NCBI GenBank assembly: GCA_014695255.1 | Contig: JACJNX010000064.1 | Coordinates: 1-64,000 of the forward strand | Length of the DNA: 64,000 bases | Direction: 5' to 3' | Source of the DNA: Cyanobacteria bacterium FACHB-63 | GTDB lineage: Bacteria; Cyanobacteriota; Cyanobacteriia; Leptolyngbyales; Leptolyngbyaceae | In this document: positions 1 through 64,000 of the stretch, piece by piece | Numbering within the stretch: the stretch's first letter is position 1 | How the letters are laid out: the number at the start of each line of letters is the position of its first letter | The notes under the pieces: model-generated | What the model saw: the letters and a program-made list of their open reading frames with translations, nothing else | Told to the model about the DNA's origin: nothing | Databases searched by the model: none | Translations under genes and position numbers: made by a program

Positions 1-94
1 TGTGGATTGCACAATTTTCGCCTTGAGAACCGTCAGTTGAGATTTGCCTAGTTTGATAAGATCCGGAGGCACACGGCTGAATCCCTACTGACTG

Positions 95-628
95 CTATTT
101 CCGATAATGTTTAATGTAAAGCGACTCTTGCCGCCCTGGATTAAACCACAATCGAATCCGAGGGAGAATCTTCGGCTGTGACTGCGCCAAGTTCTGATCT
201 TGAATAAACACTTTGGTAAAGGCTTGAATACTGTTTTTAATCACTCGCGCATTGTTCACATCGGTTCCATCAATCAGCACTTGTAAGGTAATGGTGTTCC
301 CGGCTTGAACATCACTACTAAATTTCGGCGGAATAATCACCGCAGCTTTAGCAAGTCCTCGATCGATGCCATCTCGAATCGGATCAAGCCCGTTCCACTG
401 CACCGGGATAAATTGATTGGTCGCATATAGTCGCTCTGTGTACGCTTGGCTTAGGTTACTACGATCGAAGTCTTGCACGATCAAAGCAATGTTCTTGGCT
501 TCGAGTCGAATCGCAAACCCGAAGATAAACAGGGTCATCGTCGGCAAAATGAACGCCAGCGCTAAAGTGAGACGATCGCGGCGAAACTGAGCCAGTTCTT
601 TTTTACATTGAGCCAGAATGCGTTTCAT
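95..628 (-). pseudogene. ABC-2 type transporter permease, C-terminal half missing
   Basis: This is the N-terminal half of an ABC-2 membrane permease of the YhhJ/YbhR type, which would form the inner-membrane channel of a three-part efflux system. A hydrophobic segment lies at about residues 20-41, followed by the extracytoplasmic domain. Family members are about 370 aa and continue past the motif NPGRQESLYI with further membrane segments; here the frame diverges immediately after that motif and stops at residue 177. The break is near positions 108-110. The remaining bases to the window edge do not encode the expected membrane segments, so an insertion or rearrangement is likely. The start codon overlaps the stop of the ATPase gene by 4 bp (ATGA), so the two are translationally coupled. 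Confidence 0.8.
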
Positions 629-2556
629 AATTGGGCGCGTTGAACGACTCCGATAAAGGCATCTTCGAGGGAGTAGGGGATGGGGAGTAGGGAGGTGGGG
701 GATAGGTTGGCGGCGATGAGGCGCGATCGTAGGAGTTCGATTTCTTCGGGATGATCAATGACCACGTGCAGGCGATCTGCAAAAATCGACACTCGCCAAC
801 TGTCCATTTGTTGTTTTAGTAAGTTTGATGCGGCTTGAGTTTGATCCAGCACAACTTCGATTAATTGTCCGGGTTGCGCTGCTTTGATTTGACTCGGTGA
901 ACCTTCTAGAACGGTTTCACCTGCCACCATAAAGCTCATGCGGTTGCATTGTTCTGCTTCTTCGAGATAGTGTGTTGTGACTAGAATTGCAGTTCCATTT
1001 CGAGCAAAGTTATTGATCAATCGCCAAAATTGCCGCCGCGCTAATGGATCAACCCCGGAGGTGGGTTCATCCAGGAATAAGATATCCGGTTCGTGCAACA
1101 CAGAAGCTCCGAAAGCAACGCGCTGTTTCCAACCTCCGGGTAGCTGTCCGGTGAGCATATTTTCCTGCCCTTCAAGTCCGCAAGTCGCAAGCACCCAATC
1201 AATCTTTTCGCGACGGAGCTTGCGTGGAACCCCATACACACCGCTATAGAATTGCAGGTTTTGCACGATCGATAAGTCATCATACAGCGTGAATTTCTGG
1301 CTCATGTAGCCGATTCGCTTTCTGAGATCGCTACTGCGAAGATTGCCGCGTTCTCCACCTAATGCAATCTCTCCAGAACTCGCAGGTAACAATCCACAGA
1401 GCATTTTGATTGTGGTAGTTTTCCCGGCTCCATTTGCTCCAAGCAAGCCGAAAATCTCACCGTAGCGAACTGCCACATCGACGTTTTTCACGGCTTGGAA
1501 TGTGCCAAACACTCGATTTAGATTCCGAGCATAGATAGCAATCTCTTCTGAGGATTTACGGCTCGATCGCCCACGCGGAAATTCTAAAACCTGTGGGGCT
1601 GATCCTTGCTGTCTCAGTCTGGTCACAAAAACATTTTCTAACGTTGGCTCTGCGGCTTGAAGTGAAGTTAAGCTGAGATGCCGATCGCGGAACTTCGCCC
1701 GAATTTCTCGTTCTCCGGCATTCGGATCAGCTACTAACACATCTAAACGATCGCCAAACATCTGCACATCTGTAATGGCAGCACTCTCGTTTAAGACTTG
1801 TTCGGCAATTTGGAGCTGGGGCGTATGCACTTCGATGCGATGTAAGCCCAAACTGTGGCGCAGTTGAGTCGGAGTTCCAATTTGTTGAATCATCCCGTCA
1901 TACATTAATGCCACCCGATTACAGCGTTCTGCTTCATCGAGATAAGGCGTGGCAACAACGATCGTCACGCCTTCTGCGGTTAATGCCGCTAACACATCCC
2001 AGAACTCCCGCCGCGAGACTGGATCAACTCCGGTCGTCGGTTCATCTAACAATAAAACTTGCGGCTGTGAAACGAGGGCACAGCAGAGCGCAAGCTTTTG
2101 TTTCATACCGCCGGATAACTGTCCAGCGAGACGATCACCAAATTGATCTAAGCTCATCAACTTGAGATACTTAGCGCGTCGCTCTTGAAATAATGGCTCC
2201 GGAACTTCTCGCAATCCTGCAACATACTGTAAATTCTCATTGATACTCAAATCTAAGTACAGCGAAAATTGCTGAGTCAGATAGCCAATCTGCAATCGAG
2301 CATCCCGCGCAGGCAAGCCCAGAACTTGAACTTCCCCGGCTGTCGCTTCCATAATGCCGCCGAGAATGTGAAACGTAGTGGTTTTCCCCGCACCATCGGG
2401 GCCAATCAAGCCAAATAACTCACCCGCAGCCACCCTAAAATCAATTCCACGAACCGCAGCAATCCGATCGTAATGTTTATGCAACTGACGAACTTGAATC
2501 ACCGAATCGGTTGCGCTGTGAGAAACATTCGGAGTGAGTTCAATGGCTGAAGTCAT
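625..2556 (-). CDS. ABC transporter ATP-binding protein with two fused ATPase domains
   Basis: Cytoplasmic ATPase that should power the neighbouring ABC-2 permease, probably exporting hydrophobic compounds together with the HlyD-type adaptor. It has two nucleotide-binding domains in tandem, as in RbbA/YhiH-type proteins. Domain 1 has Walker A GPDGAGKTT (52-60), signature LSGG (147-150) and Walker B ending LLLDEP (about 167-172). Domain 2 has Walker A GANGAGKTT (373-381), signature LPGG (472-475) and Walker B LFLDEP. Domain 1 has ATPYLDEA where an H-loop histidine is expected, whereas domain 2 keeps TTHYLEEA, so the two sites look functionally unequal. An AGGAG ribosome site lies in the last codons of the upstream adaptor gene, 2 bp away. 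The ATG at 2556 is well supported. Confidence 0.93.
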   Translation of the reverse strand: MTSAIELTPNVSHSATDSVIQVRQLHKHYDRIAAVRGIDFRVAAGELFGLIGPDGAGKTTTFHILGGIMEATAGEVQVLGLPARDARLQIGYLTQQFSLYLDLSINENLQYVAGLREVPEPLFQERRAKYLKLMSLDQFGDRLAGQLSGGMKQKLALCCALVSQPQVLLLDEPTTGVDPVSRREFWDVLAALTAEGVTIVVATPYLDEAERCNRVALMYDGMIQQIGTPTQLRHSLGLHRIEVHTPQLQIAEQVLNESAAITDVQMFGDRLDVLVADPNAGEREIRAKFRDRHLSLTSLQAAEPTLENVFVTRLRQQGSAPQVLEFPRGRSSRKSSEEIAIYARNLNRVFGTFQAVKNVDVAVRYGEIFGLLGANGAGKTTTIKMLCGLLPASSGEIALGGERGNLRSSDLRKRIGYMSQKFTLYDDLSIVQNLQFYSGVYGVPRKLRREKIDWVLATCGLEGQENMLTGQLPGGWKQRVAFGASVLHEPDILFLDEPTSGVDPLARRQFWRLINNFARNGTAILVTTHYLEEAEQCNRMSFMVAGETVLEGSPSQIKAAQPGQLIEVVLDQTQAASNLLKQQMDSWRVSIFADRLHVVIDHPEEIELLRSRLIAANLSPTSLLPIPYSLEDAFIGVVQRAQL

Positions 2557-2558
2557 GT

Positions 2559-3857
2559 TTACTCCTGCTTGAGCATAATTTCCCCATCCGCAGGCATTCC
2601 AGGCTTGGCATATCCACCCGGATCATCGATCGTTATCTTCACGCCAAACACTTGCTTGACTCGATCGTTGCGGAAGTAAATGTTCTCTGGTGTGAAAGAC
2701 GCTTTGGGATCGATCGCTGCAACTTTCGCACTCAACGGTTTCTTTAGATTCGAGTCAAGAAACACCTGAGCGCGTTGGCCCACCCGTACTTTACCGATGT
2801 CACCTTCAGGAATGTAGCCGCGCAGATAAACCGTATTTAAATCAATCACAGTTAACAATGTTTTTCCGGTCGCCACGACAGCTCCAGGCTCAACAGGTCG
2901 AGCCGTCACAACTCCACGAATCGGGCTTCTGACTACAAACGAATCTAATCGTCTTTGAATTTGCTGCTGATTGGCTAACGCATTTTTCACTTTCGCTTGG
3001 GCTGCAATTAACCGCGATCGCGCTTGGTCGCGCTGTTGTTCGAGTCCTGTTAACTGGGCGCTACGAATATCGGGATTCAATCCAGTGCTTTGGGTTTGTG
3101 TCAATCCACCTTGGGCTGCGCTCAACTGTTCGCTTGCAGCCGTCACCGCTTCTTGACGCGCTTGTAGGGTTGCCAGTGCCGTATCTACCGCAGCCTGAGC
3201 CGTTTCAACATTCGTTTGAGCTTGGTCAAACTGTTGTTTATTGATCGCTCCTTGATTGACTAACTGAGCAAAGCGATCGCGATCTTTAACAGCAAGACTG
3301 GCTCTCGATCGAGCTTCTTTTAACTGGGCTTGTGCCTGTTTAACATTGGCGTTTGCTTGTGCCAACTGTGCTCGCGCTGCTGCCACCGTAGAAGATGCCT
3401 GATTAATCCGTCCCCGTGCATCACCTTGTGACTGTTGTAGATTCAATTGCGCTTCTTGAATCTTGCTTTCTGCCACGGCAATGTCTAATCGAGCTTGTTG
3501 CTCTTCTTGGCGTGCTGCTGCCACTTGCGCTGCGGTGGCGCTCAATTGCTCATTCACTTCCTCGTCGGTAATCTGTGCCACCACCTGATTTTTCTGCACT
3601 TCATCGCCTTCGCGGAAGTTCATCGCCGTTACTCGTCCCGCCGTTTTTGCCCCAATCTCGGTTTCGTCTGCCTCAATCCGTCCGCTCAGCGGTAAAGTTG
3701 TCGCTTCAGGTCGCGGCATGAATCGCCATGTGGCAAATCCAATCCCTGCGATCGCAATCAACCCCGGAATAATCAGCAGTTTCTTCGATCGTCGAGAGGG
3801 CTTCGTCGTCGGCGCACCCGGAGATTGATCCGCAGGTTGGGGCAGTGTTTGAGTCAT
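2559..3857 (-). CDS. HlyD-family efflux periplasmic adaptor
   Basis: Membrane-fusion protein that should connect the ABC exporter to the outer membrane. An N-terminal membrane anchor (about residues 28-46) is followed by a lipoyl/barrel-sandwich half (AGRVTAMNFREGDEV), a very long alanine- and glutamine-rich coiled-coil hairpin, the second lipoyl half (SPIRGVVTARPVEPGAVV) and a C-terminal beta-barrel. This order is diagnostic for HlyD/EmrA-type adaptors. I chose the ATG at 3857 (432 aa); an in-frame TTG at 3869 would add four residues, and neither has a clear ribosome site. It is first in the minus-strand operon adaptor-ATPase-permease and is probably controlled by the divergent TetR gene through the palindrome upstream. 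Confidence 0.92.
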   Translation of the reverse strand: MTQTLPQPADQSPGAPTTKPSRRSKKLLIIPGLIAIAGIGFATWRFMPRPEATTLPLSGRIEADETEIGAKTAGRVTAMNFREGDEVQKNQVVAQITDEEVNEQLSATAAQVAAARQEEQQARLDIAVAESKIQEAQLNLQQSQGDARGRINQASSTVAAARAQLAQANANVKQAQAQLKEARSRASLAVKDRDRFAQLVNQGAINKQQFDQAQTNVETAQAAVDTALATLQARQEAVTAASEQLSAAQGGLTQTQSTGLNPDIRSAQLTGLEQQRDQARSRLIAAQAKVKNALANQQQIQRRLDSFVVRSPIRGVVTARPVEPGAVVATGKTLLTVIDLNTVYLRGYIPEGDIGKVRVGQRAQVFLDSNLKKPLSAKVAAIDPKASFTPENIYFRNDRVKQVFGVKITIDDPGGYAKPGMPADGEIMLKQE

Positions 3858-3904
3858 AAGACAAGGCAAGATTCTGAGTGCAAAGTTCTATTTGCAGAAT
3901 ACAC

Positions 3905-3929
3905 ATCATACTAGACGGTCTAGTATGAT
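3905..3929. promoter_or_regulatory. Perfect palindrome, probable TetR operator
   Basis: A 25-bp perfect palindrome centred on G3917; its core arms are CATACTAGAC and GTCTAGTATG with one base between. It lies between the divergent HlyD-adaptor and TetR genes, 31 bp before the TetR start. Size, symmetry and position are typical of a TetR dimer operator that represses both directions. That the neighbouring regulator binds it is inferred. Confidence 0.8.
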
Positions 3930-3959
3930 TAAACGATTATCCGTTGAAAAAGTTAACCA

Positions 3960-4565
3960 ATGCCAGCGACGAGTGAACGCCAATCTGCAAAGCGGAATCA
4001 AATTCTCAAAGGTGCAATGGCTGTGTTTTTGCGATCGGGTTATGCAGGAACCAGTATGGATCGCATTGCGGCTGAAGCAGGTGTTTCTAAACAAACAATT
4101 TATAGTCACTTCCAGGACAAAGAAGGACTATTTCGATCGCTGATTGAAGGCGAAACGCTCACTCGATTTGAAATCGTGTTTCAACTTGATCCGCACCAGA
4201 TTGATCCTGAAACGCTGCTGCGGAAATTAGCAGAAATCTATTTTACGCAAGTGGTGGATAACAGTCAGTATGTCCCCCTCCTGCGAATTGTGATTGGTGA
4301 ATCAGAGCGATTTCCAGAATTAGCGAAGCTGTTTGTGGAAACGGTGGCACAACGCGGTAAGAAATTACTGTGTGAATATTTCCGACATCATCCAGAGTTA
4401 AGGATTGATGACCCGGAAGCGATCGCCCAAATCTTTTTCGGCTCACTAGTATCTTGGGTGATCTTACAAAAAATGCTGCATGGAGAGACTTGGATTGATT
4501 TGTCTCGTGATCGCATTGTCGATCGATTAATTGCGCTAATTGTAAGTCCTTCAAAAAGTGATTAG
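3960..4565 (+). CDS. TetR/AcrR-family transcriptional regulator
   Basis: DNA-binding repressor of 201 aa. The N-terminal helix-turn-helix spans about residues 10-56, including GYAGTSMDRIAAEAGVSKQT and the IYSHFQDKEGLF signature that follows the recognition helix in this family. The C-terminal ligand-binding part resembles the AefR-like group. It is transcribed away from the adaptor-ABC export operon, with a perfect palindrome between them, so it most likely represses the exporter and itself until an export substrate binds. The effector is unknown. Confidence 0.92.
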   Translation: MPATSERQSAKRNQILKGAMAVFLRSGYAGTSMDRIAAEAGVSKQTIYSHFQDKEGLFRSLIEGETLTRFEIVFQLDPHQIDPETLLRKLAEIYFTQVVDNSQYVPLLRIVIGESERFPELAKLFVETVAQRGKKLLCEYFRHHPELRIDDPEAIAQIFFGSLVSWVILQKMLHGETWIDLSRDRIVDRLIALIVSPSKSD

Positions 4566-4578
4566 ATGCCTCTGCTCA

Positions 4579-4792
4579 TGTACAGTGACTTTATTATTTG
4601 TCATGGAGACACATTAGTGTCGTTTAAGAGGCAGAGCTAGACCTAGCTTGCTTTTCTGCCTAAAGCTAAGCTGACAATCCTGATGATCTAATGCTAGGTT
4701 GCTGAACGAACATTTTCTGAAATCCTTTAATTAAAGAGGGTTTGCTCAGCAACATGAATTTGTCTTGATGTCATCTAATTTGGCACTGTACA
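4579..4792 (+). mobile_element. 214-bp miniature element with Tn7-like/CAST-like ends, copy 1
   Basis: Non-coding element bounded by TGTACAGTG and CACTGTACA. Inside each terminus are further short spaced motifs of the form GACA-N-ATTA-N-TGTC (for example GACACATTAGTGTC at the left end; ATGAATTTGTC and TGTCATCTAATTTG at the right). This layout resembles the TnsB-site ends of type V-K CRISPR-associated transposons as I remember them (TGTACAGTGAC followed by ATTA/TGTC motifs). A second copy in inverted orientation lies at 8322-8532, about 97% identical by eye. The 5 bases outside each end are GCTCA and TCAGA, so there is no target-site duplication. It contains no gene and would need a transposase in trans. 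Confidence 0.75.
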
Positions 4793-4819
4793 TCAGAGGG
4801 CGCGATCGTGCCCTCTGAC
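4793..4819. terminator. Hairpin, possible former terminator of the tetR gene
   Basis: Arms TCAGAGGGC and GCCCTCTGA enclose GCGATCGT-like loop sequence. It directly abuts the right end of miniature element copy 1. There is no clear T-run, so termination is only possible. The element may have inserted between the regulator gene and this hairpin. Confidence 0.4.
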
Positions 4820-5140
4820 TTGACTTGAGCTCTGATTCAACAAAGATTTATATCGGCTCTATATCACTGGCTTGAGGGATTGGTATTATTTGCTCATCAT
4901 CAATCTTCAGGGTGTAATTTTCAACCTAATTCATCCGAAACTGGTGAATCTACATGATAGAAAAATAGTTTTGTTCGATTAACGCTTTTTAGATACTCTC
5001 TAGTTCCGCAGTTAAATCTTCTCGGCTCCTCGCCCCCGCAGCCTCAATTTTCGGGGAAGTTCGCTTAGAAGTCTCCCAAAACTAAAGAATTTGGGGCGCA
5101 ATTGCGTCAGTTCCAACTCTCATTCATAACCCCCAAAACA
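4820..5140. other. Upstream region of the DUF4347/sugar-dehydrogenase gene
   Basis: No gene is supported here. The region is AT-rich before about 5020 and probably holds the promoter of the large gene that follows. I see no clear ribosome site at the ATG at 5141. Confidence 0.4.
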
Positions 5141-8100
5141 ATGAGCATACCTTTCAGGCAGCCTACCCCGTTCGGTCAGAACTTCGAGGTAGACAACACT
5201 TTCATTCAACAAAATTTGAATCCAGCCTCAGATTTTCAGCTATCAAATACGTTTGGATCATTGACGCGATCGAGTCATCGCAACCGATCTGTCGCCAGCC
5301 AGCCTAGCGCCTCGATTCTATTTATCGATCGCGGCGTCGAAGCCTATTCCACTCTAGTAGCCGCCGCATCGCCAGAAGTTGAAGTAATTTTGCTCGATCC
5401 CATGCAAGATGGCATTCAACAAATCAGCAATGTTTTAGCCGATCGTCGCAACCTTGCCAGCCTGCACGTCGTAACCAACGGTCAAACAGGTCGAATTCAA
5501 TTGGGCAGCACCGAACTAAATTCCACCACGATTCGGCACTATGACGACCAACTCAAAGCCTGGGCTAAATCGTTTACCTCCAATGGTGACATTTTGTTAT
5601 ATGGCTGTAATGTCGCGAGTGGAAAAGGTCAGCAATTAATCCAGCAGATCAGTAATCTGACCAAAACCGATGTTGCCGCATCGACTGACTTAACGGGCAG
5701 CAGCGATCGCGGTGGTGACTGGATACTCGAAGTAAAAACAGGGGCGATCGCCGCTTCGATCGCCTTCCAACCGCGCGCGCTCAACGCTTACACGGGCGTA
5801 CTGGACACAGGCGACGGCTTGCGAGGAGAGTACTTCGACAACAACAACTTTACCAACCCGAAATTCACTCGTGTCGATCCTACGATCAGCTTCAATTGGG
5901 GTAAAAATTCACCCGCTACTGGTATGAACAAGGATACCTTTTCCGTGCGCTGGACCGGGCAAGTGCAAGTGGCCCATACCGAAGAATACACCTTTTACAC
6001 AACAGCAGATGATGGATCGAAACTGTGGCTGAATGGACAACTGGTTGTTGATAGCTCCAACAGTCGCAGAGGGCAAGAAGTCAGTGGTAAGATTCGACTC
6101 AATGCCGGTCAGCGATATGATGTCAAGCTGGAATATTTTGAAAATACGGCGGACGCATCAATGGCGTTGCAGTGGTCGAGCGCCAGCCAAACGAAGCAAG
6201 GCATTCCGCAATCAATGCTGTTTAGCACGATTCCCCAAGGTTCCGGAACGATCAGTCTGGCAACTTCCACACCACCGAATGTTAGTGAAGACGCAGGCAA
6301 AGCATCAGTGATGGTGGTCCGCACGGGTGGCAGCACGGGTGCTGTCACGGTGACGTATAGCGTTGATGGTCGAACAGCATTGCCAGGATCAGACTACATC
6401 ACTCCAAGTGGTAGTCTCACGTTCCAAGAGGGCGAAACCAGCAAGACGATCGATATTACCCTGGTTAATGACGACGTATTTGAATCTGATGAGGACTTTA
6501 CGATCGGCCTGTTAGGCACCAATGGAGTGGGTCAAGTCGGCGCACCTCGAACTGCCACAATCAAAATTGTGGATGACGATAGCCCATCGACGGTTAGCTT
6601 CAGCCAACCCAGCTACAGCGTCAACGAAAATAGCGGGACTGCCTCCGTCATCGTGCAACGGACAGGAAATATAGCCAAGCCAGCCTCAGTCAATTACGCC
6701 ACGAGTAATGGAAGCGCAAGCGCTGGATCGGACTACACAGCGACTTCGGGTACCGTCAGTTTTGCATCCGAAGAAACGAGCAAGACGATTTCCATTCTGA
6801 TCACGAACGACATCTCAGTTGAGTCGAGCGAAACGGTCAATCTTGCCTTGAGTAACCCTGGTAAGTGGACGACATTAGGATCCCAGAGTACGGCCAGCCT
6901 AACCATTGTGGATAATGATTCTTCGGGCACATTCAGGCGGGAAACGGTGCTGACGGGACTCAACCAACCCACCACGATCGACTGGACTCCGGATGGGCGC
7001 AATATGTTCATTGCCCAGCAGAACGGAGTTGTTCGAGTGATGCGAGACGGCGTGCTTCAGTCAACTTCACTCATTGATATCTCCCAACGAGTGAATGGTG
7101 TGCGCGATCGCGGTTTATTGGGATTGGCAATTCATCCAAACTTTCCTGCCACGCCCTACGTTTACCTGCTCTACACCTATGACCCACCAGAAGCAGCCAG
7201 CACACCCGATAGTGCGAACAATCGTCCGGCGCGACTGGGTCGCTTCACAGTAACAACCGATGCTGCTGGTAACCTTACAGCAGCACCTAGCAGCGAGGTC
7301 GTGCTGCTGGGTGAAAATAGCCTTTGGGCCTATACAAGCCGACCGGACGGAAACAGTACTAATGACTCGTCGATTCCTCCATCAGGAATTAAGAATACGA
7401 CCAACTTGGCGGGTATTCCAGACTCAGCACTTGATATTGATGCCAACGGTAATCTCACCAAAAATGTGCGGGACTATTTAGCAACCGATAGCGAATCTCA
7501 CACGATCGGAGCGGTGCATTTTGGTCCCGATGGAAAGTTGTATGTAAGCGTCGGGGATGGTACTTCCTACAACTTTGCAGATCCCCGGACTGTACGTGTG
7601 CAAGACCTGAACAACCTTTCAGGAAAAATTCTGCGGATTGATCCGATCACGGGGGATGGGTTATCCGATAACCCGTTCTATTCAGCGACCGGAGGAAGCG
7701 ACAATAATCGCGATAAAGTTTTCAGCTATGGTTTACGAAATCCGTTCCGCTTTACCTTCGACCCAGTCAGCGGACAGCCCGTGCTTGGCGATGTGGGTTG
7801 GAACACGTGGGAAGAAATGAACACCGGGCGCGGCGTTAACTTTGGCTGGCCATATTATGAGGGAGGAAATGGAACCAGTCTTCGACAAACCACGGGGTAC
7901 GGTGGCCTGCCTGAAGCTCAGGCATTCTATAACAGTGGTGGTGATCAGCAGGTTACTGCCCCCATTTATGCCCAAAGGCATGCCGATGGCGCAATTGCCA
8001 TCATTATGGGTGACTTCTATGACAACAATCGTCTGATTTTTGGCGATGTCCAGAATGGCAACATTTACGAGGCCACACTCGACAGCAATAATCGCCGAGT

Positions 8101-8227
8101 AGTCAGCAGCGTTCGAGTGTTTGACTCTGGGCTGACCTACGTTGTGGATATGGAGAAAGGACTGGACGGTAATATGTACGGGGTCAATATGGGAAATGGG
8201 ACGATTTTCCGGTGGGTTCCTGGTTAA
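5141..8227 (+). CDS. DUF4347, PA14, Calx-beta and PQQ-type sugar dehydrogenase multidomain protein
   Basis: Large, probably exported protein of 1028 aa with no classical signal peptide, a pattern common in cyanobacterial DUF4347 proteins thought to leave by type I secretion. Domains in order: DUF4347 (about 50-220, with DILLYGCNVASG), PA14 (about 225-370, beginning GLRGEYFDNNNF and including ADDGSKLWLNG), two Calx-beta repeats (about 370-610, each with GSDY and FEEGET-like strands), and a glucose/sorbosone dehydrogenase beta-propeller (about 615-1028, with GLLGLAIHPNF, GPDGKLYVSVGDG, SYGLRNPFRFTFD and GVNFGWPYYEGG). A surface or matrix carbohydrate oxidase is a reasonable guess. I chose ATG 5141 over TTG 5102. 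The gene sits alone between two inverted miniature elements, so it may be mobile cargo. Confidence 0.88.
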   Translation: MSIPFRQPTPFGQNFEVDNTFIQQNLNPASDFQLSNTFGSLTRSSHRNRSVASQPSASILFIDRGVEAYSTLVAAASPEVEVILLDPMQDGIQQISNVLADRRNLASLHVVTNGQTGRIQLGSTELNSTTIRHYDDQLKAWAKSFTSNGDILLYGCNVASGKGQQLIQQISNLTKTDVAASTDLTGSSDRGGDWILEVKTGAIAASIAFQPRALNAYTGVLDTGDGLRGEYFDNNNFTNPKFTRVDPTISFNWGKNSPATGMNKDTFSVRWTGQVQVAHTEEYTFYTTADDGSKLWLNGQLVVDSSNSRRGQEVSGKIRLNAGQRYDVKLEYFENTADASMALQWSSASQTKQGIPQSMLFSTIPQGSGTISLATSTPPNVSEDAGKASVMVVRTGGSTGAVTVTYSVDGRTALPGSDYITPSGSLTFQEGETSKTIDITLVNDDVFESDEDFTIGLLGTNGVGQVGAPRTATIKIVDDDSPSTVSFSQPSYSVNENSGTASVIVQRTGNIAKPASVNYATSNGSASAGSDYTATSGTVSFASEETSKTISILITNDISVESSETVNLALSNPGKWTTLGSQSTASLTIVDNDSSGTFRRETVLTGLNQPTTIDWTPDGRNMFIAQQNGVVRVMRDGVLQSTSLIDISQRVNGVRDRGLLGLAIHPNFPATPYVYLLYTYDPPEAASTPDSANNRPARLGRFTVTTDAAGNLTAAPSSEVVLLGENSLWAYTSRPDGNSTNDSSIPPSGIKNTTNLAGIPDSALDIDANGNLTKNVRDYLATDSESHTIGAVHFGPDGKLYVSVGDGTSYNFADPRTVRVQDLNNLSGKILRIDPITGDGLSDNPFYSATGGSDNNRDKVFSYGLRNPFRFTFDPVSGQPVLGDVGWNTWEEMNTGRGVNFGWPYYEGGNGTSLRQTTGYGGLPEAQAFYNSGGDQQVTAPIYAQRHADGAIAIIMGDFYDNNRLIFGDVQNGNIYEATLDSNNRRVVSSVRVFDSGLTYVVDMEKGLDGNMYGVNMGNGTIFRWVPG

Positions 8228-8241
8228 ATCTGCTCCTGCCG

Positions 8242-8286
8242 CCGGAATCGTAGCACCGGATGCTGCGATTCCGGCTAGCCTTTTTC
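8242..8286 (+). terminator. Rho-independent terminator of the DUF4347 gene
   Basis: Stem CCGGAATCGTAGCA paired with TGCTGCGATTCCGG (one mismatch), a 5-base loop, then CTAGCC and five T residues. It starts 15 bp after the stop codon. Confidence 0.75.
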
Positions 8287-8321
8287 TTGGAGGCGATCGC
8301 CCTCCGCCAGCGGTTTTCTGA

Positions 8322-8532
8322 TGTACAGTGCCAAATTAGATGACATCAAGACAAATTCATGTCGCTGAGCAAACCCTCTTTAATTAAAGGATTTCAGAAA
8401 ATGTTCGTTCAGCAACCTAGCATTAGATCATCGGGATTGCCAGCTTAGCTTTAGGCAGAAAAGCAAGCTAGGTCTAGCTCTGCCTCTTAAACGACACTAA
8501 TGTGTCTCCATGACAAATAAAAACACTGTACA
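8322..8532 (-). mobile_element. 211-bp miniature element with Tn7-like/CAST-like ends, copy 2
   Basis: Reverse-complement copy of the element at 4579-4792, with termini TGTACAGTG and CACTGTACA. Differences are confined to a few bases near one end and at single internal sites. The flanking pentamers are TCTGA and TTTAT. Reading outward from the GGCACTGTACA end, both copies are followed by TCAGA, so identity extends 5 bp beyond the terminus. Its outer end lies 4 bp from the 3' end of a partial tRNA-Ala. Together the copies bracket a 3.5-kb segment with a single gene. Confidence 0.75.
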
Positions 8533-8534
8533 TT

Positions 8535-8582
8535 TATGGAGCTAAGGGGAGCCGAACCCCTGACCTTCTTAATGCCATTGAG
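8535..8582 (-). repeat. Partial tRNA-Ala 3' end, probable attachment-site copy (att)
   Basis: This 48-bp segment matches 29703-29750 with two mismatches (8552 and 8570). It corresponds to tRNA-Ala nucleotides 28-73, from the anticodon stem to the discriminator base, and lacks the 5' half. It is in the same orientation as the intact tRNA gene. A 3'-tRNA direct repeat of this kind is the normal footprint of tyrosine-recombinase integration, so it probably marks one border of an island ending at the intact tRNA. Confidence 0.75.
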
Positions 8583-8702
8583 CATAGTTGTTCTCTTTAG
8601 TCTCGATGATGACTGCATTTTGAAATTTGCAATAACGGTAATACCAGAACTAAACCAATCGAATTACACCCAAAATAAAAAATTGTTTTATAGGAGATAG
8701 CT

Positions 8703-8893
8703 GGTAACGGTGGTAACAGTAAGTCAGAGCGCTTATAAATTAACGCTTTTGAGTGTTACCATCTCGTAGATTAAGGTGGTAGCAGGTGGTAACAGTTACA
8801 CTCACGCCAAGTCAGCAGTGCTGATTGAAAGGCAACAATTGCAATGTTTTCAGCACTGTTATCACCTCAAAGCTAGGGGTTACCACCTCGATC
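8703..8893. repeat. Cluster of GGTGGTAAC/GTTACCACC iteron-like repeats
   Basis: At least six copies or near-copies of GGTGGTAAC occur on both strands (around 8703, 8709, 8753, 8775, 8785, 8858 and 8879). The form GTTACCACCTCGATC at 8879-8893 recurs at 27132-27146. Such clusters in mobile elements often bind a replication initiator or regulator. No function is shown here and no real ORF is convincing in 8583-9056. Confidence 0.5.
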
Positions 8894-9056
8894 GACAAAC
8901 TCCACCCCTGACTTTGAAAAAAAGATCAAGCCTAGGGCTGAGTCAGGGTTTGAGGTCTAAAACCTGCTCAAATTCTGTCCAAAGTATTGGAATAAGAAAA
9001 ACTCAGGGAGACTTTTATGGGAAGAGCAAGACAAAACTCAAGCGAGTGTTTAATGA

Positions 9057-9200
9057 GTATCAAAAACTCAAGCGAGTGATTACAGCCAAAATCGATTAGC
9101 GACCACACTGGGCATCAGTCGCTCAACAGCGCATCAGTGGGCAGACGAGATTAGTGACCCAATGGCTGAAGCCGTGACAGTGATGATTTCCGGTTGCTAG
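9057..9200 (+). pseudogene. Remnant of a small phage-type helix-turn-helix protein
   Basis: A short open frame without a start codon encodes a recognisable helix-turn-helix: RLATTLGISRSTAHQWADEI followed by SDPMAEAV. Small Cro-like proteins of prophages and islands have this form. An upstream stop at 9054-9056 and a 16-bp direct repeat (AAACTCAAGCGAGTG at about 9034 and 9064) suggest the 5' part was lost by frameshift or duplication. It is probably non-functional. Confidence 0.4.
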
Positions 9201-9201
9201 A

Positions 9202-9232
9202 AAGCCTGATTTTCAGGGCTTATTATTTTCTC
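9202..9232 (+). terminator. Terminator after the HTH remnant
   Basis: Imperfect stem AAGCCTGA with TCAGGGCTT, followed by TATTATTTTCTCTCTT. It faces the plus strand directly after the remnant's stop codon. Confidence 0.5.
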
Positions 9233-9360
9233 TCTTCCTAGCTTGCCAAGTCGTGTGATCAAAGCCTTGAGAAAGATCAATCCGAGAGCAGTCGAGTTCA
9301 CTGCTCTGTTTTTGGAATAACTTAGGTTGGAGAAGCAAGTGAACAAGCCGTGGAATCAGA

Positions 9361-11124
9361 TCACTGGTGAATCGGAATCTGAATGAAGAACTCTGTTCCT
9401 TTGCCTTCACTCGATGAACACGACAGTTTGCCGTGATGCTTTTCGACGATAATTTGGTAGCTAATCGACATACCCATGCCTGTGCCTTTGCCCACAGGTT
9501 TCGTCGTGAAGAAGGGATCAAAAATCCGTCGCTGAATCGATTCCGGCATGCCCATGCCGTTATCCGCGATCGCAATCTCTACCCAGTCATCCATCACGGA
9601 AGTTCGGATCGTGATTTGCGGCTGGGCGGTAGCTTCAAGTGCGTCGATCGCATTGCTCAAGAGATTCATAAAGACCTGATTGATTTGACCTGCTCGACAT
9701 TCGATTTGAGGCAGTGCGGCATAGTTTCGCACGATGAGAATCTCAGGACGCTGAGGCGAGGGTTTCAAGCGATGTTGCAGAATCAGGAGTGTGCTTTCGA
9801 GTCCTTCATGCAAATCGACCGCTTTGAAATCGGCTTCATCGAGCCGAGAGAAGTTGCGTAGCGACAGGACAATTTCGCGAATGCGAGTGGTTCCAATCTC
9901 CATTGAGTTAAGGAGATTAGGGAGATCGGAATGAATAAATTCAAAGTCGGTCGCCTGCAAGTGGCGTTGAACAGCAGGGTGTGGGAATGGATGATAAAGT
10001 TGATAGAGATTCAAGAGGGTCAGAATCTCAGTGACATAATCATGTAAATAAGTGAGATTGCCGTGAATGAAAGAGACAGGGTTATTAATTTCATGAGCAA
10101 TGCCTGCTACTAGCTGTCCCAGGCTCGACATCTTTTCACTCTGAATCAGTTGTGTTTGACTGCTTTGGAGATCGCGGAGGGCTTGTTTTAGCTGAGCGGT
10201 TTGCTGTCTCAACTTCTCTTCGATCGTGATGCGCTCAGTGACATCGTGACAAAAGCCCAGCACTGCGAAAACCTCACCCTCGGCAGATAGAGGAATTTTC
10301 TGTGTATCAAAAATACGGGTGGTGCCATCCGCTGCGGTTGCTGGGTCGTAGGGATTATGAATTCTTTGTCCTGCAAGCGCCGCCTGATCGTCCGTCCGAA
10401 ACCCGCGAATGCCTTGATCTGGATTACCGAGGACGAGATCCACAGGAAAGCCTAATTCCAGATCATCTTTTCCAAGCATGTCTTGGACGGTCTGTCCGAT
10501 GGCGGTGGCATAGCTTTGGTTCACCAAGAGATAGCGAAACTGCTGGTCTTTGACAAAAATCCAATCTTGCGTTTCGTCGATCACTGTTTGCAGCAACTGC
10601 GCTGGTTGTTCTATGGTCTGACAGGACGGTACGGGTTCCCTTGAGCGAACTTGAGCAAGCTGCGAAGACTGTGGTTCATCCTGACCCGTGACAGGCGGTT
10701 GCACAAACAGAAGGCCATTCCAAAGCTGTCCTAAAGCGGTTAGTGAGCCTGAGGTGGCAATCAGTTGAATGAGCTGAATCTGTCCAGATGCCAACCGCCA
10801 TCGTCCTTGCCATTGCCATAACTGGTGTGTTTGGGTCGCTTGGGTGAGCGTCCTATGAAATGTCGCCTGATCGTCCGCTTCAATCTGAGCGAGCCACTGT
10901 GAGGCATTGGCTTGAATTTCAGTAAATGGGCGCTCGAACACTAGGATGCAGTTTGGACTGATAAAGGGAAGGGTAATTGACCCATCAGAATGCGAAAGCA
11001 ATTGGAAAATCACACCAGGTCCTGTTTCCAAGATTTGCTTCAAGGGAGACTCGATCGAGCTGTTCTCACTGCGCTGCAAATCATGTAAATCAATCTTTGC
11101 GGAAAGTGGGGAGGCGTGGGACAT
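9361..11124 (-). CDS. PAS-domain sensor histidine kinase
   Basis: Probable cytoplasmic two-component kinase of 587 aa with no clear membrane segments. An N-terminal PAS-like region is followed by a PAS/PAC module (about 180-300, ending FAVLGFCHDVTERITIEEK), a short coiled coil, HisKA with the phosphorylatable histidine in GIAHEINNP (about residue 344), and a HATPase domain with N-box NLLSNAIDALE, DNGMGMP and GKGTGMGMSISY. All kinase boxes look intact. The kinase half closely resembles that of the protein at 20800-22104, which has a receiver instead of PAS. No response regulator adjoins it. I prefer ATG 11124; a TTG at 11142 would add six residues. Confidence 0.9.
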   Translation of the reverse strand: MSHASPLSAKIDLHDLQRSENSSIESPLKQILETGPGVIFQLLSHSDGSITLPFISPNCILVFERPFTEIQANASQWLAQIEADDQATFHRTLTQATQTHQLWQWQGRWRLASGQIQLIQLIATSGSLTALGQLWNGLLFVQPPVTGQDEPQSSQLAQVRSREPVPSCQTIEQPAQLLQTVIDETQDWIFVKDQQFRYLLVNQSYATAIGQTVQDMLGKDDLELGFPVDLVLGNPDQGIRGFRTDDQAALAGQRIHNPYDPATAADGTTRIFDTQKIPLSAEGEVFAVLGFCHDVTERITIEEKLRQQTAQLKQALRDLQSSQTQLIQSEKMSSLGQLVAGIAHEINNPVSFIHGNLTYLHDYVTEILTLLNLYQLYHPFPHPAVQRHLQATDFEFIHSDLPNLLNSMEIGTTRIREIVLSLRNFSRLDEADFKAVDLHEGLESTLLILQHRLKPSPQRPEILIVRNYAALPQIECRAGQINQVFMNLLSNAIDALEATAQPQITIRTSVMDDWVEIAIADNGMGMPESIQRRIFDPFFTTKPVGKGTGMGMSISYQIIVEKHHGKLSCSSSEGKGTEFFIQIPIHQ

Positions 11125-11319
11125 GAACACACTGAGGGACAAGCGACAGCAACCCTATTTTTCCCATCCTCCAACAAAACCCGCTTTTAAGGCACAACAA
11201 AAATTACAGAGAGAGGAAACGGTGCTCTACAGCACATTGCGAATGGTGACAATACTTTATCATTACTTAATATTTTGTTGGATTCCGTGACCTAGCCCCC
11301 GGTATGTGAGGAAGATTGA

Positions 11320-11763
11320 ATGAAAAGGTTCTTGTCTCAAGCCATGAATGTAGATCATCGTGGCTGTTTTTGGACTGCGCTAGATCAGCCTTGGGCTGAG
11401 GTGAACTATGTGGAAACGTTAGCAAACAAAGTGCGCGGCAACCACTACCATCAGTACACCTATGAGCTTTTCTTTATCATCTCAGGTGAAATCGAGATCA
11501 GCATTGAGTCATTACAGTCTGGAGAGCGCACCACCTTCTTGGCGACAAAAGGAGAGCAAATTTTGATTGAACCTTACGAGTTGCACACTTTCCGGACAAA
11601 GACCAACGCTCAATGGATTGCAATGCTGTCCCAGAAAATGGACCCCCACAATCCAGATTTTCATCGCCTTCCCAGTGCTGCACCCGCTCATCAAGAGGGA
11701 GACATCGATGCGGGTCTACCCAGTTTGGTGCCAACTCAACCCTTGAGTCTCCTGGATAATTGA
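11320..11763 (+). CDS. Cupin-domain protein
   Basis: Small protein of 147 aa with a single cupin barrel at about residues 30-120. Metal-ligand positions are visible: HYHQYTYE in motif 1 (two histidines plus glutamate) and the histidine of YELHTF in motif 2. The family includes sugar isomerases, dioxygenases and regulatory binding proteins; length and motifs do not decide among these. It lies divergently from the PAS kinase, 195 bp away, and may share its promoter region. No partner enzyme is nearby. Confidence 0.75.
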   Translation: MKRFLSQAMNVDHRGCFWTALDQPWAEVNYVETLANKVRGNHYHQYTYELFFIISGEIEISIESLQSGERTTFLATKGEQILIEPYELHTFRTKTNAQWIAMLSQKMDPHNPDFHRLPSAAPAHQEGDIDAGLPSLVPTQPLSLLDN

Positions 11764-11823
11764 GTTCGCCAAACATGTCACTCTGGCTCTAAGAACACGC
11801 TTGACTGCGTATCGTTAGGTATA

Positions 11824-11874
11824 CCGAGACTACAGCAAGGGAGCGGATTAATTTGAGAATTGCTGTAGTCTCGG
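11824..11874. repeat. Perfect 15-bp inverted repeat (hairpin)
   Basis: Arms CCGAGACTACAGCAA and TTGCTGTAGTCTCGG pair perfectly around a 21-base loop. It lies between the cupin gene and a truncated MBL-hydrolase fragment. It could be a bidirectional terminator without a T-run, or the remnant of a small mobile element that cut the MBL gene. Confidence 0.6.
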
Positions 11875-11882
11875 CATTGCTC

Positions 11883-12130
11883 CTATTCAATGGAATCATG
11901 AGTACAAAAGATAAGAATTGTCTCTCCCTGCGCCTGCTTCACTTGCCGTAGACGTTCTTGATTGCGGCGACGAACAAAAGGATCCACATCTCCAAGCCGT
12001 TGTAGAATCGACAGCCCAAGTGGACAGCGAGGCATTTCCGTCATTTCATCGCGATGATAATAAGCATCTCCAATGTGCAGCAACCATCCTTGCGAACTTA
12101 TCCCAACTAGATCGGTTCTGGCATCGCTAA
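11883..12130 (-). pseudogene. Fragment of an MBL-fold metallo-hydrolase
   Basis: An open stretch encodes QGWLLHIGDAYYHRDEMTEM, then a conserved tail with QERLRQVKQAQGETILIFCTHD, typical of the C-terminal third of metallo-beta-lactamase-fold hydrolases. The N-terminal HxHxDH half is absent, and the C-terminus stops directly beside the inverted repeat at 11824-11874. Frame quality decays upstream of about 12110. It is an inactive remnant. Confidence 0.55.
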
Positions 12131-12231
12131 ACTGCGTAGATTTCTTTCCAAGTCAGTGGTTGCAGCCTAATTGCTCAGAGATCACTCGCCCACCCGTTTG
12201 GGAACACTCAACAGCTCAATTTTTTGTTGTC

Positions 12232-12266
12232 ATCCCGTCAGTCTGGCGGGATTTTTTGTTTGAAGA
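12232..12266 (+). terminator. Orphan terminator-like hairpin
   Basis: Stem ATCCCGTCA with TGGCGGGAT (one mismatch) is followed by six T residues. No intact plus-strand gene lies upstream; it may remain from a lost gene. Confidence 0.45.
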
Positions 12267-12797
12267 TGAGCGTGATCGCTGGTTATGAAGATTCGACAAA
12301 CCCGTAATTTTCTCTCAGTCTTGGGAAGACGATGCAACAGCACGTTTGTGAGGCTTGAAAAGCACGATCGTACTCAATCCCTGTTAGCAATCAAAACTAA
12401 TGCAGATTTCGCAAAACTTTCTAGTGTTTGGCAACAAAACGCGCGATCGCGCTGGGGAAAGGGTTGTCGGATTTAGCAATCGTGCATCGGGTCTTTCCAT
12501 ACCTCCATGCTAGCGATTTCACCCTTACCTCTGCCTCCTCTCACTTTGCCGGGTTAATAACTTAGCGAAGCTGGATGCACTGCAATCCCATTCAGGACAA
12601 GCGCCGTTTGTCTTCTCAATGGCAAGCATGAAGCGCCGCGCACTCAATCAGCATCTGTTGGAACGATTTATTTGCAACTTAGACCTGGAGCCCAGTCAAA
12701 TTAAATTCCATCCCAACTACTCAAACCTCTGTAACTACGGCACAATTGCTGTCTGAATTTGCCCGGACTATTGTTAATGCAATAATTCGTTCAAAAC
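12267..12797. other. Gene-poor stretch with one possible coding remnant
   Basis: A plus-strand frame at about 12618-12755 encodes roughly 45 aa beginning MASMKRRALNQHLLERF, with open frame extending upstream to about 12540. It looks protein-like but I do not recognise it. Otherwise I see nothing; the stretch is probably eroded island DNA. Confidence 0.3.
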
Positions 12798-13865
12798 CTA
12801 CGGCATGGTAAGGGTAATACTTACTGGCTCCCAACCGCCAGCATTCGGCGTAGCGCTGGAAGCCTTTTCAGTGCCCGGAATAAACAAAAGACTCGCTTCA
12901 CCGATCGCCTCTCCCGGCATCAGCCCAAAAAGCGGGTTAAATTTACGGTCTTCTTTCATCTTGAGCGCTTTGTCGCCCGTTGTAGCAGTGATTCGGTAGC
13001 GTCCAAGCGGAATATTGTGAATACTGAAATTACCCTTAAACCCGATCGGCTGGCGAATGACGAAAGTTCTTCCCGCTGTACCGTCAAGCATGTTGCCTTC
13101 GGGCGTTAAGGTGATTTCGATAATCGAATCTTCGACAATGCTGCCCGCAGCTATATTGGGGTCGGTCTTTTCGCGTGTGTAATAAGAGACGCGAATCGAA
13201 CCCCCGTAATAACTTGATGAGACATACGGATTTGGGCTGACATTTTCAGGGCTGGTAATGCCATAAGGCAGCAGCACAAAGTTTTCCACCGCACCATCAA
13301 CGGTCGTAAAACTTTCCAATTTTCCGTCCACGGGATGCAGACCCATTGCTGCGATGCCGTCGCCCCATTTGAGCTGATAACCCGCATTGTAGTAATGCGC
13401 CGAACCTTTCGGAACGGCAAACTCATAATACCCGTTCGCGTCGGTTTCGCCCTGCGCACCTGAATACTGACCGGCAAAATACGAAGCACGAATCCCGATG
13501 GTCGCGCCCTTCAGAGGATTTCCCGACAAATCTTTCACATAACCACGCACTTTTCCAGCCTTTGGTGCAAGCTGAGGAAAATTCGGCATCGCTGGTGTTT
13601 TGTCGCCCATCACATTGACGAAATGCGCATCACGCTCAACGTTCAAAACCGTCGGTGTGCCACTCGATGACGTCGAAGCGGTTTGGTTGTTCATCCGATT
13701 TGTCAAAGTCAAGTCTAGACTAGAAGGATCGTCAAACTGGGTATGGTTGACGGTGGAACCATGGACTGATGCGCCGTTTAAGACGACTCCAGCTTTCGGA
13801 ACCGATGCAAAAGAAAAAACACCTAGGGTAGTCAGGAGAGCGATCGTGCAGAATTGACGGTTCAT
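12798..13865 (-). CDS. Secreted protein with carboxypeptidase-regulatory-like domain
   Basis: Exported protein of 355 aa. It begins with a signal peptide (MNRQFCTIALLTTLGVFSFA, cleavage probably after about residue 26). After a low-complexity Ser/Thr linker, a carboxypeptidase-regulatory-like beta-sandwich is visible at about residues 110-180 (GKVRGYVKDLSGNPLKGATI, then DANGYYEFAVPKG). A second beta-rich region includes SIHNIPLGRYRITAT near the C-terminus, another such fold. It has no enzyme motif; a binding or surface role is likely. The ATG at 13865 has AGAGGT at a good distance and gives the signal peptide; a longer reading to 13943 is unlikely. Confidence 0.75.
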   Translation of the reverse strand: MNRQFCTIALLTTLGVFSFASVPKAGVVLNGASVHGSTVNHTQFDDPSSLDLTLTNRMNNQTASTSSSGTPTVLNVERDAHFVNVMGDKTPAMPNFPQLAPKAGKVRGYVKDLSGNPLKGATIGIRASYFAGQYSGAQGETDANGYYEFAVPKGSAHYYNAGYQLKWGDGIAAMGLHPVDGKLESFTTVDGAVENFVLLPYGITSPENVSPNPYVSSSYYGGSIRVSYYTREKTDPNIAAGSIVEDSIIEITLTPEGNMLDGTAGRTFVIRQPIGFKGNFSIHNIPLGRYRITATTGDKALKMKEDRKFNPLFGLMPGEAIGEASLLFIPGTEKASSATPNAGGWEPVSITLTMP

Positions 13866-13950
13866 GGTTGACCTCTTGTTGTGTTCGTAAAGTTGAGATG
13901 CAGCGAAGTCCTGAATGTCAGCGGTTTGCCTGATATCGCTCAAGATAGAG

Positions 13951-14040
13951 AATAAATGGGGAGAACTAGAGAAGAAGCATGACAGCTGGTTTCAGAATAA
14001 ACGGGGAGAACTAGAGGAGAAGCATGACAGCTGGTTTCAG
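13951..14040 (+). repeat. Two tandem 45-bp repeats
   Basis: Units 13951-13995 and 13996-14040 differ at only about two positions, and a third unit seems to start at 14041 but decays. The length is a multiple of three and one frame would read GELEKKHDSWFQ twice, but no believable gene surrounds it. It lies about 90 bp upstream of the secreted-protein gene, so it could affect its promoter. Confidence 0.65.
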
Positions 14041-14072
14041 ACGAATGGTCGGACAACCACTCCTTACTCCGA

Positions 14073-14108
14073 TGAAATAGACTTACACCGCTTCATTCGT
14101 CTATTTCA
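14073..14108. repeat. Perfect 10-bp inverted repeat
   Basis: Arms TGAAATAGAC and GTCTATTTCA flank a 16-base loop, just beyond the tandem 45-bp repeats. There is no T-run. It may be an operator or a structured leader. Confidence 0.45.
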
Positions 14109-14879
14109 CGGCTGAGAAATGGAAGCTATGCAACGGAGAGACTTGAGATACTAGATAACCATAAGCAGCCATAGCCTCTCATCATCCGCTTCGCTGCGTC
14201 AGGGAGGTGTGCTGTGATTCTGTCAACGGATTATTTGTCGCTGTGCCTTTAATCTCTAATGGTCAAGCCGCTTCGTCACTAGAGCATTCAACCACGGAGC
14301 CTGGCTCCGATGTCTGAGATCGTCAGTCTGCCACACGCTGACAATGTTCAACTGAGGATGAGCGCTCATCGCGTCACTAATCCGGGTTGTGTCGCATCTT
14401 TTAATCCTGAAACAGTGTCTTTGTGCTTCCCGATCGCTCTTGCGTATTCACTCAACCCGCCACAATCAAAAAGCCCTGACTTTAGGATTGCCTTTATTTT
14501 TACGGCTCACCGTAAAAAATCTGAGACTCATAGGAGATTCAAAATAAGACCATTAATAAGCCTGGTTAATGGGTACATCTGCTCTGTCCCGGTGCGATGC
14601 GTTGATCGAATTGGGGGGAACGCGATCGCAACTTAGTCCAAATAGTTCAGTTTTAGTCCAGGCTTTAAGACGACGAATTAAAAAAGTGTACAACCTTTAT
14701 TTTGCAAGCAGTCTTGATTTAGAAATATTGTTGAACTTCTGCTTGATACGCAGAATTCCAACAGGAAAACACGCAAAATTAGAAACTATAAATCCGTCAA
14801 GCCCTTATGCAGCAATCATTTCAGGGTCTAGCCTGTTTTGGAAGGATTGGACTAAGCGAAACTGGGTCTAGTCCAGAAT
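14109..14879. other. Gene-poor stretch before the integrase remnant
   Basis: Several short frames exist here, but none has a recognisable product or a good start. The part after about 14570 may include eroded upstream sequence of the integrase remnant, but I cannot align it by eye. Confidence 0.3.
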
Positions 14880-15057
14880 TGGTGCGATTGGATTTATCGA
14901 CCCAACTTATCGATCGCACTCTAAATTCCTGCATAGCAAGGGAGTGCCGATTAAGACGATCGCATCAATTATGGAGCATGAATCTTTGAATGAACTCTCT
15001 CGATATTTGGAAGTAACCCTAGAGCAAAGGCGATTGGCGATCATGCAACTCCGTTAG
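14880..15057 (+). pseudogene. C-terminal remnant of a tyrosine recombinase/integrase
   Basis: The final frame encodes LHSKGVPIKTIASIMEHESL followed by NELSRYLEVTLEQRRLAIM and a stop. This is the C-terminal end of a phage-type tyrosine integrase, with the active-site tyrosine context RYLEVT. Just upstream, in another frame, LSTQLIDRT resembles the box-II region STHSFRRT, implying a frameshift near 14925 and loss of the catalytic His/Arg pair. The rest of the protein is gone. It is probably the inactivated integrase of the tRNA-bounded island. Confidence 0.6.
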
Positions 15058-15206
15058 ACGTTGCGGCACTGCAAGGTATCTTGATTGTGCAGCGCGATCG
15101 CAAAAATCGAGGCTGCCGTTTTGCGAGTCACTGGGTCCAGTGATTTGGACAAAAGCCCAACTATCTTTCCAGCAGAAGCGCGATCCGGCTTGTCTTGCCA
15201 ATACGG

Positions 15207-15494
15207 TCAAGGCTCGATGCAGAAGCGGACAGGACTACGATCAATCACCCGGAGTTGATTCTGCTGATAGAGTTCGACCAGTGCGTAGACCAAGTTGATG
15301 TGCACGGCTCTGACAGCAACACTGTCATACAGCAAAAACAACTGCGATTCTCCAGAATAGCGACCCTGAAGCTCTGGCACACTCACTGGCTGTTGCTGAA
15401 ATTGCTCCTGCAGCTCCAGTTTGATTTGATTGATTGCGCTGCGATCCATCGCCTCAGTCGGCGATTTTCCAATTGCAAATCCCATGCCCCACAT
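15207..15494 (-). CDS. Hypothetical protein, possibly the downstream half of an interrupted gene
   Basis: The frame encodes 95 aa, beginning MWGMGFAIGK with a second ATG nine bases further on; GGAATGTGGGG nearby could serve as a ribosome site for the second ATG. I do not recognise the family. The 15522-15713 frame lies directly upstream in the same reading frame, separated only by a TGA and nine sense codons, so the two may once have been one gene of about 168 codons. Confidence 0.35.
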   Translation of the reverse strand: MWGMGFAIGKSPTEAMDRSAINQIKLELQEQFQQQPVSVPELQGRYSGESQLFLLYDSVAVRAVHINLVYALVELYQQNQLRVIDRSPVRFCIEP

Positions 15495-15521
15495 TCCTTC
15501 TAAGGTTGAGTCGCTCCGGGG

Positions 15522-15713
15522 TCAGCGGAATAAGTCCATCCATTTCCTGGGGAGCGCTTGAGCTAGAATTTCCTGCCGCATGGCTCCGCACTCGCAGCGC
15601 TGAGGAACTTCACTATCCTCTTGCAAAAAACATCCGAGTTTGAAGCAATGAAAAAGAACCTGCCTAGTGTCATACAGCGAGGAATTAAATTTGCTCGCGG
15701 ATTGCTGCTGCAT
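15522..15713 (-). CDS. Hypothetical cysteine-containing small protein, possibly the upstream half of an interrupted gene
   Basis: The frame encodes 63 aa with cysteines in FHCFKLGCFLQ and QRCECGAMRQE, a spacing that could make a small zinc ribbon. It ends WMDLFR with TGA and the same frame continues openly into the next predicted protein. There is no clear ribosome site. It may be real, interrupted or spurious. Confidence 0.3.
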   Translation of the reverse strand: MQQQSASKFNSSLYDTRQVLFHCFKLGCFLQEDSEVPQRCECGAMRQEILAQALPRKWMDLFR

Positions 15714-15883
15714 TAAGATTTCGATTACTGTGGTGTTTCAGCAAGGGCTCACTTCAGCCATTTCATTGAGCAATGTCCGTACATCGACGTATTTTGAGTC
15801 AAGTGCAGTCTTGTATACCAACTGAATCCAAACCCTTGTGCCACAGTAGAGTTACAATTCTTCACCTTCAGCGTCTTATTCCG

Positions 15884-16237
15884 ATGTCTACCGTTGCACT
15901 GCCAAAGATGCTGCTTGCCGATGAAGCAGACTGTCACTTATTTAAGTTCTGGTTCTACGATCGCGTTTGTGATGGCATTCGGTATCAAGACCAATTATTC
16001 CTTCAGCTTCGCAGCTTTAGCCTGGATTGCTCTGATCAAGCGGATGCGTTCGCTGCAAAGCTGATCGATCGCGGGCATTCAGTCATTCTTTGCGGTTCTC
16101 AAGAGCGGTACGTGCTCGGCATCAATCCTTGCGCCGATTGGGTCGAGTCTGCCACGAGTGACAAGCAGCAAGCGTCCAGCGAAGGGCACAGCAGAGCACT
16201 CGCTCTGTTTGCAGCGTCGGTGCTTGAGGCGGCATAG
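15884..16237 (+). CDS. Hypothetical protein
   Basis: The 117-aa reading starting at ATG 15884 (MSTVALPKMLLADEADCHLF) is preferred over a longer one from 15773. The product looks soluble, with mixed composition and several cysteines (DRVCDG, LDCSDQ, VILCGS, GINPCADW). I do not recognise a family. It is followed by a small glycine-zipper gene 49 bp downstream; the two may form one transcript. Confidence 0.45.
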   Translation: MSTVALPKMLLADEADCHLFKFWFYDRVCDGIRYQDQLFLQLRSFSLDCSDQADAFAAKLIDRGHSVILCGSQERYVLGINPCADWVESATSDKQQASSEGHSRALALFAASVLEAA

Positions 16238-16286
16238 CAGAATCCCCCATCTTCAAAAAATTCTCGGCGCAGCAATCAGGGTGCTA

Positions 16287-16517
16287 ATGAATAAAACGCA
16301 GAGGATTGGTTGTGTCAACAATCCAACTGAGCTAACGAAGGAAGTTCCGGTTGTCGGAACCGCACTCATTTCAAGTGGAGCTGTCGGTTACTATGTCGGT
16401 TCCCAAGTCGGTGGACGGATCGGAGCTGCTGTGGAACCACTTGTGGATGCTTTTGTGGGCGGGCTAGCGGCTGGAGTCATTCAAGAGATGACAGTCCGCC
16501 ATGGGATGCGTCGGTGA
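16287..16517 (+). CDS. Small glycine-zipper membrane protein
   Basis: This 76-aa product starts at ATG 16287 (MNKTQRIGCVNNP). Its central part, VVGTALISSGAVGYYVGSQV and then GGRIGAAVEPLVDAFVGGLA, has regularly spaced glycines in hydrophobic stretches, as in glycine-zipper proteins that insert in or associate with membranes. It could be a small toxin-like, holin-like or structural membrane peptide; nothing here decides. A hairpin follows the stop. Confidence 0.5.
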   Translation: MNKTQRIGCVNNPTELTKEVPVVGTALISSGAVGYYVGSQVGGRIGAAVEPLVDAFVGGLAAGVIQEMTVRHGMRR

Positions 16518-16521
16518 TGCG

Positions 16522-16593
16522 CTAGACCTGGGGATCAGGTTGACGAAATTCAGTAGTAGCGAGGATTGTAGCGAAGGGCATCCCCAGGTCTAG
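16522..16593 (+). terminator. Inverted repeat after the glycine-zipper gene
   Basis: Perfect 13-bp arms CTAGACCTGGGGA and TCCCCAGGTCTAG are separated by 46 bases. It begins 5 bp after the stop codon. No T-run follows, so it may be an RNA-stabilising structure rather than a terminator. Confidence 0.45.
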
Positions 16594-16734
16594 ACCACTA
16601 CCGGATGCGTCCTCGCATTGGGAGCTTTGCCGACCGAGGATTCATTCTTCACATTTTTATCACTCAACTTTTAACTCAATCGTAATAAAGTTTCGATGCA
16701 AGAAACTGTAAACACCAAAACCGGCTGATGCTCG

Positions 16735-17070
16735 ATGTCTAAACAGCAGAACAACTCAAAGATTTCTGATTCCTTGTTGAATCAAATCATCGATGCCGTC
16801 TCGTTTTCGGGCGAGCACGAAATTGCAAAACTGACAGTGGCAATCAAAAACCTGAGAAGCTTCAAGCAAGGGTTAGCTGCGTCTGATCTAGCGCTACGCT
16901 ATGCGAGTGAGGCATACGATCAAGCGCTTTGCTTGAGTTTGTACCGAGCGCTGCAGCAAGTGAATGCAATTAACCGTGCTGGGGGTATAGCCGTGAGTGT
17001 ATTACACGAACTTTGGAAGGGTAAACACAGCCCGCTGCTCGATTCGGGGGCAGGACTTAGAGATGCTTAA
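16735..17070 (+). CDS. Hypothetical helical protein
   Basis: This predicted soluble protein has 111 aa, largely helical, beginning MSKQQNNSKISDSLLNQIID. I see no domain I recognise. It stands alone, with an AT-rich possible promoter region before it. The next gene is the large hybrid kinase 344 bp downstream. Confidence 0.45.
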   Translation: MSKQQNNSKISDSLLNQIIDAVSFSGEHEIAKLTVAIKNLRSFKQGLAASDLALRYASEAYDQALCLSLYRALQQVNAINRAGGIAVSVLHELWKGKHSPLLDSGAGLRDA

Positions 17071-17414
17071 GAAGCTGCATGGCTGCAAGAGCTGTCCTGA
17101 TCGTGTGACAATCATTCTGCTCCGGAACGCCCAAAGGAATTGAAGCATTTTTGTGGAGATGAGGCTTCTGTGGAACGCGCAGCTAACTAAATAAGTCGCA
17201 CTTGACGCTTTTCATCCACTGCGATCTGTAGTTCTACTTCTTTAGAGATAAAGATTTCTGTTAAGTTATATTTTCTTTTCTATGGGAATTCTCTTTATTA
17301 AGCCTGCGCCAGCAGCAAGAATACTCATTTTTACCCTTGAACATACGCATTTATCTTTAACAGACGACCAATTCAAGAAACTTGTGTGTTCACCAAGATG
17401 ATGAGCTTGCTTAG
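17071..17414. other. Intergenic region before the hybrid kinase
   Basis: No gene is supported. The second half (about 17200-17350) is AT-rich and is the likely promoter region of the hybrid kinase gene. Confidence 0.35.
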
Positions 17415-20400
17415 ATGAGAAACAATAATCGGGATCGTAGTCATACCGAAGCAATACTACAAGAACAGGGCAGTCTGCTGCCACTCATCCTTCAGTCCAT
17501 GAGTGACGGCATTATCGTTGCCGATGAACAAGGACAGTTTCTGGTCTTCAATCCAGCAGCTGAGCAAATGTTTGGTACGGGTGCAACCCAGACCCGTGAG
17601 CCTGAGTGGTCGCAACAATATGGTTTGTTTCTGCCCGATCAGGTTACGCCTTTCCCAACTGAGGAACTCCCGCTAGTACGCGCCATTCGAGGAGAAGCGA
17701 CGAAAGCTGTTGAACTCTTTGTTCGCCATGATCGGGCTCCCCAAGGGTGCTGGGTGCTGGTCAATGGACATCCCCTAAGAGATGCGACTGGTCAGCTAAA
17801 GGGTGGAATGGTGGTTTGCCGCGATATCAGCGATCGTAAACAAGCCGAGAAGGCGCTCAAATACAGCGAAGAGCGTTATCGCTCTCTGGTGAAAATGACC
17901 TCACAAATTGTCTGGGTCTCTACGCCAGAAAGATTGTGCTTTGATGTCAGCGACTGGATCGCTTACACCGGACAAAGTGAAGCAGAAGCAAAGGGAGCAG
18001 GATGGCTCGATGCCGTTCATCCTGACGATCGCGATTCCACAGCAGAAGACTGGATCGCGGCGACCACGAATCGAACCCTATATGAGGTGGAATACCGCAT
18101 TCGGAGAAAAGACGGCACCTACCATCATTTCTGGGTTTGTGGCGCTCCGATTTTAGAGGAGGATGGCAGCATTCGAGAGTGGGTCGGCACCTGTACCGAT
18201 ATCACAGAGCGCAAGATAGCTGACAAAGAACTGCAACAGAATGAAGAGCGGTTTCGGTGTCTCGTCACCGCGAATTCTCAAGCCATCTGGGACACAAACA
18301 CCGAAGGGGAAGTTGTCAGAGAGCAACCTAGCTGGAGCGCATTGACAGGTCAGAGTTTTGAGGAGTACAAAGGCTGGGGATGGTTGAGTGCCATTCATCC
18401 CGCCGATCAAGCGCATACTGCTCAAGTTTGGTCAACCGCTCTTGCTCAGCGTTCGCTGTACGAAGTAGAGCATCGGATTCGGCGACAGGATGGTGAATAC
18501 CGCCACATGAGTGTCCGGGCTGTGCCCATTATTGACACGAATGGCAACATTCGAGAATGGATTGGAGCTCACAGCGACATCACGGACCGCAAACAAGCAG
18601 AGCAACAACTGCGGCAGACTCTAGATATGCTGGATTTAGCCAGCGACAGTATCATCATTCGAGACATGGACGATCGCATCGTCTACTGGAACCAGGGGGC
18701 AGAGGAACTCTATGGCTGGAAGCGAGAGGAAGTGGTTGGGCAGTATATTCATACGTTCCTGCAAACCGTCTTTCCGAAACCGCTCGAAATTGTCTTAGAC
18801 GAGTTTCTGCAACGGGGGCAGTGGGAAGGTGAACTGCATCACATCACGCGTGATGGTCGCAAAATCATCGTGTCAAGCCGTTGGACTTTGCAGCGTGATG
18901 CTACAGGACAACCCTGTACTCAACTGGAAATCAACACCGATATTACCCAGCGCAAACAAGCAGAAATTGCCCTGCACCAAAGCGAAGAGCGTCTACAAGC
19001 GATTCTCGACAACTCCCCTGCGGTGATTTATATGAAAAATCTCCAGGGACAACTCATGAGTGTCAATCGTCAATTTGAAACCCTGTTTCATCTGGATAAA
19101 GCCGAAATCATAGGCAAGCGGAATTGCGATTTATTCGAGCCAGAACTGGCAGCTGCCTTTGATGCGAATGACCAAGCGGTATTGAAAGCAGGAACGGCGA
19201 TACAATCGGAGGAACTTGCACCACATGAGGATAGGTTGCATACCTACCTTTCCCTCAAATTTCCTCTGCTGACCCCAGAGGGAGTTCCCTATGCAATTTG
19301 TGGAATTTCAACCGATATTACGGAGCGCAAACAAGCTGAGATCGCGCTTGAACAAGCAAAAGAAGCGGCTGAAGCCGCGAACCACACAAAGAGCGAATTT
19401 CTGGCCAACATGAACCATGAACTGCGGACGCCGCTCAATGGCATCCTCGGCTATACCCAGATCCTCCAGCGCGATCCCGCCACGACTTCCAAGCAACAGA
19501 AAGGGTTAAGCATCATTCATCAATGCGGCTCTCATCTGCTGACGCTGATCAACGACATTCTCGACCTCTCTAGGCTCGAAGTGCAGAAGATGGATCTCTA
19601 TTCCCAGGATTTTCACCTCGCAAACTTTCTCACCACCACCGTCGATATTTGCCGGGTCAAAGCCGAACAAAAGGGAGTGGAGTTTCATTACCAACCTGGA
19701 GCAAATTTGCCCACAGCAGTTCGTGCCGATGATAAACGTCTGCGACAAGTGTTGTTGAATCTGCTCAGCAATGCTGTTAAGTTTACTGACTTTGGAACAG
19801 TGATTTTTCGCGTTGAACTTGTTGATCCCCCAACAGAATCCCCTAGCAGCTATCGGGTTCGCTTCCAGGTGAAAGATACGGGCATTGGCATTCTCGCAGA
19901 AAAACTATCGACGATTTTCCTGCCTTTTGAACAAGCGGGCAAACGAGACCGCAACAGCGAAGGCACAGGTCTAGGTCTGGCAATCAGCCAACAGATTATT
20001 CAAATGATGGGCAGCACGATCCAGGTCAACAGCTCTCTTGGCAAGGGTAGTACCTTCTGGTTTGAGGTGGATTTGCCTGCTGCGACCGATTGGCTTTTCC
20101 AGACTGCCACTGCTGACCAAAAAGTAATTGGCTACCAGGGCAAACGGCGCAAGATTTTGGTGATCGACGATCGGCTAGAAAACCGTGCGATCTTAATGGG
20201 AATGCTGACTCCGGTGGGCTTTCAGGTTGTGGAGGCGGATGATGGGCAGACGGGACTTGATCTAGCCCTGCAAGTGCGCCCCGATTTGATCATCACTGAT
20301 GTGATGATGTCTAAGATGACGGGGCTAGAAATGACGCGCCGCTTGCGTCAACTCTCCGATTTTGCCCACACCCCGATTATTGCTTCTCCTGCCAGTCTAT

Positions 20401-20768
20401 CGCAGGTGGATCTTCAAGAAGCAATGGATGCAGGCTGTAATAGCTTTTTCCCAAAGCCGATCGACTTCACAGGGTTATTGGGAGAGTTGCAGCGTCACCT
20501 AGAGTTGCAATGGATTTACGAAGCTTCAGCAGAGGCTGAACCCTCGCTGCCTGCATCCAATCTGGCAGATCTCGTGGTGCCGTCTTCGGTGGAACTTGCA
20601 ACCCTCTATCAGGCAGCGAAAGACGGATTCATGAGCGACTTGCAACAAGAAGCCAACCGTCTCAAGCAAATCGATCCGCAGTACGCTGCCTTTGCCAACA
20701 AATTGCTGGAACTCAGTCAGAAGTTTGATGACGAAGCCATCCTCGATTTGCTGGAACCGCATATTTAG
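17415..20768 (+). CDS. Hybrid sensor histidine kinase with multiple PAS domains and a receiver
   Basis: Cytoplasmic hybrid kinase of 1117 aa with no membrane segments. Five PAS/PAC modules fill residues 1-640; each PAC ends in a DITDRKQAE-like linker. HisKA follows with histidine at about 668 ([17 protein letters not shown]), then HATPase ([26 protein letters not shown]) and a C-terminal receiver with DDRLEN and aspartate at about 962 ([14 protein letters not shown]). The last 130 residues are helical, without a recognisable HPt histidine motif. The sensed signal is unknown. A second kinase with an N-terminal receiver follows after 31 bp, so phosphate may pass from this protein to that one. 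Confidence 0.93.
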
Positions 20769-20799
20769 GACCTGACATTCATCTTGAAGGAGAGCACCG

Positions 20800-22104
20800 A
20801 TGTTGACTGAAACCACAACGGAAACCATTCTGGTCGTGGATGATAATCCTACGAATATCCAAGTCTTATTTGATGTATTGACAGAAATTGGCTATCGAGT
20901 TGCGATCGCGAAAAGTGGCGAAGCAGCGCTGCAACGCCTTCAGTCCTACCATCCCAACATCATTTTGCTAGATGTAATGATGCCAGGGATTGATGGGTTT
21001 GAAACTTGTCGGCGGCTCAAAGCAGACCCTACGACTTGTGATATTCCCGTCATTTTCATGACGGCGCTTTCTGACGCGATTGATAAGGTCAAAGGATTGA
21101 GCTTGGGTGCGGTTGATTACATTACCAAACCCATCCAACACGAAGAGGCATTAGCGCGGATTCGCGTCCATCTGCAACTGAGCAATACTCAGAAAGCACT
21201 CGAACAGCGCACTACTGAACTGTCTCAGACGTTGAACCATTTGAAGCAAACCCAAGTGCATCTGGTGCAAAGTGAAAAAATGACATCCCTCGGTCAACTG
21301 ATTGCGGGAATTGCACACGAGATCAACAATCCGGTGAATTTTATTCACGGCAATCTCACCCCTGCCGAAGAATATATTGAGGAGTTGATGACCGGTCTCC
21401 AGTTGTACCGAGAATGCTATCCTCAGCCCGACCCTAGAATTCAAGCTTGGATGGAGCAGGTGAGTCTGGAGTATCTCGAAGCCGATTTGCCCAAGCTGAT
21501 TCATTCGATGAAACTGGGCAGCGATCGCATTCGTCAACTGGTGCTCTCACTTCGCAACTTCTCGCGCTTGGATGAAGATGGCTGCAAAGCCGTCAATATT
21601 CACGACGGCATCGAAAGTACCCTGTTGCTTTTGCAACATCGCCTGAGATCGAGACCCGATCATCCTGGAATTCAACTGGTGCGAAACTATGGGCAACTGC
21701 CGGAGATCGAATGTTATCCGAGCCAACTGAATCAGGTGTTTATGAACCTGCTGAGCAATGCAATTGATGCGATAGAGGAACGAGATCAGCAGCGCCAATT
21801 CAATGAGATCCAAGCAAATCCCAGCACAATTATCATTTGTACTGATTCATTATGCCATCAAGCAATCTCGATTCGCATTGCTGACAACGGTCCTGGTATT
21901 GAGAAAACGGTTTGCTCCAAACTCTTTGAGCCGTTCTTCACCACGAAATCGATCGGCAAAGGTACGGGCTTGGGTCTCTCAATCAGTCATCAAATTGTCA
22001 CAGAAAAACATGGGGGCAAAATTTCCTGCCAGTCCATCTTGGGGCAAGGAGCTGAGCTTGTCATCGAAATTCCAATCCGGCAGGCTATGTGTCAGGTTGC
22101 TTAG
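20800..22104 (+). CDS. Receiver-histidine kinase fusion
   Basis: Two-component protein of 434 aa. An N-terminal receiver (about 8-125) has DD at 15-16, aspartate 58 in LLDVMMPGIDG and lysine in YITKPI. A coiled-coil linker leads to HisKA with histidine 173 in GIAHEINNPVNF and a HATPase domain (NLLSNAIDAIE, DNGPGI, GKGTGLGLSIS). This receiver-first architecture is common in cyanobacteria and suggests a kinase controlled by phosphotransfer from another kinase. AAGGAG stands at good distance before the ATG. It is probably cotranscribed with the hybrid kinase. The kinase module resembles that of the 9361-11124 protein. Confidence 0.93.
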   Translation: MLTETTTETILVVDDNPTNIQVLFDVLTEIGYRVAIAKSGEAALQRLQSYHPNIILLDVMMPGIDGFETCRRLKADPTTCDIPVIFMTALSDAIDKVKGLSLGAVDYITKPIQHEEALARIRVHLQLSNTQKALEQRTTELSQTLNHLKQTQVHLVQSEKMTSLGQLIAGIAHEINNPVNFIHGNLTPAEEYIEELMTGLQLYRECYPQPDPRIQAWMEQVSLEYLEADLPKLIHSMKLGSDRIRQLVLSLRNFSRLDEDGCKAVNIHDGIESTLLLLQHRLRSRPDHPGIQLVRNYGQLPEIECYPSQLNQVFMNLLSNAIDAIEERDQQRQFNEIQANPSTIIICTDSLCHQAISIRIADNGPGIEKTVCSKLFEPFFTTKSIGKGTGLGLSISHQIVTEKHGGKISCQSILGQGAELVIEIPIRQAMCQVA

Positions 22105-22408
22105 GTGAACTGGGCAAGAGGCATTTTTTGCAAGAACTCCTGCGCGGTAAGCGAAAGGAGCGGGACGATTGCCTTGCAAGCTCCTCCACAAAGTCCCTTG
22201 AAGTGCTAGGACTTCGTTCCACCCTAGGGGGTCGATCGCGCCTGGCGTTTACAAATTTTGTAAATTCACTCTGGCGGTTCCGGCTGCATCTCGATCGATA
22301 AATCTGCTAACGCTTGCTGGCTTTGATGGTGCTGCACTAGAACAATCACCGGAATTCCGGTAATTGAGCGAAAATAGATCAAAAGTTCTACTTTGAAGGA
22401 CAGATAAT
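22105..22408. other. Intergenic region with palindromes and a possible small minus-strand ORF
   Basis: It contains the palindromes TTTACAAATTTTGTAAA (near 22248) and ACCGGAATTCCGGT (near 22350). A minus-strand frame at 22266-22433 would encode 55 aa (starting MQLILDSTYYLSF). It overlaps the start of the next plus-strand gene and I cannot confirm it. Confidence 0.3.
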
Positions 22409-22606
22409 ATGTCGAGTCGAGAATTAATTGCATCACTGCACGTGGGAATTCAGCAACTTCAGGAACAGTACCCCGATCGCTGGCGGGTCATGCTTGACGC
22501 GATCGTTGAGAATCCCGATGGAATTTTCAGCGACTTGGCAAAACTACAAGCTCCGGCAACCCCGGCAGCGCGACCTGCATTTACGCCCGATTTCAGCCAG
22601 GAATAG
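22409..22606 (+). CDS. Small hypothetical protein upstream of terminase genes
   Basis: This 65-aa protein begins MSSRELIASLHVGIQQLQEQ and ends in an alanine/proline-rich tail. Its ATG at 22409 has GAAGGA 9 bp upstream. It precedes the small-terminase-like gene by 56 bp and is probably part of the same remnant phage module. I do not recognise a family. Confidence 0.5.
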   Translation: MSSRELIASLHVGIQQLQEQYPDRWRVMLDAIVENPDGIFSDLAKLQAPATPAARPAFTPDFSQE

Positions 22607-22662
22607 CTTGCACGCACCGTCAAAAATGCGAAGGTCGGTAAAACGCATAACCATATAAATGC

Positions 22663-23211
22663 ATGAGCGGATGGGATAAGCGCCCCAAAATTCAACGCGA
22701 TCGCGATCGTGCCACTGTTGCTGAGTTACGGCTTAAAGGCTGGACTCAGCAGCAAATTGCTGACTATTTAGAGTTGGATCAATCTACCATCTCGCGAGAT
22801 TTGAAAGCCTTGGAGGAGCGGTGGAAGGAATCATCGTTGAGAGATTTCGACGCGGAACGGGGAATGCAACTAGATCGGCTCGACTTGTTAGAGCGCGAGT
22901 ATTGGTCGGCATGGGAAAGATCGCAAGAGTCAAAAGAAACCTCGATCCGTGAGCAATTACGGAACGCGATCGCGGATGAGCAAGGAACTACGGCTGGAAG
23001 TGGACGGGTGCGGATGAGTACCCGAACTGAGGAGAAAATCGGTGATCCACAGTTCCTCAACGGCATAGGGAAAGTAATCTCAGAGCGGTCGAAGTTGCTA
23101 GGGTTGTATCCCGATGGACATCGCGATCGCAGTGCAGAAGACAACCTTAAAGGCTATCTCCAATACCTCTCAGAAAAGCAGGATAAGCCAGATGCCAGTG
23201 CGGATCAGTGA
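22663..23211 (+). CDS. Terminase small-subunit-like HTH protein
   Basis: This 182-aa product has an N-terminal helix-turn-helix (about 15-55: LRLKGWTQQQIADYLELDQS, then TISRDLKALEERW), a helical middle and a charged C-terminus. The position directly before, and overlapping, a large-terminase gene is the standard order for phage packaging genes, so a DNA-recognition role in packaging is likely. The alternative is a simple helix-turn-helix regulator. With its partner gene broken, it probably no longer acts in packaging. Confidence 0.6.
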   Translation: MSGWDKRPKIQRDRDRATVAELRLKGWTQQQIADYLELDQSTISRDLKALEERWKESSLRDFDAERGMQLDRLDLLEREYWSAWERSQESKETSIREQLRNAIADEQGTTAGSGRVRMSTRTEEKIGDPQFLNGIGKVISERSKLLGLYPDGHRDRSAEDNLKGYLQYLSEKQDKPDASADQ

Positions 23212-24611
23212 GTTTGCCCGCGATCGTAATTTGCTCAACACTCCCTTATGGGACAAGCAAAGCGAGATTCTCGAAGCCTTTTTCACTCAGCAGAGTTCGA
23301 TCGGCGTTTGGGCATTGGGACGCAGAAGCGGTAAAACCTTGATGGCAGCGATCGCGGCGGTGTATGTCGGAACGATGCTGGCAGATGCGTACAAAAAATA
23401 TCTACGCTCCGGTGAGCGGTTCTACATCATTACTGTCGCGAACACGATCGACCAGGCGCGGATCGCACTGGGGAATATCAAGGATTTAGTGAATGGCTCT
23501 CCTATTCTGAAGCCCATGATCGAGCGTGAGACGGCAGATACTTTAGAGCGATCAAATGGCTGTGTGTTCCGCGCCATGTCTGCGAGTAGTCGATCGGGAC
23601 GGGGGATGGCGTGCCCGTTCATCAATCATTTTTGACGAGTTAGCGTTTGCGATCGATACCGATGGAAACCAAAGCGGTTCTAGTCTCTATCAAGCGTTAG
23701 CGCCTTCTACCGCGCAGTTTGGCAAGTTAGGCAAGATTCTATTGCTGTCCTCACCGTGGATTCAGCAGGGGATATTCTGGGACTTATTTCAGCAAGCGCG
23801 GTCGGGCAAGTTTGCCTATATGCAGGCGGTTCAGTTGCCCTCATGGGAAGTTAACCCTACGCTGTCGCAAGACTTCTTAGAGCAAGAGAAAGCGCGTGAT
23901 CTAGAGATGTTCGCGATCGAATATGGTGCGGAATTCTCCGGTTCAATCAATGCCTTTTTAGATGCAGATGTGATCGGAGCTGTGATTAACCGCGATCGCT
24001 CAGGTTTAGCACCGATACCCAAATATCGTGGAAATTATGTGCTGAGTCTTGACCCCGCGAGAGGCGGACGGGATGCTTATACCGCTTGCATTGTTCACTA
24101 CGAAGGAGATCGCTTAATGGTCGATCGCTGGCATGAATTCGAGCCAAGCTGGAGTGATGGCAAAAAGCTTCAGGTCGATGTCGGTGCGGTAGAAGCTTGG
24201 ATTCTGGAGCAACACAAGCGCTATGGCTTCAAGAAAGTAGTGCTAGACCAATACAACTCACAAAGCACGATCCAGCGATTGCATCGACAAGTGAAAATCG
24301 AGGAACTGACCTGGACCGCACCCAGCAAGACGCAAGCCTTCAGCCAACTAAGAGAGTTATTTCACAGCAGCAAGATTGATTTGTACCCGCATTCCAAAGC
24401 GATCTCGCAATTAAAGCATTTAAATTAAAGCATTTATTTAATTGTCCGGTATCGCACCAATGGAACTTGGGACGTGAGCGGCGGCACCGGAGCGGCGGTA
24501 GATGATTATGCAATGAGTTTAGCGGGTGCGGTTTTGATTTCCTCGCCTCAACCTCGGAAATCTGGCAGAGCGATCGCGGTCGGTAAACTTCAACAGTTCT
24601 CAATACGTTGA
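23192..24611 (+). pseudogene. Phage terminase large subunit, two frameshifts
   Basis: The gene would encode the ATPase/nuclease that packages phage DNA. The first frame (23192-23635) has the Walker A motif ALGRRSGKTLMA; continuity then jumps near 23605-23620 from SGRGMACP to the second frame beginning SSIIFDELAF, the Walker B region. The second frame contains nuclease-type LDPARGGRDAYT and VLDQYN, and breaks at about 24420, where ATTAAAGCATTTA is duplicated. The third frame continues with RYRTNGTWDVSGGTGAAVDD and ends at 24611. Two frameshifts make a full product impossible. It starts 20 bp inside the upstream gene. No portal, capsid or tail gene follows intact. Confidence 0.75.
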
Positions 24612-24853
24612 TGCCAGAAGCTTGCAGACTCGATTCGCGGAGCCGTTCAGAACGAAATTTCGGATGTGGTCATTGACTTCGCTGCATAAAGGTCAGAAGC
24701 CCACCGTGTAGATCATTGGGTAGAAACATAAGGCAGGACATATCTAGCGAGGCTCAATCCTTTGTCGTCTGGAACCCTTGTTGGGTAGGCTGTCCCACCT
24801 GAAGTCAATATTCAATCATCATCAATATTTAGTACCAAAAGGAGCAGATACTC
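24612..24853. other. Region after the terminase pseudogene
   Basis: A short plus-strand frame (about 24627-24689) reads QKLADSIRGAVQNEISDVV and may be a scrap of a downstream phage gene. The rest is the probable promoter of the next gene. Confidence 0.3.
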
Positions 24854-25318
24854 ATGGATATCATTCGCAATATGCAATCAAGAGCTAATCCGATCCAAAA
24901 CACCACCCATCACCGTGTGCTGGTCGCACTCACTACGGCACTGGCTGTTACGTTCGGCGCTGCGTTGCCATTCAGCGCTACGTCGCCAGCCACCGCAGCC
25001 GGGGTCAAATGCCAACCCAGCGTGAGGGTGACAAACAAGAAGGGAGCTTCAATCAAAGTGCTGAGATTTCTGTACAAAGTCGGCGGCAACAAAGTCTACA
25101 CTGAAGGGCTGGCTAACAAAATCCTGACCCCGAATGAGACTGAGAACTGGTCAAGCCAAACGCTGAACAACGCGGCTACTGGCGTTGTAGTTACCTCCAC
25201 TGCTGTCGAGTACAAGGACGACACCGGTAGCGGTTACGGGTCTCCACGCACCTCGGCATGGTTCCCGCACAGTTTCACCTGTGGCTCAAACCACAACTAC
25301 ATCCACGAAATTCAGTAG
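24854..25318 (+). CDS. Secreted hypothetical protein
   Basis: Exported protein of 154 aa. A long N-region precedes the hydrophobic core VLVALTTALAVTFGAALPF, with a likely cleavage site after ATAA at about residue 48. The mature part of about 105 aa has two cysteines (VKCQPS and FTCGSN), which could form one disulfide, and is rich in Ser/Thr/Gly. I do not recognise a family. AAGGAG lies 11 bp before the ATG and a strong hairpin follows the stop, so it is a well-formed single-gene unit even though its neighbours are pseudogenes. Confidence 0.65.
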   Translation: MDIIRNMQSRANPIQNTTHHRVLVALTTALAVTFGAALPFSATSPATAAGVKCQPSVRVTNKKGASIKVLRFLYKVGGNKVYTEGLANKILTPNETENWSSQTLNNAATGVVVTSTAVEYKDDTGSGYGSPRTSAWFPHSFTCGSNHNYIHEIQ

Positions 25319-25326
25319 TGCGATGG

Positions 25327-25360
25327 GGTGCTGCAACTTCACTTAAAGTTGCAGCACCTT
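25327..25360 (+). terminator. Strong hairpin terminator of the secreted-protein gene
   Basis: Perfect 13-bp arms GGTGCTGCAACTT and AAGTTGCAGCACC enclose a 6-base loop, 9 bp after the stop codon. Only two T residues follow, so termination may be imperfect. Confidence 0.7.
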
Positions 25361-25583
25361 CAACAGATCGACGATCGCTCAAAGCCTCGCGTGGCAATGA
25401 TTTTAGTGTTCGCGTGTCGATGTTATGAGATCAGGAAGTTATCGAAAAGTGAGGCTCATACTGCCCTCAATTCTTAAAGAATTCAATCCATCCATACGAT
25501 CTCGGTCATCTTTCTCAATGCGTTGACGCTCCTTGCTGCGTGGGAAAGCCCATACTTTGTGAAGTCTGCGCGATCGCGTGTGG

Positions 25584-26000
25584 TTAAGGCAATCTATATC
25601 TGTTGACTTGAGCTTCGATATCTTTCAGGCCTGCCTGCATTGCCTCGACTTTATACTCAGGGCAATATGAGATCGTGCCTCCGACCATTGCAACGCGCCA
25701 AAGAATAAGCCGATCTTTGTTAATCGGGGTGTCGTCTCTCAAGGATTTTTCGACTTCAAGCTCTTTTGCGATTTCTAGTAGTCTTCTTGCACCCACTTTC
25801 TGAAGAATTGTGCAAGCTGTTGTCATCATGCCGAGCTTGTCTTGAGTTGATAGAACAGAATACTGATTGCGCGTTGGTAGAACCTTGTTGACATACGCGA
25901 TTCCTTCCTCTTCAGCAACACTCAAACTTTGCGCGATCGCTCGACTCGATACTCCAGCACCGATCAAGGATATTGCCACCATCGAGAGAATCTTGTACAT
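25584..26000 (-). CDS. Secreted hypothetical protein
   Basis: This 138-aa protein has a clear signal peptide (MYKILSMVAISLIGAGVSSR, cleavage after AIAQ). The mature domain is helical with two cysteines (TTACTILQ and ISYCPEYK). The pattern, two helices each bearing one cysteine and ending in YCPE, resembles DUF732-like secreted proteins, but the match is only general. It is convergent with the 24854 gene across a 265-bp gap that holds only the hairpin. Confidence 0.6.
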   Translation of the reverse strand: MYKILSMVAISLIGAGVSSRAIAQSLSVAEEEGIAYVNKVLPTRNQYSVLSTQDKLGMMTTACTILQKVGARRLLEIAKELEVEKSLRDDTPINKDRLILWRVAMVGGTISYCPEYKVEAMQAGLKDIEAQVNRYRLP

Positions 26001-26177
26001 GATTGGGAACTGTTGACAATAGCAAACACCATAACCGCGATTGCTCTCTCGATCTGATTCTTTACCGAAAAATCATATTGATACAGTCATTTCTAGGCGT
26101 GGCACAAAAGAGAATGCTTACCGTGGGGAATCCACATGACGTGGAGTCGAGAGCGATCGTGACTGGCAAGTTGCAGC

Positions 26178-26206
26178 AAAAAAAAGCACCCAAGATCGAG
26201 TGCTTG
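26178..26206 (-). terminator. Terminator facing the minus strand
   Basis: A short stem AGCAC/GTGCT is preceded on the plus strand by a run of eight A residues, which gives a U-run after the hairpin in minus-strand transcripts. It fits the small genes at 26243-26683. Confidence 0.55.
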
Positions 26207-26242
26207 TTGTGTTTTGTTTCTTAAATAGAACACGATCGCAAA

Positions 26243-26401
26243 TCAGAAGATTCTTCCTAGAGAATGAAAACTGGAGCGTGACATTAACATCATTGAGCCG
26301 ATAAACTCAAACCAGCAGCAGAGCGCAAACATCGAAGCGCTAACAAGACGTGCGACCGTTCTCGCCTCTCGCACTGCCTGATCCTTAATACGGCAAGACA
26401 T
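26243..26401 (-). CDS. Possible small membrane protein
   Basis: From ATG 26401 the frame gives 52 aa with one hydrophobic segment (VARLVSASMFALCCWFEFIG). There is no good ribosome site and no recognised family. It follows the 26444-26683 gene closely and precedes a terminator, which slightly favours it being real. Confidence 0.25.
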   Translation of the reverse strand: MSCRIKDQAVREARTVARLVSASMFALCCWFEFIGSMMLMSRSSFHSLGRIF

Positions 26402-26443
26402 CTGCCAAACTGTTATGGAATTCTGCAAAGTCGATCGTCGCAA

Positions 26444-26683
26444 TCAATAGCATTTCTGCGATCTCGCTCTCCAGATTTTGATGGAACCGATCTGAAAGGG
26501 TTCCCCTTCGCCTGCCTCCGTAAGTCGGACGCGCAACCAGTCGCCATCATCGGATGGAGGAACGATCGTGAGCCAGTATTCGCCATTACCCAAACCTAGA
26601 TCTGCAAGGATTGATTCGTCGCTGAATTCGATTTTGGTGAATCCTTTCTGCTCTAGCACTGCGATAATTTCATCTCTCGTCAT
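26444..26683 (-). CDS. Small hypothetical protein
   Basis: This acidic 79-aa protein begins MTRDEIIAVLEQKGFTKIEF. The alternating hydrophobic pattern and the segment GEYWLTIVPPSDDGDWLRVR suggest a compact alpha/beta fold. I do not recognise it. The ATG at 26683 has only a weak ribosome site. An iteron-like repeat cluster lies just upstream. Confidence 0.45.
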   Translation of the reverse strand: MTRDEIIAVLEQKGFTKIEFSDESILADLGLGNGEYWLTIVPPSDDGDWLRVRLTEAGEGEPFQIGSIKIWRARSQKCY

Positions 26684-26737
26684 TGCTTTGTTTTCTAATA
26701 ATTTGATCGTTCAGTTATAGGATGGCGTTTTTTACAG

Positions 26738-26835
26738 GAACACCGGAACAGATGCCCGGAACAGCCCGGAACAATGAGAATAGGCGTTCCTAGCGTTCCG
26801 GTGTTCCGCTTGTTCCGTTTCGCGTTCCGGGTAAG
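26738..26835. repeat. GGAAC/GTTCC iteron-like cluster
   Basis: In about 95 bp, CCGGAACA-type motifs occur four times on one strand (GGAACACCGGAACAG, CCCGGAACAG, CCCGGAACAA), followed by five GTTCC motifs in the opposite orientation (GCGTTCC, GCGTTCCGGTGTTCC, TTGTTCC, GCGTTCCGG). A short spacer with AATGAGAATAGG separates the two halves. Dense, symmetrical repeats like this are typical of replication-initiator or repressor binding arrays on mobile elements. Confidence 0.6.
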
Positions 26836-26848
26836 GGAGATAATATCT

Positions 26849-27057
26849 CTAAATCAGCCCTTGTAGTTCGCTCCAAATCTCGTCTCGATTGTCTCTGAGA
26901 TAGTCTGATTTGCGCTCTTTTCTTGCACGTTCAACGAATGAAGCCTTATCGATTTCCTTGCCGTCTTTCATGCGATTTTGCGGCCATTGATAGGCGATCT
27001 ACATGGCTTCTTTTTTAGCGACATCCGCGATCACTTCGATTAACTCCATTGCTGGAT
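26849..27057 (-). pseudogene. Degraded C-terminal coding remnant
   Basis: Minus-strand translation gives DPAMELIEVIADVAKKEAM, an in-frame TAG at about 27000, then IAYQWPQNRMKDGKEIDKAS and a tail ending DEIWSELQGLI before TAG. The sequence is clearly protein-like and ends naturally, but an internal stop and an upstream frameshift show decay. It resembles the C-terminus of primase-like proteins of cyanobacterial islands only in a general way; I cannot name it. Confidence 0.35.
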
Positions 27058-27110
27058 CAAGAGTTTCTGTATTAGCAGAAGCATGATAGAAATGCTCGAT
27101 CGGGTGTTCG

Positions 27111-27146
27111 TTACCACCTCAAAATCTAAGTGTTACCACCTCGATC
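27111..27146. repeat. Two GTTACCACCTC repeats
   Basis: GTTACCACCTC occurs at about 27111 and 27132. The second copy, with its downstream GATC, matches 8879-8893. The repeats end at the start of the alkaline phosphatase fragment. Confidence 0.5.
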
Positions 27147-27149
27147 TCC

Positions 27150-27446
27150 TATATTCGCAATCCTGAGTATATCAAGTACAGCTATCCAGACTCTGCCAAT
27201 ACCGCAACAACGCTGTACACCGGAGTCAAGAGCTATAACAATGCGATCGCAGTAGATATCTACGAGCAACCGCTAGAAACCTTACTTGTCTCTGCTGGAT
27301 TGGAAAATAAATCTACGGGATTGGTTAGCTCGGTACCGATCGACCATGCAACACCCGGAGCCGCAGCCGCTACAGTCGCATTGAAGTTGATCGGCTCGTT
27401 TTTAAGCATTACCCTGAAAAGAGAGCCAAATTTGACTTGCCCCTAA
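27150..27446 (+). pseudogene. Alkaline phosphatase internal fragment
   Basis: The open frame encodes YSYPDSANTATTLYTGVKSY with the phosphoserine motif DSANTATT of PhoA-type alkaline phosphatases, then LETLLVSAGLENKSTGLVSS, VPIDHATPGAAAATV and a divergent tail to a stop at 27446. There is no start codon, and both metal-binding ends of the enzyme are missing. This is an internal piece of about 80 codons joined to unrelated DNA on both sides, so it is inactive. Confidence 0.65.
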
Positions 27447-27926
27447 AGTGGTACATGAAACTGCTCTAAACTGTCTCAAATCATTGGGTTCTTGGCAACT
27501 TTTGGTGAAAATAGGTGCAATTACCAGTTTGCCGGATGCAAATTCTAGCTTCTATCCTGCTTGAATTACTAACTTCACCAAAACAGGACAAGTGCTGGTA
27601 ATTGTCATTTCACAATAGAGAGCAAGGCTAGAGAAAATTAAGCTTCCCCACCCTACCATTTTTGCGACATAGCCAATTTGAGAACGATTCCATCCCTCTC
27701 TGTTGTCCAGAATATTTTTTAGGTTCAAAGTTCCCAAAACCAGGTCATTCTAGCGGGCGCAATAAACTGTGCATTTTACGACTGAGTCAGGCTAGACCGA
27801 ACTGAAGTAGATTCCGTAAAATCACTCTCGACTCACTGAGTATGATTTTACACAATGCTTGCTTAGTGAGAGTAAAAAACTACTCCGCTTAATGTCACCC
27901 TCAACACGTATTTCAGTGTGGGAGTT
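27447..27926. other. Intergenic region before the SLH-domain gene
   Basis: I see no convincing gene. Perfect arms GTAAAATCA (27816-27824) and TGATTTTAC (27843-27851) form an inverted repeat about 75 bp before the SLH gene, a possible operator. The region is AT-rich and likely holds that gene's promoter. Confidence 0.4.
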
Positions 27927-29345
27927 ATGAGCCAAAACTATTTTGCTTTCCTTGGTAATGCTACTTTAGCAGCTGCTATTCTCGTGATTGCTCAAGCTAG
28001 AGGTGTTTCAGCAGCACCCTTACAAATTGATCAACTCGATGCAGCTTCGGTGGCTTCACAATCTCAAGTACAGCCACTTGCTGATGCCAGCAGCCAATTG
28101 AAAGATGACGACAAGAAAGAACGTGAGGATGACGAGGTCAAGAAGCTGCCCAAATCGGTTGCTTCTGCTGTTCTCAAAGATGTAGCAAACCGAACTGGTG
28201 CAGATGTCGCGACCTTGCGGATTGTTAACGTCGAACAGTACGACTGGTCTAATAGTTGCTTAGAATTAACCAGCGGACAAATGCGTTGCCTCCAAGCAAT
28301 GTCGCAAGGCTATAAAGTCGTTGTGATGCGCGAACAGCAGTATTGGGTCTACTACAGCAGCGCATCTGGTTCGATGGTTTCCTACGACGAAGCAATGTCC
28401 CAAAGGCTGATTGCCCAATCCACGGCTGAGGTTACTCGATCGCAAACCGCAATGAGCACCAGCACTCAGAGTATGAGTATGACCAGCACTCAAAGCATGG
28501 GCACTCAGAGTATGAACAATGCTGAAACTATGGCTAGTGCAGAACAAAGCTCCAGCAGCACAGCTTCAATGTCACAAAGTAGCACCACAACTGCTACCAG
28601 CGCGACAATGATGAGCTTTACAGATGTCTCGACAAGCTATTGGGCGAGTTCATTTATCTCTGAACTGGCTAAGCTGACAATCGTTGAAGGCTTTCCGGAT
28701 GGCAGTTTCCGCCCTGAGGAAGTCATGACCAAAGCACAATTTGCAGCAGTGATTCGCAAAGCCTTTGAGCAGGCTAAAATGCGAAACGCGATCGCGTTTC
28801 AAGATGTTTCTGAGGGCTACTGGGCTTACAGTGCCATCAGCAAAGCGTATGAGATGGGTTTCTTGGGTGTAAACGCAGAGAATCAATTCAACCCGAACAG
28901 CCGTCTCACCCGCCTAGACGTCTTGGTTGCGTTGGCAACTTCACTCAATTACACGACAGTAAGCGGCTCTGTTGAGAAGATTTTGTTAGTGTATAGTGAT
29001 GCAGCAACTATTCCTGTCCAGTATCGCTCTTTGATTGCTGCTTTGACAGAGCGAGGGATTATTGTCAGCTATCCCCAAACCAGCCAGCTTGACTTAACTC
29101 GTGTGGTGACTCGATCAGAAGTTAGTGCCTTCGTCTACCAATTCCTAGCAAGCACTGGGAAAGTTGAAAAAATCTCCTCCCCCTATATCATTCAATCAGG
29201 GGAAATCAGCAGCCGTTCTAAGCCGATGGGCAAGCAGCACTGCAATCAGGGAATCGGAAATGGATCAGAAGGGTGTGATCCTGGTAACTCTCGTCCTCAC
29301 GGTGGTAGTAACGATGAAGCTGGAAGAACACCTGGAAATCGCTAG
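27927..29345 (+). CDS. SLH-domain secreted protein with CNQG...GCDPGN C-terminal motif
   Basis: Secreted protein of 472 aa. The signal peptide (ATLAAAILVIAQARGVSAAP) is followed by an acidic linker, a domain with one cysteine pair (NSCLEL and MRCLQA, about 110-125), a Ser/Thr/Met/Gln-rich spacer, and two or three S-layer-homology repeats (about 230-405: FTDVSTSYWASSFI, VEGFPDGSFRPEE, FQDVSEGYWAYSAI). SLH domains normally bind cell-wall polysaccharide. The C-terminus carries KQHCNQGIGNGSEGCDPGNS and then a Pro/Gly-rich tail, a motif I recall from many unrelated cyanobacterial exported proteins. I prefer ATG 27927 over GTG 27918. A strong terminator follows. Confidence 0.85.
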   Translation: MSQNYFAFLGNATLAAAILVIAQARGVSAAPLQIDQLDAASVASQSQVQPLADASSQLKDDDKKEREDDEVKKLPKSVASAVLKDVANRTGADVATLRIVNVEQYDWSNSCLELTSGQMRCLQAMSQGYKVVVMREQQYWVYYSSASGSMVSYDEAMSQRLIAQSTAEVTRSQTAMSTSTQSMSMTSTQSMGTQSMNNAETMASAEQSSSSTASMSQSSTTTATSATMMSFTDVSTSYWASSFISELAKLTIVEGFPDGSFRPEEVMTKAQFAAVIRKAFEQAKMRNAIAFQDVSEGYWAYSAISKAYEMGFLGVNAENQFNPNSRLTRLDVLVALATSLNYTTVSGSVEKILLVYSDAATIPVQYRSLIAALTERGIIVSYPQTSQLDLTRVVTRSEVSAFVYQFLASTGKVEKISSPYIIQSGEISSRSKPMGKQHCNQGIGNGSEGCDPGNSRPHGGSNDEAGRTPGNR

Positions 29346-29444
29346 AGGGTGTTGCGCACTTTGAAAGCGAGTTGTAACAAACTGTTTGGTCATCTTGATG
29401 ACAAACACAATTAGATGAAACCCTGCTAGGGTTAGGTATGGTTA

Positions 29445-29482
29445 GCCTAAGTCAGGGAGGCGGCTCCCTGACTTAGGCTTTA
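29445..29482 (+). terminator. Strong hairpin terminator
   Basis: Perfect 15-bp arms GCCTAAGTCAGGGAG and CTCCCTGACTTAGGC with a 4-base loop, then TTTAG. It ends the SLH gene's transcript about 100 bp after its stop. The remaining bases to the tRNA hold nothing else I can support. Confidence 0.75.
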
Positions 29483-29704
29483 GAATTGGACATCATTCGT
29501 TAAAATTATCTGGCTCCTGATAGGGCTCGTTTCCTAAATGCGTTGCCCCTGTTTTCTTTGAGGGCCAATGCTCTGCATTCCAGCCGTGAATTGAATTTCT
29601 CCAATTGTGCGGAATGTTGAAGCGACCGCATAATCCAGCAAATTAATCAAAAGCGACATTAGTTTGCAAATCGCGACACTTAATGTGCGAATGTCTAGAA
29701 GCTA

Positions 29705-29777
29705 TGGAGCTAAGGGGAGTCGAACCCCTGACCTTCTCAATGCCATTGAGACGCGCTACCAACTGCGCTATAGCCCC
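29705..29777 (-). tRNA. tRNA-Ala(GGC)
   Basis: The 73-nt gene folds into a cloverleaf: acceptor GGGGCTA/TAGCTCC with discriminator A, D-arm GCGC-AGTTGGTA-GCGC, anticodon arm TCTCA-ATGGCAT-TGAGA (anticodon GGC, alanine), T-arm AGGGG-TTCGACT-CCCCT. CCA is not encoded. Its nucleotides 28-73 are repeated at 8535-8582, so it probably served as an integration site and was restored by the island. Confidence 0.93.
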
Positions 29778-30121
29778 GATCGCCAACTCTATTCTAACCC
29801 AGTTCTAAGCAATAGCAACACTACAGTTTCCTCCACTCTGGAACCTTCAAACTCGATGTGCACTAAAAGCTGTTTCTATCAGGTACAGTTCCACCGGGCA
29901 TCTCGATTGAGTCCGTTATCGGAAAAGTCCTCTCTCCACCATATTTCCGAAAGTTCTTCTGGAAGATTTTGTTAGAAATGAGCGGTGATTCTGTTGTGAT
30001 CATATTCCATTTGGCTCGAACATCTCTCATAACATTTCTGAGTCACCCTGCTTCATGCTGCAAATCGGAGCGGCTCGTGTTTTTGGGCTTTTTTCCACAC
30101 TAGAAAAAGGCTCAAATACTT
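29778..30121. other. Intergenic region
   Basis: Upstream of the tRNA gene on its minus strand and of the 30122 gene on the plus strand. It should contain both promoters. I see no gene or structured element. Confidence 0.3.
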
Positions 30122-30340
30122 ATGAATGATTCACCTCAGGCATTGATGTCGAAGTTCGCTCACTCCACTGATGCCAGCCAAGAACGTCTCCGTATGGTGC
30201 TGTTTGGTGCGGCAGGTTGGATTGTGCAAACCATGCATCAATTACACAATTTAGGCTTTGCTGATGTCGGCGATTCGCGTCCGTTGCTTCCCGCACCCGA
30301 TGGAGAATTGCTCAGCATTCTCACCCGCTACCGTGGTTGA
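30122..30340 (+). CDS. Conserved cyanobacterial small protein
   Basis: This 72-aa soluble protein begins MNDSPQALMSKFAHSTDASQ and has the central segment LFGAAGWIVQTMHQLHNLGF. I recall near-identical short proteins across cyanobacteria, but no function. It is followed after 80 bp by a membrane-anchored protein gene on the same strand. Confidence 0.6.
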   Translation: MNDSPQALMSKFAHSTDASQERLRMVLFGAAGWIVQTMHQLHNLGFADVGDSRPLLPAPDGELLSILTRYRG

Positions 30341-30420
30341 TCGTAAATTTTTGGCAACGGCTGAATAGTCCGCTTCTCGATTTGCCAACTCTAAAGGCAA
30401 GGGCTTCAGGAGCGGACTGC

Positions 30421-31242
30421 ATGAATCAGCTAGAAAAAATCTGTCTCACAGGACTAATTGCTTTGCCTCTCGGCGTGATCACGATCGCCTTTGGACTGCT
30501 CAAAACCCCCTCGTCGATCTCGTGCCAAGCAGTTGAAGGCTTCACCACTGCTACTCGCCTGTACTGCGCCGAACAACATGCCCAACGCGGAACTCCAGAA
30601 CGTCTATCAGCCGCGATCGACCTGCTCAAAACGATACCCACTGATGATCCCTATCATCAGCAAAGCGATCGCTTGATTCAACAATGGTCGAGTGAAATTC
30701 TCACCAAAGCAGAAACCGAAGTGCAAGCGGGAAACTTAGAACGAGCGATCGCGATCGCTCGACTGCTGGCGCAAGATACCAAAATTCAATCTTGGCGATC
30801 GCTGTGGGAAAAAGGAGAAGCACTCACTAAAACTGCCCTGGATCAAATGGAGAAGCGGGAATGGAAACAAGCCTTTCAAACTGCCCAGAAATTGCAGCAA
30901 TTCGAGAATCCGTATTGGGCAACCGAGCAATACGATTCGCTGGTTAAACGGATTCAAAGCGATCGGGAACTGCGAGACTCAAAGCTCAAAGATGCGATCG
31001 CACCAAGCAGCACCGCAGAACTGGAACCTAGCCCACCGGAACCGGAAAACGCTATCCGCACCGCCCGTCCTATACGGGAAGTGTATAGCGATTCGCCGAC
31101 TTCTCGTCCGGTCAGTGCTGTTCAGCCGTCAAAGCCTGAAATTGAACCTGCAATTCAATCCTCTCCCGAACCAGAACCGCCTATCCCTCAAGAACAGCCA
31201 CCCCTTGAAACTCCTGCACCTGAAAAGAACGATCCCACCTAA
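30421..31242 (+). CDS. Membrane-anchored hypothetical protein with proline-rich tail
   Basis: From ATG 30421 the product has 273 aa: one N-terminal membrane helix ([20 protein letters not shown]), a helical repeat-like region (about 45-185: [46 protein letters not shown]) resembling degenerate TPR/chaperone-like helices, and a Pro/Glu/Ser-rich disordered tail. It probably acts in the periplasm or thylakoid lumen side. Its 3' end overlaps the mtnA stop by 4 bp in convergent orientation. No function is known to me. Confidence 0.6.
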
Positions 31243-32288
31243 GCAACCCGCAACTGTGCCTGGATTTGATCGGGGGCAAATGCGCCAAATTCTGTGATGA
31301 TCGCAGTAATTAACTCAGCCGGAGCCACATCAAACGCGGGATTGTAAAATTCGATACCAGACGGGCAGATAGACGTTTCACCAATCTGATAAATCTCAGA
31401 CGAATCCCGTTCTTCGATTGGAATTTGGCTACCTTCGGCGATGCTGAAATCGATCGTTGAAACCGGAGCCGCAACGAAAAACGGAATGTTGTGTGCTTTG
31501 GCAATCAGCGCCACGCTGTAAGTTCCAATCTTGTTGGCTGCATCTCCATTTGCCGCAATCCGATCGGCTCCCACAACCACTGCATCAATCATGCCGCGCT
31601 GCATACAGTGAGCCGCCATATTATCGGTAATTAGCGTCACCGGAATTCCTTCGTGAGCGCATTCCCAGGCTGTAAGTTTGGCTCCTTGCAAGCGAGGGCG
31701 CGTCTCATCGGCATACACTCGCGCTAAACGGTTCGCTGCCCATGCCGATCGCACCACCCCTAAAGCCGTTCCATACCCTGCGGTTGCTAATGCGCCTGCA
31801 TTGCAGTGTGTGAGAAGCCTTAGTCTTTCAGGGGTTGCAGGCAAAGCTGCTAGACCATGATCGCCAATCGATCGACAAGTGGCTAAATCATCTTCCTGAA
31901 TCTGCTTGGCTGTATACAATAGCGCCTCTTTCAAGGACTCAACCGATCCGAGCGTTTGCCGCGCCGTTTTCAGCATTTGATCGATCGCCCAGAATAAATT
32001 GACCGCCGTTGGACGAGTCGCACGAAGTTGGGCAGCGATGGTTTCGAGTTGTGCTAAAAACTGTTCCCGATTCGGGGTTTTGATGTCTCGCGCACCCAGA
32101 TACATTCCATAAGCGGCGGCAACCCCGATCGCAGGGGCACCCCGCACGATCATCGTTTTGATCGCTTGAGCCATCTCATCACAGCAACGAATTTCTACTG
32201 TGGTGTATTCGCTTGGCAAACGAGTTTGATCAATCAGCAAAACGCGATCGTGGTTCCAAACAACGGGATAAACCTGACTCGGAGACAT
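31239..32288 (-). CDS. mtnA: S-methyl-5-thioribose-1-phosphate isomerase
   Basis: Cytoplasmic enzyme of the methionine salvage pathway; it converts methylthioribose-1-phosphate to methylthioribulose-1-phosphate. The 349-aa length is normal. Family motifs are present: [15 protein letters not shown] near residue 50, the catalytic cysteine in [18 protein letters not shown] (about 160), and the aspartate in [19 protein letters not shown] (about 240). It is divergent from moeA with only 59 bp between starts. Other salvage genes are not nearby. Confidence 0.95.
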
Positions 32289-32347
32289 ATTTGGCTTTAC
32301 GGTTGAGTATTGTTGATCTTAGCGGAAATGGGATTTGGAATTGAATT

Positions 32348-33556
32348 ATGCTGTCAGTTGCAGAAGCAGAAACGCTGATTTTAGAGTCAGTTCAGGCGAT
32401 CGGAGAAATCGAAAGGGTTGGATTGGCAGAGTGTCGCGATCGTATTCTCGCGGCTCCGATCGCGAGCAAACTCGACTTTCCCCACTGGGATAATTCTGCA
32501 ATGGATGGCTATGCAGTGCGATTTGAGGATGTGAAGCAACCCGCTATTTTAGAGATCGTTGAAGAGATTCCAGCAGGCTACCTACCTCAAAAAACAATCC
32601 AGCCTGGACAAGCGGCAAGAATTCTCACAGGATCGATGATGCCTGCGGGTGCAGATACCGTTGTGATGCAGGAGAACACTCAGCGGCAGGGCGATCGCGT
32701 TTCGATTCTCACGCCTCCTCCCACTCAGGGATCATTCGTCCGATATCGCGGCTCGTATTATCAGGCTGGAAGTGCCTTACTGTCTCCGGGTGTTGTTCTA
32801 AAAGCGCCTGAAATCGCGATTTTGGCAGCAGCGCAATGTGTAGAAGTTCCAGTTTTTCGCCGTTTGCGGGTGGCGATTCTTTCAACGGGAAGCGAATTGG
32901 TCACGCCCGATCAACCACTCCAACCCGGACAGATTGTGGATTCTAATCAATATGCGCTCGAAGCGCTGGTTGCGGAAATGGGAGCAGAGGTAATTTCGCT
33001 AGGAATTATTCGGGATGATCCAGCGGAATTGAAGAACGCGATCGCCACGGCGGTTGATTCTGCGGATGTCGTAATTTCTTCGGGTGGGGTTTCTGTGGGC
33101 GATTACGATTATGTCGATCGCATTCTAGAGGAGCTAGGTGCAGCGATTCAGATTAGATCGGTCGCCGTTAAACCCGGTAAGCCTCTGACCTTTGCAACCT
33201 TCCCTAATTCCACCCTGTATTTTGGTCTTCCCGGAAATCCAGCTTCTGTGTTGGTAACGTTTTGGCGATTTGCTCAGCCTGCAATTCGGAAATTATCAGG
33301 ACTCGCGCAGGGTTGGCAGCCCGAATTTTTAAGCGCGATCGCTACTCAAGAACTCAAATCCGATGGCAAACGGGAGTTTTACCTATGGGGATCGGTGTCG
33401 ATTGCAGACGGTGCATTGCATTTCACTCCTGCGGGTGGCAGTCGCTTATCGGGAAACTTGATCAATCTTGCGGGAACGAATGCACTGGGGAAAATGTCGA
33501 TCGGACAAACTCACCTTTCTCCAGGCGAAATTATCCAAGTTCTCAGAGTGAGCTAA
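32348..33556 (+). CDS. moeA: Molybdopterin molybdenumtransferase MoeA
   Basis: Inserts molybdate into adenylylated molybdopterin, the last step of molybdenum cofactor synthesis, needed for instance by nitrate reductase. The 402-aa length is typical. Visible motifs are WDNSAMDGYAVR (about 50), GSMMPAGADTVV (about 97), SSGGVSVGDYDYV (about 245) and FGLPGNPASVLVTF (about 295). The C-terminal domain IV is complete. Divergent from mtnA; no other moa/moe gene is in the window. Confidence 0.95.
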   Translation: MLSVAEAETLILESVQAIGEIERVGLAECRDRILAAPIASKLDFPHWDNSAMDGYAVRFEDVKQPAILEIVEEIPAGYLPQKTIQPGQAARILTGSMMPAGADTVVMQENTQRQGDRVSILTPPPTQGSFVRYRGSYYQAGSALLSPGVVLKAPEIAILAAAQCVEVPVFRRLRVAILSTGSELVTPDQPLQPGQIVDSNQYALEALVAEMGAEVISLGIIRDDPAELKNAIATAVDSADVVISSGGVSVGDYDYVDRILEELGAAIQIRSVAVKPGKPLTFATFPNSTLYFGLPGNPASVLVTFWRFAQPAIRKLSGLAQGWQPEFLSAIATQELKSDGKREFYLWGSVSIADGALHFTPAGGSRLSGNLINLAGTNALGKMSIGQTHLSPGEIIQVLRVS

Positions 33557-33596
33557 AAGCTACCGTGAATTTGATGAGTCCTTTCGCTCCGGTTCG

Positions 33597-33742
33597 ACCT
33601 CGCCCGTGACTGAAAGTCCGGGCTAACCATGCGAAGCCCACTGAAGGGGGCTGAAAACTCATTAGCGACAGGGCTTGCAGTCCTGAAAGGACTTCGTACC
33701 ATTAGCCCCGAATTCTATTCCGGGGCGGGTAAAAAACGGAGC
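33597..33742. repeat. Dispersed-type intergenic repeat with several small hairpins
   Basis: Short hairpins follow one another: GAAGTCC/GGACTGC-type stems (GCAGTCCTGAAAGGACTTC), GCCC(ACTGAAGG)GGGC, and GCCCCG/CGGGGC around AATTC. I recall similar strings of stems in intergenic regions of many cyanobacteria. It lies between moeA and the convergent ftsZ and may act as a bidirectional terminator. The other bases of 33557-33901 hold nothing. Confidence 0.5.
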
Positions 33743-33901
33743 GAAGGAGTTCATTGAATGCACGTTGAAAACTAGAAGTCTCTCACTGTGCCAAAGCTGA
33801 GATTGCGATCGCTAATTCAGTGGTTACGATCTCTGAATCTTAATAAAACGTCTCTGCCACTCGTGCAGCATTTAGCCCACTCCGAACGCAGCTCAGTCTG
33901 T

Positions 33902-35218
33902 CTACTTCTGTGGTTTACGTCTCGTCCGCAGAAACTCAGGAATATCCAGGCCTCCGGGTTTTGGCTGCGTCGGTTCCGGTGCAGGCGGCTGCCCCATCGG
34001 TGGCGGCGTAATCGGTCGAGGTTTCGGCTGCGGCACAGAAACGCTCTTTGTCGTCGCTTGCGGCTGCACGTCTTGCGTAAACCCAGTCGCAATCACCGTA
34101 ATCCGAATCTCGCCCTGCAAGGCTTCATCGATCACCGCACCAAAAATAATATTGGCATTCGGATCAACTGCTTCATAGATCGTATCGGCAGCTTGGCTAA
34201 CTTCATGCAGCGTGAGATCAGAGCCACCTGTAATGTTAAACACCACACCACGCGCTCCGTCGATCGATGCTTCCAACAACGGCGAAGAAATTGCTGCAAC
34301 TGCCGCTTCTCGCGCTCTCGACTTACCAGAACCGATGCCGATTCCCATCAGCGCCGATCCCGCATCTGCCATCACCGCACGGACATCTGCGAAGTCCACG
34401 TTCACCAATCCCGGAATCGTGATGATATCTGAAATGCCTTGCACCCCTTGACGCAAGATATCATCCGCCGTCCGGAACGCTTCTTGCACTGGAGTTTGCT
34501 CGGAAATCACAGACAGCAGCTTATCGTTAGGAATAATAATCAGCGTATCCACTCGACTTTGCAGCGCCGCCACGCCTTCTTCGGCTTGTCCTGTCCGTCG
34601 CCGACCCTCAAACGTAAACGGGCGAGTCACCACGCCAACCGTCAGCGCTCCTAATTCTTTCGCGACTTCCGCCACGATCGGTGCCGCTCCCGTTCCTGTA
34701 CCGCCGCCCATGCCTGCGGTAATAAACACCAAATCTGCCCCTTCGAGCGCTGCCGCAATCTCATCCCGCGATTCTTCCGCCGCTTTTTGTCCGATCGCGG
34801 GGTTGCCACCTGCGCCCAGTCCGCGAGTTAGCTTCTGACCCACCTGCAACCGCTTCGAGCCAGACGATTGAGTCAGCGCCTGGGCATCGGTATTGATCGA
34901 CCAGAATTCGACCCCTTTCACATCACTCGCGATCATGCGGTTGACTGCATTGCTGCCACCGCCACCCACGCCAATGACTTTAATTTTGGCTATGCTCCCA
35001 GGCACAATATCACCACTCCTTGCATCGGGGACTGTCTTCAGCCCAGCGTTCTGTCCCATTGTTTGATTATGATACAAACCAGAATTAAATGGATTTGAGT
35101 TATCTGAGGTCGAAAAGTTATTCATTTGCCCTTCCGCATTCGAGCTTGGGTAGCCTGATTCCGGCTGATGATTCAGCGTTGTGGGGTTGGCATTCGACTC
35201 ATTATGATTAAGCGTCAT
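33902..35218 (-). CDS. ftsZ: Cell division protein FtsZ
   Basis: Tubulin-like GTPase that forms the division ring. I prefer ATG 35218 (438 aa); a longer reading to 35284 adds an unlikely N-terminus. After a variable polar N-extension, as in other cyanobacterial FtsZ proteins, come [18 protein letters not shown], the tubulin signature [10 protein letters not shown] (about 175), the T7 loop region [15 protein letters not shown], and a Pro-rich linker ending in the conserved C-terminal peptide [14 protein letters not shown], which binds membrane tethers. An FtsQ-type gene lies 122 bp upstream on the same strand. Confidence 0.96.
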
Positions 35219-35339
35219 TGGGATTTCAAGCGGTGGAGATGAACAGCAGAGCAGTCGAAAAGGGCGACTGAACTCGATTAGCACATTAGCTTATCAGGAC
35301 TCGCGACAATTCGCTGGAGATTTTCTCACAACTTTTATT

Positions 35340-36152
35340 CTATGGAGTACCTAATTTTACAGGAGTTCGGGGCGCATTCATTTGTAGAACCGGAGAATTC
35401 GGATTTCTTAAGTCGATCGACAGAATTTGACCCGCGTTCACCCGACTCGGCAACCGGCGCATCTCATCTAATACTTTGAGTTGCGCCGGAAAATTTGAGC
35501 TATAGTCCCCAAACTGTACCGCACCTAGATCGGTTTTGAGAATTAAGTTTGTCGGATCTTCCCAATTCGCTTCCGAAATCCGAACGGGACTCTGGCGAAT
35601 GGTGCGGTAGAACGTTGCCCAGTCAGAACGATATTGCTCCGGGTTGCCAATAATTTTAAGGGCAGGTGGTCTGAAGTTAGGGTTCAATTTCGTGTAGCTC
35701 TCTTGCGGTATCCAGATCCCAGCTTCATCGAGCAGTCCGGGGGGAGCCGCTTTTGAGGTGGTCTGCGCGATCGGAACGCGCTCTTGAATCCGCACGGTTA
35801 AGCCCGGTGGAAACAATTGGCGATCGACGGTTGCGGTTGAGATCGGCGCTTTGGCTTTGAGCGCATCAGCAATCAGGTGTGGCTGAATTTTCAGCAGCGA
35901 TTGGGGATAATCGATCGGCAACAGGGTGCGAATCGTTTGTTCTGACAGCAAGCGATTGCCTTTGATGGTGATTTGATCGGGCTTACGAATCACCCAAGCG
36001 GGAAGCGTAGCGACCCAAACCGTGCCCATGGCTAAACTTGCGATCGCAGCGCTACGCCAACTGGTTTGAAAAAACCGGGTTCGACGCTGGCGACGAAGCT
36101 GTTGGCGGCGTTGAGAGAGTTCGTTGCGGGACACGGGGGCGATGCTTGTCAT
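35340..36152 (-). CDS. ftsQ: FtsQ-type POTRA-domain cell division protein
   Basis: Bitopic division protein of 270 aa. A basic cytoplasmic N-terminus (QRRQQLRRQRRTR) precedes one membrane helix (about 32-52), then a POTRA domain beginning ITIKGNRLLSEQTIRTLLPI (about 60-130) and a beta-rich C-terminal domain. FtsQ links early and late division proteins. The gene directly upstream of ftsZ on the same strand supports the assignment. The symbol follows this context and fold; cyanobacterial versions are divergent. Confidence 0.88.
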   Translation of the reverse strand: MTSIAPVSRNELSQRRQQLRRQRRTRFFQTSWRSAAIASLAMGTVWVATLPAWVIRKPDQITIKGNRLLSEQTIRTLLPIDYPQSLLKIQPHLIADALKAKAPISTATVDRQLFPPGLTVRIQERVPIAQTTSKAAPPGLLDEAGIWIPQESYTKLNPNFRPPALKIIGNPEQYRSDWATFYRTIRQSPVRISEANWEDPTNLILKTDLGAVQFGDYSSNFPAQLKVLDEMRRLPSRVNAGQILSIDLRNPNSPVLQMNAPRTPVKLGTP

Positions 36153-36211
36153 TGGAAATGCACGATTCGGGTCAGTGGAGAAGCGATTGAGATTGAAGCC
36201 ATTCTGCCAGG

Positions 36212-36262
36212 AGGTTTAACTGATCTCAAGTGAGTGTATAAATCTTGAGATCAGTTAAACCT
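36212..36262. repeat. Perfect 19-bp inverted repeat
   Basis: Arms run 36212-36230 and 36244-36262 (starting AGGTTTAACTGATC), with a 13-base loop. It lies 60 bp before ftsQ and 190 bp after the stop of the DUF4168 gene, both on the minus strand. It has no T-run. It may terminate DUF4168 transcripts or regulate the ftsQ-ftsZ promoter. The rest of 36153-36453 shows nothing further. Confidence 0.65.
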
Positions 36263-36453
36263 TAGGTGTCAGGGTTTAGACGTTAACTCTAATCGATCTG
36301 CTTCAGGTTGCAAGCTTTTTTGGCAATCTTTTTCAGGCTCAAGGGTGATTCTAAATCGGGTGGGGAATGGGGTGTTTTCCCGTGTCAGTCCCCTACTCCT
36401 CGCTCTTAGCGTTCACAACTCAAACACGATCGCTCCAACTCAGAAACCCATTC

Positions 36454-36852
36454 CTAACTAGGCGTTTCCTGTAACAGCGTCGCTACCCGTTCACCAAACT
36501 CCGGATCAACGTTTGCAAGGCTCAAAAGCTGTAGATATTCTTGGCGCGTCAGCCCATTTTTTTCGATGATTGCGATCGCTTCAGCTTCAATGTCTCGCTG
36601 AATTCGTGCCGATTCCGACTCTGTTTCTGCGGCTTGCAGTTCTCCTTCTCGCCGTTCAATGAGCGTCACCACTTCTAAGCATGACTGCACAAATTGATTC
36701 AGCTTCTCAGAGGGGATCGTGTTGGCATCGATGCTTGAGCTTACAGGAGGCGGACTTGAGCTTTCTGCGATCGCCCAACTTGCGCTAGGGTGAGCTAGAG
36801 CGCACATCATCAGAAGTGCGATCGTGAAAACAAGCTTAGAAATTCGAGTCAT
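36454..36852 (-). CDS. Secreted DUF4168-type protein
   Basis: This 132-aa exported protein has a signal peptide ISKLVFTIALLMMCALAHPS with cleavage near SWAIA. The mature part is a helical domain (SEKLNQFVQSCLEVVTLIER, then a charged helix and NGLTRQEYLQLLSLANVDPE) matching DUF4168, a periplasmic family of unknown function. Its ATG overlaps, on the opposite strand, the ATG of the DUF2288 gene within one CATG. Confidence 0.75.
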   Translation of the reverse strand: MTRISKLVFTIALLMMCALAHPSASWAIAESSSPPPVSSSIDANTIPSEKLNQFVQSCLEVVTLIERREGELQAAETESESARIQRDIEAEAIAIIEKNGLTRQEYLQLLSLANVDPEFGERVATLLQETPS

Positions 36853-37147
36853 GTCAGATTTAAAAGCAGAACTGAGAGAATCTTTAGACGAAGCAGAGTG
36901 GGAATGGTTGATTCCTCATGCCGATCGCGATGCCATCATTATGGTCGCGGATTCCCTTGATCTTGTAGATGTTGGCTATGCGATCGCCAACGATCAAATT
37001 AATTCAGTGCAGCAGTGGATTCAAGATTGTTTGATCTACAAGCCGTCGATCGAGCAGAAAACCGTTTGGAACGAAGACCAAACCAAGCGCTTTCAGGCGT
37101 TGATTCTTCAGCCTTATGTCTTGATTCAAGAATTAGCCCCTGCTTAA
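36851..37147 (+). CDS. DUF2288 family protein
   Basis: This 98-aa cytoplasmic protein has the whole conserved DUF2288 pattern: LRESLDEAEWEWLIPHADRD (about 8-27), LDLVDVGYAIANDQ, and the C-terminal FQALILQPYVLIQE. Function unknown. ATG 36851 is preferred over 36824 because family members start with M-S/T-D-L. The start codon shares bases with the divergent DUF4168 start, so the two genes have no separate 5' leaders unless their promoters lie inside each other. Confidence 0.82.
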   Translation: MSDLKAELRESLDEAEWEWLIPHADRDAIIMVADSLDLVDVGYAIANDQINSVQQWIQDCLIYKPSIEQKTVWNEDQTKRFQALILQPYVLIQELAPA

Positions 37148-37737
37148 TTCCCTTTACTGGCGGGTGCAAGACTCGCTCCCGTCCGTCCCGTTGCCACCCA
37201 AAGCAAAGCTCGTCCCCCGTCTCGGACTGCCTTGGAGAGTGCTTCTTCCGACTGATTCGACGGAATTGCGATCGGTCGGATGTTGATCCCACGACTCCCT
37301 AAGACGATTTCGCCGATAATCTGAGCGCGGCGCATATGATAGTCCGAAGTGATCAGATAAACGCTGCGGACATTCTGCTGACGCAAGCGATCGGCGATCG
37401 AGGTAAAGTTTGTCACCGTATCAACCGCTTCATAATCTAAATGCAGCCGTTGCAAGCTCACACCCGTCTTAGTAAAGACGTGCTCTGCATACTCACGCGG
37501 CGCACCTGATGAAATCCAAACCGGAAGATTCGGATGCTGTTTGGCAAATTTGGCGCTAAAAATCTCGCGCTCTTCGGCTCCACCCAGTACCAAAATAGCA
37601 TCCGGTTGCTCAAAATATAGCCTTGCCAATCGCACCCCCATCCACAGCACGATCGGCGTGAGTAGAAGCAGCCAGGGAAACGATCGTCTGCGGCTTTTAC
37701 GGTGATATTGATTTGGCGAAACGGCTCTTAAGCGCAC
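37144..37737 (-). CDS. YdcF/ElyC-family (DUF218) membrane protein
   Basis: From GTG 37737 (AGGGG 7 bp upstream) the product has 197 aa: one membrane helix (SFPWLLLLTPIVLWMGVRLA) and a Rossmann-like DUF218 domain (DAILVLGGAEEREIFSAKFA, VWISSGAP, DYEAVDTVTNF, VYLITSDYHMRRAQII). ElyC and SanA of this family affect envelope assembly in E. coli; the reaction is not settled. The frame stays open to 37932, but that would overlap the TPR gene. Its stop overlaps the end of DUF2288 by 4 bp. Confidence 0.82.
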   Translation of the reverse strand: MRLRAVSPNQYHRKSRRRSFPWLLLLTPIVLWMGVRLARLYFEQPDAILVLGGAEEREIFSAKFAKQHPNLPVWISSGAPREYAEHVFTKTGVSLQRLHLDYEAVDTVTNFTSIADRLRQQNVRSVYLITSDYHMRRAQIIGEIVLGSRGINIRPIAIPSNQSEEALSKAVRDGGRALLWVATGRTGASLAPASKGN

Positions 37738-37786
37738 GATGCCACCCCTGAGAAAACAGATAAATTCACGCCCAACCCTTGAGATA

Positions 37787-38662
37787 CTACTGATTGCGGC
37801 GTTCTTGTTCAGATTGCACCTGAGCGATGACCGCTTGAATTCGCGGTAAGGCAAAAAATCTTTGAGTATCTCCCATGAGTTTATCGCCCCAAAGATTCTC
37901 TTTGAGGAATTTCGGCTCACTATAGCGAACATCTTGCTTCAATGCACTTTCTCCGAGCGTAAGCGCTTCGGTTTGGTTCCCCTTGCGAAAGAGCGCAACG
38001 GCAATTGCTAACTGTGGTTCTGCGGTTTGTTTTGGATCGATCGCCACCGATCGCCGCCAGAGTCTGATGGCTTCGTCGATCTTGCCTTCTTCGTAGCGGA
38101 TTAGCCCAATGTTATTAATAGCAGGCCAAAACTTTTGATCAAGTGAGGTCGCTTTTTCGTAGCTCGCGATCGCGTCTCGATTCTTCTTCAACATTAGATA
38201 AGCATTACCCATGTCGAAATAAGCTCCCGCGACATCGGGCTTGATCTTTAGTCCTTCCTGAATTTGTTTGATCGACTCTTCGTACTGTGCTTTCTGGAAG
38301 TGTGCGGTTCCCAAGGCAAAGAGGATGGCAGAATTTTTGGGATCAAGCGAATTCGCTTTTCTCAGCGCGGGGATCGCATCGTCGGTTCGATTCGTCTCAA
38401 GATACAAGCCGCCTAAAATCGCCCAAGTTTCGGGACGTTTGGGAGCAAGCTGAACTGCCAATCTCGCCCGCGCTAACGCTAACTGATTCTGGTTGAACTG
38501 CGCGAGCTGTGACGCTTCTTGCACTAGCCCCAACCCTTGCTGCTCTAGTTTGTCAAAATCAACTTGGGGTGCGTGGGGAATCAGCGCTTGAGCGGACGCA
38601 GGGCGGGTTGTCAGGAGTCCGAGTATCAGACAAATTGAGAAGAAAGAGAGACGCTTGGGCAC
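37787..38662 (-). CDS. Secreted TPR-repeat protein
   Basis: Exported protein of about 291 aa with signal peptide RLSFFSICLILGLLTTRPAS-AQA. At least five TPR units fill residues 55-245 (PETWAILGGLYLETNRTDDA, AILFALGTAHFQKAQYEESI, GAYFDMGNAYLMLKKNRDAI, PAINNIGLIRYEEGKIDEAI). It probably scaffolds protein complexes in the periplasm or thylakoid lumen. I prefer GTG 38662 with AAAGG upstream; a TTG at 38689 is the alternative. It may be cotranscribed with the DUF218 gene 49 bp downstream. Confidence 0.85.
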   Translation of the reverse strand: MPKRLSFFSICLILGLLTTRPASAQALIPHAPQVDFDKLEQQGLGLVQEASQLAQFNQNQLALARARLAVQLAPKRPETWAILGGLYLETNRTDDAIPALRKANSLDPKNSAILFALGTAHFQKAQYEESIKQIQEGLKIKPDVAGAYFDMGNAYLMLKKNRDAIASYEKATSLDQKFWPAINNIGLIRYEEGKIDEAIRLWRRSVAIDPKQTAEPQLAIAVALFRKGNQTEALTLGESALKQDVRYSEPKFLKENLWGDKLMGDTQRFFALPRIQAVIAQVQSEQERRNQ

Positions 38663-38894
38663 GACAAAGCCTTTGAAAAACGACGGCAAGATATGCAGTA
38701 AGCTTAATCGATCTTGTTAATTTTGGGGATATCGATGAAGAATCGCAAAGCGTTCAGCTTTCGGAATGGTTCAGTAGCTAGATTATTTTGCGAAAGCTAA
38801 AGTTAACTCTATATCTTGAACTTTTCTCAAACTAGCGGTACAGTAAACGCTACCAATAGCGCTTTGCTCAAGTCCACTGTTTGAGGAATCGTCC

Positions 38895-39668
38895 ATGATC
38901 CCATCTATTGCTGTTCCCAACCTCACGAATATGTCTGACTTGCCCGACCATACAGCACCATCTTCCTGGATCGATCCGCTCAACGATGGCAAAAGTCGAA
39001 TCGCGCTGCTGTCACATATGGGCAGTGATTTAGACATTGTGAATGATGCCAGAGCTAGCTTTGATAAGGTGTCGATCGATCTCGATGACAAAGACATCAA
39101 GCTGATTCGCTATCTGATTCAGCATCACCACACCTCACCGTTCCGGGGCGTTGTGTTTAAATTCAAAGTAAAAGCGCCTCTATTTGTCGCACGTCAATGG
39201 TGGAAGCACGTGATCGCCTCAAGCCACAATGATGAGCAAGTGGGTTGGAACGAAAAAAGTTTTCGCTACGTGGCGATCGAGGATTCCGAAGATTTTTACA
39301 TTCCTGCATCATTTCGTCAGCAGTCTAAGAGCAATCGACAAGCGACATTCGGCGAGATTCCCGAAGATCAGAACCAAAAAGCGCTCGACATCTACCGCGC
39401 TCAATGTGAAGCCAGCTACAAGGCTTATAAAGACCTGCTTGAACTTGGAGTCGGTCGCGAGCAAGCGCGAGGCGTTTTGGTTCCAAGCGTCTACACTTCT
39501 TGGGTTTGGACAGTTTCACTGCAAGCAGTACTCCACTTTATCGGGCTGCGAAAAGGCGAAGGCGCACAGCAGGAGATCCACTTCTACGCCGATGCCATTT
39601 CCCAACTGATCCAGCCGATCGTGCCGCAAACGATCGGTGCTTGGGAAGAATTGAACCGATCGTTCTAA
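38895..39668 (+). CDS. thyX: Flavin-dependent thymidylate synthase
   Basis: Makes dTMP from dUMP with FAD and methylenetetrahydrofolate. Length is 257 aa. Family features: HHHTSPFRGVVFKFKVKAPL (about 77-96), ARQWWKH (99-105) and NEKSFRYV (119-126), GVGREQARGVLVPSVYTSW (about 180) and the C-terminal helix before TIGAWEEL. The classical RHRxxSxNExSxR signature is altered: RHR reads KHV, and an insertion HNDEQVGW precedes NEKS. No thyA is in the window, so it is presumably the functional synthase. Confidence 0.92.
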   Translation: MIPSIAVPNLTNMSDLPDHTAPSSWIDPLNDGKSRIALLSHMGSDLDIVNDARASFDKVSIDLDDKDIKLIRYLIQHHHTSPFRGVVFKFKVKAPLFVARQWWKHVIASSHNDEQVGWNEKSFRYVAIEDSEDFYIPASFRQQSKSNRQATFGEIPEDQNQKALDIYRAQCEASYKAYKDLLELGVGREQARGVLVPSVYTSWVWTVSLQAVLHFIGLRKGEGAQQEIHFYADAISQLIQPIVPQTIGAWEELNRSF

Positions 39669-39844
39669 TTTCTCTTCAATGCATCGAGAGAACTTTGCAC
39701 TAAGTTATTGAGTTGCGGAGTTCTCTTTTCTTTTAGAGATTTCAGGGAAATGAATCGCACACGCAGTAATATTTTATGGAATCTCCAAACAGCCGATTCA
39801 CTCATTGAGATGCGACAAGGGACGCACAGAAAGGAAGAGCAATC

Positions 39845-40498
39845 ATGAATATCATCGAACTATTTGAAAAAGGCGGCATCACGATGCTGCCGCTGTTTGT
39901 TCTCTCAATCTTGTCGCTTGGAGCCATTATTGAGCGATCGTGGTTTTGGTTCAACGTTCTTAATAAAGAGAAAGAAGTCGCAGGACGAATTCTGGAAACT
40001 TCGCGGCGCGATTGGGATGCGGCGGTTGAAATTGCGCGACAGTCTTATGATCAACCGATCGGTCGATTTCTTTACGCTCCAATGCGCTTGCAAAATCCCG
40101 ATCCCGAACTTTTCCGTCTCGCACTCGAATCTTCTGCCGATGAAGAAATTGCCTCAATGCGCCGGGGCGATAAGCTGCTGGAAGCTGTCGTCGCTTTGAG
40201 TCCCTTGCTCGGCTTGTTGGGAACTGTTCTGGGTCTAATTTTGTCTCTACGATCGATCCGGATTGGCGACATTGGAACCGCTTCGACCGCAGGCGTAACA
40301 ACCGGGATCGGGGAAGCGTTGATCAGTACCGCAGCCGGACTGATTGTGGCAATTTTTAGTCTCGCGTTTTATCGAGTTTTTCAAGGTCTCGTGTTCAATC
40401 AAGCAAAAATCTTTCGTCGCACGGGCAACGATCTAGAATTGCTGTACCGCCAGAAATGGCAACTGACTCACAATCAGTTCGATCGCAAAGATGGTTAG
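39845..40498 (+). CDS. MotA/TolQ/ExbB proton channel family protein
   Basis: Inner-membrane proton-channel subunit of 217 aa that would pair with the ExbD gene overlapping it. Three membrane segments are visible: about 15-35 ([20 protein letters not shown]), about 110-130 ([20 protein letters not shown]) and about 150-175 ([20 protein letters not shown]). The PLLGLLGTV and ALISTAAGL motifs are the family hallmark. An ExbB-ExbD unit energises outer-membrane uptake through TonB or other proteins. A ribosome site AAGGAAGAGC stands 6 bp from the ATG. Confidence 0.9.
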
Positions 40499-40518
40499 CC
40501 CTCACTCGATTCAGCGCT

Positions 40519-41175
40519 ATGAAAATTAATCTCGACTCTCACACCGATGAAGCTCAGATCCAAATCGTCCCGCTAATCGATGTGATCTTTTGTATTCTGA
40601 CTTTCTTTATCCTGGCTGCACTTCAACTGACTCGTCAGCAGGGCATCGGATTAGACCTGCCACAGTCCCAAACCAGTAGCGTTCTGATGAGTGAAATGCT
40701 CGTCATTGGTCTAGATTCTAATGGACAAACGTATTTATCGAATCAAGGGCAAAGGCAACTAATCGATCGCTCTCAACTCTTACAGCTCGTTCAGGCGTAC
40801 CACCGAGAGCAACCCGAAGGATTATTAGTCCTCGAAGCGGCTCAAACTGCGTTTTATAACGATGTGATTCAGGTGCTGGATGTGATGAGATCGGTCGCCG
40901 CTGATAAAGTTGCGCTTTCGACTGCACCGGGCAATCAGCCGGGACAGCCACAACCCGGACAACCACAAGCGCCCGGAACGATCCCGCAAATTACTCCGGC
41001 TCCAAACCTCATTCCCAGTCCGACTGCTCCAACGAACGTCGCGCCGACCAGCCCGAACCTTGCACCAACCACTCCAACCGCTCCGGCTCAGCCAACGGCT
41101 CCTTTAGCCCCCGAACCTTCTAATATCAATCCACAACCTGCACCAGGGAATGTGTCTCCTCAAGCTCCGCAATAG
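40519..41175 (+). CDS. ExbD/TolR-family protein with proline-rich extension
   Basis: Partner of the preceding ExbB. From ATG 40519 it has 218 aa: the conserved QIQIVPLIDVIFCILTFFIL membrane helix with its essential aspartate (about 13-32), the periplasmic ExbD domain to about 140, then an unusual tail of about 80 residues made of Pro/Gln/Ala/Thr repeats (GQPQPGQPQAPG and similar). ExbD proteins are normally about 140 aa, so the tail is extra and may span the periplasm or bind peptidoglycan. It starts 20 bp after the ExbB stop. Confidence 0.87.
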   Translation: MKINLDSHTDEAQIQIVPLIDVIFCILTFFILAALQLTRQQGIGLDLPQSQTSSVLMSEMLVIGLDSNGQTYLSNQGQRQLIDRSQLLQLVQAYHREQPEGLLVLEAAQTAFYNDVIQVLDVMRSVAADKVALSTAPGNQPGQPQPGQPQAPGTIPQITPAPNLIPSPTAPTNVAPTSPNLAPTTPTAPAQPTAPLAPEPSNINPQPAPGNVSPQAPQ

Positions 41176-41247
41176 GGTCTAACTTAAATCTTAGTTAAGG
41201 AAATGGGTGAGCCAATCGCCCACCCAAAAGATTAGCGGTTGAAAAGC

Positions 41248-42432
41248 CTAACGTCGGATCGGAGTACCGCAGGGATAAGTTGCCACAGGTTGACGATCGA
41301 CTCCTGCGATCGACTTTGTAACCGGATGGGCAGGCTGGAGTTTTGCCGCTTGATAATCTGCTTTCAGCTTCGCCAGCATTGCTTCACGTCGATCGTACAA
41401 TCGCTTCAACGGACGTGGCGCACATTGATTAATCACATACGCCGTCATGATTGGAAGCGCGATCGTGCTGTCGGTGTAGCAGACGATCGTATTTGGCAAT
41501 TCATCGGGATCAACTTTGCCCCAGCTTACCGCTTCATTCGGCGTTGCCCCCGACAATCCACCTGTATCCGGTCGAGCATCGGTGATCTGCACAAAGAAAT
41601 CATGTCCGCGCTCTTCCAAACCCAAGACTTCATGCAATTGAGGCTGGGTTTGCAGCAGGAAATTCTTCGGACTGCCGCCCCCAATAATTAGTGCGGCGCT
41701 CTTACCCTCAATGTTGGGATTACCGGACTCACGCGCAGAATACGCGATCGCCGCCGTCTCATTCACATCGAGCAGCGGATCAATTTGCAGCTTTGAGCCT
41801 TCGAGCGCCATTGCCGCCAAATTCATCCCGATCGAGCTATCTCCCGGCGACGAAGTGTAGACCGGAACTCCACATTCGTAAGCAGTTGCCAACAAAGAAG
41901 AATGGTTCACCCCCAGTTTACGTTCCACTTCATGCACATACTTACCGAGAAGGTAATGAAACTCAGCCGTTCCCATCCGCTTCTGAAACGGTTCCGCCTG
42001 AATAATTTGGCGAATAAACGCATCCGTTCCGAGCAGCACATCGTAATCAAAAATAATGTCATAGATGCGAATGCGTCCTTCGTCGCGCAGTTTCACATCA
42101 TCGACAAACGGATTGCTGGCATACAAATCTAGCCCCAATCCATAGTGCAGATCGTGATAGAGATTTGCACCCGTGCTGATGATCCAATCAATAAAGCCAT
42201 TCCGCATCAAGGGTGCTAACACCGAAGTTCCAAAACCCGCCGGAGTCATCGCTCCTGACAAACTCACACCAACCGTCACCCCTGCTTGCATTACTTCGCG
42301 GCTCAGCAGATGGCACACCTCGCGCAATCGCGCAGAATTGTAAGCGGTAAAATATCCATCGATTAAATCCACCACGCTAATATCATTGGGAATGGGGGCG
42401 GGTGTAATCTTACGACTAAGAAGCTTGGACAT
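41248..42432 (-). CDS. Deoxyhypusine synthase-like protein
   Basis: This 394-aa protein belongs to the deoxyhypusine/homospermidine synthase family of NAD-dependent enzymes that transfer an aminobutyl group from spermidine. Visible are [13 protein letters not shown]-type binding loops ([19 protein letters not shown]), [27 protein letters not shown], and the lysine loop [13 protein letters not shown], corresponding to the catalytic lysine of eukaryotic DHS. Bacteria lack eIF5A, so the acceptor is probably a polyamine or unknown. ATG 42432 has TGGAG upstream; the longer frame to 42639 is unlikely. Convergent with the ExbD gene. Confidence 0.88.
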
Positions 42433-42960
42433 TGTGATACTCCAGAAAAGGTCAAACGCATAGAGTGAAGACAGACAAAATGAACCCACTCGGCTGAGAT
42501 TTGCAACGCAGCTATGACCACTGAAAACTTCAGAAGTTATCCAGCACAAAATAGACCGCTTTGCGCCGATCGCACTATTTAAGTTCAAGAATTCCCGTTC
42601 ATAGAGAATCTGACCGATCCAGTTCGTGCGGTAATCCAATTTCTCAAGAGAGAAAGACGATCGACGAACCTAAAGTTACAGATCGGTCAGTTCATACTAG
42701 GAGCTTCACAGCGATCAACCCAAGATAGCGTCGGATCGCACTGTCCTATGCGCTTCAATTTCAGTTCCAGATACCACAGCGGTCGCCAGGGATATCCAGT
42801 TAAAGAAAAACGTTTCAATTCTGCTCTCTTAACCTGCAACTGCTACAGATAGCCTCATCCTAGCACTGTTAAAAAAAACGGCACATTTTTATTAGTAGCT
42901 TCCGCTACAAAGTGAACCCAAATACGCTACAATCTATCGCCCTATTATTCTACTGAAATC
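42433..42960. other. Intergenic region between divergent genes
   Basis: No gene. It holds inverted arms CTGACCGATC (42610-42619) and GATCGGTCAG (42681-42690), possibly regulatory. I checked for a cobalamin riboswitch before the adenosyltransferase gene and saw no B12-box-like sequence. Confidence 0.4.
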
Positions 42961-43572
42961 ATGTCTGACGCTCTCAACGCTGAACAGCACCGCCTGAAAA
43001 TGCAGCGCCGCAAACAAGTCCAGGATCAACGCATTGCCGATCTCACCTGCGAAAAAGGCTTGATCATCGTGAATACCGGAAACGGAAAAGGAAAAACTAC
43101 CGCAGCTTTAGGAATGGTTTTACGCTCCTTGGGTCATGGATACAAAGTCGCGATCGTGCAATTCATCAAAGGCGCATGGGAGCCTGCGGAGAAAGCCGCA
43201 TTCGAGCACTGGGGCGATCAGCTTGAGTTTCATGCGATGGGAGAAGGCTTTACCTGGGAAACCCAAGATCGCGATCGCGATATTCTCAAAGCCACAGAAG
43301 CCTGGGAAAAAGCACTCTCTTACATTCAGAATCCCAATTTTCGATTAGTCTTGCTCGACGAAGTCAATATCGCTTTGAAACTGGGCTATCTCGAAGTAGA
43401 AACCGTTTTAGCAGGACTCGACCAAAAACCAGAAGACTCTCACGTCATTCTCACCGGAAGAGGTGCGCCTGCGGCTCTCATTGAGCGAGCGGATCTCGTT
43501 ACCGAAATGACGATCGTAAAGCATCCTTTCCGCGAGCAAGGGATCAAAGCTCAACCAGGGATTGAGTTCTAA
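42961..43572 (+). CDS. cobO: Cob(I)yrinic acid a,c-diamide adenosyltransferase
   Basis: Cytoplasmic P-loop enzyme of 203 aa that attaches the adenosyl group to reduced corrinoid in cobalamin synthesis or salvage (CobO/BtuR/CobA family). Motifs: Walker A NTGNGKGKTTAALGM (about 38-52), VAIVQFIKGAWEPAEK, FRLVLLDEVNIALKLGYL (Walker B region) and VILTGRGAP. N-terminal polar helix and C-terminal lid (HPFREQGIKAQPGIEF) are complete. It stands as a single gene with a terminator after it. Confidence 0.94.
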   Translation: MSDALNAEQHRLKMQRRKQVQDQRIADLTCEKGLIIVNTGNGKGKTTAALGMVLRSLGHGYKVAIVQFIKGAWEPAEKAAFEHWGDQLEFHAMGEGFTWETQDRDRDILKATEAWEKALSYIQNPNFRLVLLDEVNIALKLGYLEVETVLAGLDQKPEDSHVILTGRGAPAALIERADLVTEMTIVKHPFREQGIKAQPGIEF

Positions 43573-43625
43573 TTGCATCGTTCTGGGTGAAACCAGGCAA
43601 TCCGGAGCTTCACGGAGGGGTGATC

Positions 43626-43652
43626 GCTCACTCTTTCAGAGTGAGCTATTTT
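43626..43652 (+). terminator. Terminator of cobO
   Basis: Perfect 9-bp stem GCTCACTCT/AGAGTGAGC with a 3-base loop, followed by TATTTTC. Confidence 0.75.
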
Positions 43653-43823
43653 CAGTATTCACTCTGAAGAAATATCAAATGAATCTGTATAAATTTTTCT
43701 AAGTGTTGTTCGCTCTGTTGGTTCGGCTGAATTGAGAATTTCCTAGAAAAGCGCTTCTTGACCTCTTACATCAGGGAACACTACGTCAAAAGTCGGTAGC
43801 AATTCAGCCTAAATCAGCACACT

Positions 43824-46586
43824 ATGACTTCACCCACCCTTATTCAAAATCCACTGATTCCATCGACTCAGAGCGGCTCCCTCAATACTGACACTCCCAC
43901 TACTAGCTTTCAAATCGATCTCAGGAGCTTTCGGAGCAGTGCAGGAAATTTTTCATTGACGGATTTGTCTGGTGATGCCGATCTCCGAATGTTCCGAGAA
44001 CCAGCACTAACGGGCGGAACCAGAGTATTAGTCGGAGAATCTAGAAATCAAGGCAAGCTTTCTGAGTCGCTTTTACTAGGGACAGACGCTCTGAGTCCCG
44101 GAATCTATACTATAGAGGTGTCACTTGCCCCAGACGCTCCAACTGCAAATTACAAGCTGAATGTTGCGGTTAACACTGACGTTGATTTGAGTAACATCTT
44201 TTGGCGAAATGCTCCCGGCGCTCAGTCTGCCTACTGGAAGATGGACGGCGCGACTATTGCAGGTCGGGCACTTCAGGAAGGAATTCCTACAGGATGGCAG
44301 GTTCAAAGTATTGCAGATCTAGACGGAGATGGAGAAGACGATCTTCTCTGGCGCAATGGCGATGGACAAGTTGCCTTCTGGATGTTTAAAGGAGGAGACC
44401 GGGGCGATATCGGATTCGTTGCGGATCTCTCAATCAGCCCGGACTGGCAGATTTCTGCGGTAGAAGATCTCAGCGGTGATGGGCAAGCCGATATCGTTTG
44501 GCATAATGCCAAGGAAGGACAGGTTGGCATATGGCTACTCAAGGATGGAGTGTCGGTCAATCGTACCCTATTCAATGTGGGGCCTGGCTGGAAACCGCTT
44601 GCTTCGATCGACTTCAATGGCGATCGCAGGTCGGACATCTTCTTTTCCAATCCCTTGACGGGTGAGTTTGGGTTCTGGCAGATGAACGGGGCTCAACGTA
44701 CTGATTCGGCAGTGATCAAAATTCCTTTTGGATGGGACGCGCAGTTTTACGGGGATTTCAATGGGGATGGTAGAACCGACATCCTACTGCGTGAACGCAA
44801 CACAGGCGTTGTGGCATTTTGGCTGATGAATGGAATCACCACCAGCGCTCGTTGGAGCACTGGGGCAGTTTCTACAGAATGGCAGATTGAAGGCTTGGGT
44901 GATTTTGATGGTAGACCCAGCGTTGGTAACGGCAACAAAGACTTGCTGTGGCGCAACCGCAGAACGGGTGAACTGGCAATTTGGCTTATGAATCCGGATG
45001 GCAGGAGCTTCTCAAGCCAGCAATTTGTCAGGTTTAACGGCAGCAACTACAACAATGGTCCAGGCTGGACGATCGCCGGAGTTGGCGATTTTAACTACGA
45101 CGGCAAGGAAGATATCATCTACCGCAACGACCAGCAAGGGGGAATTGAAATCCTGCTAATGAACGGAACGAATATTAGCACCAAGAATGCTCCGGCAGGT
45201 ACGATTGGCATCGGCAGTCCCTGGAAAGTTCAAGGCATCATGCAGCGCAAAATTCAAGCCCAGCCGTTTGAGATTAGCGGACGTTCTCAAGCAGGGGGTT
45301 ATGTGGCGGCGACTGCTTTCAACATGGGCTTGTTAGATGGAGGCGCAACTTACCGGGATAGAGTACAGTTCAATGCGGCTGACTACTTCAGATTCAGCCT
45401 TTCCACGCAGTCGAATGTGACTCTCAATACGACAGGCACGGGAGTAAGCCTGGAACTCTTCCCAATTCTGCAAAACGGCACCCTTGGAAGCGCGATCGCT
45501 GCTACGCCTGACATGCTACTGAATGGGGGGTCTTACGCTGTGAAAGTGTCCACAACCCGAACAGACTTAGCCCCTGACTACGCGCTAAGCGTAACGGGCA
45601 GACCCAAGATCACTGATGTGGAGGGAGTCTCCTTCTCGTTGCTGAACACTGCACTTGCGCTCAATCCCACGCCTGAGCCAAACAGCGGTCAGACCTTCCA
45701 GAAGAACCGCCTCAACGCGAGATTCAGAGTTAGGAACAACAGCTCGATTGCGATCAGTAATCTTGAGGTTGGTTTCCGAATTTCTCGCGATGGTCGAATT
45801 GACACAACGACAACAGCAGACGCACAGCTTGAGATCGGAGGGACTACAACTCTGCCCGTTTACACCATCCCATCTCTGGCAGCGGGCGCAACAAGTGCTG
45901 AGATTGAAGTTCAACTGGTCTTACCCGATACCGCTGCAGATTTCTGGTTTGTGGATGGACAGTACACGCTCGGGATGGTCGTCGATCCAAACAACAAGTT
46001 GACTGAAGACAACGAGAGAAACAACTTCAACGTGGCGATCAACACCGACAAGGGACAGCTTGCTGTGACTCGGACAGAAACGATCGAGCTGGTTGGCTCG
46101 AATATGCGGGTGACGAGCGGAACCTTTACACCGGATCAGACACTTGGAGTGTCATTCACCCTGGAAAATCTTGGAAACCGAGCATTCCCCAGTGGCACTG
46201 GTCTTCCACTTCAGTTCTACCTGTCTTCAGACACAACTCTGGATCAAAACGCAGACCTTGCACTATTCGTTTGGGAAGCGAGTGGCGTAGATCTAGGGTT
46301 AAATGCGTACACTGTCAGCCCTCTATCGAATGGCGGAACTGTCCTGGGAGCGAAAGGCAGTGGCTCAGATACAAGAACACTGAACCTGAATCTAAGGCTT
46401 CCTCCCGCAACTTCACTGGTGCGCGGACGTACTTATTACCTCTCAGCCTGGATTGATCCGGCAGAAAATACTGCTAAAGAAGCAGATTTCACCAACAACA
46501 AGATCGACCCATTAAATGCTGACCTGAACCCGGCGGTTCCCGAAGACACGATCGGTAAGAACTACATCAAGTTCACTTACAACTAA
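43824..46586 (+). CDS. FG-GAP/VCBS-repeat and CARDB-domain protein
   Basis: Large, probably exported protein of 920 aa without a classical signal peptide. The N-terminal domain is PPC-like (about 20-115). Six or seven repeats of about 45-50 residues follow (about 120-470), each reading like IFWRNAPGAQSAYWKMDG and DLDGDGEDDLLWRNGDG; these DxDGDG loops bind calcium in FG-GAP/VCBS propellers. A second PPC-like segment (about 485-590) and two CARDB-type Ig folds (about 600-730 and 745-910, with NERNNFNVAI and DFTNNKIDPLN) complete it. A cell-surface adhesion or matrix role is likely. It is a single gene with its own terminator. Confidence 0.82.
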   Translation: MTSPTLIQNPLIPSTQSGSLNTDTPTTSFQIDLRSFRSSAGNFSLTDLSGDADLRMFREPALTGGTRVLVGESRNQGKLSESLLLGTDALSPGIYTIEVSLAPDAPTANYKLNVAVNTDVDLSNIFWRNAPGAQSAYWKMDGATIAGRALQEGIPTGWQVQSIADLDGDGEDDLLWRNGDGQVAFWMFKGGDRGDIGFVADLSISPDWQISAVEDLSGDGQADIVWHNAKEGQVGIWLLKDGVSVNRTLFNVGPGWKPLASIDFNGDRRSDIFFSNPLTGEFGFWQMNGAQRTDSAVIKIPFGWDAQFYGDFNGDGRTDILLRERNTGVVAFWLMNGITTSARWSTGAVSTEWQIEGLGDFDGRPSVGNGNKDLLWRNRRTGELAIWLMNPDGRSFSSQQFVRFNGSNYNNGPGWTIAGVGDFNYDGKEDIIYRNDQQGGIEILLMNGTNISTKNAPAGTIGIGSPWKVQGIMQRKIQAQPFEISGRSQAGGYVAATAFNMGLLDGGATYRDRVQFNAADYFRFSLSTQSNVTLNTTGTGVSLELFPILQNGTLGSAIAATPDMLLNGGSYAVKVSTTRTDLAPDYALSVTGRPKITDVEGVSFSLLNTALALNPTPEPNSGQTFQKNRLNARFRVRNNSSIAISNLEVGFRISRDGRIDTTTTADAQLEIGGTTTLPVYTIPSLAAGATSAEIEVQLVLPDTAADFWFVDGQYTLGMVVDPNNKLTEDNERNNFNVAINTDKGQLAVTRTETIELVGSNMRVTSGTFTPDQTLGVSFTLENLGNRAFPSGTGLPLQFYLSSDTTLDQNADLALFVWEASGVDLGLNAYTVSPLSNGGTVLGAKGSGSDTRTLNLNLRLPPATSLVRGRTYYLSAWIDPAENTAKEADFTNNKIDPLNADLNPAVPEDTIGKNYIKFTYN

Positions 46587-46604
46587 CCCAATTGTGTCTG
46601 ATAG

Positions 46605-46637
46605 ACAGGGACTCTTCACCAGCGTCCCTGTTTTTTA
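46605..46637 (+). terminator. Terminator of the FG-GAP gene
   Basis: Stem ACAGGGAC/GTCCCTGT with an 11-base loop, followed by TTTTTATT. The convergent amidase gene ends inside its 3' flank. Confidence 0.8.
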
Positions 46638-47540
46638 TTCTTCTTGAGCGATCGCGGGCAATGTGCACTGCATTGAAATGTCGTTCGTCTTCGGGAAAGC
46701 GTCTAGAAGTTGAGCGAAGAGTTGGGTATTGAAGCTGCGGGGATCACGTCGCGATCTCGATCGATCAACAAGCCGATGGGTACTAATGCGATCGTTGGGA
46801 ATGCCTGTTTTTGCGACTAGCCAAGCTAAGGACTGATATTGAGCGCGAGTATAGCCGCTATGTCTGGCTCCATCGTCTCGTCCATCAGGTGGTGTTACTA
46901 GCGAGATATGGTAAGCAAAGTTGTTGACAGAAGGCGGAAATGCGGGATTTGTTTTGACCGCTTCCTCCCCTTTATTACCGCTGAATAAAGAGTTTCCGGC
47001 TCCAAAGGCACGACGATCGGGCGGAACGAGATAAACTACATTGCCGTTTTCTCGAATGAGAGCGTGATAGCTCACTTGATCGTTATCATTCGGATGGGGC
47101 GTTCTGAAGTAGTTAATCGCAGAGCTTCCCGACCCCACGGTTTCATGCAGAACGACGATCGGTTCATTGCTGACTGGACGACCGTACAAATCCTGAGCGA
47201 ATCGTCGTCCGAAATTTGAAGGATGTGCCAGAGCAACTTCTTCTCTCGGCTGGTAGGTCGAGCTAGGGGACGAGTCTTGGCGGAATCGACTGAGCGGAGG
47301 AGTGCCTTGAATGGCGGGAAGATTTCGGGGTCTGTTGCCTCTTGAGACAGGTTTGATGGCACAAGCGCTCGACAGCAGATCGCTTGCCTCGGCAATATTT
47401 TGCTGAAAACTCATTAATTGGGGTTGAGTGGTCTTGATCCGAAGCCCATCGAGCCACTCGGCTTGTCCAGATTGAACGGCAACCAAAAATGTAGCGAACC
47501 CGACCAGGACGATCGCAAGAACCTGAAAAAGCCTCTTCAT
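46635..47540 (-). CDS. N-acetylmuramoyl-L-alanine amidase
   Basis: Exported or membrane-anchored peptidoglycan amidase of 301 aa. An N-terminal hydrophobic segment (VLAIVLVGFATFLVAVQSGQ) is followed by a linker and an Amidase_2/PGRP domain at about 120-285: VVLHETVGSG supplies the first zinc histidine, VSYHALIRENG follows, then NFAYHISLVTPPDGR and DRISTHRLVDRSRSRRDPRSF. It cleaves the bond between MurNAc and L-alanine during wall remodelling. The ATG at 47540 is well placed. The neighbouring minus-strand gene is a separate unit 151 bp upstream. Confidence 0.88.
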   Translation of the reverse strand: MKRLFQVLAIVLVGFATFLVAVQSGQAEWLDGLRIKTTQPQLMSFQQNIAEASDLLSSACAIKPVSRGNRPRNLPAIQGTPPLSRFRQDSSPSSTYQPREEVALAHPSNFGRRFAQDLYGRPVSNEPIVVLHETVGSGSSAINYFRTPHPNDNDQVSYHALIRENGNVVYLVPPDRRAFGAGNSLFSGNKGEEAVKTNPAFPPSVNNFAYHISLVTPPDGRDDGARHSGYTRAQYQSLAWLVAKTGIPNDRISTHRLVDRSRSRRDPRSFNTQLFAQLLDAFPKTNDISMQCTLPAIAQEE

Positions 47541-47691
47541 TTGCTGTAGAAATTATCCTGCTAGAAATCAAAAATCAATTTGCGCTAATTGTGGAACAAG
47601 ATAGAGTTTTTTCGAGTTTAGTTCCAGAGCGCAGTCAATCCAGAGAAACGTGACCTAGTATACATGGTCTGAAAGTGAGATACGTTGGCTC

Positions 47692-48027
47692 TTATCGCCC
47701 CTGCAATTTAGCGACTTTTTCTTCTACAGTTTTGATTCGTTCGCGTAATTCAATCACCAAGGTTGCGAGTCGATCGAACTGGGCATCCGTGAATTTTGTC
47801 GATCGTGGAGGCGCTGGAGAGGTTGAAGGAGATGGAACTGAGACTCCAGCACGGGGACGGCTTGCGGACAATTGGTTTAACTCTGAGCGAATACCCACAA
47901 GCTCAGTTTCAATCCGCGAAAGGCGCGATTCTACTAATCCGATTTGTGCATCGGCAGGGGAAAATAGCTGAATTGCAAGCGAGATCAAAATGGTGAGACT
48001 GAAGAGAACAAGGACATTTTTCATCAT
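47692..48027 (-). CDS. Secreted coiled-coil hypothetical protein
   Basis: From ATG 48027 the protein has 111 aa: signal peptide or anchor (VLVLFSLTILISLAIQLFS, then PADAQ), an N-terminal coiled coil (VESRLSRIETELVGIRSELN), a Pro/Ser linker, and a second coiled coil at the C-terminus (FDRLATLVIELRERIKTVEE). It probably oligomerises outside the cytoplasm. A longer frame to 48066 adds 13 residues. I do not recognise a family. Confidence 0.6.
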   Translation of the reverse strand: MMKNVLVLFSLTILISLAIQLFSPADAQIGLVESRLSRIETELVGIRSELNQLSASRPRAGVSVPSPSTSPAPPRSTKFTDAQFDRLATLVIELRERIKTVEEKVAKLQGR

Positions 48028-48066
48028 GGAATTTCTGGTGCTTGTTTGACCAAAATGGTTCATCAC

Positions 48067-48406
48067 AAAGTTATCTCCGTGTCTGCGATAGACTAGGCAT
48101 CAGTCAACTTCAACGAGGAAGCTTGAGATGCTGAATGATTCACAGCAGTTTCTTCGCGTTTGGCTTAGGGTCGATCGTGTATCCAGGAAACAACTTTTGC
48201 GGTGCTGCTTATGTCTGTCATAGCACCTGCAAATCTGATTTAACTCACAATTCGTGCTTTGATTAAGCATAATGTCTCTTAGAAGCCAGCGTTATGGCTG
48301 AAGCAAACGATTCAAATCTCTGAAGCTTTGCATTACCTCTGGTGATATCCCATTTGTTGCCAGTCTTAACATTCTGTTACATAATGAATGGAGCAAGGTT
48401 CTAAAA
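48067..48406. other. Intergenic region between divergent genes
   Basis: No gene is supported. It should carry promoters for the coiled-coil gene and the DUF2993 gene. I see no strong hairpin or repeat. Confidence 0.3.
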
Positions 48407-49207
48407 ATGCTTATGTTTGGCGGATTTACTGGCTTCAAGCCCCCCACCAATAACACAGACTTCGGCGAACAAATGCTGAACTCTGTGTTGAGTCAATCGA
48501 TTCGCCATCTGTTTACGCAGAGTGAATCTGTGGAGGTCGCACTCAAATGTTTTCCATCAAGCAAGCTGTTGCAAGGCAGTATTGACAGTTTCAAGATGAA
48601 CGGACGCGGATTGTTGATTCGCCGCGAGTTTTGGGTCGAGGAAATGTGGTTTGAAACCGATGCGGTGTCGATCGATTTCGGCTCTGTCCTATCGGGTAAG
48701 ATTCGCCTTAAGCAAGCGGCTCAAGCGGTTGCAAAGGTCATTCTCACCGAAGCGGGTCTGAATAAGGCATTCCAGTCTGAACTGGTTAAGCCGCGAATGG
48801 AGAACATTACAGAAGAGACACTGATGAATCTCTCCGGGGGTGAGCCTGTTGCCTTCTCGGATGTTGTTCTGAAGCTTCTGCCCGAAAATCAAATCCAGAT
48901 TGCTGCAAAAGCAGCGTTACCGAATGGACTAATTCCAATTTGTTTAACGGCAACGATCGCGATCGAGCGCCGTCGGCGCATTCTGTTTCAAGATCCGCAA
49001 TTCGTGGCTGATGACATTCCTGAAGCTCAGCGTGGAGTGGCAGAGCTTTTGAGCAATACGTTTGCTGAGATTTTGAATAATATGGTGGATCTCGATCGCT
49101 TTAATCTCGACGGCGTAACGATGCGCCTGAACCGCTTAGAAACGGAAGACGATAAGTTAATCTTTAGCGGTTATGCAGAAGTAACTCATTTCCCGCGTCA
49201 AAGTTAG
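48407..49207 (+). CDS. DUF2993 (LmeA-like) family protein
   Basis: This 266-aa protein fits the DUF2993 family, common in cyanobacteria and related to the mycobacterial phospholipid-binding protein LmeA. Visible parts: FGEQMLNSVLSQSIRHLFTQ near residue 20, then alternating beta strands typical of the family (LLQGSIDSFKMNGRGLLIRR, VSIDFGSVLSGKIRL). There is no signal peptide, unlike LmeA, so a cytoplasmic or peripheral membrane location is likely. The gene ends 39 bp before the methyltransferase and may be cotranscribed. Confidence 0.78.
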   Translation: MLMFGGFTGFKPPTNNTDFGEQMLNSVLSQSIRHLFTQSESVEVALKCFPSSKLLQGSIDSFKMNGRGLLIRREFWVEEMWFETDAVSIDFGSVLSGKIRLKQAAQAVAKVILTEAGLNKAFQSELVKPRMENITEETLMNLSGGEPVAFSDVVLKLLPENQIQIAAKAALPNGLIPICLTATIAIERRRRILFQDPQFVADDIPEAQRGVAELLSNTFAEILNNMVDLDRFNLDGVTMRLNRLETEDDKLIFSGYAEVTHFPRQS

Positions 49208-49246
49208 ATGTGTTAGCCTAGCTTGTCCCAGTCAGCTTGCGGAAGT

Positions 49247-50002
49247 ATGGAGCAAGAAATCTACGAATCTTGGAATCAGAAAGCTCAAGATTGGGATATT
49301 CAGGTTGGAGAGTCAGGCGATCGCAATCGTGCTCTCAATTCTGATCCGGTATTGTGGCAGTTTTTGGGAGCAGTAGACGGGCGCGTTGTTTTAGATGCAG
49401 GTTGTGGAACCGGGTATTTATCGCGCCAACTTTGTCGAAAGGGCGCAATCGTCACCGGAATTGATCTTGCGCCAGGGATGTTGGCGATCGCGCAACAAAA
49501 AGCACAATCGCAAGGCTTATTGATCGACTTTCACGCAGATTCCTGCTCAGGACTCAAAACGCTTCCACATGGGCACTTTGACTTGCTTGTGTCCAACTAT
49601 GTTTTGATGGATTTGCCCGATTTAGAAGAGACCATTCTCGCTTTCCATCGAGTGTTAAAACCAGGCGGGATTGCGGCTCTAGTGTTTTCGCATCCTTGTT
49701 TTGATCAAGGAGCCGCCGTTGTGGATGATGCCTTTATCGAATATCACTGGAAAGAATCATACTTTGGACGGCAAAAGCGCCAAGATCCACCATGGAAGCA
49801 CTTTACGACTTCGCTTATCTGGTTCCACCGACCTTTATCAGACTATTGGAAAGCGTTCAAGTTGGCTGGTTTTGATGTAGTTGATTTTGAGGAGCCGAGA
49901 TTAGGAAGCGATCGCTCTCACCTTGCCAAAAATGAGCAAGAATTATTCAAATATCAAAATCTTCTCTATTCTGTCGCTTTCAAATTATCGAAGTCATCTT
50001 GA
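49247..50002 (+). CDS. Class I SAM-dependent methyltransferase
   Basis: This 251-aa protein contains a complete Rossmann methyltransferase fold: motif I VVLDAGCGTGYLSRQLCRKG (about 48-67), GIDLAPGMLAIAQQKAQ (post-I), and motif IV region FDLLVSNYVLMDLPDLEE followed by FHRVLKPGGIAALVF. The substrate cannot be read from sequence. ATG 49247 is chosen with GGAAG just upstream; a TTG at 49223 is possible. Its last 37 bp overlap the end of the convergent DUF6887 gene. Confidence 0.88.
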   Translation: MEQEIYESWNQKAQDWDIQVGESGDRNRALNSDPVLWQFLGAVDGRVVLDAGCGTGYLSRQLCRKGAIVTGIDLAPGMLAIAQQKAQSQGLLIDFHADSCSGLKTLPHGHFDLLVSNYVLMDLPDLEETILAFHRVLKPGGIAALVFSHPCFDQGAAVVDDAFIEYHWKESYFGRQKRQDPPWKHFTTSLIWFHRPLSDYWKAFKLAGFDVVDFEEPRLGSDRSHLAKNEQELFKYQNLLYSVAFKLSKSS

Positions 50003-50202
50003 TCAGACAAACCTAGCTTTTCTCGGAAAAATGCTTCAATTTGACGCTGAGATTCTTCTGACCCATCTGGACGTGGCATTTTGATAGTAGGGCGACTCAT
50101 TAACACCTGTAGAGCGGCTCGAAATGCCTCATCATCATTACGGTTCTCGGAGATGTAACGTTTCAACTCAGCAGTCGTCATCTGATTTAGGTCATTCGTC
50201 AT
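49966..50202 (-). CDS. DUF6887 family protein
   Basis: This small acidic 78-aa protein starts MTNDLNQMTTAELKRYISEN and continues NRNDDEAFRAALQVLMSRP. The pattern matches DUF6887, a cyanobacterial family almost always paired with DUF6888 as here. Its start overlaps the stop of the DUF6888 gene (TGATG). The pairing, small size and overlap resemble toxin-antitoxin modules, but no activity is established to my knowledge. Confidence 0.72.
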   Translation of the reverse strand: MTNDLNQMTTAELKRYISENRNDDEAFRAALQVLMSRPTIKMPRPDGSEESQRQIEAFFREKLGLSDQDDFDNLKATE

Positions 50203-50396
50203 CAAACAAACTCCCATTTGCCGTATTGATCAATTATTACAGCGATTTCGTCGAACCTGCCAGCTTGAATGTAAAGCGTTTTAAGCTTCTGGTCATAGCG
50301 GAAAACCTGAATTGGTTGGTAAAAATTTGAAAGCAATTGGCACAACCAAATCGCTGTTTCTGACTGTTGTTGTGTTGGCAAGCGACAAGATCTCAA
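50202..50396 (-). CDS. DUF6888 family protein
   Basis: This 64-aa protein has the core AIWLCQLLSNFYQPIQVFRY and IYIQAGRFDEIAVII-like ending typical of DUF6888. It starts at a TTG at 50396; the true start may differ, but most of the conserved sequence is included. It precedes DUF6887 with a one-base overlap, so the two are coupled. Confidence 0.68.
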   Translation of the reverse strand: MRSCRLPTQQQSETAIWLCQLLSNFYQPIQVFRYDQKLKTLYIQAGRFDEIAVIIDQYGKWEFV

Positions 50397-50444
50397 AACT
50401 TATATGAGGAGTGTATCAAGAAGCCGATTTTAGTGAGGGCGATA

Positions 50445-50711
50445 ATGATGACTGCTAACAAATCTTCTAGTGGCTTCTATTTACAGTGGGTGACAGAGTT
50501 TCCGCCGCGTCCGATTCAAGATGAAGCACTGCTACGAGTGACGCAAGAGCGAATTAATCAAATTCTGAGCCGTCCCTTAAATGATGATGTGCGTGATTAT
50601 TTGCGAGTTTTAGGGATGTTGATTTATGAGTATGAAGAACAAATAGAGGCTTTTCCTGAATTAACAGACGAAGAACGGATTCAAGCGCTTGAGGAAGATT
50701 TAGCTCATTAA
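50445..50711 (+). CDS. HigA-type antitoxin N-terminal-like protein
   Basis: From ATG 50445 (GAGGG upstream) the product has 88 aa. Its start, YLQWVTEFPPRPIQDEALLR, and the following segment ILSRPLNDDVRDYLRVLGML IYEYEEQ match the N-terminal, non-DNA-binding part of HigA-like antitoxins. The helix-turn-helix domain that should follow is absent; the protein ends ALEEDLAH. It could be a stand-alone antitoxin-like protein or a shortened HigA. No HigB toxin is adjacent; the nearest small genes are the divergent DUF6888/6887 pair. Confidence 0.6.
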   Translation: MMTANKSSSGFYLQWVTEFPPRPIQDEALLRVTQERINQILSRPLNDDVRDYLRVLGMLIYEYEEQIEAFPELTDEERIQALEEDLAH

Positions 50712-50773
50712 ATCGCCACGATCGTTCCCCGCTTCATTCATAATGGGTGATTGTTCTAAAGTCGCGATTTCTC

Positions 50774-51391
50774 ATGCCTAACTGGTTCATTGCTGGCGGA
50801 GTTGTGATGATTCCGTTGCTGCTGTTTTCAATTTTGGCAGTGGCACTGATTCTAGAACGATCGCTGTTTTGGGTAAAAATTTCTCAGCGTCAGCAGCGAG
50901 TCGCTAGAGAAGTGATGAATGTTTACAAGCGCAATCCGATCGCTGCTTTTCAGATGTTAGAGAAGAATGCAGATTTACCCATCGCCCGCATCTTTCTTGC
51001 AGCTTTAGAGCTGGAACAAGCCACGCCTGAAGAATTCCGGCTAGCACTCGAAAGCGCGGGTATGGCAGAGATTCCACTGTTAAAACGGTTTAACACGGTG
51101 TTTGATACGATCGTCGGTCTTGCTCCCTTACTTGGCTTACTGGGAACCGTAACCGGACTAATTACCTCATTTGCTTCACTGCGCTTGGGGGATGTGGGAG
51201 GCGCCAATACACTCGGAGTAACGGGTGGAATTAGTGAAGCGTTAATTTCAACCGCAGCAGGCTTGGTCGTCGCCATTTTTACGCTATTTTTTGCGAATCT
51301 CTTTCGCGGTTTGTATACCAAACAACTCGCACTGATTCAAGAATACGGTGGGCAATTAGAATTGCTTTACCGCCGTCGTCACACTATGTAA
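50774..51391 (+). CDS. MotA/TolQ/ExbB proton channel family protein (second copy)
   Basis: Second ExbB-type subunit in the window, 205 aa from ATG 50774. Membrane segments: about 5-25 (IAGGVVMIPLLLFSILAVAL), about 105-125 ([20 protein letters not shown]) and about 145-170 ([20 protein letters not shown]). It keeps all hallmark motifs and closely resembles the protein at 39845-40498. The ExbD gene starts 19 bp downstream, giving a compact two-gene operon. Confidence 0.9.
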   Translation: MPNWFIAGGVVMIPLLLFSILAVALILERSLFWVKISQRQQRVAREVMNVYKRNPIAAFQMLEKNADLPIARIFLAALELEQATPEEFRLALESAGMAEIPLLKRFNTVFDTIVGLAPLLGLLGTVTGLITSFASLRLGDVGGANTLGVTGGISEALISTAAGLVVAIFTLFFANLFRGLYTKQLALIQEYGGQLELLYRRRHTM

Positions 51392-51410
51392 CTGATTCAA
51401 GGAGCTTCTG

Positions 51411-51812
51411 ATGCGTCTTCCTGAAGAGCCAGACCTACCCCCGCAAATTTATCTTGCACCGCTGATCGATGTAGTGTTTGCGCTATTGACATTCTTTATT
51501 ATGTCTACGCTGTTTTTAACGCGATCGCAAGGTCTCCCCGTTTCGCTTCCAAGGGCTGTCACGGCTGAATCCCAAAAAACGGCTCAGATTGTGGTCACGA
51601 TTAACCCAAAGGGAGAAATCGCAGTTGATAAAAAGCCGATCGTGATTGATACACTTCCAGCGACAGTGCGTGAAATCTTGAGTCGCAATCGTCAAGCGGT
51701 TGTGGTAATCAACGCCGATGAACGAGTTTCGCATGGTCAAGTAATTACCGTAATGGATCGATTGCGAGCGATTCCTGGGATTCGGCTAGGAATCGCAACT
51801 CGCCAGCCGTAA
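51411..51812 (+). CDS. ExbD/TolR-family protein (second copy)
   Basis: ExbD partner of 133 aa, normal family length. It has the essential aspartate in IYLAPLIDVVFALLTFFIMS (about 14-33) and the periplasmic domain ending VITVMDRLRAIPGIRLGIAT. GGAGC precedes the ATG. Unlike the first copy it has no proline-rich tail. Confidence 0.9.
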   Translation: MRLPEEPDLPPQIYLAPLIDVVFALLTFFIMSTLFLTRSQGLPVSLPRAVTAESQKTAQIVVTINPKGEIAVDKKPIVIDTLPATVREILSRNRQAVVVINADERVSHGQVITVMDRLRAIPGIRLGIATRQP

Positions 51813-52198
51813 TAAAAGTTAAAGAAAATAAGAAATTTGCTGCGGCGATCCGCTTGACTTCGATCTCGCTTGGTGCAGAAATTGGGGTTTTAACTATTTT
51901 TTAAGTTTTTATATGGCAAACGTTACATTTAGGTAAATCTCATAACATTTTTTTATTAATCAACACAGATTCTCTAAACTAAGGCTTATTGAAATCCTGA
52001 TATGATTCAGATCAGTTCGCGCCTATACATTGGAGAGCAGCGAGGTTCACAAACTGTCTCCAAACATGGGATCATGTATGGCATGCTGATCCCCAGTGTC
52101 AAGGTGTAATGCCAGCCACATCGGTCGGGAATTTCCTGGTCACTGTTGGTGATGTCTGAATTAAGGTTTTCAATCGTTTTCATTACAGGAAGGGAGAT
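51813..52198. promoter_or_regulatory. rbcL upstream region
   Basis: Long leader/promoter region of the RuBisCO operon. An AT-rich core lies at about 51890-51990 (ACATTTTTTTATTAATCAA). LysR-type RbcR sites would be expected here, but I cannot assign one with certainty. A strong ribosome site (GGAAGGGAGAT) directly precedes the rbcL ATG. Confidence 0.5.
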
Positions 52199-53629
52199 AT
52201 GTCCTACGCTCAAACCAGAACCCAGTCCAAAGCTGGGTATAAGGCTGGGGTACAAGATTACCGCTTAACGTACTACACCCCAGACTACACGCCTAAAGAC
52301 ACTGATATTTTGGCAGCGTTCCGGGTGACTCCTCAACCTGGCGTTCCTCCCGAAGAAGCTGCTGCTGCGGTTGCCGCTGAGTCTTCCACGGGTACCTGGA
52401 CGACTGTGTGGACGGATTTGTTGACCGACCTCGATCGCTACAAAGGACGCTGCTACGATATCGAGCCTGTCCGGGGCGAAGATAGCCAATTCATCGCTTA
52501 TATTGCATATCCTCTCGACCTGTTTGAAGAAGGATCTGTGACCAACCTGCTGACTTCGTTGGTGGGTAACGTATTCGGGTTCAAAGCGTTGAAAGCGCTG
52601 CGTCTCGAAGACCTCCGCATTCCGGTTGCTTACTTAAAGACCTTCCAAGGACCTCCTCACGGAATTCAGGTTGAGCGCGACAAAATCAACAAATACGGTC
52701 GTCCGCTACTTGGCTGCACGATTAAGCCGAAACTCGGTTTGTCTGCGAAGAACTACGGTCGTGCAGTGTACGAATGTCTGCGCGGCGGTTTGGACTTCAC
52801 CAAAGACGACGAAAACATCAACTCGCAGCCGTTCCAACGTTGGCGCGATCGCTTCTTGTTTGTGGCAGATGCAATCCACAAATCGCAAGCGGAAACCGGA
52901 GAAATCAAAGGTCACTACCTCAATGTGACCGCAGCAACCTGCGAAGATATGCTTGAGCGTGCGGCATACGCGAAAGAACTCGAAATGCCGATCATCATGC
53001 ACGACTTCTTGACCGCAGGTTTCACCGCGAACACCACCTTGGCAAAATGGTGCCGTGCAAATGGTGTCTTGTTGCACATTCACCGCGCAATGCACGCTGT
53101 GATCGATCGTCAGAAGAATCATGGTATTCACTTCCGCGTGTTGGCGAAGTGCTTACGGATGTCTGGTGGTGACCACATCCACACCGGAACCGTTGTCGGT
53201 AAGCTCGAAGGTGACAAGGCGATCACGCTTGGTTTCATCGACTTGCTGCGTGAAAACTACGTCGAGCGTGATCCGTCTCGTGGTGTGTACTTCACCCAAG
53301 ACTGGGCTTCCATGCCGGGTGTGATGGCAGTGGCTTCGGGTGGTATTCACGTATGGCACATGCCCGCACTGGTTGAAATCTTCGGTGATGATTCAGTGCT
53401 TCAGTTTGGTGGTGGAACCCTCGGACACCCTTGGGGTAACGCGCCAGGTGCAACCGCAAACCGTGTTGCGCTTGAAGCTTGCGTCCAAGCTCGCAACGAA
53501 GGTCGTGACCTGATGCGTGAAGGCGGCGACATCATTCGTGAAGCTTGCCGTTGGTCGCCAGAATTGGCTGCGGCTTGTGAACTCTGGAAAGAAATCAAGT
53601 TCGAGTTTGAAGCTGTTGATACCGTCTGA
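52199..53629 (+). CDS. rbcL: RuBisCO large subunit, Form IB
   Basis: Catalytic subunit of ribulose-1,5-bisphosphate carboxylase/oxygenase, acting in carboxysomes. The 476-aa length and N-terminus ([20 protein letters not shown]) are those of cyanobacterial Form IB. Active-site motifs: [10 protein letters not shown] with the carbamylated lysine, the K of [20 protein letters not shown], and loop 6 [12 protein letters not shown]. The codon usage is strongly biased, as expected for a very highly expressed gene. It is first in rbcL-rbcX-rbcS; a hairpin follows before rbcX. Confidence 0.99.
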
Positions 53630-53645
53630 TGACTGTTTGATCGCA

Positions 53646-53691
53646 GATTTTAGATTTTGGATGGGGCAATTCCTGTTCAGAATCTAAAATC
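53646..53691. repeat. Inverted repeat between rbcL and rbcX
   Basis: Arms GATTTTAGATT and AATCTAAAATC with a 24-base loop lie just after rbcL. It may stabilise the rbcL message or partly terminate it, which would favour rbcL over the downstream genes. Confidence 0.5.
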
Positions 53692-53711
53692 CAAAACTCA
53701 CAATCCAACGT

Positions 53712-54098
53712 ATGGATCTGAAGCGAATTGCGAAAGATACGACAAAGACACTGATTAGTTATTTGACGTATCAGGCTGTCCGGGTTGTTTATGCCCAGCT
53801 AGACGAAACTGATCCGAAAAAGGCTTACTGGCTGCACAAGTTTTCCTCACGAGAAAGCATTACAGATGGTGAGGCTTTTATGGAAGCGATGTTTCGAGAA
53901 CGGCAAGATTTGGCGTTTCGGATTTTGACAGTGAGAGAGCATCTTGCTGAAGAAATCGCCGATGTGCTGCCGGAAATGCTGCGATCGTCGATGCAACAAG
54001 CCAATATGGAGCAACGCCGCAAACAGCTAGAGCGCATGACGCAACTTGACTTAACGACTGGAGCGGAATCGCAAGATTCTGAACCCGAAAGTAATTGA
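53712..54098 (+). CDS. rbcX: RuBisCO assembly chaperone RbcX
   Basis: Chaperone of 128 aa that binds the C-terminal tail of the large subunit and promotes assembly of the octameric core. The helical sequence beginning [20 protein letters not shown], with [20 protein letters not shown] and FREREDL-like ([12 protein letters not shown]) segments, is that of cyanobacterial RbcX. Its position between rbcL and rbcS is typical. The gene starts 82 bp after rbcL and ends 22 bp before rbcS. Confidence 0.96.
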
Positions 54099-54120
54099 CG
54101 ACCTAATCATTGAGGACTTC

Positions 54121-54471
54121 ATGAAAACTCTACCCAAAGAGCAGCGTTTTGAGACGTTTTCCTATCTGCCTGCTTTGACTGATGCTCAAATCGCGCGTCA
54201 GATTCAGTACACGCTTGATCAAGGATATTTTCCTTGCGTTGAGTTCAGCGAATCGTCTGCACCAGAGCAATACTACTGGACGATGTGGAAGTTGCCTTTG
54301 TTTAACGCAAATTCTCCCCAGGAAGTGCTGAACGAAGTGCAACAGTGCCGTTCTGAATATGGCAATTGCTACATCCGCGTGGTGGCGTTTGACAACATCA
54401 AACAGTGCCAGGTGATGAGCTTTATCGTTCACAAGCCGGGTTCTGGTAGCGGCAGCGGCTATCGCTACTAA
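54121..54471 (+). CDS. rbcS: RuBisCO small subunit
   Basis: Small subunit of the L8S8 enzyme, 116 aa. It begins [20 protein letters not shown] and contains [13 protein letters not shown] and [20 protein letters not shown], all diagnostic. The C-terminus ends in a short Gly/Ser repeat and YRY, slightly longer than many homologues. A terminator follows, closing the operon. Confidence 0.98.
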
Positions 54472-54506
54472 TTTTTGATTCGTAGATTAAGTCTGCGATC
54501 GTTTCT

Positions 54507-54536
54507 AAGGAGGTGGGTAATCCATCTCCTTTTTGA
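54507..54536 (+). terminator. Terminator of the rbc operon
   Basis: Stem AAGGAGGTGG/CCATCTCCTT (one G-T mismatch) with a short loop and a T-run, 36 bp after rbcS. Confidence 0.7.
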
Positions 54537-54545
54537 TGTGAGAAA

Positions 54546-54890
54546 TCAAGCTTTTTTGAGCCTGTATTTTTCCATCAAGGAAGCTCCGATCAACGGAGCA
54601 TACTCTTCATTAAATAAGTCATCAATCTCGATTTCTATAATGGGTCGCTGCAGATCAACTAATCCGATAAAATCCGAACAGCGGTAGTAATAAATTTCAT
54701 GATTCACAGCGATATTTAGTAGATAATCTACGACCTGTCGGAGCATGATTTCCTCTTCGGGTTCGCCAAAAATATACTCTAGAATACAGAACACAGAATC
54801 TTGAATGTTCTCAAACAACACAATGGGTTGAACAAATACCTTGAAAGCATATTCTTTCCATCGCTGGGAAACACAGCGTTCAATCTTCAT
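54546..54890 (-). CDS. Hypothetical protein
   Basis: From ATG 54890 the product has 114 aa, starting MKIERCVSQRWKEYAFKVFV. It is rich in Ile, Glu and Tyr, with segments such as IQDSVFCILEYIFGEPEEEI and YYYRCSDFIGLVDLQRPIIE; it looks like a soluble alpha/beta protein. I do not recognise a family. It is convergent with rbcS, with the operon terminator between. Confidence 0.55.
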   Translation of the reverse strand: MKIERCVSQRWKEYAFKVFVQPIVLFENIQDSVFCILEYIFGEPEEEIMLRQVVDYLLNIAVNHEIYYYRCSDFIGLVDLQRPIIEIEIDDLFNEEYAPLIGASLMEKYRLKKA

Positions 54891-55208
54891 TAGGCTCTCA
54901 ACTGTCTTCAATTCAAGGGTTGCGCTATCCGACCTATATTCTTAGTCGTTTAAATTTCCAAGGAATTTGTAATACATTCAGTCAGTGCGAAAATTGCCTT
55001 TAAGTGTATTCAAATTTAGCACTAAGGAATTCATAAAGGCTTTCTATCGCTCATTCCATTTTCTCACCAATAATTAAAGGAATGATACCAAGGAGAACAC
55101 ACCGTGCCAGCGATCGTCAAACTTACCGTCGAAGCACTCGCAGAAGCGATCGCTTCATTCAATCCGAATCTCGCGCTACAGTAAACGGAGATTTGCAAGG
55201 AAAGATCA
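54891..55208. other. Intergenic region with a tiny ORF-like stretch
   Basis: A plus-strand frame at about 55104-55184 (GTG start, PAIVKLTVEALAEAIASFNP) could encode a peptide of about 26 aa just before the phytase-like gene, with AAGGAGA in front. I cannot tell whether it is translated. Nothing else is visible. Confidence 0.35.
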
Positions 55209-56348
55209 ATGCGTCGCTGGATTTCTTGGATTGCGCTCGTTCTCTGTGTGATTGGCTTGACTGGATGCAGTTTGCCGCGTGTGAGTGCAGAAGACCGATT
55301 GTTTCTGCCGTTGTCGATCGAGTTTCTCGGTAGCTACACTTTGACCGATAAGGAATTCAAAGGAACGACGATCGGCGGACTTTCGGGAATGACGTACGAT
55401 CGCAAGCAAGATCTCTATTACGCCGTTTCGGACGATCGCAGCGATCTCAATCCTGCCCGCTTTTACACTCTGAAACTGCAGATTGATCAGAACGCACTCA
55501 AATCGGTCGAAGTTCAGAACGTCGCGACTTTAACTGATGAAACAGGGCAACCGTTTGCGAAAGGAACGATCGATCCTGAAGGCATTGCATTATCGCCGCT
55601 CAATTCTGTGTTTATTTCCAGCGAAGGAGTGACAAAAGACGGAATTGCACCCTTTATCGGGGAATTCGATTTGCAAACCGGGAAACTGAAGCGGAAGTTA
55701 CAGATGCCGGAGTCGTATTTGCCCGATGCAAAAGGAATGACGCAAACTCGCGGCGTTCGGGATAATCTCGGATTTGAAGCGTTAACGCTGAATGCAGGGG
55801 CTTCGACGGCTCCGAGTGCTGAACCGTTTAGATTGTTTGCTGCGATCGAGTCTCCGCTCGCTCAAGATCTAGAATTGCCAACGACAAAAGAAAGTTTGCT
55901 GAATCGATTGCTGCATTATCAACTGATTCCTACGCGATCAACATTGATTTCGGAACACGCTTATCCGTTAGATCCGAAACCCGCAGGGGCATCGAATACT
56001 GGATTGACTGAATTATTGTCGATCGATCAAGGCGGACATTTCTTGAGCTTAGAACGATCGTTCGGAGTGGGTGGATTTCAGATCAAGCTGTTCCAAGTTG
56101 CAACTGGAACAGCCAGTGATACTTCTTTGGTCGAAACGCTGCGCGGGGCGAAGGTGAGACCTGCAAGAAAAGAACTTTTGCTCGATCTCAGTCAATTAGG
56201 AATTCGCTTAGATAATTTGGAAGCAATGACGATCGGCGCAAGATTACCCGATGGATCGCATAGCTTGGTGTTGGTCAGCGATGACAATTTCAACATGACG
56301 CAGATAACACAATTCCTGCTGTTTCGGCTCAAGGGACTAAAAGGATGA
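55209..56348 (+). CDS. Phytase-like/esterase-like domain lipoprotein
   Basis: Probable lipoprotein of 379 aa. The signal sequence WISWIALVLCVIGLTGC ends in a lipobox (LTGC, Cys20). The mature protein fits the esterase-like-activity-of-phytase family: KEFKGTTIGGLSGMTYDRKQ, DLYYAVSDDRSDLNPARFYT, and IDPEGIALSPLNSVFISSEG near residue 120, with GFEALTLN and LDNLEAMTIG later. These form a beta-propeller. The substrate is unknown; secreted phosphate release is possible. AAGGAAAGATCA precedes the ATG. The cpcT gene starts 51 bp downstream. Confidence 0.87.
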   Translation: MRRWISWIALVLCVIGLTGCSLPRVSAEDRLFLPLSIEFLGSYTLTDKEFKGTTIGGLSGMTYDRKQDLYYAVSDDRSDLNPARFYTLKLQIDQNALKSVEVQNVATLTDETGQPFAKGTIDPEGIALSPLNSVFISSEGVTKDGIAPFIGEFDLQTGKLKRKLQMPESYLPDAKGMTQTRGVRDNLGFEALTLNAGASTAPSAEPFRLFAAIESPLAQDLELPTTKESLLNRLLHYQLIPTRSTLISEHAYPLDPKPAGASNTGLTELLSIDQGGHFLSLERSFGVGGFQIKLFQVATGTASDTSLVETLRGAKVRPARKELLLDLSQLGIRLDNLEAMTIGARLPDGSHSLVLVSDDNFNMTQITQFLLFRLKGLKG

Positions 56349-56399
56349 TTTGTCGGCTGCAACACCTTACAATAAAATCCAAATCTCGATGACAAAGCT

Positions 56400-56990
56400 A
56401 TGACACACTCTACCGATATTGCAACTTTGGCACGTTGGATGGCTGCGGATTTTAGCAATCAGCTTCAGGCGTTTGAGAACCCGCCGCTGTATGCTCACAT
56501 TCGGGTATGTATGCGTCCTTTGCCCTTGGATGTACTAAATGGTGTCGGATTTTTTGTCGAGCAAGCCTACGACTATATGCTGAATGATCCGTATCGATTG
56601 CGGGTGCTGAAATTGATCGATCGCAATGGTCACATCGAAATCGAAAATTATCAGGTGCGCGATGAGCAAAAGCTATATGGAGCATCCCGCGATGTGAATC
56701 GCCTGAAGGAATTGAAAGCAGACCAGTTAGACAAGCTTCCGGGCTGCAACATGATTGTGGAATGGACGGGCAGCAGCTTTAAAGGAACCGTCGAGCCTGG
56801 AAAAGCTTGTATGGTCACTCGTAAAGGTAAAGAGACTTACTTAGATAGTGAATTTGAGATTGACGGAGAGCGATTTACCAGTCTCGATCGTGGACGTGAC
56901 CCGGAAACCGATGAGCACGTTTGGGGGTCGGTTGCAGGTGCATTTGAATTTGTGCGATGGGCAAGCTTTGCCGATGAGGTACAAGTTTAG
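56400..56990 (+). CDS. cpcT: CpcT/CpeT-family phycobiliprotein chromophore lyase
   Basis: Lyase of 196 aa that attaches a bilin to a conserved cysteine of phycobiliproteins (CpcT: Cys-153 of beta-phycocyanin). Family sequence is clear: LARWMAADFSNQLQAFENPP at the start, RPLPLDVLNGVGFFVEQAYD, YRLRVLKLIDRNGHIEIENY, GCNMIVEWTGSSFKGTVEPG and the C-terminal DRGRDPETDEHVWGSVAGAF. No phycobilisome structural gene adjoins. The symbol is by family; the CpeT branch cannot be fully excluded. Confidence 0.9.
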   Translation: MTHSTDIATLARWMAADFSNQLQAFENPPLYAHIRVCMRPLPLDVLNGVGFFVEQAYDYMLNDPYRLRVLKLIDRNGHIEIENYQVRDEQKLYGASRDVNRLKELKADQLDKLPGCNMIVEWTGSSFKGTVEPGKACMVTRKGKETYLDSEFEIDGERFTSLDRGRDPETDEHVWGSVAGAFEFVRWASFADEVQV

Positions 56991-57153
56991 TAATTTTGAA
57001 TACACTGTAGAACGATCACACTTCCGCCATTAGATAGATATTGAGGTGAATCGGAAGATTACAGCTAAGAATTCGGGCGAACTCGCTGCGAATTGCGATC
57101 TTCTGAGTGCCGAAACCTGGTAGATTTGGCAAAGTATCCGCAGGAAAGATTGA

Positions 57154-58311
<1,158 letters not shown>

Positions 58312-58318
58312 CTTCATT

Positions 58319-58352
58319 CAAAAAGCGATGGTTTTCGGATCATCGCTTTTTT
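58319..58352 (+). terminator. Terminator-like hairpin between sqdB and sqdX
   Basis: Stem AAAAAGCGATG/CATCGCTTTTT with a 10-base loop and T-run, 8 bp after sqdB. It may attenuate readthrough into sqdX or act in both directions. Confidence 0.7.
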
Positions 58353-58377
58353 ACGATCGACTATTCTAATAACGGTT

Positions 58378-59511
58378 ATGCGAATTGCTTTATTTACAGA
58401 AACATTTCTGCCAAAAGTAGATGGGATTGTCACGCGGTTAAAACATACCGTTGACCATCTGCAAAGACAGGGTAACGAAGTGCTGATCTTCTCGCCTGAC
58501 GGTGGTTTGACCGAGTACAAAGGTGCAAAGATTTACGGCGTTTCAGGATTTCCCTTACCGTTGTATCCAGAGTTGAAGTTAGCATTACCGCGACCTGCGA
58601 TCGGCGATCAACTCTCATGTTTCAAACCGGATCTCATTCATATTGTGAATCCTGCTGTTTTGGGATTAGCGGGACTGTTTTACAGTAAGTTCCTTAACGT
58701 TCCACTCATTGCGTCTTATCACACGCATTTGCCAGAATATTTACATCATTATGGTTTGGGTGCATTAGAAGGATTACTTTGGGAATTGCTGAAAGCAGGA
58801 CATAACCAAGCTGAAATTAATCTCTGCACGTCCACCGCAATGATGCAGGCGTTAACCGAGCATGGAATTGAGCGGGTGAATCTTTGGCAGCGTGGAGTGG
58901 ATACGGAAACCTTTCAGCCGCATTTAGCTAGTTTAGAGATGCGATCGCGCCTTTCTCAAGGTCATCCTGAAGCACCTTTATTGCTGTATGTTGGGCGGTT
59001 GTCTGCGGAGAAGGAAGTCGATCGCATCAAACCCGTTCTCGAATCGATTCCGAATGCGCGATTAGCTTTAGTTGGGGATGGCCCAAATCGTCAAGCATTA
59101 GAGAAGCACTTTGCAAGCACAAATACAAACTTTGTCGGATATCTTGCAGGTCAAGAACTGGCTTCTGCGTTTGCGTCGGCAGATGCGTTTGTGTTTCCGT
59201 CTCGAACTGAAACACTTGGACTTGTTTTACTTGAAGCAATGGCGGCGGGATGTCCAGTAGTAGCAGCACGATCGGGCGGCATTCCCGATATTGTCGAAGA
59301 TGGCGTAAACGGGTATCTGTTTGATCCGGCAGATGAGAGGGGTGCGATCATTGCAACACAATCATTGTTATCTCGTCCGGAAGAACGTGAAGTGCTGAGA
59401 CAAAATGCCCGCGCTGAAGCAGAGCGCTGGAGCTGGTCAGCCGCAACGAAACAATTGCAGAACTATTACGAGACGGTTTTGGTGAAATCTGCGATCGCTT
59501 GTCCCCGCTAA
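58378..59511 (+). CDS. sqdX: Sulfolipid (SQDG) synthase glycosyltransferase
   Basis: GT4-family glycosyltransferase of 377 aa that transfers sulfoquinovose from the UDP donor to diacylglycerol. The N-terminal domain starts MRIALFTETFLPKVDGIVTR; the C-terminal Rossmann domain has LLYVGRLSAEKEVDRIKPVL, VFPSRTETLGLVLLEAMAAG (the EX7E-like motif) and GVNGYLFDP. No signal peptide; a peripheral membrane location is expected. Its placement next to sqdB supports SqdX over other GT4 enzymes. Confidence 0.95.
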   Translation: MRIALFTETFLPKVDGIVTRLKHTVDHLQRQGNEVLIFSPDGGLTEYKGAKIYGVSGFPLPLYPELKLALPRPAIGDQLSCFKPDLIHIVNPAVLGLAGLFYSKFLNVPLIASYHTHLPEYLHHYGLGALEGLLWELLKAGHNQAEINLCTSTAMMQALTEHGIERVNLWQRGVDTETFQPHLASLEMRSRLSQGHPEAPLLLYVGRLSAEKEVDRIKPVLESIPNARLALVGDGPNRQALEKHFASTNTNFVGYLAGQELASAFASADAFVFPSRTETLGLVLLEAMAAGCPVVAARSGGIPDIVEDGVNGYLFDPADERGAIIATQSLLSRPEEREVLRQNARAEAERWSWSAATKQLQNYYETVLVKSAIACPR

Positions 59512-59529
59512 TTTACAACTGAGGTCAAG

Positions 59530-60306
59530 CTATTTTTTAGCGAAACCTCGATCGGTCAGCTTCACTTGGCTTAGATCCAGCCCGTATTGGTTCTTAAACA
59601 TCGCTGCAATGCCCTGCTAATAGTTCGATAGCGTGTTCTCTCTTGCAGCAGACTGCCAGCCCGCATGAATAATCACAGTTTGTAGTTTCATTTCTTCGCC
59701 TAGCTGTGCTGGCATACCTGGCGCGGTTAGACGAGAATTCGCTGCTAACAGTGGGGTTAACTGAGATCGTACTCCTCTTGCCATTGGCACAGTAACACGA
59801 TCGCCATCTTGGACGTTGTTGACAATCATGTAGCCCAAAATCATGTACGCGCTTAGGGCATCTGCGGCATCATTTTCGCGCAGTCCAGAGGCTTTAGTAA
59901 TGTTCCAGTAGATTTGACCATAGTTATATTTGCCCGTTTGAAACGCCTCAGATACAGTTTGTGAAGCGGCAGGACTTGTCTTTTTCAAACGATCGATATA
60001 GCCTTGGACGACTTTTTGCTTGAGGGCGAGAGTCGGCGAGTAGGCAAAGCTGATCGACTTGGTAGGATTAGAGGGTCTAGCCTGAGTAGAGGAACGAGAG
60101 GGGCGAGACTGACCTTGGACTTGGCTCCCTAGCTGTTCTATAGATTGGAGCGCGGCTCCGTTGGCTGTCTACCCTGCAAGCAGCGACATATCAAAAACAG
60201 GTTGAACTTGAAAATCCTGCGATCGAGCAGAAGGCGCAACGGTGAGCAGTAATCCACTGATGCAGACCGTCTTTAGCAGCGCTTTGGTCAGAGAAGATGT
60301 TTTCAT
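59530..60306 (-). pseudogene. Secreted-protein gene (DUF6683-like) with two in-frame TAG codons
   Basis: One continuous frame of 259 codons runs from ATG 60306 to a TAG at 59530-59532, interrupted by TAG at 60169-60171 (codon 46) and 59617-59619. The start encodes a signal peptide (LLKTVCISGLLLTVAPSARS). The middle part encodes FAYSPTLALKQKVVQGYIDR and a conserved-looking IYWNITKASGLRENDAADAL with LGYMIVNN, which reminds me of DUF6683. All other codons stay open and protein-like, so the stops look recent. The piece at 59617-59988 is only the central part. All three stop codons are TAG. Confidence 0.7.
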
Positions 60307-60500
60307 ATTCTAAGAGTTGTAAATGTTCAAAAATCTTCAATTTCTCGATCGAATTTGTTGCTGAAGTTACTTGGAGAAGCAGATGTCTGAGCAAGATTTT
60401 AACATTTCCATCCTTGCTCACCGGAGGCAGTATTGATCGCCCTATCATTCATCTCGAAGAAACGTCACAATAGAACAGGTCTAAAAATTGGTAAATTGCT

Positions 60501-61889
60501 GTGCCTCCAGAGTTAGAGACAATTGAAGCGACATGGAAACAAGGTGATCTAATCGAAGTGACGATCACCGATTTAAGCGATCGGGGTGATGGCGTTGGAC
60601 GTTGCGGATCGCGGGTGGTGTTTGTGCCCGATACAGTGACGGGCGATCGGGCGATCGTTCGATTGATGCACGTCAAGCCGAATTATGCTCATGCAAAAAT
60701 ACATGAACTGCTCGAAGACTCTCCCTATGGAGTTCGTCCCAGTTGTATTGTGGCGGATAAGTGCGGTGGGTGTCAGTGGCAGCACGTTGATTATGAGTAT
60801 CAACTTGAGGCGAAGCGAAATCAGGTGGTGCAGGCGTTGGAGCGGATTGGAGGATTCGAGGAAGTTGCGATTGACGAAGTTCTCAACGTGAGTGAACCGT
60901 TGCACTATCGCAATAAAGCGACTTATCCGCTAGGCGTATCCCAACAGCGACAGGTGCAAGCAGGTTACTACCAGAAAGGGACGCATCAGATTGTGAACTT
61001 GAATCAATGCCCGATTCAGGATGAGCGACTGAATCCGTTCTTGGCTGAGGTGAAGCACGATATTCAGCAGCAAGGTTGGCGGATTTACGATGAGAAGTAT
61101 CATCGAGGACAGGTACGGCATTTAGCACTGAGAATTGGACAGCGAACAGGTGAAGTGTTACTCACCTTAGTGACGGCTGATCCAGAATTGCCAAATCTCG
61201 AAGCTCAGGCGCAAGAATGGTTGCAACGATATCCGAATCTAGTTGGAGTGTCGATTAATGTGCAGCCCGATCGCACAAACGCCATCTTTGGTGCAGAAAC
61301 CCATTGCATTGCAGGACAACCGTTTCTGAGTGAGCAATTTGCTGGATTAACCTTCCACATTCGACCGGATACATTCTTCCAGGTTCACACCGAGCAAGCC
61401 GAAGCATTGTTAAACGCAATCTTGGATGAGTTGAATTTGCAAGGGGATGAGACCTTTATTGATTTGTACTGCGGAATTGGCACAATGACGTTACCGATCG
61501 CACAGCGCGTCAAGACTGCGATCGGGATCGAAATTCAACCCGAAGCGATCGAGCAAGCGCAGCAGAATGCAGCATTAAATGGAATTGAGAATGTCAGCTT
61601 TGAGGTCGGATCGGTTGAGAAAGTTTTGCAATCACTGTCGGTTCAGCCCGATTTAGTCATGCTTGATCCGCCCCGTAAAGGTTGTGATGTCAGCGTTTTA
61701 GAAACGTTACGTCTTCAGAAACCAAAGCAAATCGTTTACGTCAGTTGTAACGCTGCAACGCTTGCACGCGATCTAAAGGTGCTGTGTGCAGGTAATATGT
61801 ATCAACTGAAGCGGGTACAGCCTGCGGACTTCTTTCCGCAAACCGCTCATGTCGAATGTGCAGCTTTCTTGAAACGGGTGGATGAGTAA
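60501..61889 (+). CDS. rlmD: 23S rRNA (uracil-C5)-methyltransferase RlmD
   Basis: Methylates a uracil of 23S rRNA (U1939 in E. coli) with S-adenosylmethionine. The 462-aa protein has an N-terminal TRAM domain (about 15-75), a 4Fe-4S cysteine set (CIVADKCGGCQW at about 87-98 plus a later Cys in NQCPIQD), and a C-terminal methyltransferase domain: DLYCGIGTMTLPIAQ, LDPPRKGCD and VSCNAATLARDLKVL with the catalytic cysteine. The start is GTG 60501. lpxD begins directly after the stop codon. RlmC/RumB-like relatives cannot be fully excluded. Confidence 0.93.
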   Translation: MPPELETIEATWKQGDLIEVTITDLSDRGDGVGRCGSRVVFVPDTVTGDRAIVRLMHVKPNYAHAKIHELLEDSPYGVRPSCIVADKCGGCQWQHVDYEYQLEAKRNQVVQALERIGGFEEVAIDEVLNVSEPLHYRNKATYPLGVSQQRQVQAGYYQKGTHQIVNLNQCPIQDERLNPFLAEVKHDIQQQGWRIYDEKYHRGQVRHLALRIGQRTGEVLLTLVTADPELPNLEAQAQEWLQRYPNLVGVSINVQPDRTNAIFGAETHCIAGQPFLSEQFAGLTFHIRPDTFFQVHTEQAEALLNAILDELNLQGDETFIDLYCGIGTMTLPIAQRVKTAIGIEIQPEAIEQAQQNAALNGIENVSFEVGSVEKVLQSLSVQPDLVMLDPPRKGCDVSVLETLRLQKPKQIVYVSCNAATLARDLKVLCAGNMYQLKRVQPADFFPQTAHVECAAFLKRVDE

Positions 61890-62924
61890 ATGCAATTCAA
61901 GGATCTAGTCGAAAAGTTAGGTAAATCGGTCATCAGCTACAGCGCCACATCCAGTTTAGACATTATCGGGGTAAGCCCGATCGCTGATGCCACTCCCAAC
62001 ACTTTGACTTATGCAGAAAGCACAAAGTACGCGGCGCAGCTCCAATCAACAAAAGCAACTGCCGTCATTTTGCCTGCTAACGAAACCTTGCAGGCGATCG
62101 CCACCGAGCGCGATTTAGCCTGGATTGTTGTCTCTCAGCCGCGTCTTGTTTTTGCTCAAGCGATCGCGCTATTTTACCAACCCTTCAAACCTGCGCCTAA
62201 GATTCATCCAACTGCTGTGATCGATCCATCGGCTCAGATTGGCGAAGGGGTTTCGATCGGTGCTCACGTGGTGATTGAATCCGGTGTTAGAGTCGGTAAT
62301 CACGCCTGCATTCATCCAAATGTTGTCGTTTATCCAGATGTAAGTATTGGCGATCGGACTGTGCTTCATGCTAACTGCACGATTCACGAACGCACTCAGA
62401 TTGGTGCAGATTGTGTCATTCATGCAGGGGCAGTGATTGGATCAGAAGGTTTCGGGTTTGTGCCAACTCGCGAAGGCTGGCTGAAAATGGAGCAATCTGG
62501 CTACACCGTGTTAGAAGATGGAGTTGAGGTTGGCTGTAATTCCGCGATCGATCGTCCCGCAGTTGGTGAAACTCGGATCGGACGCAACACCAAGATTGAT
62601 AATCTCGCTCAAGTTGGGCATGGCGTGAAAGTGGGTGAAGCTTGTGCCTTTGCGGCTCAAGTTGGCATTGCAGGCGGATCGACGATCGGCAATCGTGTGA
62701 TTCTAGGCGGACAGTCCGGAGTCGCGAACGAAGCCAAGATGGGAGACGGTTCGATCGCGTCGGCAAAAGCAGGCGTTCATGCAAACGTGAAACCGGGCGC
62801 AATTATGTCAGGCTATCCGGCGGTAGAACATAAAATTTATCTCAAATCCTCAGCGATTTATAGTCGTCTATCTGAGATGTATCAAGCAATCAAACAGATT
62901 CAAAAACGTCTCGATAATCATTAG
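61890..62924 (+). CDS. lpxD: UDP-3-O-acylglucosamine N-acyltransferase LpxD
   Basis: Third enzyme of lipid A synthesis; adds the N-linked acyl chain to UDP-3-O-acylglucosamine. It has 344 aa: an N-terminal uridine-binding domain (about 1-95), a left-handed beta-helix of hexapeptide repeats (about 105-300, e.g. [20 protein letters not shown]), the catalytic-histidine region [20 protein letters not shown], and a C-terminal helix. It follows rlmD with no gap, so the genes are translationally coupled. Other lpx genes are not in the window. Confidence 0.96.
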
Positions 62925-62933
62925 CGTGAACCG

Positions 62934-63263
62934 TTAAGACAATACATCTCGCAATGCTGCAAGTCGTTCCTGAACGATGCGGTAGTAAATCCAAGTTCCA
63001 CGTCGCTCTTTTTCTAGCAAGCCCGCTTCGTACATTACTTTGAGGTGATGACTGACGGTGGGCTGTGCTAACCCTAGCGTTTCGACTAGCTCACAAGCGC
63101 AAACTTCTTGGGTCGGTTGGGCTGCAACGAGATTTACAAGTTGTAGGCGTGCAGGTTCTCCTAACACCCGAAAAATTGCGGCTAACTGAGCCGAGTCTTC
63201 AGGTGTAAGCTTGCCTTGCAGTAAAGGCGGGCAGCAAGGGAGTGGCGTTTTCGATCGTTTCAT
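62934..63263 (-). CDS. arsR: ArsR/SmtB-family metalloregulator
   Basis: Winged-helix repressor of 109 aa from ATG 63263. It has FRVLGEPARLQLVNLVAAQP, the metal-binding-type cysteine pair VCACEL (about 53-58), and the recognition helix QPTVSHHLKVMYEAGLLEKE. An extra cysteine pair near the N-terminus (PLPCCPPLL) may join the ligand set for As(III)/Sb(III). It is divergent from an aquaporin gene of the kind found in arsenic loci, and two ATTGA/TCAAT palindromes lie in the shared promoter, so arsenite-responsive control of both genes is likely. Confidence 0.85.
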   Translation of the reverse strand: MKRSKTPLPCCPPLLQGKLTPEDSAQLAAIFRVLGEPARLQLVNLVAAQPTQEVCACELVETLGLAQPTVSHHLKVMYEAGLLEKERRGTWIYYRIVQERLAALRDVLS

Positions 63264-63270
63264 AGCTTTT

Positions 63271-63290
63271 ATATTGACATACATCAATAT
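63271..63290. promoter_or_regulatory. ArsR-type operator 1
   Basis: Palindrome with arms ATATTGA and TCAATAT around 6 bases, 8 bp upstream of the ArsR start. The form fits ArsR/SmtB operators (TTGA/TCAA half-sites). Confidence 0.65.
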
Positions 63291-63317
63291 GTTCTGCCAA
63301 AATATCGATGCTTAACA

Positions 63318-63337
63318 ATATTGATCAAAATCAATAT
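63318..63337. promoter_or_regulatory. ArsR-type operator 2
   Basis: Palindrome ATATTGAT-CAAA-ATCAATAT that ends at the aquaporin start codon. It repeats the half-sites of operator 1, and binding here would block aquaporin expression. Confidence 0.65.
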
Positions 63338-64000
63338 GAGAAGACCAAAGCGGGTTGCGATCGCACTTCCACTCCAAGAGATGCTGGCAGAATTTGTGGG
63401 TACGTTTGCGCTCGTGTTTGCTGGAACTGGAGCGGTGATGGTAAATGCGCTGAGTCAGGGCGCAATTACTCATCTCGGAATTAGCTTTGTTTTTGGTGCG
63501 ATCGTGGCGGCATTGATTTATAGTCTGGGTCACATTAGCGGCGCACATTTCAATCCGGCTGTGACTTTAGCATTTTGGACGAGTGGATTTTTTAAGCGCG
63601 ATCGTGTGTTGCCCTACATTTTGGCGCAAGTAGTTGGCGGAGTTACGGCATCGGTGCTGCTGTTTCTGTCGTTTGGGGCAGTGGCGAATTTGGGGGCAAC
63701 CTTGCCGCTCGATGGAAATTGGCAACAGTCTTTTATTCTTGAAGCGGTTCTGACCTTTATTTTGATGCTGGTGATTTTGGGGTCAGGGTTAGATCGGCGC
63801 GCCCCGATCGGCTTTGCGGGAATCGCGATCGGGTTAACCGTGGGGCTAGAAGCTGCTTGTATGGGAGCAATTACGGGCGCGAGTATGAATCCAGCGCGAT
63901 CGTTTGCCCCCGCGCTGGTGAGTTGGAATTGGCAGGATCACTGGCTGTATTGGGCTGCACCAATTTTAGGAGCACAATTCGCAGTTTGGGTGTATCGGTA
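63336..64000 (+). CDS. MIP-family aquaporin (partial, runs off the window)
   Basis: The frame opens at ATG 63336 and stays open to the window end (221 codons). It encodes a major-intrinsic-protein channel: both NPA boxes are present, HFNPAVT in the first half and SMNPARS in the second, with six hydrophobic segments beginning EMLAEFVGTFALVFAGTGAV. The last helix is starting where the window ends, so only a few residues are missing. Its placement opposite an ArsR gene suggests the arsenite/antimonite-conducting AqpS-like role, but water or glycerol conduction cannot be excluded. Confidence 0.88.
   Translation, partial: MRRPKRVAIALPLQEMLAEFVGTFALVFAGTGAVMVNALSQGAITHLGISFVFGAIVAALIYSLGHISGAHFNPAVTLAFWTSGFFKRDRVLPYILAQVVGGVTASVLLFLSFGAVANLGATLPLDGNWQQSFILEAVLTFILMLVILGSGLDRRAPIGFAGIAIGLTVGLEAACMGAITGASMNPARSFAPALVSWNWQDHWLYWAAPILGAQFAVWVYR

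Follow-up and report, generated by a model that had tools for sequence, protein, structure and literature searches.

Two short and nearly identical sequences lie in opposite orientation on either side of one large gene in the window analysed here, a 64,000-nucleotide stretch of contig JACJNX010000064.1 from Cyanobacteria bacterium FACHB-63, and the arrangement raises the questions of what the repeats are, what moves them, and whether they carry the gene between them. Copy 1 (4579–4792, forward strand, 214 bp) and copy 2 (8322–8532, reverse strand, 211 bp) are 97% identical and end in TGTACAGTG/CACTGTACA; position, orientation, identity and termini, all given in a preliminary description, were found to be correct on re-analysis. 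An inverted-repeat search of the window returned a 207-nt pair, 98% complementary, with arms 3519 nt apart, and in a MAFFT alignment the copies differ by a gap of 3 bases and a small number of substitutions. No open reading frame of at least 60 aa lies within either element, so both are non-coding miniature elements (MITEs), as had been proposed; because it encodes no TnsB, TnsC, TniQ, Cas12k or array, the MITE is not itself a CRISPR-associated transposon (CAST). The gene between the copies (5102–8227, forward strand), described earlier as a DUF4347/dehydrogenase gene, does encode such a protein, of 1041 aa and with DUF4347-PA14-Calx-beta-GSDH organization.

The 9-bp tips of the elements form a terminal inverted repeat, and each end carries two TnsB-like sites of the ATTA...TGTC type, with limits set by eye. 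In copy 1, the LE-type end (4579–4621, forward; tip TGTACAGT), recognized from the sequence, the family alignment and the comparison with CAST ends, has site 1 at about 4587–4602 and site 2 at about 4606–4621. The RE-type end (4751–4792, reverse; tip CACTGTACA) has sites at about 4751–4765 and 4770–4784, roughly 33 and 13 bp from the tip, a spacing as printed for CAST ends. In copy 2, the RE-type end (8322–8363, forward) faces the DUF4347 gene, and the LE-type end (8493–8532, reverse) has a small deletion next to its tip. An internal hairpin (4698–4753, forward; GTTGCTGA...TCAGCAAC), moderately conserved among copies, adjoins the RE-type end.

These repeats recur elsewhere, which excludes a chance origin. 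When the host and other genomes were searched for the 214-bp element, as the preliminary description had suggested, six matches were found in the host; a first search found matches in 24 of 144 genomes (host and end-only matches counted), and a larger one in 61 of 388. The family is about 213 bp long, and near-full copies, spanning at least 196 of the 213 columns (our own cut), are present in 23 of the 388 cyanobacterial genomes with the host included, a lower bound because the search scored two candidates per genome and broke up a 198-bp subfamily into end matches. Several copies are present at different insertion sites, some of them truncated. Plasmid and phage collections contained no match to the element, and no autonomous element with the MITE interior or with both MITE ends was seen among the matches listed.

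By sequence, the ends resemble those of type V-K CASTs, for which 22-bp sites following an 8-bp tip are described in the available part of PMC9371665. In an ungapped comparison with an element of genome G100, at its tnsB-side end, the RE consensus matched at 36 of 44 positions and the LE consensus at 34 of 44, while shuffle controls that kept the 9-base tip fixed reached aligned scores of at most 25 (RE) and 27 (LE). The RE-type end of window copy 1 matched at 35/44; its LE-type end matched ungapped at only 17/44 because of a 1-nt indel, and reached an aligned score of 32 against a shuffle maximum of 28. The G100 element has matches to TnsB, TnsC and TniQ, as well as a Cas12k match (positions 181–640) at C1:176807–178186; it may itself be decayed, since the TnsB match is split over two frames and Cas12k is matched only from position 181. 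A second element, in genome G034 (contig C4), has TnsB, TnsC, TniQ and Cas12k (E 4.2e-292), and its end, 9 bp from a tRNA-Gly gene, bears a GAGACAAATTAGTGTC site. A CAST end of G034 gave 21/44 (LE consensus) and 25/44 (RE consensus) ungapped, and aligned scores of 32 and 33 against shuffle maxima of 25 and 26. The TnsB-side end on host contig C105 fits the MITE ends more poorly (28–30/44), and the TnsB-site-like repeats adjoining the host Cas12k differ in sequence when compared by eye. The tip and TnsB sites are common to the MITEs and to elements with V-K TnsB and Cas12k matches. The V-K CAST-like character noted at the outset is upheld by these comparisons; rather than occurring only with an unrelated IS family, similar ends bound elements with V-K TnsB and Cas12k matches and are adjacent to tRNA genes.

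It is probable that the MITEs are moved in trans by a TnsA-less transposase of V-K type, in replicative events that often go without resolution. The host encodes four V-K TnsB proteins, two of them accompanied by TnsC and TniQ, and its single Cas12k match, a 637-aa frame with adjacent repeats, lies on a contig other than those with V-K TnsB; with such genes present, the movement in trans suggested earlier appears plausible. Type V-K CASTs are described as lacking TnsA and transposing replicatively in the available text of PMC11406308, and as making a 5-bp duplication upon insertion in that of PMC9527255. In this scheme the MITE ends correspond to the tip of a type V-K CAST, a Tn7-like transposon, and to the first two of its TnsB sites; V-K-type TnsB and TnsC supplied from elsewhere would recognize them and join them, at a 5-bp stagger, to the target. 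As TnsA is missing, the element would remain attached to its donor, so that its replication would give cointegrates, inversions or deletions; new copies would then sit on the breakpoints, with the 5-bp duplication divided between partner copies. A V-K TnsB would presumably be the enzyme and replicative, unresolved events the main route, and the window pair may be an older remnant of such transposition.

Flanking sequences bear on this scheme. Among 30 copies that have both ends and score 50 or more, a set chosen without truncated copies or reverse-strand duplicates, no perfect 5-bp duplication was found. Flanks matching at four of five positions were found at offset 0 in five of these 30 (permutation mean 0.90, p 0.0017) and at shifts of 1–7 in zero to one, in a set that is not fully independent, as it includes an identical pair from genome G009 and the orthologous copies L006/L040. 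A 680-bp V-K mini-element in genome G333 has a perfect 5-bp duplication. In the relative G009, a recent jump appears to have split one gene, and a 5-bp duplication is common to both broken sites: the identical copies L049 and L030 have ACCAC on the right and on the left, respectively, one duplication being split between them. When the outer halves are joined through a single ACCAC, an open frame of 526 aa is restored, a GMC oxidoreductase (GMC_oxred_N 7–301, GMC_oxred_C 371–502) that aligns to choline oxidase 3nne_A in a single alignment spanning the junction (5–519). A search of one genus mate of G009 did not turn up the gene in unbroken form. A split duplication was seen in one of 67 ordered within-genome pairs; with all ends taken together, a match is seen in 3 of 296 within-genome pairs where about 0.8 would be expected (24/8615 between genomes), based on the 134 of 149 catalogued ends assigned to a genome, with 15 unused. 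Because the pair count alone is weak, it is the restored GMC gene that carries the argument. A pair of RE-type ends in genome G153 with complementary CTTGC flanks was considered as a composite and rejected: the joined flanks gave a longest frame of 76 aa, and the match is at chance level.

Comparison of flanks with relatives was attempted for eight copies. For those on contigs C40, C26, C25, C31 and C71 the flanks led to repeats alone or to no relative that was informative, and all three with informative flanks (C69, C33 and G006:C37) lie on rearrangement breakpoints. For the copy on C33, a simple insertion into a transposase gene, which we take to be IS701-like, was considered and rejected, as relatives place the two flanks of this copy at different loci. 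The window pair lies within a synteny break.

It is conceivable, if rather unlikely, that the mover is not a CAST and is instead a V-K-related Tn7-like element without Cas12k, like Tn5469, which according to the available text of PMC11406308 has no cargo genes, a single TniQ and apparently no target specificity. In line with the preferred reading, Cas12k was matched in 15 of the 23 genomes with near-full MITEs versus 81 of the remaining 365 (Fisher p 2.6e-5, uncorrected for phylogeny and with weak and partial matches on the Cas12k list); the eight MITE genomes with no Cas12k match favor such a mover, as does the excess of four V-K TnsB over one Cas12k in the host. tRNA genes point the same way: at the loci examined, the 213/198-bp family has no end within 150 bp of an ARAGORN-called tRNA gene, and what adjoins window copy 2, outside the element and at a distance of 4 nt, is only a tRNA-Ala-like 3' fragment (8537–8583, reverse). 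V-K CAST ends adjoin tRNA (PMC9938897, available part), and of the 149 catalogued ends 17 are no more than 50 bp from a tRNA gene, the 213/198-bp family contributing none. Against a mover without Cas12k, the closest ends found among those compared sit on elements with Cas12k matches.

Guide-like sequence was also sought. Of 34 near-full copies, 32 lack TTGAAAG, presumably a repeat tail and also present in the CRISPR arrays examined here; the other two, a pair in genome G001, have it in the interior. The array-type motif GGTGGGTTGAAAG was searched for as an exact string, a form of search that passes over the variant in the host. With the initial 17 nt of five spacers from the host array on contig C19, and up to two mismatches allowed, no match was found in the window or in the own-genome loci searched, which make up a small fraction of the genome.

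The suggestion that the pair might mobilize the DUF4347/GSDH gene as cargo found no support, and a composite transposon is very improbable. One gene is indeed bracketed by two inverted copies, and Tn3-derived TIMEs do bracket other DNA in this way (PMC4133298, available part). However, the outer pentamers, GCTCA and TTTAT, are unlike and form no bracketing duplication, the pair sits inside the synteny break, no second copy of the 3.95-kb unit (4579–8532) was found among the matches listed in eight genomes of the genus, and nothing else gave evidence of a cargo role. The inner TCAGA next to both copies is, when read outward, identical rather than reverse-complementary; such identical outward pentamers are few within genomes (2 of 296 pairs, about 0.8 expected; 23/8615 between genomes). 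The shared TCAGA is compatible with chance.

A reading of the two sequences as conserved structured RNA, or as some other non-mobile repeat, is hardly credible: fold z-scores of -5.18 (forward strand) and -3.46 (reverse), together with some both-sided changes in the internal hairpin, favor an RNA, but no Rfam family reached its gathering score, most pairs in an RNAalifold model of 22 copies join the two ends with a covariation term of only -0.26, the interior folded alone gives on either strand a hairpin near the RE-type end whose few both-sided changes are too weak for an RNA claim, and varied insertion sites, truncated copies and the split 5-bp duplication argue against a non-mobile repeat.

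A non-autonomous family that is dispersed and has ends of V-K type constitutes a natural record, in which the breakpoint copies and the 5-bp duplication divided between two copies suggest the persistence of unresolved events in nature. As a donor of 213 bp whose ends each have just two TnsB-like sites, the element would be usable in minimal-end tests. More tentatively, V-K CASTs may have widespread parasitic MITEs that use only the guide-independent TnsB/TnsC, and these may mark and help cause rearrangements in filamentous cyanobacteria, because V-K transposition proceeds without TnsA and without a resolvase. If so, the MITEs would be the native footprint of unresolved cointegrates of CASTs, which are natural RNA-guided transposons. 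Among the open-access papers listed in literature searches, no title or abstract beginning describes a CAST-derived MITE; an earlier report is possible, as subscription literature was mostly outside this scope.

Among known systems, the TIMEs are similar in being non-coding (262 bp), in having 5-bp duplications and in that they may bracket other DNA, and their mover is thought to be a related autonomous transposase (PMC4133298, available part), but their ends and transposase belong to the Tn3 family. Tn5469 is a cyanobacterial Tn7-like element with one TniQ and apparently untargeted, a likeness that concerns gene content and targeting (PMC11406308, available text). Type V-K CASTs (ShCAST, AcCAST, AnCAST) have three to five TnsB sites per end where the MITE has two that are TnsB-like, and the MITE differs further in being gene-free, in having no recognized guide and in not lying beside tRNA genes. 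It resembles them in the TGTACAGTG tip, in the order and spacing of TnsB sites, as judged from the ends compared here, probably in the 5-bp stagger, and in its occurrence in cyanobacterial hosts that encode V-K TnsB.

The best-supported reading of the repeats at 4579-4792 (copy 1, forward strand) and 8322-8532 (copy 2, reverse strand) is that they are MITEs derived from type V-K CRISPR-associated transposons (CASTs). A repeat search and an ORF check agree with the preliminary description of opposite, non-coding, about 97% identical copies with TGTACAGTG/CACTGTACA tips: the inverted pair is 97% identical end to end, with 207 nt at 98% complementarity and arms 3519 nt apart, and neither copy holds an ORF of at least 60 aa. 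Between the copies lies a gene for a protein with DUF4347, PA14, Calx-beta and GSDH domains. The idea that the pair mobilises this gene, that is, cargo capture, is not supported, since the outer pentamers are mismatched (GCTCA and TTTAT) and the unit was not found a second time among the matches listed, by E-value with the weakest cut off, in eight genomes of the genus. The inner flanks of both copies have TCAGA in common, not oriented as a duplication would be, and outward pentamers were identical in 2 of 296 within-genome end pairs against about 0.8 expected (23/8615 between genomes). Homology to genome G006 stops at 4567 (its contig C21), 11 bp ahead of copy 1, and picks up again at 9425 (its C28); the pair therefore sits in a synteny break. 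Beyond copy 2, 8534-8910 comprises about 48 bp from the 3' part of a tRNA-Ala and about 330 bp more, 72-76% conserved in G002 and G006, and is perhaps an old integrase attachment site.

The host genome (7.23 Mb, 179 contigs) gave six element matches: the two window copies and those on contigs C33, C69, C40, where the match ends at position 201 of 214, and C71, where the fragment is a copy of a 198-bp subfamily. Matches were found in 24 of 144 genomes, host included (E ≤0.001), and in 61 of 388 members of the class, counts that take in end-only matches, some of them CAST ends; near-full copies, by our cut of ≥196 of 213 alignment columns spanned, occur in at least 23 of the 388, host included. 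Alignment of 34 copies, with 22 in a further alignment, resolves one subfamily of about 213 bp and one of about 198 bp, the ends conserved and the interior more variable. An RE-end pattern matches six named contigs, including Stenomitos frigidus ULC18, Leptolyngbya sp. ES-bin-22 and Drouetiella hepatica, and plasmid and phage collections gave no match to the element. Another inverted MITE pair (L127, G001:C70, 266-488 and 2482-2704) has about 14 bp of RE flank in common, on a contig that also bears a 249-bp inverted repeat at both ends. In the host (G000), MITE ends at G000:C40:~113, C25:~175 and C26:~16510 are, by eye, interrupted by GGCTCTT..., which probably belongs to an unrelated IS that entered the MITE.

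A perfect 5-bp duplication was seen at none of the 30 copies that retain both ends. A 4/5 pentamer match was found in five of the 30 (permutation mean 0.90, p 0.0017), peaking at offset 0 alone (shifts of 1-7 give 0-1 of 30). Two copies of identical sequence in G009, L049 (C37) and L030 (C66), carry a crossed ACCAC, the right pentamer of one being the left pentamer of its partner (1/67 ordered within-genome pairs), which is a replicative signature. Fused through one ACCAC, the outer flanks form an open frame of 526 aa that contains the N and C domains of a GMC oxidoreductase; this frame aligns with choline oxidase 3nne_A in one alignment (5-519) spanning the junction, and with its top match, 8rpg_A, as two colinear stretches. 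We read this as one GMC gene that the element would have split into two distant halves; an intact copy was not found in the single genus mate. Complementary outward pentamers occur in 3/296 within-genome pairs against about 0.8 expected (24/8615 between genomes; 134 assigned ends), namely this pair, a G333 mini-element and a G153 pair.

Eight copies were compared with the genus, of which three were informative, all three lying on rearrangement breakpoints. On host C69, homology of the left flank to the host's own C77 extends to the element and 5 bp inside it, and that of the right flank to C121 and G006:C28 begins at the element. On C33, the left flank follows G001:C53 as far as the element, from which the right flank follows the host's C101 and G006:C28. 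The left flank of the G006:C37 copy is kept in G001 and G002, both diverging at the element; the element itself and its right flank recur on the host's own C71.

The G333 V-K mini-element (680 bp, no evident protein gene; G333:C1:6260579-6261258, L255 1501-2180) carries CRISPR repeats of V-K type, is bounded by TGTACAGTG and by a perfect 5-bp duplication (ACAAG), and adjoins tRNA-Val. It seems to have retained its guide and homed, because its 17-nt last spacer exactly matches a stretch of the adjacent tRNA-Val. An 808-bp mini-element with V-K-type ends (G350:C1:1378771-1379578, L242 1501-2308) adjoins tRNA-Ala. The direct repeat on its flanks, ATTAGAGG, is 8 bp long instead of 5 bp, and by eye a guide-like stretch resembles the tRNA. 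No guide like that of the G333 element was seen in 34 copies of the 213-bp family checked for the repeat tail TTGAAAG, which is absent in 32 and interior in the other two (a G001 pair). Copies of this family are scattered, which would fit guide-independent insertion, and AT content is mildly higher toward the ends (0.52-0.56 within 50 bp vs 0.49-0.52 beyond 400 bp; 36-42 copies).

A cognate enzyme may move the MITEs in trans. In the host, the V-K profile matches four TnsB proteins, TnsC and TniQ adjoin TnsB on C30 and C40, and C19 carries a 637-aa Cas12k frame with repeats. Cas12k matches occur in 15/23 near-full-MITE genomes, leaving 8/23 without one, vs 81/365 others (Fisher p 2.6e-5, phylogeny ignored and weak Cas12k matches counted). 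The C19 locus (L316 1200-3950) has a separate degenerate repeat-spacer besides its Cas12k and CRISPR repeats, and the contig tail, by eye similar to that spacer, is a possible homing site. On C40 (L055 7118-12887), TnsB, TnsC and TniQ adjoin a telomere-resolvase-like gene (ResT-TelK_cat), possibly a telomeric transposon; G041:C158, G133:C78 and G079:C79 also have resolvase matches of this kind close to MITE or TnsB loci. Apart from the V-K sets, the host has Tn7-type loci (L011, L012, L013, L091-L095; C39, C90, C48) where the Mu-transpos_C frames measure 761-781 aa and each locus has one or two TniQ matches.

The tip plus first TnsB-like site matched 48/388 genomes, a mixture of MITE and CAST ends, with none for the reversed-pattern control among the matches listed. 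A tRNA gene lies within 50 bp of 17/149 catalogued ends, none of them of the 213/198-bp family, and an exact match to the V-K array motif lies near two of the catalogued-end loci. G034:C4 carries TnsB, TnsC, TniQ and Cas12k (E 4.2e-292) and an end, TGTACAGTGACTAATTAAATGTC..., 9 bp from tRNA-Gly, with further sites, one being GAGACAAATTAGTGTC; its tnsB-side end was looked for and not located. The G100 element, between ends at 155988 and 179872, matches TnsB (split over two frames), TnsC, TniQ and Cas12k (from position 181); a 10-bp direct repeat, ATTTCAGTTA, instead of 5 bp, lies on both sides of it (L166 and L304, G100:C1:155988-179872). In published work, the 22-bp sites of V-K CAST ends follow an 8-bp tip (PMC9371665), CAST insertion gives a 5-bp duplication (PMC9527255), CAST ends are located downstream of tRNA genes (PMC9938897), and V-K CASTs lack TnsA and transpose replicatively (PMC11406308). 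Ends from other TnsB groups, a G092 candidate end (18-21/44) and a host C105 end (28-30/44), fit the MITE ends less well. Compared ungapped with the MITE consensus ends, the G034 end reaches 25/44 (RE) and 21/44 (LE), its aligned scores being 33 vs ≤26 and 32 vs ≤25 in shuffles. The closest end found is the G100 tnsB-side end, at 36/44 (RE) and 34/44 (LE), again ungapped, against maximum aligned scores of 25 and 27 in shuffles with the 9-base tip fixed, a resemblance that bears out the earlier description of the window elements' ends as apparently V-K CAST-like.
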